Shown: one piece after another, positions 1 to 28,173 of the stretch
Numbering within the stretch: position 1 is the first letter of the stretch
Layout of the letters: each line of letters begins with the position of its first letter
IMG/VR virus record: IMGVR_UViG_3300005827_000104
Coordinates: 1 to 28,173 of that record
Direction: 5' to 3' (one strand)
From: a virus
Length of the DNA stretch: 28,173 nucleotides
The notes under the pieces: model-generated
The model's database searches: none
Seen by the model: the letters and a program-made list of their open reading frames with translations, nothing else
Told to the model about the DNA's origin: nothing
Program-made: the position numbers and the translations under genes

Positions 1-1
1 G

Positions 2-502
2 CCTGCGACCCAGGCTGTGAATGCCGTCGAACCCAACTACTCAGTCCACGAGCAGCTACCCCGCGCAGTCGTCCAGTGGCACACCTATCAAAAGCGCTGG
101 ATGGCGCGCTACTGGCAGAGCAAGGGTGTGCGCATACTGGTGGATATGAACGTCCACCCCCGGTGCATGGAAGATAACCTGGTCGGCGTGCCGGCGGGCT
201 GGTCAGCGTTCTCCACCCGTGGATACAATGGCGACATCTGGAAGATACGTGAGCAGATCGGTATAGCACGTGCTATTGCCTGCAAGAAAGATGTGCTCTT
301 CGTTGTCTACGGTGGCGGACTGCCTGTGAAAGAATTCTGCCAGGCAGATGGCCTGATCTGGCTCCCGGAGCAGGAAAGTGAACGCCGAGACTCCCGATAT
401 GATCCACACGTCCCCGAATGGGCGTGGGAAAAGGTGAAGCATGGCAAACCCGCTGGAACAATCCATCCTATCAGCCGTGAAGGCGAACAGCACAATCGGT
501 GA
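2..502 (+). CDS. DUF4417-like phage protein (5' partial)
   Basis: The frame is open to the left edge, so the N-terminus is probably outside the window; the first start codon inside is GTG at 17. Features resembling the DUF4417 family are an early PNYSV segment (like the PDFSxY motif), a helix with QWHTYQKRWMARYWQ, then ILVDMNVHP, an FSTRGY segment and FVVYGGG near residue 100. Family members are small soluble proteins common in phages and mobile elements, with no established function. The last 62 bases overlap the minor head gene, so the two are probably cotranslated. The family call is from remembered motif pattern only. Confidence 0.6.
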   Translation, partial: PATQAVNAVEPNYSVHEQLPRAVVQWHTYQKRWMARYWQSKGVRILVDMNVHPRCMEDNLVGVPAGWSAFSTRGYNGDIWKIREQIGIARAIACKKDVLFVVYGGGLPVKEFCQADGLIWLPEQESERRDSRYDPHVPEWAWEKVKHGKPAGTIHPISREGEQHNR

Positions 503-1295
503 CTCATTTGCCCGCATTGGCACAAAAGACCACCCGCGAGGGCTGGTGATGACCGCTTACCGGAATGCACAGCGCGCTATGGCCCAGGCGCTCGGCGAAA
601 GTTTCCCGCTTCCATCGGTTATCGAGGTGATGGACGGCCTGACTTCCAACCTGCAAGCCGGCCTGCGCGATGAATTGCAGGATATGTACAACTTTGGGCA
701 AGATGAAGCGGCCCGGCAGCTTGAATTCTACGGGATCGAACCGCCTGATAACCGGGCCAACCCATACTCATCCCAGGTAGAAGCGGCAGTGGCGGCCTGC
801 ATCGCCAAGGCGAACTCGCAATCCAGCACCATCCGGGCGCTGGTACTGACAGGCGCATCACCAGAGCAGATTTTGGGCGGAGAAACTCGCGTTGGCATCC
901 TGCGTCCCACGGATGTGACCAATACCGCAGCATACTGGACTGCGGCGATGGTTGGGGCGGGTTTTGAGTGGCTGGTTGCGCAGCAGCAGACCAATACCAG
1001 CTTTAGCAAACAGGTCGTGGCCGGCCTGGATAACCGGACAACGGATTGCTGCCTGCGGGCGCACGGGCAGATCAAGCCCCTGAATAAAAAATTTACCCTT
1101 GTCGGGGAACCCCGCTTTGCCGACGAACTGGACTGGACACCGTTCCACTACTACTGCCGGTCGTCCGTCGCGTTGTACCTGTCAGAATACGACTATGGAA
1201 TTACCCAGCGAATGCGAAACTCTGCCAGTACCATCCTGAGCGAACGTGCCGCTGGTTTGTTTATTGATCGAGACCCTGCTAACGCATTTGGATAG
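441..1295 (+). CDS. Minor head protein, SPP1 gp7 / phage Mu F type
   Basis: This 284-residue protein is a minor capsid or head-morphogenesis protein, a few copies of which usually sit inside the head near the portal. The C-terminal third carries the signature of the SPP1 gp7/MuF family: VVAGLDNRTTDCCLRAHGQ near residue 192, a linker with F.L.GEP, then W.PFHYYCRSS around residues 232-243. The Cys and His positions match the family. The N-terminal half is helical. The ATG at 441 follows AAAGGTG and lies inside the upstream gene. In related phages the portal gene lies just upstream; here it would be outside the window. Confidence 0.85.
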   Translation: MANPLEQSILSAVKANSTIGDSFARIGTKDHPRGLVMTAYRNAQRAMAQALGESFPLPSVIEVMDGLTSNLQAGLRDELQDMYNFGQDEAARQLEFYGIEPPDNRANPYSSQVEAAVAACIAKANSQSSTIRALVLTGASPEQILGGETRVGILRPTDVTNTAAYWTAAMVGAGFEWLVAQQQTNTSFSKQVVAGLDNRTTDCCLRAHGQIKPLNKKFTLVGEPRFADELDWTPFHYYCRSSVALYLSEYDYGITQRMRNSASTILSERAAGLFIDRDPANAFG

Positions 1296-1304
1296 GAGAT
1301 TGAT

Positions 1305-2456
1305 ATGTCACAATACGCACCCCAAGAGTCCGCTTTTGGCGAACTGCTCACGGCACGCCTGATCCCCCAGGCCGCCTGGCGCTTCGATTACGGGATCAAC
1401 ACCCGGATTGTCAAAACCACGACCGCCAACGGTGGAACCGTTACTGCGGACGGCAACCGGGCAAAGCTCACCAGCAGCGCTCACGTGGCCGGCCTGGCGA
1501 GAGTCGAAACCCTGAAGCGCCTGCGTTACGCACTAGGTGAGGGCGGGCTTCTCCGCATTACGTTTGTCCACGCAACCCCCAAGGCTCTGAGCAAGCAGTA
1601 CTTTGGCCTGGGTGACACCGTTGACCGTTTGTATTTCGGCTACGATGGCCTGGATTGGGGCGTGGGCCGCCGGCGCAGCGGCACGGATCACTTCATCAAG
1701 CTGGCGAGTTTCTCCGGCTCAAACCCTGGGCTTGATTTCGCCAATGGCAACGTTTATCAAATCCGCTACCAGTGGCTTGGGTATGGCTATCTCAGGTTTT
1801 ACTGCCTGAACCCGGACGGCGAGAACCTGGGCTATAGCCTTATGCACACAATTGCATACCCGAACACCAGCGCGGACGTGCATATTCTCAATCCCACCCT
1901 GCCCATTTTCGCCGAAGTCGAGAACGCAGGCAACAACAGTAGCATTGTGGCCTACACCCCCAGCGCTGCCGCCTTTGTGGAAGGCGAAACCGGCGACCAG
2001 GGCAACCCCCTGGATGTGTTCAATTCCTACGACCGCACGGCAAGTTTCTCGGACGCCAACAATAACCACCTGCTCACCATTCGTAACAAATCCGCCTTCC
2101 TGGCAATCGCCAACCGTGTGCCGGTGCAGATCAATTCGATCACGCTCTCACGCGGCTCCGGGGCCGCCTCGACCACAGCGCGCCTGTACAGGTCAGCCAC
2201 GACCGCCGGCGCGCTGGTTTACACCGACGTGGACGCCAGTAACTCCCCGGTTGATGCCAGTCCGACCACCACAACCGTTACCAGCAGCAACGCGGAGCGG
2301 GCTTTCTCCCTGCCGGCAGGCGCGCTGTTTCCCATCGAATTTAAGCCGGGCGAAATGGTGCTCCAACCCGGCGAGAGCCTGACCATCGGCATCCAGAATT
2401 CTGGGGTGCAGGCTACCGAAGTCGTCGCAACCGTGAACTGGAGCGAGTTGTTTTAG
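1305..2456 (+). CDS. Virion protein with lectin-like beta-sandwich region
   Basis: A 383-residue protein rich in Gly, Thr, Ser and aromatic residues, without signal peptide or membrane segment. Residues about 75-200 (RITFVHATPK, YFGLGDTVDRLYFGYDGLDWG, YQIRYQWLGYGYLRFYCLNP) have the alternating aromatic strands of a concanavalin/LamG-like sandwich. Residues about 200-383 resemble a second beta domain, including FKPGEMVLQPGESL. Such proteins in this position are usually head fibres or head-decorating adhesins. It has an AGGAG ribosome site and starts nine bases after the minor head gene. The structural role comes from position and composition; the exact function is not recognised. Confidence 0.6.
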   Translation: MSQYAPQESAFGELLTARLIPQAAWRFDYGINTRIVKTTTANGGTVTADGNRAKLTSSAHVAGLARVETLKRLRYALGEGGLLRITFVHATPKALSKQYFGLGDTVDRLYFGYDGLDWGVGRRRSGTDHFIKLASFSGSNPGLDFANGNVYQIRYQWLGYGYLRFYCLNPDGENLGYSLMHTIAYPNTSADVHILNPTLPIFAEVENAGNNSSIVAYTPSAAAFVEGETGDQGNPLDVFNSYDRTASFSDANNNHLLTIRNKSAFLAIANRVPVQINSITLSRGSGAASTTARLYRSATTAGALVYTDVDASNSPVDASPTTTTVTSSNAERAFSLPAGALFPIEFKPGEMVLQPGESLTIGIQNSGVQATEVVATVNWSELF

Positions 2457-2475
2457 AGAACGACTGTGCTATAAT
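2448..2475 (+). promoter_or_regulatory. Extended -10 sigma70-type promoter for the capsid unit
   Basis: TTGTTT (2448-2453), a 16-base spacer and a perfect TATAAT (2470-2475), with TG one base upstream of the -10 box (2467-2468) forming an extended -10. It overlaps the last codons of the upstream gene and points at the scaffold, cement and major capsid genes. Transcription would begin near 2482, just before the hairpin at 2492. Confidence 0.65.
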
Positions 2476-2491
2476 AGCTTTGTCCGACTGA

Positions 2492-2537
2492 GCAAAACGC
2501 CGGGACGCACTTACAAGAGTGCGTCCCGGCGTTTTGC
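2492..2537 (+). terminator. 19-bp perfect hairpin between virion gene and scaffold
   Basis: Bases 2492-2510 and 2519-2537 are perfect reverse complements, giving a 19-bp stem. A further T-A and a T-G pair may close a four-base ACAA loop. The stem contains AAAACGCC/GGCGTTTT, so an A-run and a T-run lie within it and it could act as a terminator in either direction. No separate long T-run follows. Because a strong promoter lies just upstream, it may instead be a 5' leader stem that stabilises or attenuates the capsid transcript. Confidence 0.6.
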
Positions 2538-2589
2538 GTTAAATCCCCTACGTTACGCCTACGGAAAAGGCGGGAGGAAACAATAGCTT

Positions 2590-3294
2590 ATGCCACCCTT
2601 GTATCGCATTCCTGGTGTATTTTTTGACGTTGACGACCCCGGCAACGGTGCGTTGACGAAGGATAAGAAAACCGACGCTACGGCAGCGGCAAATGCCGGC
2701 CCAACCCAGGAAGAACTCGACCGCCAGTTTTCGGAGCGCGCCAAGCGTGCCCAGGAAGCCGAGCGCAAGCGCCTGCTGGAGTCTTTGGGCGTCCAGTCCG
2801 AAGAAGACCTGAAAACGATTGTCAAGGCGAAACAAGACGCTGACGAGAAGGCAAAAACTGAGCAGCAACGTCTCGCTGACGAAGCCACCAAAGCCAAAGC
2901 CGACGCTGCCAAGCTCAAAGCCGACTCTGACGCGCAAATCGCATCCATGCAAAAGCGCCTGCTCGACAGCGAGATCAAGCTGATCGCATCGAAGCCGGTC
3001 GTGAATGAAAAGGATGGCAAGGTCATCCGGGCCGCCTTCCGCCCGGAAGCCCTGGAAGCCCTGCTCTTGGTCGTTGACCGCAGCGGGATCAAGGACAGCG
3101 AAGGCAAGTACGAGGGCATTGACAAGGCCCTGGAAACCGCTGCGAAGGCCCACGGCTATATGCTTGCGGACACAAGTCCACAGAACTCCACCAACCAGCG
3201 CAAGGGCACTCCCGGCGCAGGTGGTGGCTCAAAGCCCAAGACCGATAGCCGTTCCGATCAAGACGACGACGATCTTGGCTTCCAATCTCTCTAA
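2590..3294 (+). CDS. Capsid scaffolding protein
   Basis: A 234-residue, highly charged helical protein that matches phage scaffolding proteins (DUF4355/GP20-like). Residues about 38-125 form a long coiled coil rich in Lys, Glu, Ala and Gln. A short conserved-type segment (IRAAFRPEALEALLL, about residues 139-153) follows, then a disordered Gly/Ser/Asp-rich tail. Scaffolds guide procapsid assembly through the major capsid protein and leave before DNA packaging. Its position just ahead of the cement and capsid genes fits. GGGAGGAAA lies about ten bases before the ATG. No protease domain is visible. Confidence 0.85.
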   Translation: MPPLYRIPGVFFDVDDPGNGALTKDKKTDATAAANAGPTQEELDRQFSERAKRAQEAERKRLLESLGVQSEEDLKTIVKAKQDADEKAKTEQQRLADEATKAKADAAKLKADSDAQIASMQKRLLDSEIKLIASKPVVNEKDGKVIRAAFRPEALEALLLVVDRSGIKDSEGKYEGIDKALETAAKAHGYMLADTSPQNSTNQRKGTPGAGGGSKPKTDSRSDQDDDDLGFQSL

Positions 3295-3307
3295 TTGAGG
3301 TCACAAA

Positions 3308-3727
3308 ATGGCTGACATTACCCTTGACAGCACCCGTGAACTGAACCCGGTTTTCCCGGAAGTCGCTGAAATCCGCGATTTCAAAGAAGCCGAAACCCTG
3401 GCCGTTGGCGACGTGGTTTATCTCGTCACCACGACCGGCAAGGTGGCAAAGGCTGACGCCGATGCCGCCGGCAAACAACAGGCCCGTGGCATTGTGGTCA
3501 AACGCCAGGGTTCCACCGTCTCCGTGATGAAGCGCGGCTACCTGGCCGGCTTTGCCATCTCTGGCCTGGCTTACGACGCCCAGGTTTTCCTGAGCAATAC
3601 TGCCGGTTCGCTGGCAGATGCGGCGGGAACTATGACCGTCGCGTGCGGGCGTGTTGCCTGCTTCACCAACGACTCCATCACCAAAATCCTGTACGTGGAT
3701 TTTGATTGGCGCATCCAGCACTCGTAA
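3308..3727 (+). CDS. Capsid cement/decoration protein (DUF2190-like)
   Basis: A 139-residue beta-rich protein. VGDVVYLVTTTGKVAKADAD near residues 35-54, a central ARGIVVKRQGSTVSVMKRG segment, and Ala/Gly-rich turns such as VFLSNTAGSLADAAGT match the small DUF2190-type proteins that bind the outer capsid surface and stabilise the shell. It lies directly between scaffold and major capsid genes, the usual place for this gene. The start follows GAGG and lies 13 bases after the scaffold stop. Confidence 0.75.
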   Translation: MADITLDSTRELNPVFPEVAEIRDFKEAETLAVGDVVYLVTTTGKVAKADADAAGKQQARGIVVKRQGSTVSVMKRGYLAGFAISGLAYDAQVFLSNTAGSLADAAGTMTVACGRVACFTNDSITKILYVDFDWRIQHS

Positions 3728-3742
3728 AAGGAGCCTAATCCA

Positions 3743-4819
3743 ATGACCGCTACCACCATCGCGGGCATCCTGCAAATCGAAGATGCCGCAAACACCTATG
3801 TAAATACGGTCGGCGAACAGAGCATCTATGATGCCGTTGGGGAATATACCCGCCGGCTCAATGCGTCTCTGGAACGCCTTACCGGTCTTTTCGTTCAGCG
3901 CACAACGACCGACCACAAATTCCGCTACTACCTCCCCGGCAACCGCGAGTTGCAGAGTCAGGGCGGTATGGGCCGGCCTGCTGAACAGAAGTTCAAGGCT
4001 TACTACGATGTGGCCCTGCCCATCTTCCAGTACGGGGATGCGGTAGGCTCGACTTTCATTGACGCGGCCTACATGACCGTAGCCGACGTTGATCGCCAGG
4101 TCGCCGAAATCCGGCTTGCTGCGCGCAAGCGCCTGCGCAAGTCGGTCTTGCAGGCCCTGTTCAACAACGCCGATCTGACCTACGAAGACTTGGTCTTTGG
4201 CACGCTCATAGTGAAGCCCCTGGCAAACGGTGACGCCGTCGAGTATCCGCCCCTGCCCGGTTACGACACCCTGGCGACCGCAAATCATTTTGCGGTAACC
4301 GGCTACGCTGTTGCGGCTATCTCGGACATCAACAACCCGATTGCCACGCACGCGGCTACCCTGCTTGCCAGTTACCCGGACGAGATTGACGGCATCGTGT
4401 TCATCGCCACCAACATGACCCCCTACGTCAAGGCCCTCACCAACTTCATGGAAGTTGGTGATCCCCGCATTATCAAGGGCGGCCTGGCTGATCGTCTGGT
4501 GAACCTTCCCGGCGCTGTGCCAGGCAAGATCATTGGGCGCTGCGACGAGATGTGGGTGAGCGAATGGCCCGATTTGCCTGCCAATTACTCTATCTCCATC
4601 GCCCCCAGCGCGGAGAAGCCCCTGCAACGGCGCATTGATATGCCCGGCACTGGCCTGCCCAGCGAACTCACGCTGATCAAGCAGAGCGACTTGTTCCCGT
4701 TCAGCAAGTCTGAATGGATGTGGCGCTACGGCATGGGCGTTGTCAATCGCCTGAACGGCTTTGTGCTGGAATGCGGTGTTGGTGGCTCGTACACCATCCC
4801 GACCAGCCTGGCCTACTAA
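3743..4819 (+). CDS. Major capsid protein (HK97-fold)
   Basis: A 358-residue protein in the capsid position, probably the shell subunit. Visible features are an N-terminal helical arm, an E-loop-like region around FRYYLPGNRELQSQG (residues about 59-73), a helical stretch with VADVDRQVAEIRLAARKRLR (about 111-130), and a C-terminal beta region with RYGMGVVNRLNGFVLE. This layout fits HK97-fold capsids of the type found with separate scaffold genes. AAGGAG lies ten bases before the ATG. No N-terminal protease-delta domain is present, consistent with the separate scaffold. The call rests on context and fold-like layout rather than one diagnostic motif. Confidence 0.85.
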   Translation: MTATTIAGILQIEDAANTYVNTVGEQSIYDAVGEYTRRLNASLERLTGLFVQRTTTDHKFRYYLPGNRELQSQGGMGRPAEQKFKAYYDVALPIFQYGDAVGSTFIDAAYMTVADVDRQVAEIRLAARKRLRKSVLQALFNNADLTYEDLVFGTLIVKPLANGDAVEYPPLPGYDTLATANHFAVTGYAVAAISDINNPIATHAATLLASYPDEIDGIVFIATNMTPYVKALTNFMEVGDPRIIKGGLADRLVNLPGAVPGKIIGRCDEMWVSEWPDLPANYSISIAPSAEKPLQRRIDMPGTGLPSELTLIKQSDLFPFSKSEWMWRYGMGVVNRLNGFVLECGVGGSYTIPTSLAY

Positions 4820-4830
4820 GGGGTGATCTG

Positions 4831-5052
4831 ATGGCATCCGCTCAAATTCTCGCTGCGCGCCAGGCCCAGGCGGCCCGTGACCAGGCCGACGCCATGCAAA
4901 AGATGGCGGCTGAACTGGCCGAAGTCAAGGCCCAGCTTGCCGAAGTCCTGGCAATCCTGCGCCCTGCGCCGGCTCCCGAAGTGGCCGTCGAACCGGCTCC
5001 CGAAATGGACGCCCAGCCCGCTGGGAAGCCTGCCAACAAGCAAACCAAGTAA
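4831..5052 (+). CDS. Small coiled-coil protein after capsid gene
   Basis: A 73-residue protein starting at the ATG at 4831, eleven bases after the capsid stop and preceded by GGGGTGA. Residues about 5-45 are a continuous Ala/Glu/Gln-rich coiled coil (DQADAMQKMAAELAEVKAQL). The remainder is a Pro/Ala-rich tail ending in Lys. An upstream in-frame start inside the capsid gene is unlikely because that extension is not protein-like and this ATG is better placed. A minor capsid or assembly role is possible from position alone. It is the last gene before the terminator at 5055. Confidence 0.65.
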   Translation: MASAQILAARQAQAARDQADAMQKMAAELAEVKAQLAEVLAILRPAPAPEVAVEPAPEMDAQPAGKPANKQTK

Positions 5053-5054
5053 GC

Positions 5055-5083
5055 AAAAGGGGCGGGGTATCCCGCCCCTTTTT
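5055..5083 (+). terminator. Intrinsic terminator ending the capsid unit
   Basis: A 12-bp perfect stem (5055-5066 with 5071-5082), GC-rich, with a GTAT loop and five T residues (5079-5083). Together with the promoter at 2448 it would bound a transcription unit of scaffold, cement, capsid and coiled-coil genes. Confidence 0.85.
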
Positions 5084-5096
5084 GAAAGGCTCACCA

Positions 5097-5756
5097 ATGG
5101 CTCCTAAACCACATATTGCAACTGCCGAGTACATCCGCACCAAGTGGCTGGATGTTATGAATCGCCTGCGCATCGGTGACGTTGAAGTCACTGCCAGCGC
5201 TGCTGAGTTGAACAGCCTGGATGGCCTGACCGCATCCACGGCAGAACTGAACCTGAACGATCTGAGCGCGGTTGGCGCGCTGGTCAAGGTCAAAAAGCTG
5301 GAAATCTCCGCCACCCCCACCGGCTCAGAGCAGGACACCCTTTGGGACTTGCCCGCAAAATCCATCGTGCTTGATGTGCTTTTGGATGTAACCACCCTGG
5401 AAGCAACCGGCACGACCAAAACCATGGACATCGGGTTGAAATCCGGTGAGTCGGGTGGAGATGCGGACGGGTTCGCTGTCGCTATCAACTGCGCTGCTGC
5501 TGGCCTGGTGCGCCCCGGAGTCGTCACGACTGCCGGCGCGACCGAGACCTACGTCAGTGATTTCTCCCGTGGTGCTTTCCTGCGCCAGGGTATCCCGCTG
5601 GCCGGCGCAAACGTAGTGGGTGACGAAGGTTCCTACTACGAAAAGCCCCACCTTTCCACCAGCGTGACTGCCAAGTCGGTCACGTATACAGCCAAGTCTG
5701 CCAACTGGGCAGAGTTCCGTGGCGCGATTTACGTTCTGTATATCGAGCTTGGCTAA
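5097..5756 (+). CDS. Head decoration / head-fibre-like virion protein
   Basis: A 219-residue protein from the ATG at 5097, preceded by GAAAGG. A TTG at 5082 in the same frame lies inside the terminator and is a poor start. Residues about 26-53 carry a double motif, TASAAELNSLDGLTAS then TAELNLNDLS; this AELN-LDG repeat is common in phage head-decoration and fibre proteins. The remainder is beta-rich, with Asp/Gly turns and a YVLYIELG end. Its position between capsid and joining genes suggests a capsid surface protein. Exact function is not established. Confidence 0.65.
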   Translation: MAPKPHIATAEYIRTKWLDVMNRLRIGDVEVTASAAELNSLDGLTASTAELNLNDLSAVGALVKVKKLEISATPTGSEQDTLWDLPAKSIVLDVLLDVTTLEATGTTKTMDIGLKSGESGGDADGFAVAINCAAAGLVRPGVVTTAGATETYVSDFSRGAFLRQGIPLAGANVVGDEGSYYEKPHLSTSVTAKSVTYTAKSANWAEFRGAIYVLYIELG

Positions 5757-5760
5757 AGAT

Positions 5761-5772
5761 TTATCAACATAA
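5761..5772 (+). promoter_or_regulatory. TTA-N6-TAA site before the head-tail joining genes
   Basis: TTATCAACATAA in the 25-base gap before the gene at 5782, identical to the 12 bases at 16640-16651. It is followed by GGTCATAG, a weaker version of the RTTYACAG tail seen at other copies. It may be a regulator-binding site. No clear -35/-10 pair accompanies it. Confidence 0.35.
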
Positions 5773-5781
5773 GGTCATAGC

Positions 5782-6222
5782 ATGGCATACACACGAGTAG
5801 ATGCAGAAACATCCCTGGTAAGCCGCCTGAAGGCCAAGATGGCAGCAGCGGACTTCGCAACAACCACCGCAGGCAGTAACGCCGATTTGAACGACCCGTT
5901 CGCGGTTTCCCTTCGCAAGATGGGGAAACCGGCGACAAACCCAATTACTGATGGTGATTTATCTGGCCTGAGTGACGCCGAATGGGATGAATTTCTCGAC
6001 CGCGCAGAACTGCGCACACTCGAAAATATTGCCGGAAATATTGACCTGGTGGACATTACAGTTGGCCCGCGACGTGAGTCGTTGGGCCAACTGACTGACC
6101 AAGTAGAGAAGGCGATTGCCAGGCTGAGCAAGAAAATCTCCCTGGCTTATGGTGAGGGGCTTTCCAGCCTGTCTACCGGAAGCCTTACACTGGATTTCCA
6201 GGAGACCAATGAGCAGCTTTAG
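5782..6222 (+). CDS. Head-tail connector/adaptor protein (putative)
   Basis: A 146-residue helical protein, first of four overlapping or tightly packed joining genes. An LSGLSDAEWDEFLDRAELRTLENIAG segment (residues about 54-79) and a C-terminal helix with QLTDQVEKAIARLSKKI resemble the gp6/gp15-type adaptor proteins that dock under the portal. The start at 5782 follows AAGG. The name rests mainly on order (capsid, adaptor, stopper, tail completion, terminator) and size. No signature motif is recognised. Confidence 0.55.
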   Translation: MAYTRVDAETSLVSRLKAKMAAADFATTTAGSNADLNDPFAVSLRKMGKPATNPITDGDLSGLSDAEWDEFLDRAELRTLENIAGNIDLVDITVGPRRESLGQLTDQVEKAIARLSKKISLAYGEGLSSLSTGSLTLDFQETNEQL

Positions 6223-6541
6223 CAGGATGGCAACTGTCGAAGCATCCACGAAGCGTGTGCCTGCAATAACTGGTGGAAAGCGCGGAGAGGCGACAACATT
6301 CATCGCCAGTCTGTTTTGTACCCCGCTCGATCCAGTTGATGCAGAAATCATGCGCCGGCTGAACCTTGGCACGGCGCACGAACTGCTCCAAACGTTCGTG
6401 GATGCGACTCATGACATCCGCGAGGGCGATCACCTGGTGGTCAAATCTTCCGGGAAAGCCTACCCCGTTCGCGCAACCGAAGACTGGGCCTGGCGCAAAG
6501 GAACCTACCGACGCCTGGTTATCGAGGACTTAAAAGCATGA
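6209..6541 (+). CDS. Head-closure / stopper-like protein
   Basis: A 110-residue protein starting at ATG 6209 with CAGGAG just upstream, overlapping the adaptor gene by 14 bases. It is beta-rich, with HDIREGDHLVVKSSGKAYPVRA in the second half, the strand-turn-strand pattern typical of small head-tail joining (stopper) proteins that close the connector after packaging. An upstream in-frame start at 6149 would give a less protein-like leader inside the previous gene and is not preferred. Confidence 0.65.
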   Translation: MSSFSRMATVEASTKRVPAITGGKRGEATTFIASLFCTPLDPVDAEIMRRLNLGTAHELLQTFVDATHDIREGDHLVVKSSGKAYPVRATEDWAWRKGTYRRLVIEDLKA

Positions 6542-6918
6542 CCATGCTGACCATCAACGGTCTACAAAAGGCGCAGCGATGGAATGCCCGCGCAATTGCC
6601 AATCTCAAGCCTGGCGGCGATGTTCCTCGCGCCATCCAGATCATCGTCACCCAGCTACACCGCTACGAACTGACGGTGGCCCACGTGGATACCGGCGCAA
6701 TGCGCGCCAGCATCCGCATGGAAGTCAACGGTATGCGCGGCAGAACCTATGTTGATCCCCAGGCGCGCAATCCGCGCACCGGAATGCTGACCAGCGTGTA
6801 CGCTGAGGCCGAGGAGGCGCGGGGCGGGGAACACGCATTTGCTTCGCGCACCGTGAACGAAGCTGCGCCCCGGATCATCAACCAGGCGCTTGGTTATATC
6901 GGCAGGAGTCTGACATGA
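6538..6918 (+). CDS. HK97 gp10-like tail completion / neck protein
   Basis: A 126-residue protein overlapping the stopper gene by four bases (ATGA). VDTGAMRASIRMEV (residues about 50-63), YAEAEEARGGEHAFASRTVNEA (about 90-111) and the final helix fit the HK97 gp10 family: a D-T-G-x-(L/M)-R-x-S core, then a Tyr-Ala-Glu segment, then a helix ending the protein. Members join head to tail. A second ATG six bases downstream is possible, but the coupled one fits better. Confidence 0.8.
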   Translation: MTMLTINGLQKAQRWNARAIANLKPGGDVPRAIQIIVTQLHRYELTVAHVDTGAMRASIRMEVNGMRGRTYVDPQARNPRTGMLTSVYAEAEEARGGEHAFASRTVNEAAPRIINQALGYIGRSLT

Positions 6919-7388
6919 CCGTAGCCACATCTCGAAAAACAGCCCGAAAAGCGCTGGCATCGCTGCTGGACACGGCACTTTCCAGTTACCTGGTAAGCGG
7001 GGATCACGTTACGGCGTACCCCCCGGCTGATTTTACGCTTTCGCCAAAAATATTCGTGCGCTCCGCCGGCACATATAGTGATCGGCGTGGGGTAGGCCAG
7101 CAATTTGGGTTTAACAAGTTCGCGCTTGAAATCTGGATTTATGTAAGCGCAGCAAACAAAGACCCCGGCAATACCCCGGAGGCCGTGGCTGATCTTCTGG
7201 ACGACATCGAAGCGGTAGTCAGAAAAACAATCCTGGACAACCCCAAGAATGCCGCCTGGAATGCCATCCGCCAGCCAGAAGGCGAGAAAACAGAAATTGT
7301 CCAACTCGAGGGCAAGGCCACGGGTGGCAGTCCCTACGATGTAGAAATCATGCCCGTTGAGGTTGAAATTTATGACACCCAAGCGTAA
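6915..7388 (+). CDS. Tail terminator-like protein
   Basis: A 157-residue protein coupled to the gene before it by ATGA overlap, with AGGAG upstream. An N-terminal helix (ARKALASLLDTALSSYLVS) is followed by an alpha/beta domain with FALEIWIYVSAAN, a helix with AVADLLDDIEAVVRKTI, and an edge strand YDVEIMPVEVEIYD. This layout, and the position directly before the tail tube, match tail terminator proteins (gpU/gp17-like) that cap the tail tube. The residue-level similarity is weak. Confidence 0.65.
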   Translation: MTVATSRKTARKALASLLDTALSSYLVSGDHVTAYPPADFTLSPKIFVRSAGTYSDRRGVGQQFGFNKFALEIWIYVSAANKDPGNTPEAVADLLDDIEAVVRKTILDNPKNAAWNAIRQPEGEKTEIVQLEGKATGGSPYDVEIMPVEVEIYDTQA

Positions 7389-7599
7389 AGAGTTACTCAC
7401 ACAAATTGACAGCGCCAGCGCGGCCATTGTGAAATACAAAGGCCACGGCGCTTTTATCCCAGGCGTTCCTGCGCGGGATATGACCCCCGTTGAGTGGGAG
7501 AGTCTTCCCCAGGCACTCCGTGACCAGGCTATCCAGGCCGATCTGTATATGGCCGTCGAAGCCGCGAGCGAACCCGTTGAACAAAAGGATGGTGGCTAA
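7372..7599 (+). CDS. Small unknown protein in tail operon
   Basis: A 75-residue protein starting at ATG 7372 with GAGG nearby, overlapping the upstream gene by 17 bases and ending in a TAATG junction with the tail tube gene. It reads as an N-terminal helix (KELLTQIDSASAAIVKYKG), a loop FIPGVPARDMTPVEWESLP, and an acidic helix. No signal peptide or membrane segment. The tight overlaps show it belongs to the tail operon. I do not recognise a family. Confidence 0.6.
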   Translation: MTPKRKELLTQIDSASAAIVKYKGHGAFIPGVPARDMTPVEWESLPQALRDQAIQADLYMAVEAASEPVEQKDGG

Positions 7600-8576
7600 T
7601 GCCGTACACACCTGATCTAAACCAATTGCAGATTGGTAAAGAAACGACCTGGGGCACTTCCGTTACCCCCACCGCAAAAATGGGCCTGATTGAAGAAGTC
7701 AAGCTGACCCCTGAAATCGAAGTCGGGCGAAACCCTGACGTGCGCGGCAGTCTCGTCGGGGCTGACTACGTTCACACCCTGGATAGCCAGAAAGCCGCAG
7801 CCACAGTGAGCGGTATTCTGACATACGAGGATATTGGATTCTGGCTCGATAGCATCCTGGCTATCAATACATCCCCGTCAGGCGCGGGGCCTTACATTTA
7901 CCCCCGCGAAGCCCCGCTGACCGCTGTGCCAACCCGGCGCATGATGACCCTGGTTTGGGGTCAGACTGGCGCGATTTATAAACTGGCGGGCGGGATCGTC
8001 AAGGAGTTGACCATCAGCTTCGAGGTTAATAAACCCTGGAAGTTTTCGGCAACCATGATCGGCAAAAGCATCGCAACCGGTGCGCTGGCTGTCTTGTCTG
8101 ATCGCACGCAAACGCCAATTCACTCCAACGAGAGCAGTCTGTTTATTGACGCCTGGGCCGGCACGGCAGGTGGTACCGCGATCACTGCGCCTGTCTGGTT
8201 TGGCGGCGAGTTAAGCATCAAAGCCAATACCGAAGTGGTAATGGGCATGGGCAGCCTGACCGCTGCCGCTTATGTTGATGCAGCCTACGAGGCGTCTCTC
8301 AAACTGCACATGGAAACGCACGCCACCAGCGCGGCTTATGTGGCGTCCATCCTGGGCACCAGCCTGCTCCAGCACCAGGTGCGCATCAAGGGCACCACGG
8401 GTGCAACCCAAATTGCACAGTTTGACTTTGCCGGCACGCACACCAAAGCCCCGGAAAGTTTCTCCGACTCCGATGGCGTGGTCACCTGGGAATTCGAGAT
8501 GACCAAAGCCTATAACCCAACGCTGGCGAACTGGCTGAAAACGTCAGTCACCAACGGCATCTCTGTTCTTCCATAA
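7599..8576 (+). CDS. Major tail tube protein
   Basis: A 325-residue protein in the tail-tube position. The N-terminus (LQIGKETTWGTSVTPTAKM then a long acidic strand VKLTPEIEVGRNPDVRGS) matches the phage tail-tube family in which a G-x-E-T-x-(W/F)-G-T motif opens the protein. Beta-rich repeats with Gly/Ala/Ser turns follow, ending in a strand with VVTWEFEM. Hexamers of this protein form the tail tube. It is followed by the tail chaperones and tape measure, the standard order. Confidence 0.85.
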   Translation: MPYTPDLNQLQIGKETTWGTSVTPTAKMGLIEEVKLTPEIEVGRNPDVRGSLVGADYVHTLDSQKAAATVSGILTYEDIGFWLDSILAINTSPSGAGPYIYPREAPLTAVPTRRMMTLVWGQTGAIYKLAGGIVKELTISFEVNKPWKFSATMIGKSIATGALAVLSDRTQTPIHSNESSLFIDAWAGTAGGTAITAPVWFGGELSIKANTEVVMGMGSLTAAAYVDAAYEASLKLHMETHATSAAYVASILGTSLLQHQVRIKGTTGATQIAQFDFAGTHTKAPESFSDSDGVVTWEFEMTKAYNPTLANWLKTSVTNGISVLP

Positions 8577-8583
8577 GGATTTT

Positions 8584-8871
8584 ATGAGCAACCCTTCTGA
8601 AAATGTCAAAGTCGTAATCACCCCTCCCGGCCCCCAGGCCCCAGGGTTTGCCCGTCGCATTCGCCGTGCCGCCTACTTCCAGGATGCCGTTTCTGGTGGA
8701 AAGATCACTGCAACGCTGATTGATGAGCTTGTTCTTTTCTTGGCTGACTACTGCGAAGGCCCGCGTGAAGACGTGATCGAACACCTGTGGGGATGCTCTC
8801 AGGATCAATTCATGGAAATCTTGTCTGCCGTTGCCGGAGGCAGCGGCTCGGAAGTCCCCCCGGTGAATTAA
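8584..8871 (+). CDS. Tail assembly chaperone, G-type product
   Basis: A 95-residue product read without frameshifting, ending at TAA 8869-8871. It is helical (ITATLIDELVLFLADYCEG, residues about 41-59) and ends in a Gly/Ser-rich, Pro-containing tail, like gpG-type chaperones. These coat the tape measure and recruit tube protein during tail assembly. Start ATG follows AAGGA, seven bases after the tube gene. Its last codons contain the slippery site. Confidence 0.8.
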   Translation: MSNPSENVKVVITPPGPQAPGFARRIRRAAYFQDAVSGGKITATLIDELVLFLADYCEGPREDVIEHLWGCSQDQFMEILSAVAGGSGSEVPPVN

Positions 8872-9071
8872 GAGAATTTCGCCGTTACCTGCGAGGGTAT
8901 GAGAGCGGACGATACCCTGAGTGGGCCACCTGCCTGGATATGTCAGGTGGTGACCCCCTCAGGGCAAAAGAAATCTACGATCAAATGGATGCCGAGTGGT
9001 ACTACCGCTGGCACGCATGGAAATCAGAGCGCAAGCGGGCAGGAGTAGACCGTGACCACCTACCAGGTTGA
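8584..9071 (+). CDS. Tail assembly chaperone, G-T fusion by -1 frameshift
   Basis: Ribosomes that slip back one base at 8856-8862 join 93 residues of G to 69 residues of a second frame that ends at TGA 9069-9071, giving 162 residues. The added T part starts GELREFRRYLRGYES and contains YPEWATCLDMSGGDPLRAKE and a WYYRWHAWKSERKR helix. It has no plausible start of its own and lies between tube and tape measure, as in lambda G/GT. It overlaps the tape-measure start by 20 bases. Frameshifting itself is inferred. Confidence 0.75.
8856..8862 (+). other. Programmed -1 ribosomal frameshift site, C CCC CCG
   Basis: Six C residues (8856-8861) and a G give X XXY YYZ in the zero frame (codons GTC CCC CCG). 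After a one-base slip both Pro tRNAs can re-pair. The zero-frame stop lies seven bases after the heptamer. A weak imperfect hairpin (GGTGAATT with AATTTCGCC) follows at once. No strong pseudoknot is obvious. Confidence 0.7.
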
Positions 9072-12000
9072 ATTAGTAGTAAATGGACGGGATAACGCCA
9101 GCGGCCCACTTAACAAGGTCGGTGGCGTTCTTGGCAATATTGCCACCATTGCCGGCGGCATCCTGTCTGCTCAGGTTTTCAGCGGGATTGCCAGCGGGAT
9201 AGGCAACATGGCAAGCGAGGCCCTGAACAGCTACGCAAACTTTGAGCGCCTGGGAATGGCGCTTCAAAGTTTGTCAGCCCGCGAACTGCTCAATACTGGC
9301 GCAGCCAACAACATGACATCTGCCATGGAAATGGCGAAGGGCCAGGCGGCAGAGTTGCAGGGCTGGATTACAAAGCTGGCTATCCTATCCCCGTTCAACC
9401 AGGAAGATGTCGCGCAGTCTTTCCGCCTGGCAATGGCCTACGGGTTTACGACCAAGGAAGCCCAGCGGCTCACCCAGGCCACCATTGACTTTGCTGCCGG
9501 CTCCGGGGCTTCCGGGTATGCCATGCAGCAGATCGCGCTTGCCCTGGGCCAGATCAAGGCCAAGGGCAAACTTGCCGGGCAGGAAGTGCTCCAGCTTACC
9601 AATGCCGGTTTGGATGTGCGCGGCATACTGGCTAAGTCGTTTGGCGTTACCACTGAGAAGCTGATCGAAATGCAGGAGAAGGGTCTTATCCCTGCCGACA
9701 AGGCCATCGAGGCCATTGTCAAAACTCTGGAGAATGACTTCGGTGGCGCAGCCAAAGCGCAGGCCGCCACATTCTCCGGCCTGATCGCATCCCTGCAAGA
9801 CATCAAGAGTGTCGGCCTGCGGGAGTTTTTCGCCGGCACGTTCAAGGCCATCCAGCCGTATCTATCGGCTTTTGTAGATAAGTTTTCGGACCCGGCTTTC
9901 ATGGCGAAAATCCGCGAGTTCGGCGAGCGGCTGGGCGGGATCGTTGCCAAGCTGCTGGAATTTGGCGCAGTCCTTGCCAGCGGGAACCTGTCACAAATCT
10001 CAGACAAGGTCGTCGGGATGCTGATTGACCTGGCTGCCCGCTTCGGATGGACAAAGGAGCAGCTTATCAGTGCGCTGGCAGTTTGGCGCAATTTCCGCCA
10101 CGGCCTCGCGGTTGCCATCGAAGGCGTGCGGGCCACGCTTTCAGATATGGGGGAAAACTGGGAAAAATTCAAAGAAGACTTGTCGGCTGAAACCATCCTG
10201 GATGTCTTGAAGGGCGTTTTCGGCGGATTGTCTGGTGCTGCAATCGCGGCTATGTTTGCCCCTGTTGGTGCGGCCCTGCTCCAGGGGCTTTTCAGTTTTA
10301 CCACTGGCAAAAGCATCCTGGCTATCGGTCGGCTGCTGATTGGAAAGCTGTTCACCGGCATCCTGGTCGGGCTTTCCATGCTGAACCCGATGCTGGGTGG
10401 CGCATTCTTCCGCATGTTCATGGTCGGCGGAACGTTTTTCAAGCTGGGCGGGCTGATCTCCGGTAAGATTTTTTCGGGCCTGCTGGTTGGGCTTTCTCGT
10501 CTATCCCCGGCGCTGGGTGGCGCATTCTTCCGCATGTTTATGGTCGGGGGAGCGGTTCCCAAGCTGCTGGCTGGGTTTGGTGGCGTAGTTGCCAAGCTGG
10601 CCCCGGTGACAAAATTCCTGCTGCCGCTTCTTGGCATGGCTGCCCCCATCGTTCTGATCGCGGGCGCAATTATGACCCTGATCGGCGCATTCTCGCTGCT
10701 CGGCAAGGGCAAGCTGCTGCCGATGCTGGAGCCTTTGCGCGGCATCTTCATGCAGATCATGAGTGTGGCAGCCCGTATTGTTCCGGTCGTTCTTGCTGCC
10801 GGCAAGGCTATCTGGGAGTCGCTGATCCAAAACTCAGAAAAACTCGCGGGCCAGGTTATCCCTTGGCTGGTCGAGCAGTTCCAGAAATTTGCAGACTGGT
10901 TCTCGATAAACGAACCGCTTATTAAGCAGTTTATCGAAACCGTAGCTGGTTTCATCGCAAACCACCTCATACCTGCCATCGCCGGCGCATGGAAGGTTAT
11001 TGAGCCTTTGCTCACCGGGATCATTGATCTGCTGCTCAACCTGATTACCTTCATCATGCAGGTTGTAGTAGGGGATTGGGAAGGTGCCTGGGCAACACTC
11101 GGTAAAACCGTGATGGATGCCGGTTCAGCTATCGGGCGCGCTGTTTGGGGCTTACTGGATTGGATCGCCAGTATGTTCGGTACCAGCCTGGAAGAAATCG
11201 GCAAGGTTTGGGCTGGCAACTGGCAACTGCTGCGCATGATCGTCGAGCGAATGGCCCAGGCAATCGAAAAAGAAGCGGCCAAAATTGGCAAAGGCTTTGT
11301 TGACGGATTTAACAAAAATGTTCTTCCAGGCCTGAAGCAGTTCTGGAAAATAGTCGAACCACTGTTTGTTGGTTCTCTGCGAAATATTGAAAATGTGCTG
11401 ATGTTCCTGCTACGCATCTTTCGCGGAGAGTTCCCGCAGGCAATTGACGCGCTGTGGAAAACAATAGACGAGTGGTACGACGGCATGGAAAGCGCGTTTT
11501 TCGAGCTTTCCAATATGATCCTGGGATGGTTCGGAACTTCCTGGGCGCAGATCGCGGCCCAATGGCAAACATCCTGGGGCGCTCTCAAGGAATCCGTTGT
11601 TGTTGCGTTCCAGAATATTGTCACTGCGATTACCACCTGGCTCAGTAATGTTGTCGCGGCAATCAAACAAAAAATCAAGGAAGCCGGCGACGCGGTAGTT
11701 TCCCTGGCAAGCTCGGTAGTTACTGGCGTAACTACTGCCTGGGCAAAGCTCGTAGACACGGTTGTCAAGTTTTTGACTAACCTTGTAACCACGATTGGCA
11801 GCAAGGTGAACGATTTCGTAAAAGCGGGCCGGGATATGGTCGCCGGCATCGTGACCGGCTTCGGTGCGGCTGTAGCGTCGTGGTGGAGCCAATTGCTATC
11901 AATGGGTGCGAATGTCGTCAACGGCATTAGCCAGGGCATCCAGAACGCCTGGTCATCCTTCGTTACTTGGTTGAGCGGGCTTGTTGGCGGCTTGATTGAC

Positions 12001-12300
12001 ACGCTGCTGGATATGTTCGGCATCAACTCGCCATCCACGGTTACTGCTGAGATGGGTAAAAATCTCATGCTCGGCCTCGCCAAGGGCATCAATGACGCTG
12101 CCAGCCTGCCCCAGGTGGCGCTCTCTGCCAGCATGGGCGATATGGGCGGCGGCGCTGGTGGAAACGATTACTGGCGCGCTGGCAATGGCGCACGCGGTGT
12201 GCAAAACAACAACCGGCAGACCGTGAACTATTTCGGCCCGGTCACAGTAGAACAAAAAGCGCAGGTCAATGACCGAGACCTGCTGAAAGGACTCCGGTAA
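9052..12300 (+). CDS. Tape measure protein
   Basis: The longest gene here (1082 residues), starting at GTG 9052 with AGGAG upstream. It sets tail length and is ejected with DNA. N-terminal residues about 20-70 are Gly/Ala-rich (GGVLGNIATIAGGILSAQVF). Residues about 85-290 carry the TMP-type helical region. Residues about 385-555 hold several hydrophobic membrane-like segments, including a duplicated 40-residue unit. Two W-x-x-(I/V)-EPL modules follow (about 640 and 765), one with GDWEGAW (about 677). The C-terminal FGINSPSTVTAEMGKNLMLGLAKG is the usual conserved end. No lytic transglycosylase or peptidase motif was noticed. Confidence 0.93.
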   Translation: MTTYQVELVVNGRDNASGPLNKVGGVLGNIATIAGGILSAQVFSGIASGIGNMASEALNSYANFERLGMALQSLSARELLNTGAANNMTSAMEMAKGQAAELQGWITKLAILSPFNQEDVAQSFRLAMAYGFTTKEAQRLTQATIDFAAGSGASGYAMQQIALALGQIKAKGKLAGQEVLQLTNAGLDVRGILAKSFGVTTEKLIEMQEKGLIPADKAIEAIVKTLENDFGGAAKAQAATFSGLIASLQDIKSVGLREFFAGTFKAIQPYLSAFVDKFSDPAFMAKIREFGERLGGIVAKLLEFGAVLASGNLSQISDKVVGMLIDLAARFGWTKEQLISALAVWRNFRHGLAVAIEGVRATLSDMGENWEKFKEDLSAETILDVLKGVFGGLSGAAIAAMFAPVGAALLQGLFSFTTGKSILAIGRLLIGKLFTGILVGLSMLNPMLGGAFFRMFMVGGTFFKLGGLISGKIFSGLLVGLSRLSPALGGAFFRMFMVGGAVPKLLAGFGGVVAKLAPVTKFLLPLLGMAAPIVLIAGAIMTLIGAFSLLGKGKLLPMLEPLRGIFMQIMSVAARIVPVVLAAGKAIWESLIQNSEKLAGQVIPWLVEQFQKFADWFSINEPLIKQFIETVAGFIANHLIPAIAGAWKVIEPLLTGIIDLLLNLITFIMQVVVGDWEGAWATLGKTVMDAGSAIGRAVWGLLDWIASMFGTSLEEIGKVWAGNWQLLRMIVERMAQAIEKEAAKIGKGFVDGFNKNVLPGLKQFWKIVEPLFVGSLRNIENVLMFLLRIFRGEFPQAIDALWKTIDEWYDGMESAFFELSNMILGWFGTSWAQIAAQWQTSWGALKESVVVAFQNIVTAITTWLSNVVAAIKQKIKEAGDAVVSLASSVVTGVTTAWAKLVDTVVKFLTNLVTTIGSKVNDFVKAGRDMVAGIVTGFGAAVASWWSQLLSMGANVVNGISQGIQNAWSSFVTWLSGLVGGLIDTLLDMFGINSPSTVTAEMGKNLMLGLAKGINDAASLPQVALSASMGDMGGGAGGNDYWRAGNGARGVQNNNRQTVNYFGPVTVEQKAQVNDRDLLKGLR
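10321..10560 (+). repeat. 120-bp tandem duplication inside tape measure gene
   Basis: Bases 10321-10440 and 10441-10560 align without gaps, and both contain GGTGGCGCATTCTTCCGCAT. At protein level two 40-residue units share LVGLS, LGGAFFRMFMVGG and flanking Gly/Lys positions (residues about 424-503). Both units are strongly hydrophobic and could be membrane-crossing segments. Confidence 0.85.
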
Positions 12301-12306
12301 ACAATT

Positions 12307-14232
12307 ATGTTGTTAAGCCTATACAGTTATGACGGCGTGCTGCTCAATGACAGCACAAACTACAATGCCACCATTCCCCCTGGGAATTCAATGCCTGCCG
12401 CAAACCCGGAGTTCGTAAACCGGGGAAGCACCTGGCCCAAGCTGGCCGGCAAAACCCTGTCTGGCGCTACTTTTACGTTCAAGGTCATCTTTCGCGGCAC
12501 AATTCACACCCAACTGGAAGCGCTCAAGGCGCTTTTCCGGGTGGATGATTTCACGCCTCGCCAGCTAATCGCATTCGACACATCCGACTCTAATCGCGCC
12601 TGGTATGTGATGGGATACCCTGTTCAGCCCCCGCTTTTCGAGAACTCGGAAGGCGGGGGGTCTGTGATCGTCACACTGGCTCTTGAAGAGCCGATCTGGC
12701 GCGAATATGTCCAGCAGTCTGACACCTGGTCTGTTGTTGCCACGGGTGCAACCCGTGCAATCACCACGCGGGGCAACATCGAAACCCCGCCAGTGTTTGA
12801 AATTACGCCAACCGTGGCTAAAGTGGGCGGATACGCCTACAAGCGCTATGTGATCGTTTACAACAAAACGGCTCGTCCATTCGCATACTACCCGCTCAAC
12901 CTGGTAGGTGACTGGAACACCAGCACACTGATCGCTGGTGGAAAAATGCAGGCAGATGGAGACGATCTACGTGTCAACGTGGATGGTGTGGAGGCAAGCC
13001 GTTGGATTTACAACATAAATTCAACGACCACACGGGTTTGGGCCAATATCAACCTGCGCCCAAAAGTCGAGTTTACCCTGGGCGCAAACATCGCCATTTC
13101 TGGCCTGGCAGACATCACCGTTGCCAACACCACAGCCAATATCGCGGCCCTGAAAACCCTGCAAGCATCCGGGGCGCTATTGATTGATAACGAGGTGATT
13201 CTATACAATGGCGTGAACGTTTCCACCCGAAAGATCACCCCGACTGCGCGTGCTGCCATGAACACCACCGCAGCAACCCACACCAGTGGCGCAACTATTC
13301 GGTTTATCGAGCATACCATTCTGGTTTATTACGGCAACTCGGCGGTAAGCGCCCCCTACGTCAATGACAACGTCAAGCCGATGTTTGGGGTTAGTTCCAG
13401 CAACACCCTATGGGAATATACAGATTTTGCCGACCGGGCCAAAATCAGGCGCTTTATCTGGAACCAGAACAAACGGATTGCTGCCGGCGCGGCATCCTAC
13501 CACTACTTTGGCGATCATGGCAGCCTGAGCGATGATCCGGCTGTAGAAGCCGGCTTGTTGATCGGATGCTACCAGCAAACCGGTGTGTGGCGGGCTGGGC
13601 AGGGCGATCTGGATTGGACTTTCTACCACCCGGCAGGCATCACTAACATAGCTGCCAGCGGCGAAAAATACAAAGGTAACGCATCCTGGCCCACTGCCAA
13701 GCTCCAGAAGAGCGCAGGCGGGGCCACCTGGGCCGACATCGCAGCGATCACCGTACCGGCCAGTGTAACAACCTGGACGGCCTGGACAGTGGCATCCACG
13801 GCATTGGGCGCTGGAACCTGGCTATATGTGCGGTTCCTTTTCTCAGGAACCGTGAACGCAGGCACATCAATATTCGCTGCTATGGAAATGTCTGCCATCA
13901 GCGTTACGCTCGACTCAGCCGGCGTACCGTCTGTGACCATGCAGGCAGAGCAGGACAACTACAGCATGGATGTCAAAATCACCAACACAACCACCGGCGA
14001 GTATTTCACCGTGGGGTGCGTGATGGGCCTCAACGAAACCATAACTGTGGACTGCGAAAACCTAAGAGTTTACAACTCGGACGGGCAGAACCTGCACGGC
14101 GCACTGGATCGCTCGTCAAAGCGCACGGAATTCCTAACGCTGAAAGCTGGCGCAAATACCATTCAGTTTGATGATACGGGCACTGCTGCCGTGACCGTTA
14201 TGACGAAGTGGCGCGCCAGGAGCCTACTCTAA
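12307..14232 (+). CDS. Distal tail protein (Dit-like) with large insertions
   Basis: A 641-residue protein in the distal-tail position. The N-terminal 150 residues (strand-rich, ending FENSEGGGSVIVTLALEEPIW) match a Dit belt domain. Residues about 280-335 contain a phage-tail motif, LLIDNEVILYNGV then TPTARAAMNTTAATHTSGA. Residues about 430-545 look like an inserted beta-sandwich, possibly carbohydrate-binding. The C-terminus (ETITVDCENLRVYNSDG, TLKAGANTIQFDDTG) is the closing Dit galectin-like domain. It is more than twice the usual Dit length, so the insertions may help bind the host surface. Its ribosome site is poor: AAGGA lies 14 or more bases from the ATG. Confidence 0.75.
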   Translation: MLLSLYSYDGVLLNDSTNYNATIPPGNSMPAANPEFVNRGSTWPKLAGKTLSGATFTFKVIFRGTIHTQLEALKALFRVDDFTPRQLIAFDTSDSNRAWYVMGYPVQPPLFENSEGGGSVIVTLALEEPIWREYVQQSDTWSVVATGATRAITTRGNIETPPVFEITPTVAKVGGYAYKRYVIVYNKTARPFAYYPLNLVGDWNTSTLIAGGKMQADGDDLRVNVDGVEASRWIYNINSTTTRVWANINLRPKVEFTLGANIAISGLADITVANTTANIAALKTLQASGALLIDNEVILYNGVNVSTRKITPTARAAMNTTAATHTSGATIRFIEHTILVYYGNSAVSAPYVNDNVKPMFGVSSSNTLWEYTDFADRAKIRRFIWNQNKRIAAGAASYHYFGDHGSLSDDPAVEAGLLIGCYQQTGVWRAGQGDLDWTFYHPAGITNIAASGEKYKGNASWPTAKLQKSAGGATWADIAAITVPASVTTWTAWTVASTALGAGTWLYVRFLFSGTVNAGTSIFAAMEMSAISVTLDSAGVPSVTMQAEQDNYSMDVKITNTTTGEYFTVGCVMGLNETITVDCENLRVYNSDGQNLHGALDRSSKRTEFLTLKAGANTIQFDDTGTAAVTVMTKWRARSLL

Positions 14233-15260
14233 TGCCAACTGGACAAATCACGATTTACAGCAAATACGGCGAACCCCTGACCGACATCCGGGCGGGGGTT
14301 GTGCGATCTTGGGTACTCAATGGCGTGGGCCAGGCTGAATTTGGGATTGCTTACACCGATCCCAAATGCCGGCGGGCTTATTTTGAATTTGGTAACTATG
14401 TGACCATTGAACATACCAACCTGCCGATCTGGGCAGGCGTGATTGACACACCTCGCCAGTGGCGCGGCAACTACCTGACCGTGCGTGCATACGAGATGGG
14501 CTATATGCTCAAGTACCGGCGCACAACTGCCGGGCTGAAGCTAACCGGGAAAGCTGGCGAAATCGCTTCTGACCTGGTGCGCCTGGCAAATGAGCAGGGC
14601 GATACTCAACTTCGGGTTGGAGAAATATACGGAGGTGGATCAGACCGAGAGGAAACTTTGGGCGATACGGCCTACTCGCACATGGATGCTGTGCGCCGGC
14701 GCTCCGGCAACGAGTGGACGATTATCCCAGACCTGGACGGCAAACAACTCGTCGGCAACTTCAACTGGCATTACAAAGCCGGGCGAACCGTCACAGAAAT
14801 CGAATTAACCGAAAAGAACACTGAAAAAACAAGCTATACCCTGTCGGAAGAAGGCGAGATACTGAACGACATCCGTGGTTATGGCGACGCCATCACAAGC
14901 GCAACACGCCTGGTTGCGTATTCCCAGGATTATGAGTCTATGGGGCGTTACGGTCGCCGGCAGGGTACAAAAACGTACAGCGGAAACCGCCAACAAGCCA
15001 CGCTGGATGCAAATACAGCGGCGGATGTGGCGCTGCGCAAAAACCCGGAGATGGTTTTTCAGGCTACGGCACTGGATGTTGGTAGTACATTCAATGCGCT
15101 CCGCCTGGGTAACCGGATTGGGGTAAATGTTTCAGGCGTTGGCTTCACAGACGACGGCCTGGGTTACCGAAGCACCGTGCGTATCGTAGGCATGCGATAC
15201 TCCGATTTTACAGACAGCGTGGAGCTTATCACGAGCGAGGATATTGTAGATGGCGGATGA
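14232..15260 (+). CDS. Tail hub / tail-associated protein (Tal-like)
   Basis: A 342-residue protein beginning at ATG 14232, which overlaps the upstream stop (TAATG) and has CAGGAG nine bases earlier. A GTG at 14208 is less likely. The N-terminal region (ITIYSKYGEPL, SWVLNGVGQAEFGIAYTDPK, YVTIEHTNLPIWAGVIDTP) matches the gp27-like hub domain that forms a trimeric ring under Dit. LVGNFNWHYKAGR and later strands continue the hub fold, and the C-terminus is VELITSEDI. No peptidase or lysozyme domain is visible, so it is probably purely structural. Confidence 0.75.
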   Translation: MPTGQITIYSKYGEPLTDIRAGVVRSWVLNGVGQAEFGIAYTDPKCRRAYFEFGNYVTIEHTNLPIWAGVIDTPRQWRGNYLTVRAYEMGYMLKYRRTTAGLKLTGKAGEIASDLVRLANEQGDTQLRVGEIYGGGSDREETLGDTAYSHMDAVRRRSGNEWTIIPDLDGKQLVGNFNWHYKAGRTVTEIELTEKNTEKTSYTLSEEGEILNDIRGYGDAITSATRLVAYSQDYESMGRYGRRQGTKTYSGNRQQATLDANTAADVALRKNPEMVFQATALDVGSTFNALRLGNRIGVNVSGVGFTDDGLGYRSTVRIVGMRYSDFTDSVELITSEDIVDGG

Positions 15261-16629
15261 ATTCGATCTGACTGCCGTTCCTGGCAATTTTCTGAACTAT
15301 ATGCGCTCCCTCGAAGCGCGCATTGTATCCCTGGAAACCAGGGATGCAGAAGCTGGTCAACTTTCCGACTTGACTACCGACGCGGGCGAAATCCGTGGCG
15401 GCCAGATCATCGCCGGCGAGGGCGACCCATACGGCGAGGGCGATCCGTTCTCTGGTTCTGCAATGCTCTATCCACCTGCGGTTGTAGGCGGAGTCTCGTA
15501 CAACCTGGTTGGCATGAATGCAGGTAAGCTCAACTTCGCCATGCGGGCCACGGACGGTGCTGCCGCATTTGCCGGCGGAACTTCACTACTCACGAAAGAT
15601 GGACTAAAAATGACAACTGGAAATCCCTTTATCCTGGACGACGGGAATGACATGGCGACCTTTGGCATGCTTCCGGGCGGTGGCGCAGAAATGCTCTCCG
15701 CTTTGTCTTATTCTCTCAAAGCCGTAACAAATCCGAGTTTTGAAACCGGGGATTTGACTGGATGGACTGGCGTAGGCAGCCCGGCAGTGAGCGACGCACA
15801 GGCCCAGGATGGCACGTATTCGTGCAATGTGCTCAACTCGGTCATTTACACCGGGTTTATCGCGTCCGTGCGCACAGGCTTCGTAATTGACTTTTGGGCC
15901 TACAGCGTCGGTGGCCTGCCTCAGCTTACCGTTGCGATTGAGCAGTATGATGGCGCAAGCGTGCTGCTTAATTCCGATGGCGATAGCTTCTACCTGAACA
16001 GCCCAGGGGTGTGGCAGCGCTTCATCGTTCCGATCCGGGCTGCGCGCACTCCCGCAAAAATCAAGATGTACATTTCCACCACCGGCACGCAGCCGCTTTA
16101 TGTGGACAACATCAAACTGTACGACTGCAATAATCTCATGGCAATCCGCCATGATGTTATGGTTGATGGCGTGAAAATCTTTACCCAGCAGAAGGAGAAG
16201 TATCTTTTCCCGTACCTGCAAAGCTCGGATGCTTCGGAGCCTGTTTGCCCGTTTTTGGGCAACGGGAATCAAGAAACAATTCCTGCCCCGGCTGGTACCA
16301 CCCGTTACCTGGGCAGCAAGTCGGGCCTGGAAACGGTCGAGGCCGACACGGCGATCCAGTCCCCGTTTACCGGCACGCTGAAAAATCTCTATGTCCGTAC
16401 CCGCACGGCCCAGCCGGGAACCGGCACGCTCGTTTTCACGCTGCAAATCCAGAACGTGGACACCGGAATTGTGGTGACAATCCCCGCTGGCTCTGCTGCG
16501 GTACTTGGTTCTGACGGAGCGCACAGCGCTGCAATTTCAGCCGGCGAACGTATCGCGCTGAAAGCCGTCAACAATTCGTCTGGTACGAGCGCGGAGATTG
16601 CAGGTTGGTCGGTCGGTCTGTACGCCTAG
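15250..16629 (+). CDS. Probable receptor-binding tail protein with CBM-like domain
   Basis: A 459-residue protein overlapping the hub gene by 11 bases, last of the tail operon. Residues about 12-42 are a short trimer-type coiled coil (FLNYMRSLEARIVSLETRD). Residues about 45-150 are Gly-rich with beta turns. Residues about 160-295 begin NPSFETGDLTGWTG and end YVDNIKLYD, the start and end pattern of carbohydrate-binding modules of the CBM4/9 galactose-binding fold. Residues about 330-459 form a final beta domain. The arrangement fits a tail tip that recognises surface glycans. No enzymatic motif seen. Confidence 0.65.
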   Translation: MADEFDLTAVPGNFLNYMRSLEARIVSLETRDAEAGQLSDLTTDAGEIRGGQIIAGEGDPYGEGDPFSGSAMLYPPAVVGGVSYNLVGMNAGKLNFAMRATDGAAAFAGGTSLLTKDGLKMTTGNPFILDDGNDMATFGMLPGGGAEMLSALSYSLKAVTNPSFETGDLTGWTGVGSPAVSDAQAQDGTYSCNVLNSVIYTGFIASVRTGFVIDFWAYSVGGLPQLTVAIEQYDGASVLLNSDGDSFYLNSPGVWQRFIVPIRAARTPAKIKMYISTTGTQPLYVDNIKLYDCNNLMAIRHDVMVDGVKIFTQQKEKYLFPYLQSSDASEPVCPFLGNGNQETIPAPAGTTRYLGSKSGLETVEADTAIQSPFTGTLKNLYVRTRTAQPGTGTLVFTLQIQNVDTGIVVTIPAGSAAVLGSDGAHSAAISAGERIALKAVNNSSGTSAEIAGWSVGLYA

Positions 16630-16659
16630 ATTTATGAAATTATCAACATAAATTTACAG
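16630..16659 (+). repeat. 30-base repeat, copy A, with TTA-N6-TAA core
   Basis: Matches 16780-16809 at 26 of 30 positions. The core TTATCAACATAA is at 16640-16651 and an ACAG tail follows. Bases 16634-16651 can be read as ATG AAA TTA TCA ACA TAA, a five-codon mini-ORF. The copy lies directly after the receptor-binding gene and before a terminator. Confidence 0.6.
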
Positions 16660-16667
16660 AGAAAACA

Positions 16668-16694
16668 GCCCCGATCAGTTAGACTGATCGGGGC
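16668..16694 (+). terminator. Terminator of the tail operon
   Basis: An 11-bp perfect stem (16668-16678 with 16684-16694), extended by a T-A pair around a three-base loop, then ATTTAT. The T-run is short, so strength is uncertain, but it lies 39 bases after the last tail gene. A second 7-bp hairpin (16726-16732 with 16738-16744) follows. Confidence 0.65.
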
Positions 16695-16775
16695 ATTTAT
16701 AACGAGCGAGAATGAGCGATGGATTTGGTGTTATCGCAACACCAGATAATATTTTTGGGAAATAGACTAGACGGG

Positions 16776-16781
16776 TATAAT
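16776..16781 (+). promoter_or_regulatory. -10 box (TATAAT) ahead of the metallophosphoesterase gene
   Basis: A perfect TATAAT lies 35 bases before the ATG at 16817. No good -35 box is visible at 16-18 bases; TTGGGA at 16755 is 15 bases upstream. The predicted start of transcription would fall inside repeat copy B, where an operator could act. Confidence 0.5.
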
Positions 16782-16809
16782 TTATGAAATTAGTAACATA
16801 AGTTCACAG
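16780..16809 (+). repeat. 30-base repeat, copy B, with TTA-N6-TAA core
   Basis: Second copy of the element at 16630. The core TTAGTAACATAA is at 16790-16801, followed by GTTCACAG. Its first bases overlap the TATAAT box and its end touches the AGGAG of the next gene. Read as codons it also gives a five-codon mini-ORF (ATG AAA TTA GTA ACA TAA). Confidence 0.6.
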
Positions 16810-16816
16810 GAGTATT

Positions 16817-17674
16817 ATGGCAAACCCACCGGAAGATAACATTCTGGCACTATGGAATGACGCCCAGGAGCGCGGATTGAACAAGCGCGAGCACGCGGAG
16901 TCACTTGGTATTCCAATAACGGCTTACTACAACCGGTTTTATCGGGCAGAAAGCAAAGCCCGCACCAGTGCCCCCTTGCCAGAAAGCCGTTATCCAAGGT
17001 GGGATACCCCGCCCAAAATTTCTGGTAATGCACTCATCTTAGGGGATTTGCACATCCCCTATCATCACGCCCCGTTTGTAAACAACTGCATTGGCCTGGC
17101 AAAAGCCTGGGGCGTAAAGCAGGCGATTTTGGGCGGCGATGCGCTCGACGCGCACGCATTTTCCCACTGGCCCGATGATGTGAAGCAGGAAGGCATATCT
17201 ACGATCTCCACGGATGCCGAAGCCCAGCTTCTTGCCCTGGCTGATACCCTCAGCAAAAAAGACCGGGCCAAGCTGCTGGAAAAGCTGGCAGATATGAACC
17301 GGGAGCCAGAGAACATGGCGGATGAACTAAAGGAGTCACGTAAGGCGCTCCGGGCGCTTGCCGGCGCATTCGACAAGGTGCTCTGGTTTACCGGCAACCA
17401 TGAGGCCCGGATTGTAAAGCGAATTGAGAAGGCGCTGCCGGCAGCGGAGATTGCACAGCTATTCGGCATGGATGATCCACGTTGGACTTTCTCCGGTTAC
17501 TATCGCTGCGACATGGAAAGTGCAGGCATAAAGTACAGGATCACCCACCCGAAGAACAGTGGCAAGGGTTCAAGCAAACGCCTGGTGCCGAAATTTGGTG
17601 CGATGACCCGAAGTGCCAAAAGAAAACCCCCGCTCTCTCTCCTGGTAGCGGGGGTTTTTGATTTAAGTTGTTAA
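16817..17674 (+). CDS. Calcineurin-like metallophosphoesterase, C-terminally truncated
   Basis: A 285-residue protein with AGGAG before the ATG. Residues 1-50 resemble a helix-turn-helix-like segment (LNKREHAESLGIPITAYYNRF). The metallophosphoesterase motifs follow: GDLH (76-79), GGDALDAH (106-113), WFTGNHEAR (190-198) and RITHP (241-245), giving metal ligands for a two-metal phosphatase or nuclease. The family's final G-H-x-H motif is absent: after KRLVPKFG (residue 261) the sequence becomes basic and unlike the family, and it is read through the convergent terminator. The gene therefore looks truncated, and activity is doubtful. Confidence 0.75.
   Translation: MANPPEDNILALWNDAQERGLNKREHAESLGIPITAYYNRFYRAESKARTSAPLPESRYPRWDTPPKISGNALILGDLHIPYHHAPFVNNCIGLAKAWGVKQAILGGDALDAHAFSHWPDDVKQEGISTISTDAEAQLLALADTLSKKDRAKLLEKLADMNREPENMADELKESRKALRALAGAFDKVLWFTGNHEARIVKRIEKALPAAEIAQLFGMDDPRWTFSGYYRCDMESAGIKYRITHPKNSGKGSSKRLVPKFGAMTRSAKRKPPLSLLVAGVFDLSC
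17623..17659. terminator. Bidirectional terminator between convergent modules
   Basis: A 12-bp perfect stem (17623-17634 with 17647-17658), four A residues on the left and five T residues on the right, with a 12-base loop. It can stop + strand transcription of the virion/moron genes and - strand transcription of the early cluster. It lies inside the last codons of the phosphoesterase frame. Confidence 0.85.
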
Positions 17675-17676
17675 GT

Positions 17677-17970
17677 TTACAGCTTTCCGACGCGCAGGGC
17701 CTCGGCGACCTGGCTTACTTCGGTCTTATCCAGGTCTTGGCGCATCACCAGCAGCTTGGCCTGGAGCATGATCGCGGTTTCTTCGCGCTGGCGCTTTTCG
17801 CGTTTGAGTTCGTCTTTCATTTCAGCAAGCTTGCGCTGCGCATCCTGGGGGTTTCCGGTCATAAACAAGCTCCCAAGTATCTCGCCTGGGTTTACGCCTG
17901 CATCGTCTTTCCAGGCGCTCAGGGCGCTTATCAGGGTATCAATTTCAGGTGATGTCAGTTGTGCGCTCAT
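17677..17970 (-). CDS. Small helical protein, end of early cluster
   Basis: A 97-residue, charged, mostly helical protein, last gene of the leftward cluster. MSAQLTSPEIDTLISALSAW forms the first helix. A loop with GVNPGEILGSLFMTG is followed by a long coiled coil (DAQRKLAEMKDELKREKRQR). It is coupled to the gene before it by a four-base ATGA overlap. No family is recognised and no membrane segment is present. It ends 19 bases before the bidirectional terminator. Confidence 0.7.
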   Translation of the reverse strand: MSAQLTSPEIDTLISALSAWKDDAGVNPGEILGSLFMTGNPQDAQRKLAEMKDELKREKRQREETAIMLQAKLLVMRQDLDKTEVSQVAEALRVGKL

Positions 17971-18170
17971 AATGGGATGCTCATATCTTTCTTTTGGCGT
18001 GTACCATCTTGCAAAACTTCAATCGGCGGGTTCAGGTAGTCGGCCCGGCTGCGGTAATACTTTCCGTTGATCTCCCACACCCGGATTCCGAGTGTGGGGT
18101 GATTGATGCGCTTGCTGCCGGCTGGCAGAAGTTTGGTGCTGGAAAGGCGGCGTGGGTGCGGCTTTGTCAT
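17967..18170 (-). CDS. Small basic protein of unknown function
   Basis: A 67-residue protein started at ATG 18170, with GGAGG eight bases upstream; an in-frame TTG at 18185 is less likely. It is basic at the N-terminus (KPHPRRLSSTK) and carries a compact beta-like segment, LGIRVWEINGKYYRSRADYL, followed by an acidic-basic tail. This could be a small nucleic-acid or protein-binding fold, but no family is recognised. The flanking ATGA overlap and ribosome site support expression. Confidence 0.65.
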   Translation of the reverse strand: MTKPHPRRLSSTKLLPAGSKRINHPTLGIRVWEINGKYYRSRADYLNPPIEVLQDGTRQKKDMSIPL

Positions 18171-18174
18171 GGTA

Positions 18175-18333
18175 TTAGCCTCCAAGTGACTCGATTTTCA
18201 TGTCAAGATCGTCAGCCAGTTCTGTGAGAGCTTCCAGGGTTTCGCTCTGACTGACCGATGTATCGCTAAACAAGGCTTGAATTGCTGCTTTTGCCTCTTC
18301 GATAAGACGCTGGGTTTTAGGGTTTTCGCTCAT
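18175..18333 (-). CDS. 52-residue helical protein
   Basis: A small gene on the - strand from ATG 18333 to TAA 18175-18177, three bases after the upstream stop and four bases before the next start. The product is 52 residues, acidic and helical: it opens MSENPKTQRLIEEAKAAIQA and ends ADDLDMKIESLGG. The stop codon overlaps the region of the next gene's GGAGG, which fits coupled translation. No family recognised. It would be missed by a 60-residue cutoff. Confidence 0.7.
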   Translation of the reverse strand: MSENPKTQRLIEEAKAAIQALFSDTSVSQSETLEALTELADDLDMKIESLGG

Positions 18334-18336
18334 GGT

Positions 18337-19941
18337 TTAGTCCCAGCGGTCGAGCCGGTAAATGACTTGTTGTCCCTGGCTGGTAACTCGAAAATCTTCC
18401 TGCCAGTTCTTGCCGGATTGCAGGGCAATCCCGTTGGCACTTGCCTGTTCGCTGCCTTCCAAGAGCTTGCTTTGGGAGTAGGCTTCGATGCTGGCCCGGA
18501 TGCCGTGAAACTCGGATTTCAGGATTTCCGGGAAAATGCAGAGATGGGCTTTGCTGCTATCTTTTGCACCGTCCAGGATGAAAATAACGCGCTTGCCCTG
18601 ATTGGAAAAGCTCAAATTATTCCACATGGCAGGGTGGAAAGCCACGGCATTTACCTTCACCCATCCAGTAGACAGGCCCCATGTACTACCCATGGAACCA
18701 CCGCTGTAAACGTACCAGCTAAACGGGTTTCGCATGGCGGGAGAGTCCCACTGGATAATCGGCTCGGCATCCGGGTTCACAGCGGTCAGGATGGCGCAGT
18801 AGTTTGCAGCAATCGGCTTGACCATGTATTCAATATGCTCGGCGGTCGGGAGTACCGTCCTGTTGAATTTTTCCCAGGTCATGGTGACGGCTGGCATATT
18901 TACTGGCGCAGCAGGCTTCTTTGTGGCTTTGCGCTTCAGGTGGCCGAACACTTCGCCAGTGCTGCCCTTGGGTTCCGGGCGTGGCTTCCAGATGGCCTGG
19001 ATTTCATCAAGGCGGGCGTACCGGCGAGCCAGCGCGCCACCCACGCCCAACTGCGCGACAAGCTTTTCAGCCTGGGCCAGGTTGCCGGCGCTGGGGGAAG
19101 CCTGCGGGCGCTGGTACTGCGTCGGGTTCATCTTGGCGGCAAATCGGGATTTGATGGCTTCAAAATCCAAACCATCATTGATGTCATCCAGCAGCGTGCC
19201 GATCATGGACGACTTGATGTGCGCGAAGCCGGCGGGGGCAGTGGCAACCGCCAGCCACACGATGTTGGCTTTATGACCAACCGTTTTGGTTTCGCGGTAG
19301 ATCTTCTCCCACCTGGAGAACCACTCGGCCACACCCAGGACTTTTTCACCCCGATAAAGGCTCTCGGATTTCAGGATTGTCAGGGCAACGTCAACTGTGG
19401 AGTTCTTGTACTCGCCAAAGGCGGCTTTGACCATCTTGTAATCTTCGTAGAGTTCGGCCTGGCGCTGGCTGGCGCTTTGGATGCGGGGGTTCCAGACCAT
19501 CCAAAGGCGCGGGCTTACGCTCATGTGTTTCCATTCGCCAGTAACCGGAGTTCCGTACTCGCGTTCGCTGGAAATAAAGACCCCGGTTACCTGTGCCAGG
19601 CGCACTACATCGTACAGGGCCAGGATTGCGGGTTTGAAAAATTCGGGAGTTTCGGGCCACTCCCACATCACTGGGGTCTTTTGGCCTTTGCTGCCAATTT
19701 GCACCAGACCACCGTACTTGTTGACAAAGTTCTTGCAGGCGTTGCAGGTGTAGTGCTGCTGTGCTTCAGCAGGAAGCATGCGCAAGAACAGGTCAAACAG
19801 GTCGTGGGCGTCGGTCGTGAAAAGCGGATTGTGGTTCCATTCAACGGCTTTGTGGAAATTGTCCCGCAGGGATTGCAGGAATTCGTGATAATGGTCACCT
19901 TCCCGGTCGTCCGGGGCGGCAATGTCATTTGCGGTTTGCAT
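18337..19941 (-). CDS. Large phage protein of unknown function with CxxC motif
   Basis: A 534-residue soluble protein preceded by AAAGGA and by its own promoter-like element at 19974. Residues about 60-90 hold HYTCNACKNFVNKYGGLVQI, a Cys-x2-Cys with conserved-looking aromatics. A long helical middle follows, with YRETKTVGHKANIVWLAVAT (residues about 236-255). Residues about 330-355 are a basic, Pro/Lys-rich linker. The C-terminal region has FSWYVYSGGSMGSTWGLSTG and VIFILDGAKDSSK. It resembles a conserved phage protein family without known function. No nuclease, kinase or polymerase motif was recognised. Separate promoter control suggests a significant early role. Confidence 0.75.
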   Translation of the reverse strand: MQTANDIAAPDDREGDHYHEFLQSLRDNFHKAVEWNHNPLFTTDAHDLFDLFLRMLPAEAQQHYTCNACKNFVNKYGGLVQIGSKGQKTPVMWEWPETPEFFKPAILALYDVVRLAQVTGVFISSEREYGTPVTGEWKHMSVSPRLWMVWNPRIQSASQRQAELYEDYKMVKAAFGEYKNSTVDVALTILKSESLYRGEKVLGVAEWFSRWEKIYRETKTVGHKANIVWLAVATAPAGFAHIKSSMIGTLLDDINDGLDFEAIKSRFAAKMNPTQYQRPQASPSAGNLAQAEKLVAQLGVGGALARRYARLDEIQAIWKPRPEPKGSTGEVFGHLKRKATKKPAAPVNMPAVTMTWEKFNRTVLPTAEHIEYMVKPIAANYCAILTAVNPDAEPIIQWDSPAMRNPFSWYVYSGGSMGSTWGLSTGWVKVNAVAFHPAMWNNLSFSNQGKRVIFILDGAKDSSKAHLCIFPEILKSEFHGIRASIEAYSQSKLLEGSEQASANGIALQSGKNWQEDFRVTSQGQQVIYRLDRWD

Positions 19942-19973
19942 AGATTTGTCCTTTGAACTTGGTGGATATGAAC

Positions 19974-20008
19974 TTATCCTGTTAACCCTTCACGGGCTGG
20001 ATTGTTAA
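19974..20008 (-). promoter_or_regulatory. Promoter/operator element upstream of the 534-residue gene
   Basis: Read on the - strand: TTAACA (20008-20003), 17 bases, then TTAACAGGATAA (19985-19974), 33 bases before the ATG. The geometry is identical to the elements at 24852 and 26483. The TTAACA overlaps the stop codon of the upstream methyltransferase gene. Confidence 0.6.
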
Positions 20009-20610
20009 GCAGATTTTACAAACTGGATCACACTCTCATACGGAACGCGCTTTTCGGCATTCCTACCAAACTTCATGGATGGTACGGGCAGTTTCTTGTA
20101 CTTGCGCACCTGGTAGCCCATTTCGCAAAGCGTCTCTATGTGCCATTCAGTGACGAGCATCTCTTGGCCCTGGCGGATGTGGTTCTTGATGTTAAGCACA
20201 AAAAGCCCACCGGGAGCCAGCACGCGGCTTACTTCCTGCCAGGCGCGCTGGTGGAATTCCTGATACCCCCGGTTCCAGTGCAACTGGCCCGAATTATCCG
20301 GGTGCATCTTGCGGCCCAGCAGGGCAAAGTACTTGTTCGTCTTGGCCTTGTGGTGGCGGTCTTGCGCGTCGCCTTTGGACTGGTCAGCCATGTGGTTGCC
20401 ATACGTCGGGCTGGTGCAGATCGCGTCAAAATACCCGGTCGGGAAAGGCAGGGCCAGGGCGCTGCCCACGATGGTGCGCGGGTGCTGCTTAGCCCATTCA
20501 GGCTCTATTTCTACCGCTTGTATCTGGGCCTGGGGAAGCCACTGGTTGAGCAGAAACACCTTCCCGGTTCCACCGAATGGGTCGAGAATGCGGCGGGAGC
20601 CGGCAAGCAT
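20005..20610 (-). CDS. DNA methyltransferase (N4/N6 type)
   Basis: From the ATG at 20610 the product is 201 residues. It has the SAM-binding motif ILDPFGGTGK near the N-terminus and the catalytic-type motif TSPTYGNHMAD (about residues 66-76), a variant of the SPPY class. LNIKNHIRQG and PVPSMKFGRNAEKRV follow. It would methylate amino groups of adenine or cytosine, perhaps protecting phage DNA. The frame continues upstream of the ATG to 20697 with family-like sequence (LPDSKPKHPAKYTDVLLSEF) but contains no ATG, GTG or TTG, so the true start is uncertain. No partner restriction gene was seen. Confidence 0.8.
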   Translation of the reverse strand: MLAGSRRILDPFGGTGKVFLLNQWLPQAQIQAVEIEPEWAKQHPRTIVGSALALPFPTGYFDAICTSPTYGNHMADQSKGDAQDRHHKAKTNKYFALLGRKMHPDNSGQLHWNRGYQEFHQRAWQEVSRVLAPGGLFVLNIKNHIRQGQEMLVTEWHIETLCEMGYQVRKYKKLPVPSMKFGRNAEKRVPYESVIQFVKSA

Positions 20611-20697
20611 CCCGGCAAACTCACTGAGAAGAACATCGGTGTATTTTGCCGGGTGCTTGGGCTTGGAGTCGGGCAGGGTGAATAGAGATCCATCGGG

Positions 20698-20997
20698 TTA
20701 TGTTATTAATTCTTTATCTGGTACGTATGGACGCGAAAAAGAGAAGGTGTAAATCGCCGTATACAAGCTGCGTTCGTGGATTTTTGCGCCTGCGCTTTTT
20801 AACTGTTCGTCGAGATAGCTGGCCCGTTCGTCAGACGTTGTCTCGAAAAGCTTACGAGTGCGCTTTGTCCCATTCTCCCAGGAGTAGGTTATTGCGCGAA
20901 GTTCGTAAGTTCTGAGATAGCGCGTCCAGTACAGCGGATACTCGGCTTTCAGGGCATCCTGGATCGCTGCGCGCTCAATCGGTTCTTTTGTCGGCAT
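20698..20997 (-). CDS. Unknown 99-residue protein upstream of methyltransferase
   Basis: Starts at ATG 20997 with AAAGGA nearby and overlaps the zinc-protein gene by 23 bases. The sequence is charged and Tyr-rich (YPLYWTRYLRTYELRAITYS, then KLFETTSDERASYLDEQLKS), suggesting a small alpha/beta fold. It ends YVPDKELIT at TAA 20698-20700. The methyltransferase frame continues in the same phase directly after this stop. No family recognised. Confidence 0.65.
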   Translation of the reverse strand: MPTKEPIERAAIQDALKAEYPLYWTRYLRTYELRAITYSWENGTKRTRKLFETTSDERASYLDEQLKSAGAKIHERSLYTAIYTFSFSRPYVPDKELIT

Positions 20998-21247
20998 GGT
21001 AATCCTTTGGGGCTTTGAAAAGGTAAATTGTTTTTTGGCAGCCGGCGCACACCGTTTGCGTCAGGCCATGCTTGAACTGGCCGTGATGCCCGCAAAGCTG
21101 GCAGGTGTATTCATCCATCGGTAGTGGTTCCAGCGGGCAGTTTGCGGCGTGCTGGATTTCTTCCACCTGGCTTGCGCTCTTCTCGCAAAGCCGGCAGGCG
21201 TATACCAGCCGGCGGACGAGCTTGAAGTTATTATCCAGGTGAATCAT
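20975..21247 (-). CDS. Small zinc-ribbon protein
   Basis: A 90-residue protein with two possible zinc sites: CRLC near residue 18, and YTCQLCGHHGQ with VCAGCQK (residues about 47-70), a Cys4 zinc-ribbon pattern. The rest is charged. Zinc ribbons of this size in phages often bind nucleic acid or host transcription proteins; nothing here decides which. It overlaps both neighbours (17 and 23 bases), so it sits in a translationally coupled run. Confidence 0.7.
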   Translation of the reverse strand: MIHLDNNFKLVRRLVYACRLCEKSASQVEEIQHAANCPLEPLPMDEYTCQLCGHHGQFKHGLTQTVCAGCQKTIYLFKAPKDYHADKRTD

Positions 21248-21704
21248 GTTCTTTATCTTTCTCCAGCAATGCCTGGCATAAAGTATTCAAAACTTTCTTA
21301 GTTTGTTCGGTTTGTTTCTGCGCTTGTTCCAGGGTGAGTCCTTCAACGATAGGCCCCCACCAGCATTCGGCTCCCCAAATCACGGAGCCGTCATCCAGGC
21401 GGATGCGCGGGTTGGTCATTACCATTGCAAAAAGCGGGCGTGGCTGGGGCTGGCCCTGTTCCCACTCTTTGAAAACAGAGTTGGCGGGTACTCCGCTATT
21501 GTTTTTTAGCTTCCCGCTTTTGTAATCTTCGTAGCTAAATTCACCATTTGCCCACTGAATTTCGTGGTTTTCGTTAGCCTGGTATCCCAGGCTAACTGTA
21601 AACGGGAAATCGCCTTCAAGCGTGCCATACTTGCCGGTTGCGGGCGATCCATCCCGGCAGTCTTCGGAAATCAAAACACGGGTTCCTGGCTCATAGAATG
21701 ACAT
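21231..21704 (-). CDS. Unknown beta-rich protein, 157 residues
   Basis: Begins at ATG 21704 with TGAGG upstream. The N-terminal half looks like a small beta barrel (YEPGTRVLISEDCRDGSPAT, TGKYGTLEGDFPFTVSLGYQ), reminiscent of SH3-like folds. A middle segment has IRLDDGSVIWGAECWWGPI. A C-terminal helix rich in Gln/Lys (LTLEQAQKQTEQTKKVLNTL) follows. No catalytic motif is recognised. A regulatory or inhibitor role is possible but is pure inference. Confidence 0.6.
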   Translation of the reverse strand: MSFYEPGTRVLISEDCRDGSPATGKYGTLEGDFPFTVSLGYQANENHEIQWANGEFSYEDYKSGKLKNNSGVPANSVFKEWEQGQPQPRPLFAMVMTNPRIRLDDGSVIWGAECWWGPIVEGLTLEQAQKQTEQTKKVLNTLCQALLEKDKEHDSPG

Positions 21705-21710
21705 AAAACC

Positions 21711-21944
21711 TCAGCTCACCATCATCGCTTCAAACGAACTAACGCCCCTGGCTTCCAGGGCCTTCTGGCATGGCACGCACCGGATCACGTGCATCTCAAA
21801 GCGCCACCGTGCATCAGGGTACACTGCCATCACTTTATTGCAGGCATCGCATCTCTGCGTGCATGCTTCCTCGACAGTCACGTGCTGAAAACTGGGGTAC
21901 ATTCCATCCGGGATACCAATGCGCCGGGCTTCATCCCGCGTCAT
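21711..21944 (-). CDS. Small CxxC zinc-binding protein
   Basis: A 77-residue protein from ATG 21944, chosen because AAGGAGC lies eight bases upstream; longer in-frame versions read through the regulator gene. CTQRCDACNKV (about residues 28-38) and IRCVPCQKA (about 53-61) provide two Cys-x2-Cys pairs for a single zinc site. N-terminal residues MTRDEARRIGIPDGMYPSFQ are charged. Starts within the last 14 bases of the XRE gene. No named family. Confidence 0.65.
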   Translation of the reverse strand: MTRDEARRIGIPDGMYPSFQHVTVEEACTQRCDACNKVMAVYPDARWRFEMHVIRCVPCQKALEARGVSSFEAMMVS

Positions 21945-22170
21945 GGCTGCGCTCCTTGAAGCTGATGACCACAGAATAGCCCAGCGCGTTGAAAATAGCC
22001 TCAAGGGTATCGAGCGTCACGTTCTCGCCGTCGCGCTCAACAGCAGCCACCGTGTTGCGGTGTATCCCGGCTTTCTGCGCCAGGTCAACCTGAGAAATAT
22101 TGGCACGATTGCGCATCAAGCGCACTTGCTCGCCAAGCGTTACAGTAGTACCGCCAAGAATTTTACTCAT
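21931..22170 (-). CDS. XRE-family helix-turn-helix regulator
   Basis: A 79-residue DNA-binding protein from ATG 22170, with AAGGA eight bases upstream. An earlier in-frame start at 22221 would read through the membrane-protein gene. The HTH is clear: LGEQVRLMRNRANISQVDLA, then KAGIHRNTVAAVERD, then LDTLEAIFNALGY (residues about 10-65). It is Cro/antitoxin-sized with no extra domain. It could control the phage promoters found here. A 15-base-period repeat lies at its start. Confidence 0.85.
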   Translation of the reverse strand: MSKILGGTTVTLGEQVRLMRNRANISQVDLAQKAGIHRNTVAAVERDGENVTLDTLEAIFNALGYSVVISFKERSHDAG

Positions 22171-22312
22171 CCGATTTTTCCTTATCCGATTTTTTATTTG
22201 GGTTAGCATAATCAGCAACAATACCCATCAAATAGCAGAAGTACAAAAACAGTATCAGCGCAAACACTGCAAAGATGAGCCGAGCCAAAAAATAAATCAC
22301 CGTGGCAATCAT
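22163..22312 (-). CDS. 49-residue small membrane protein
   Basis: A gene on the - strand from ATG 22312 to TAA 22163-22165. It begins MIATVIYFLARLIFAVFALI, continues LFLYFCYLMGIVADYA, and ends with a charged tail, KKSDKEKSDE. Residues about 4-34 form one long or two short membrane helices. It overlaps the gene before by ATGA and the XRE gene after by eight bases, so it is coupled to both. Holin-like, superinfection-exclusion or regulator-linked functions are possible; none is shown. Confidence 0.75.
   Translation of the reverse strand: MIATVIYFLARLIFAVFALILFLYFCYLMGIVADYANPNKKSDKEKSDE
22169..22194 (-). repeat. 15-base-period repeat at the XRE start
   Basis: Two copies of AAAAATCGGAT (22194-22184 and 22179-22169 on the - strand). 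They encode KKSD/KEKSD in the membrane-protein tail and span the XRE ribosome site, so they may be coding repeats or an autoregulatory site. Confidence 0.4.
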
Positions 22313-22851
22313 GTCTGACTCTCCTCAATCGCGGCATATACGCATCCTGGCTCGTGAGATTGATAACGAGGCGCTTTGTTAGTCCAGTGCGACCGATACT
22401 CTCCACCGCAGATCACGCATTTGTGAGTCGCGGAGCCATCTTGAGCCAGTGCGGAAACGTGCCAGGGTTGGCACAAACCGAGCGCTGTGACCAGGTCAGC
22501 GTTTTTCTTGCGCTCAGTGGATAGTTGTTTTTCAACCCGCTCTGAATACCGGATAGCGCTGGCGCGCCACCAGGTGCGCGTCTCATCCGTCTCTGTGCTA
22601 TGCGGATCGCCATCCAGCACGCACGCCAGGCAATGGTAAGTGGTGCCAGAGTCGCCAGTGTGAGGCCAAACATAGCGGGCCGGGTGTCCACAGGGCTGGG
22701 GGGCGTTCGTGAAATCTATTGCGGCTTCCCAGGCCATTTCCCACTGCTCCAGCATAATCATGCGCTCTTCGTAATCCGGCTCACCGTCTCCCAGCTTCTC
22801 CATAAAGCTGGCGCGCATGGCGTCTTTGTACGGGGTGGTTGTGTCGCTCAT
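22309..22851 (-). CDS. Unknown protein with two Cys/His zinc sites
   Basis: A 180-residue protein starting at ATG 22851 in an ATGA overlap, with GGAG upstream. Residues 1-45 are helical and acidic (YKDAMRASFMEKLGDGEPDY). A first site is PCGHPARYVW then TTYHCLACVLDG (about residues 53-80). A second near the C-terminus is HKCVICGGEY and HEPGCVYAAI (about 143-176), with a helical stretch of SERVEKQLSTERKK between them. The Cys-His pairs suggest zinc binding. Function unknown. Coupled to the small membrane protein gene by ATGA. Confidence 0.65.
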   Translation of the reverse strand: MSDTTTPYKDAMRASFMEKLGDGEPDYEERMIMLEQWEMAWEAAIDFTNAPQPCGHPARYVWPHTGDSGTTYHCLACVLDGDPHSTETDETRTWWRASAIRYSERVEKQLSTERKKNADLVTALGLCQPWHVSALAQDGSATHKCVICGGEYRSHWTNKAPRYQSHEPGCVYAAIEESQT

Positions 22852-23648
22852 TCTCTTATCTCCATACCGTCTTGAATACGCTCCATCAGGCCTTCGTCCA
22901 GGCATTGGCAACTCAGCGGAAAGGCATAGATGTCGGCAAGCAAGACACGTAGTTCATAGAGTGCCTTAGAATTGGTTATCACAATTCCGCTGAGACGATG
23001 TTGCTGTGCTTCCAAGTACTTGATACGCTTGTCGCTGTCTTTCAGAGATAATTCAACTCTGCTAAGTCTGGCACTCTCGGCTTCCATGGCCTTCCATTTG
23101 GCGATTGCCTGGTCAACCGTTATGTCTGCGGATGCTACGCCCATTACTGCCCAAAACTTGTCCCACTCTTCGGCCTGGGCCATGCCATCAGAAACCGCTG
23201 TTTCGGCGATTTCCAGAAGTTCGGAGTTTGCGGCCTGTAATTCTTTGTTTGCGGCCTGTAATTCTTTGTAGCGCACCATCAGGTGTTCAAGGCTTCCTGT
23301 GCCTATGGTAGATTGTAAGAAGTCGTAGCGCTGTTTTTCGATCTCTAAGGATTTAGATTTTTCGGCTCCCAGGGCCTTGATACGGTGGTCTCGGTCTGCC
23401 AGGGCGGCTTCGCACTCCTGCAAATTACCAATAGCATTCCCCAGCAGTTCAGAAGCTTCGGATGCTTCGGCTTCCAATGTATCCACATAATCTTTGATAA
23501 GCTTGGATTGGAGAGCAGCCTGCATCATTGAATTCGCATCGTTCAATAACTGGCCGGCGGTGATCTGGTACGTGCAACCAGGTTGTGTGCAGAATGCCAG
23601 GCCCTCGTCGTTGAAATAGCTTATGTTGTGAGCATGGGGCTTGGTCAT
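22848..23648 (-). CDS. Long coiled-coil protein
   Basis: A 266-residue protein. Residues 18-26 hold CTQPGCTYQ, a possible metal or disulphide site. Residues about 40-235 are nearly continuous coiled coil, including a perfect duplicated heptad, KELQAANKELQAAN. Near the C-terminus, LSCQCLDEGLMERIQDG adds two Cys. No membrane segment or catalytic motif. It starts in a four-base overlap with the gene before it and ends in ATGA with the next one. The unusually long coil in an early cluster suggests a scaffold or adaptor, but this is inference. Confidence 0.65.
   Translation of the reverse strand: MTKPHAHNISYFNDEGLAFCTQPGCTYQITAGQLLNDANSMMQAALQSKLIKDYVDTLEAEASEASELLGNAIGNLQECEAALADRDHRIKALGAEKSKSLEIEKQRYDFLQSTIGTGSLEHLMVRYKELQAANKELQAANSELLEIAETAVSDGMAQAEEWDKFWAVMGVASADITVDQAIAKWKAMEAESARLSRVELSLKDSDKRIKYLEAQQHRLSGIVITNSKALYELRVLLADIYAFPLSCQCLDEGLMERIQDGMEIRE
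23227..23268 (-). repeat. 21-base perfect tandem repeat, two copies
   Basis: Bases 23227-23247 and 23248-23268 are identical. They encode two copies of the heptad KELQAAN in the coiled coil. The 21-base period preserves heptad register, so the repeat may expand or contract without disrupting the coil. Confidence 0.85.
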
Positions 23649-24085
23649 GCTACGCCAGCTTTCTGCAATTCCTGCGCGGCCCCGTAGGCCAGCACCATCA
23701 GGCGCAGGGCATCCTGGTTGGTAATCTGGCCCTGGGCCGACTTGCCGGGATGGCGGTCGGAGTAGGTGGACATCCAGAAGATCAGCACTGCGTCGGCCTC
23801 GTCCGGGCTGAGTTCAAATTCTTCTACCAGGTACGGAGAAGCCCCATACATATTGACCGGGCCTTCACCCCGGAGCCAGTCCAGATAATCCAGATAGCTG
23901 GGGACATTCTCGATGTCGCGGATATGGTTCTCCGTGCCGTCTAGCATCAGTTCGTAAAGCCCGAAGCCTTCCAGGGCTGGGTCGGTGATCTGGCAGGGCA
24001 TCGGGATTTCGTCCCAATCGCCATCGGCAGACGACTTGCTGCGATCAATCATGATATAAAACGGTTCAATTACCAGTGTTGGCAT
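23645..24085 (-). CDS. Unknown acidic protein, 146 residues
   Basis: Starts at ATG 24085 with AGGAGC seven bases before it; an earlier start at 24133 would run through the neighbouring gene. The protein is acidic and aromatic: TLVIEPFYIMIDRSKSSADG opens it, then LYELMLDGTENHIRDIENVP and FELSPDEADAVLIFWMSTYS. It looks like a compact alpha/beta fold and ends in a helix with ALRLMVLAYGAAQELQ. No motif is recognised. Confidence 0.6.
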   Translation of the reverse strand: MPTLVIEPFYIMIDRSKSSADGDWDEIPMPCQITDPALEGFGLYELMLDGTENHIRDIENVPSYLDYLDWLRGEGPVNMYGASPYLVEEFELSPDEADAVLIFWMSTYSDRHPGKSAQGQITNQDALRLMVLAYGAAQELQKAGVA

Positions 24086-24278
24086 TGCTTTGCTCCTGAT
24101 TGTGGCACTCGAAACAGCGCTGTGTAGCGCCATTGGCGGGGACTGCCTGGGCCTTGTTTAGGGCCACCTGGCAGGCGGTAACGAGCAGGCTCGACCCGGC
24201 TTTGGTAACCAGGTGAGCCTGCTGGCTGGATGGCCCAGCCTTGTACCAGGAAGTGTTGATCTGCTGCTTAGTGGGCAT
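24066..24278 (-). CDS. Small protein with C-terminal CxxC
   Basis: A 70-residue protein. ATG 24278 is preferred; ATG 24290 in the same frame is also possible, and neither has a strong ribosome site. It overlaps the DUF2997-like gene by 11 bases, so it is probably coupled. The sequence begins MPTKQQINTSWYKAGPSSQQ, has a helix with LLVTACQVALNKAQAVPANG, and ends with CFECHNQ, half of a metal site. Function unknown. Confidence 0.55.
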   Translation of the reverse strand: MPTKQQINTSWYKAGPSSQQAHLVTKAGSSLLVTACQVALNKAQAVPANGATQRCFECHNQEQSNANTGN

Positions 24279-24483
24279 GGACGGTACCATCGGCGTGCGT
24301 GTGGGCGGTCAGGTGGTTGTGGGTGTGGGCTTCGATTTTGAAGCCTTCGGGCTGCCCGTTCAGCATCTCGGCGAGTTCGGAGAGTTCCTTCAGGATGCGA
24401 TTCTCGTCCGGGTTGCCAGCGTTGTTGAACTGGATGGAGCCGTCCGGGTTGATCTTGACTTTGATTTTGCGGGGTGCTGGCAT
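24268..24483 (-). CDS. DUF2997-like protein with His-rich tail
   Basis: A 71-residue protein from ATG 24483, six bases after the DUF1257-like stop. The N-terminus RKIKVKINPDGSIQFNNAG matches the opening of DUF2997 proteins (a strand, then I-x-P-D-G, then a strand and a helix). Residues 24-46 are the helix (ENRILKELSELAEML). The tail is unusual: in place of the family's expected Cys-containing segment it carries seven His within its last 20 residues (HTHNHL, HTHADG, HAH), suggesting metal binding. Position beside DUF1257 and Ycf46-like genes supports the call. No family search was possible. Confidence 0.65.
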   Translation of the reverse strand: MPAPRKIKVKINPDGSIQFNNAGNPDENRILKELSELAEMLNGQPEGFKIEAHTHNHLTAHTHADGTVHAH

Positions 24484-24488
24484 GGCTG

Positions 24489-24827
24489 TTAACCTTTCAG
24501 GCTGGTGAGGACGAATTCGCCGGCGTTCTTGTCGGGGCTGAGTAAGTAGCCGTTTTTCTTGCCCCAAACCTTCAACTGCTCTTTGGCGTAGATGGGCAGC
24601 AGGGGCTGGATGATGTCCTGGGGGAAATCCCCGGAGCCGGAGTAAGTGACCGTTGAGAATTTCGCACCGGGTTTCTCGCGCTGGATGTCAACATAGGTGT
24701 AGCGGTCTTTGCGGATGGTGTACCGGTTTTCGTTCACCTTGGTCACCTGGAAACCCAGGGCCTGGGCGGCAGCCAGGATGCTTTTTACTTCGATCAAGTT
24801 GGTTTGGATGGCGCTATAACAGGGCAT
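24489..24827 (-). CDS. Ycf35-like protein (DUF1257)
   Basis: A 112-residue protein. ATG 24827 (MPCYS) is chosen because AAGGAG is seven bases upstream; ATG 24833 is too close. IQTNLIEVKSILAAAQALGF and KVNENRYTIRKDRYTYVDIQ fit the DUF1257/Ycf35 pattern, in which an N-terminal strand, helix, two strands and a C-terminal YAKEQLKVWGKKNGYLL segment are typical. Family members occur in cyanobacteria, plastids and some bacteria; function is unestablished. It has its own promoter-like element at 24852 and precedes the DUF2997-like gene. Confidence 0.75.
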   Translation of the reverse strand: MPCYSAIQTNLIEVKSILAAAQALGFQVTKVNENRYTIRKDRYTYVDIQREKPGAKFSTVTYSGSGDFPQDIIQPLLPIYAKEQLKVWGKKNGYLLSPDKNAGEFVLTSLKG

Positions 24828-24851
24828 TTGCATTCTCCTTTGTGCGTGGTG

Positions 24852-24886
24852 TTACCTACATAACCCTTGAGACCCCGAATTGTTAA
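24852..24886 (-). promoter_or_regulatory. Promoter/operator element upstream of Ycf35-like gene
   Basis: On the - strand: TTAACA (24886-24881), 17 bases, then TTATGTAGGTAA (24863-24852), 25 bases before the ATG. It is nearly identical to the element at 26483, including GGTAACACC after the core. The TTAACA overlaps the base of the hairpin at 24885. Confidence 0.65.
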
Positions 24887-24911
24887 GCCCCCAGGGGTTT
24901 CCTGGGGGCTT
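24885..24911 (-). terminator. Hairpin terminator downstream of Ycf46-like gene
   Basis: An 11-bp perfect GC-rich stem (24885-24895 with 24901-24911) and a five-base loop, 19 bases after the Ycf46-like stop. On the - strand the 3' arm ends CTTAACAA, with only a short T-run, so termination may be partial. The arm overlaps the -35-like TTAACA of the next unit. Confidence 0.65.
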
Positions 24912-24929
24912 TTGATTGGGGTGATTTTT

Positions 24930-26459
24930 TTATAGATCAATCCCGGTATCCATGGTCTTTTCTACCCTGGACTGCGCTTCCAGCGGCTCGCTGGCTGGAA
25001 TGGCGCGATTGCTGGCCCAGCTTCGCAGGTTGTTGATCTGCTCTGCCATTGTGACCGAGACCGGAACAATGCGGCGTGCGGCGTAGTCAAGGTCAGCAAC
25101 CGTCACCGAGCGATTTTGGAAGAAAGCGCGCTCGACTGCGCTCTTGACCACCTTCTCGATCTCAGCCCCGGAAAATCCCCATGTATCCGTGATCACTTCG
25201 CCAAACTCGCTCAGGCCGGTGACGTTGCGCTTGCTGAGATGTACCGCCAGTATTTCCTGGCGGGCGGCAGCGTTGGGCAAGTCTACCCACATGATGTCGT
25301 CAAATCGTCGCAGGAATTCCGGGCGCAGTTTCCGCACATCGTTGGCGGTAGCGATGGTGTAAACCGGGCTTTTGGTTTCCTGCATCCAGGTCAGTAACGT
25401 TCCGAAAACCCGGCTGGTCGTGCCCCCGTCCGACTCCCCGCCATTCATCCCGCCCAGGGCCTTCTCGACCTCATCAATCCAGAGAACGCAGGGTGCGATG
25501 GCCTCGACCGTCTTGAGCGCCAGGCGCATGTTGGCTTCCGACTGTCCAACCAGTCCGCCCATCAATGCGCCAACGTCCATTCGCACTAGGGGCATCTTCC
25601 CGCCGGCAATCGCTTTAGCGCTCAGGCTTTTGCCGGAGCCAGGAACCCCCACCATCAGCAGCCCCTTGGGAGCATCCACGCCGGCAGCGCGGGCTTTGGT
25701 CGTGAATGCCGAGCGCTTGATCTGCGCATACTCTTTCAGGTGTTCCAGGCCGCCAACTTCCTGCATGGTGGTCGAGTTGTCGTAGTATTCCAGCACCCCA
25801 GCCTTGCGGATGATCTGCGCTTTTTCCTTGACGATCATGGGGATAACGCACTCCCCAAGCTCGCGGGTGGCGACCACTGCGGCCTTGATGACGTTCTGCG
25901 CTTCGACTTTGGTCAGTCCGCGCAGGGCCTGGATAACCGCCTCGCGCTTGCCGTTCTCGCCCAGGGTGTTTTGCACCGGCAGGTCGGTCTCGGCCTGGCG
26001 CAGGATGGCGGAAAGCTCGTCAACGTCTGGCAAGGGCCAGTCAATCAGGGCGACTGACTTTTCCAAGTCGGCTGGTACGTCCAGGCTGGGGGAAAGCAGG
26101 ATGACGTTGTGGCGTCTGGTCTCGAAACGGATGGCGATGTCGCGCAGGAAGCGCACAATCCGGGGATCAACTTTCATCAATTGGTGCATGTCCTTCAGCA
26201 CAAAAATCGTGCTTGGGGTATCGCCTTTTTCGTCGTACTTGGCGATGTATTCCAATGCCGCGTCTGGCGTGGCGTATTCGTCGGCAGCGATGCCGGAAAG
26301 GCCAACCAGCCCGGCTGTGCAAGACCATTCAGCGATTGTGCGTTTGCTGCCGGCCACCTGGCTGATGGAGGCGAGTACGCGGGCTTCCTCGTGGCTCACG
26401 ATCCCGATGATCGGGTAGCGTGCGCGGATGTAGCGGTCAAGAAGTTCGTTTGTGTTCAT
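24930..26459 (-). CDS. Ycf46-like AAA+ ATPase
   Basis: A 509-residue ATPase with AGGAG six bases before ATG 26459. Residues 1-225 match the Ycf46 N-terminal region: ELLDRYIRARYPIIGIVSHE, STIFVLKDMHQLM, NVILLSPSLDVPADLEKSV, then KAQIIRKAGVLEYY. The AAA+ core follows: Walker A GVPGSGKS (271-278), Walker B VLWIDE (325-330), sensor-1 region ATAND (370-374), an RRFDD region (384-388) that may hold the arginine finger, and GFSGAEIE (428-435) in the C-terminal lid. Ycf46 proteins are conserved in cyanobacteria and plastids and present in other bacteria; their role is poorly known. A phage copy linked to Ycf35 and DUF2997 relatives is unusual. Confidence 0.9.
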   Translation of the reverse strand: MNTNELLDRYIRARYPIIGIVSHEEARVLASISQVAGSKRTIAEWSCTAGLVGLSGIAADEYATPDAALEYIAKYDEKGDTPSTIFVLKDMHQLMKVDPRIVRFLRDIAIRFETRRHNVILLSPSLDVPADLEKSVALIDWPLPDVDELSAILRQAETDLPVQNTLGENGKREAVIQALRGLTKVEAQNVIKAAVVATRELGECVIPMIVKEKAQIIRKAGVLEYYDNSTTMQEVGGLEHLKEYAQIKRSAFTTKARAAGVDAPKGLLMVGVPGSGKSLSAKAIAGGKMPLVRMDVGALMGGLVGQSEANMRLALKTVEAIAPCVLWIDEVEKALGGMNGGESDGGTTSRVFGTLLTWMQETKSPVYTIATANDVRKLRPEFLRRFDDIMWVDLPNAAARQEILAVHLSKRNVTGLSEFGEVITDTWGFSGAEIEKVVKSAVERAFFQNRSVTVADLDYAARRIVPVSVTMAEQINNLRSWASNRAIPASEPLEAQSRVEKTMDTGIDL

Positions 26460-26482
26460 GGGTTTCTCCTGGTTATCTGGTG

Positions 26483-26517
26483 TTACCTACATAACCCGTC
26501 AGACGCAGAATTGTTAA
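26483..26517 (-). promoter_or_regulatory. Promoter/operator element upstream of Ycf46-like gene
   Basis: On the - strand: TTAACA (26517-26512), 17 bases, TTATGTAGGTAA (26494-26483), then CACC, 24 bases before the ATG. Best conserved with the 24852 element. A terminator for the upstream gene ends four bases before it. Confidence 0.65.
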
Positions 26518-26520
26518 CCC

Positions 26521-26543
26521 AAAAAAGCCCCCAGTTCGGGGGC
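26521..26543 (-). terminator. Intrinsic terminator on the - strand
   Basis: A six-base GC stem (26538-26543 with 26527-26532 on the - strand), a five-base loop, then six T residues (26526-26521). It ends transcription from the gene at 26549, immediately before the next promoter-like element. Confidence 0.75.
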
Positions 26544-26548
26544 AGTTT

Positions 26549-26734
26549 TTAACTGTTGCAGGGTGGTCGCTCAAAGATTGCCCAGGGGCCGTCTGTCCTG
26601 ATCCACCGGTAGCCTTCGTCTACTGCCATGAGAATGGCAGCAGTCTGCTTGTTCTCCTTGAATTCAGGTTTTATTGCAGGCGACATAAAAACCATGTAAA
26701 CTGCTGCGGCATCAAAAACCAGGTAGTCGTACAT
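26549..26734 (-). CDS. Small DUF4177-like protein
   Basis: A 61-residue protein beginning MYDYLVFDAA and ending DEGYRWIRTDGPWAIFERP. The opening x-Y-x-Y-x-V, the central helix with Gly-Tyr, and a final I-F-x-R-P strand match the general DUF4177 layout (two strands, helix, strand). The family's function is unknown. The start follows GGGA and lies two bases after the upstream stop, so it is part of the same operon. Its stop codon touches the terminator. Confidence 0.5.
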   Translation of the reverse strand: MYDYLVFDAAAVYMVFMSPAIKPEFKENKQTAAILMAVDEGYRWIRTDGPWAIFERPPCNS

Positions 26735-26736
26735 AG

Positions 26737-27210
26737 TTATGAGTTCCCTACTTTATCATTGAAATCTTTTACAGACAGGGAGCCTTCGGCCAGGCCAAGC
26801 AGCAGGCTTTTCCCTTTCTTCAATCCGGCATCGTAGCATTCCTGGGCCAGCTTGGTAATGAGTTCGTTGATCCGGTAAAAGCGATCCAAGTGCGCTCTGG
26901 AACCTTGGCGTAATACTCTTATATCCGGGATGCGCTTCACTAAGGGTGGCCCAAGTTCGTCGTTTAGGGCGCTCTCGGTCGAGGCGGTGACTCCATTAGG
27001 AGTCCAAACTCGCCACTTCCTTTCTTTTACCTCATGGTAATCTGTTACGACTTCGCCACCTTTCAGGGCTTCAATCTCGCGCTCTTGACGCTGGACAATA
27101 TTTCTCAAATTCAGATAATCGCCGGCTAAGACTCGCGCCTCTTGGGTGGTCACGTTTCCGCCATTCCAGAACTTTTCTGCGACTTCGTTTGGGTTAATAT
27201 GCTTTGGCAT
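26737..27210 (-). CDS. Unknown helical protein, 157 residues
   Basis: The N-terminal half is helical and charged (NEVAEKFWNGGNVTTQEARV, then a coil with NIVQRQEREIEALKGG). A middle region has ERKWRVWTPNGVTASTES. The C-terminal helix contains LITKLAQECYDAGLKKGKSL. No catalytic motif and no membrane segment. The ribosome site is weak; translation may depend on the upstream gene, which ends two bases before this start. I do not recognise a family. Confidence 0.6.
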   Translation of the reverse strand: MPKHINPNEVAEKFWNGGNVTTQEARVLAGDYLNLRNIVQRQEREIEALKGGEVVTDYHEVKERKWRVWTPNGVTASTESALNDELGPPLVKRIPDIRVLRQGSRAHLDRFYRINELITKLAQECYDAGLKKGKSLLLGLAEGSLSVKDFNDKVGNS

Positions 27211-27212
27211 GG

Positions 27213-27503
27213 CTATAACTCGATGGCGGCGAAGGTGGAAAGGGCCTTCTTGACCTTCTCGGTCATCGGCTGGATCGGCTCCAGGTCAATGGCCTGCGGG
27301 CGGCTGGTGCGCCAGTTCCGAACGTGAGTGATGTGCTTGCACTGCGGGCGGCTGGCGTTGCGCGTCCAGCGCGGGCATCCGCAAGACCACTTATCTTCTG
27401 CGGTGCGGGCCACCGTGTAAATGGTGCCTGGGCGGGAGTCGCTCTCGACTCCGTAAATCTCGACATATTTGCCGTATGGGCCGTACTTGATGGGGTTTTT
27501 CAT
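27213..27503 (-). CDS. Small SWIM-type zinc-finger protein
   Basis: A 96-residue protein with AGGAG seven bases before ATG 27503. Residues 39-58 contain WSCGCPRWTRNASRPQCKH, matching the SWIM zinc motif C-x-C-xn-C-x-H, preceded by a beta region (YTVARTAEDK). SWIM domains bind DNA or proteins, and small stand-alone versions occur in phages and archaea. The C-terminus (MTEKVKKALSTFAAI) is an amphipathic helix. It is coupled by ATGA to the gene before it. Confidence 0.7.
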   Translation of the reverse strand: MKNPIKYGPYGKYVEIYGVESDSRPGTIYTVARTAEDKWSCGCPRWTRNASRPQCKHITHVRNWRTSRPQAIDLEPIQPMTEKVKKALSTFAAIEL

Positions 27504-27730
27504 GGGGTTTTCTCCTGGTATTGCAACTTGAACTTTTCGATGTCAAAGACCTGGCAGAAGGACTCCCAGGCGTCTATCCAATTTTCAAAGTGCGGGTTCT
27601 CTTCGCAAAATTCTACGAATTCGGCCTGCACCTGGTCAACGAGCACGTAGCGTGTGTCGTTGACCAGATAACTCAGTGTGCCGGATGAAAGCGCCCTGGC
27701 GTCGCGGGCGAGGGCGGGGTAGTCGCTCAT
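27500..27730 (-). CDS. Unknown small acidic protein
   Basis: A 76-residue protein from ATG 27730, with GGAG seven bases upstream; an in-frame start at 27802 would run inside the neighbour. It begins MSDYPALARDARALSSGTLS, then FVEFCEENPHFENWIDAWES, ending in a basic tail. Mostly helical and rich in aromatic and acidic residues. It overlaps the SWIM gene by four bases. No family recognised. Confidence 0.6.
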   Translation of the reverse strand: MSDYPALARDARALSSGTLSYLVNDTRYVLVDQVQAEFVEFCEENPHFENWIDAWESFCQVFDIEKFKLQYQEKTP

Positions 27731-27731
27731 G

Positions 27732-28172
27732 CTAAAACTCCAGGTAGCTGAACACTGATGGGCCGGCCTGGATGGTCTCGGATGCTTCGGCTTCCAGCGC
27801 AATGATGTCCTTCAGCTTGGCAGCGATCTCGTCGGGGTTGCGGGATTCCGCATCCGCCGGCAGCAGGCTTTTGAGTTCGCTCAGGTAGGCTTCCATCCGA
27901 TCATCCCCCATCCCTGGGAGAACCATCAGCTTGTAAAGGTCGAGCAGCCCGCGACCCCGCTCGGCGACCTTCCCGCGAACGTGGTTGTTCTTTTTGACCG
28001 ACTCCAGTATCTCTTTGGCGTGGTCAATGAACTGGCCTATGGCCTGGCGGTAGACCTCGGCGAATGGGCTAATGGTCTCTTTTAGCTGGCGAACGTGGTG
28101 TTCGTATTCTGCCTGGCGCATGGCCTCAATTTTGGCGAAGCGCTCGGCTTCGATGGCGTTCAAAAAGAACAA
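27732..28172 (-). CDS. Helical protein, 5' partial at window edge
   Basis: The frame is open to the right edge; the only start at that end is a TTG at 28172, so the true start is probably outside. The 146 visible residues are almost all helix: FAKIEAMRQAEYEHHVRQLK, IGQFIDHAKEILESVKKNNH, then LEAEASETIQAGPS. No motif is recognised. It ends just before the 27730 gene. A 19-base stretch (27778-27796) matches 23458-23476 exactly. Confidence 0.65.
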   Translation of the reverse strand: MFFLNAIEAERFAKIEAMRQAEYEHHVRQLKETISPFAEVYRQAIGQFIDHAKEILESVKKNNHVRGKVAERGRGLLDLYKLMVLPGMGDDRMEAYLSELKSLLPADAESRNPDEIAAKLKDIIALEAEASETIQAGPSVFSYLEF

Positions 28173-28173
28173 C

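Follow-up and report, generated by a model that had tools for sequence, protein, structure and literature searches.

Cdc48/p97, Rix7 and Drg1 are two-ring substrate-threading ATPases with a tandem AAA architecture. A tandem AAA ATPase is also known from cyanobacteria and plastids as Ycf46 (Synechocystis slr0374), and for decades Ycf46, Ycf35 (DUF1257) and DUF2997 have figured there among the proteins of unknown function. Very little on DUF1257, DUF2997 and DUF3150, and no published function for any of the three, was found in the literature searched. For Ycf46, a role in CO2 utilisation is reported (Jiang 2015, as cited in PMC7496141), with stress response as a further literature assignment; CO2 utilisation cannot be the task of the phage ATPase described here. 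In Synechocystis, the DUF2997-ycf35 pair adjoins the gene of the ferredoxin Fed7 (fed7; PMC4284462).

The DNA analysed here, referred to as the window, is the whole IMG/VR record IMGVR_UViG_3300005827_000104, a linear fragment of 28,173 bases. Its plus strand encodes head, tape-measure and tail proteins as in tailed phages, and its minus strand carries small accessory genes. A sequence-only reading of the window had proposed a phage-borne ATPase with two dedicated partner proteins of the DUF1257 and DUF2997 families. This interpretation was partly supported, being right in kind but too narrow: Ycf46, Ycf35 and DUF2997 appear to belong to one module of an ATPase and putative adaptors that is spread across bacteria and occurs in very many phages. 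Bacterial modules usually include a radical-SAM gene, and much of the phage group has DUF3150-like partners. Public annotation already reveals the trio in phages; new are how large the phage group is and how it is composed, the DUF3150-like part and a rare subtype with a switched cysteine.

The ATPase and its neighbours in the window

All three minus-strand genes named by the sequence-only reading were present as open reading frames (ORFs; 26459-24930, 24833-24489 and 24483-24268). The protein encoded by the first matched Pfam AAA (3.1e-25) and, over nearly its full length, the PHROG family phrog_8638 (9.5e-129). Its first AAA domain (about residues 1-220) is degenerate, residues 1-225 being without a P-loop; the second is intact, with its motifs within residues 271-387, and active-site residues are found only there. 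The AlphaFold model (pLDDT 88, pTM 0.80) showed two AAA-like domains, and Foldseek aligned it over its full length with Rix7, Cdc48/p97 and Drg1 (best E 2.8e-21, TM up to 0.73). The architecture and fold are common to these proteins and the window ATPase, but the latter has a P-loop in the second domain only, is without an N-terminal adaptor domain and is about 18-20% identical to them.

A profile of the phage-family ATPases recovered full-length ORFs of about 500 aa from Cyanobacteriota, covering positions 13-524 of 537 at about 1e-170 and better (best E 6e-185), and DUF1257 lay directly 3′ of the ATPase gene in 13 of 20 Cyanobacteriota loci fetched. These Cyanobacteriota proteins and the window ATPase are homologous over their full length of about 500 aa; the latter differs in its phage lineage and its DUF3150-like partner. 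The earlier designation as a full-length Ycf46-type ATPase thus appears essentially right, the identity with Ycf46 being judged by architecture and not by a named sequence.

Table 1. Features of the module in the window (positions of the 28,173-base record; residues refer to the ATPase)
Feature	Position	Strand	Evidence
Ycf46-type tandem AAA ATPase, 509 aa	24930..26459	-	Pfam, PHROG, motifs, AlphaFold, Foldseek
ATPase Walker A, GVPGSGKS	residues 271-278		
ATPase pore loop, GGLVG	residues 301-305		
ATPase Walker B, WIDE	to residue 330		
ATPase sensor, TAN	residues 371-373		
ATPase arginine fingers, RR	residues 384-385		
Divergent DUF1257 relative, short MPC subtype	24489..24827	-	window-free HMM, shuffles, BLASTP
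Divergent DUF2997 relative, 71 aa, His-rich tail (AHTHNHLTAHTHADGTVHAH), without family Cys	24268..24483	-	window-free HMM, shuffles
DUF3150-like partner, C-terminal 146 aa, cut by contig end	27732..28172	-	neighbour profile
Upstream element (leader/promoter-like), 57-nt repeat with GGGTTATGTAGGTAACACCA and ribosome-binding site, before ATPase	26464..26520	-	
Second copy of upstream element, before DUF1257/DUF2997 pair	24833..24889	-	

Neither of the two small proteins gave a significant match in Pfam, PHROGs or NCBIfam; a search of the whole window with PF06868 (DUF1257) was negative, and the curated Pfam cut-offs for PF06868 and PF11211 (DUF2997) were not reached. To the extent that it expected significant HMM matches in Pfam for all three proteins, the sequence-only reading was borne out for the ATPase but not for the small proteins taken singly. 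Profiles were built from the Pfam-recognised DUF1257 and DUF2997 neighbours of related ATPases, with the window left out, and used to search the 12,248 ORFs of 177 sequences, the window among them. The DUF1257 profile matched the 114-aa ORF at E=3.7e-4 (1.0e-3 one round later); its score was 18.2 bits, and the highest of 5,000 shuffled versions reached 7.3. The DUF2997 profile matched the 71-aa ORF, in a longer reading of 99 aa, at E=3.3e-5; here the score was 18.6 bits, and no shuffled version out of 5,000 exceeded 9.1. Within the window both profiles picked only these two ORFs, and no reversed ORF was listed up to E 1. In BLASTP, the DUF1257-like protein aligned end-to-end with an MPC-type DUF1257 protein of the locus L075 (1e-7). 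The N-terminal hairpin of the second small protein (IKVxIxPDGxI) was homologous to DUF2997 by an independent profile, while the conserved Cys that follows the β-hairpin in 98 of 104 DUF2997 members was absent. Judged by these profiles, the two ORFs are divergent relatives of DUF1257 and DUF2997 in the expected order, and the assignment made from the letters holds as relatedness; as the Pfam cut-off was missed, the DUF1257-like protein is called a divergent relative and is not filed as a family member.

The ORF of the DUF1257 relative is also open from an ATG at 24833 (114 aa), but a Shine-Dalgarno sequence, AGGAG, at 24839-24835 lies 7 nt ahead of the ATG at 24827, which makes the latter the more likely start (MPCYSAIQ..., 112 aa). 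The AlphaFold model of this protein reached a pLDDT of 84, and Foldseek found nothing at E<=0.001 among PDB and viral models and no recognisable known fold. No match of the 114-aa protein was obtained with tblastn in phage records, pattern scans of IMG/VR confirmed no relative of either small protein, and the window protein was not placeable in a DUF1257 tree owing to few columns and a long branch.

A profile of 300-430-aa neighbours of related ATPases matched a truncated ORF at the contig end at E=1.3e-25, with 89.5 bits the top window ORF for this profile. The truncated ORF itself had no match in Pfam; one member of the set of neighbours (L048:6546-7523) reached Pfam DUF3150 (PF11348) at 2.7e-21. 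DUF3150-like proteins of two phage groups were not alignable to each other. With this part included, the module probably spans from the contig end to position 24268, with a few small genes between. The DUF3150-like part had been missed by the sequence-only reading.

Occurrence of the module in phages and bacteria

To describe the company of the ATPase, 97 viral loci with the ATPase (window included) and 80 genome loci were compared. DUF1257 was found beside the ATPase in 42/97 and DUF2997 in 41/97 viral loci, and in 62/80 and 59/80 genome loci, respectively. A DUF1257-DUF2997 fusion occurred in two bacteria (L162 and L174). Another 45 of the 97 viral loci carried proteins of about 270 and about 113 aa in place of DUF1257 and DUF2997; the smaller one mostly begins with MPCDT and ends with HSHDGG..H. 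A homology of this single-protein family to DUF2997 is not claimed, since the profile-profile match was weak (E 0.011, probability 3.8%). The module was also present in Chloroflexota, Firmicutes, Actinobacteria, Melainabacteria, Planctomycetes, Myxococcales and some archaea, so that the families are not chiefly those of cyanobacteria and plastids, a correction to the earlier description, which had named cyanobacteria, plastids and some other bacteria as the main sources.

The prediction that the same trio would be found in other phages proved correct. After the ATPase of Rhizobium phage RHph_I4 (MN988552), DUF1257 and DUF2997 are annotated in GenBank, and RHph_I4, SM1, RcTiptonus, HJ05, L338C and Tunturi_3 all carry the three families of the window in the same order 3′ of the ATPase. 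The ATPases of RHph_I4-type phages are about 31% identical to that of the window; these phages differ from it in that their DUF2997 proteins keep the Cys and their DUF1257 proteins are longer, and RHph_I4 has a gene of about 200 aa between ATPase and DUF1257. The closest ATPases (50-59% identity) are those of a prophage of Ornatilinea apprima (L097) and of the viral contigs L022, L023 and L024. There too DUF1257 and DUF2997 lie 3′ of the ATPase, and a DUF3150-like gene is located upstream in L097, L022 and L024, but the pair is canonical, with a DUF1257 protein starting with MSK and a DUF2997 protein that keeps the Cys.

In the ATPase tree, the window fell into a five-member group with 100% support, together with three viral contigs and the Ornatilinea locus, and this group sits inside a larger, mostly viral clade. 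Terminase, tape measure and integrase are encoded at the Ornatilinea locus, which is a prophage. A mostly viral clade, with the closest 'bacterial' relative in a prophage, makes a recent insertion from a host unlikely, and the trio is not confined to a single host-derived insertion in this one contig. The flanks of related phage modules contained methyltransferases, sliding clamps, a DnaQ-type exonuclease, ParB and RecT; a further recurrent partner was not found beside them.

Six DUF2997 relatives without the Cys were identified, namely those of the window and of L045, L048, L075, L031 and L033. All six adjoin a short DUF1257 protein starting with MPC (5/6 by script, L033 by eye), while none of 91 Cys-bearing DUF2997 proteins had an MPC-type partner (0/91 versus 5/6 pairs, p=9e-8, kinship uncorrected). 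His-rich tails were present in 4/6, and L045, L048 and L075 combine the missing Cys and the His-rich tail as the window does. These three viral contigs are of the same MPC type, with a short DUF1257 protein starting with MPC[YD]S, but their ATPases belong to a different clade and in L045 and L048 the DUF3150 gene lies downstream of the ATPase. In the ATPase tree the Cys-less loci are scattered over three distinct regions, which implies three changes; the DUF1257 tree, which is poorly resolved, needs two changes. Either ATPase lineages exchanged the pair as a whole, or the switch had several origins.

The window pair belongs to a rare subtype in which the conserved Cys has apparently shifted from one partner to the other. 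The simplest hypothesis from these sequences would be that the pair needs one thiol, which has moved from DUF2997 to DUF1257. A wider proposal, which we consider rather unlikely, is that the two proteins function as one and depend on a thiol or metal site that is mobile between them: the DUF2997 Cys in the canonical form, or the N-terminal Pro-Cys of DUF1257 together with the His-rich tail of DUF2997 in the rare phage subtype. If this is true, the pair would serve a Cdc48-like phage motor as an adaptor that depends on a metal or a thiol. The protein of about 113 aa found in many phages, which starts with MPC and in most cases has a His-rich end, would perhaps be both partners in one.

A proposed remodelling role and its alternatives

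We moderately favour the view that the window carries a phage copy of a widespread protein-remodelling module, composed of a remodelling ATPase, an adaptor pair and a DUF3150-like partner. The ATPase would probably form a Cdc48/Rix7-like hexamer, in which the second ring would hydrolyse ATP and pull on or unfold a protein and the first ring would be structural. The DUF1257- and DUF2997-related proteins may act as one adaptor, choosing or presenting the target, and may carry a thiol and/or metal site, and the DUF3150-like protein may be a further, phage-specific partner. The sequence and the comparison show the motifs and tandem architecture of the ATPase, the relatedness of the small proteins, their constant company with the ATPase, their occasional fusion with each other and the Cys/MPC switch; the hexamer, the unfolding, the adaptor role and the metal or thiol chemistry are inferences. 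The setting among genes of DNA metabolism makes a replication or transcription complex of phage or host a reasonable guess for the target, but no more. Against this view stand pore loop 1 of the ATPase, which is GLVG and not aromatic, and the model of the DUF1257-like protein, in which no known fold was recognised. Phages with the module would be small, deletable systems in which its target could be sought, and the Cys switch singles out the residues at which mutation could begin.

The radical-SAM company of the module in bacteria is not accounted for by an adaptor role alone. This neighbour and Synechocystis fed7 suggest a link to redox or radical chemistry and make the main alternative one in which the module is a maturase or activase whose client is a glycyl-radical, iron-sulfur or redox enzyme. 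Loading, repair or activation of a radical-SAM or ferredoxin-dependent partner would be the work of the ATPase together with the pair, and a host enzyme, e.g. an anaerobic ribonucleotide reductase, would be what the phage uses them on. A Fer4_12/NrdG-like radical-SAM gene (Pfam 5.5e-32) was indeed found within the 5-kb flanks in 52/80 genome loci and 14/97 viral loci, another CxxxCxxC protein recurred in 6 viral loci, and the near-invariant Cys of DUF2997 is in agreement with such chemistry. However, the likeness to NrdG is at domain level only, the radical-SAM gene is mostly absent from the window's own clade (present in 2/11 loci) and from a large sister clade, and the DUF2997 relative of the window has lost its Cys; nor was a radical-SAM gene recognised in the window, a fragment ending at the module. 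We regard this alternative as possible, though unlikely.

A cassette for defence, anti-defence or superinfection exclusion would be consistent with the accessory minus-strand position, the variable partners and the resemblance of the AAA domain to the anti-phage ATPase IteA (3.6e-26). The match to IteA (NF042959), however, scored 92 bits against an NCBIfam cut-off of 510 and covered only the AAA core, as it does for FtsH or Cdc48, many bacterial genomes, those of Cyanobacteriota among them, carry the module, and nothing in the Pfam, PHROG and NCBIfam searches or in the comparison of loci spoke specifically for defence or counter-defence, so that this role seems improbable. Nor did any result speak in particular for host takeover, which the sequence-only reading had also suggested. 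Least credible is that both small ORFs belong to unrelated phage genes and resemble DUF1257 and DUF2997 by chance. They do lack database matches in Pfam, PHROGs and NCBIfam, and the tblastn search and IMG/VR scans described above yielded no relatives, but both are the top window matches to independent profiles, far above the shuffles, both stand in the right order and place, the first aligns end-to-end with its L075 counterpart, and the MPC start and His-rich tail are shared with MPC-type relatives. Protein remodelling by an ATPase with an adaptor pair remains our preferred reading.

Upstream repeat and phage setting

Megablast of the first 25 kb of the window against phage records gave no match. 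The major-head family phrog_3990 is common to the window and the Ornatilinea apprima prophage. The nearest relatives, taken alone, point to a possible host among the Anaerolineae.

Separate promoter-like elements had been proposed for the ATPase and for the pair. A 57-nt element was indeed found before each, the two copies forming a direct repeat (D4) of 81% identity, but a sigma-70 scan, which found 5 sites with 4.4 expected, did not list the repeat as a promoter. Its 18-nt core, GGTTATGTAGGTAACACC, occurs exactly twice (chance 0.01). The ATPase copy is preceded by a terminator-like hairpin at 26527-26543, the only one of the two that the scan listed, and the copy of the pair by a hairpin, CCCCCAGGAAACCCCTGGGGG, read from the sequence; both hairpins are GC-rich and resemble terminators. 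With a like element after a hairpin before each, the same leader seems to head two transcription units, one for the ATPase and one for the pair.

Partner genes of the ATPase

In a large phage group, which included Corndog-type mycobacteriophages and comprised the viral loci L002, L005, L007, L012, L061 and about 40 more, the DUF1257/DUF2997 genes alongside the Ycf46-type ATPase were replaced by genes for a protein of ~270 aa and a protein of ~113 aa with the motif MPCDT...HSHDGG..H, both located downstream of the ATPase. In each of the viral contigs L031 and L033, the ATPase was flanked on one side by a canonical DUF1257/DUF2997 pair and on the other by an MPC-subtype pair. A single 210-aa DUF1257-DUF2997 fusion protein was found in Brevibacillus panacihumi and Pseudomonas crudilactis. 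A distant ATPase of the family (33% identity) was borne by the Streptococcus satellite phage Javan368 (L017), in which no DUF1257/DUF2997 genes were recognisable.

Radical-SAM neighbours

A Fer4_12/NrdG-like radical-SAM gene was present within the 5-kb flanks of the ATPase in 52 of the 80 bacterial and archaeal genome loci (L097-L176), a set that takes in one Hodarchaeota locus and one Methanosphaera MAG locus. The viral contigs L006, L008, L009, L010, L011 and L096 encoded a second type of radical-SAM-like protein, with a CxxxCxxC motif, downstream of the ATPase at a distance of about 0.7-1.9 kb; the L096 protein, the only member of this type tested, was not recognised by Pfam.

Other minus-strand genes and elements of the window

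The partial third copy of the upstream element, the direct repeat before the ATPase gene and the DUF1257/DUF2997 pair, precedes the 534-aa gene. The methyltransferase-like protein showed a weak DNA methylase match (1e-5). Two CxCxxW...CKH proteins of the viral locus L022, encoded immediately upstream of its ATPase, resemble the SWIM-like protein.

Coordinates of additional features in the window and in related loci
Feature	Location	Strand	Match
SWIM-like zinc-finger protein	window 27213-27503	-	Pfam 0.0042, below cut-off
Upstream element, third copy, partial (75%)	window 19983-20010	-	
534-aa gene, function-unknown product	window 18337-19941		phrog_1735, 5.8e-107
Small methyltransferase-like protein	window 20005-20610	-	Methyltransf_11, 7.6e-7
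CxCxxW...CKH proteins	L022:3894-4202 and 4210-4851		
DUF1257-DUF2997 fusion genes	L162:6603-7235 and L174:3820-4452
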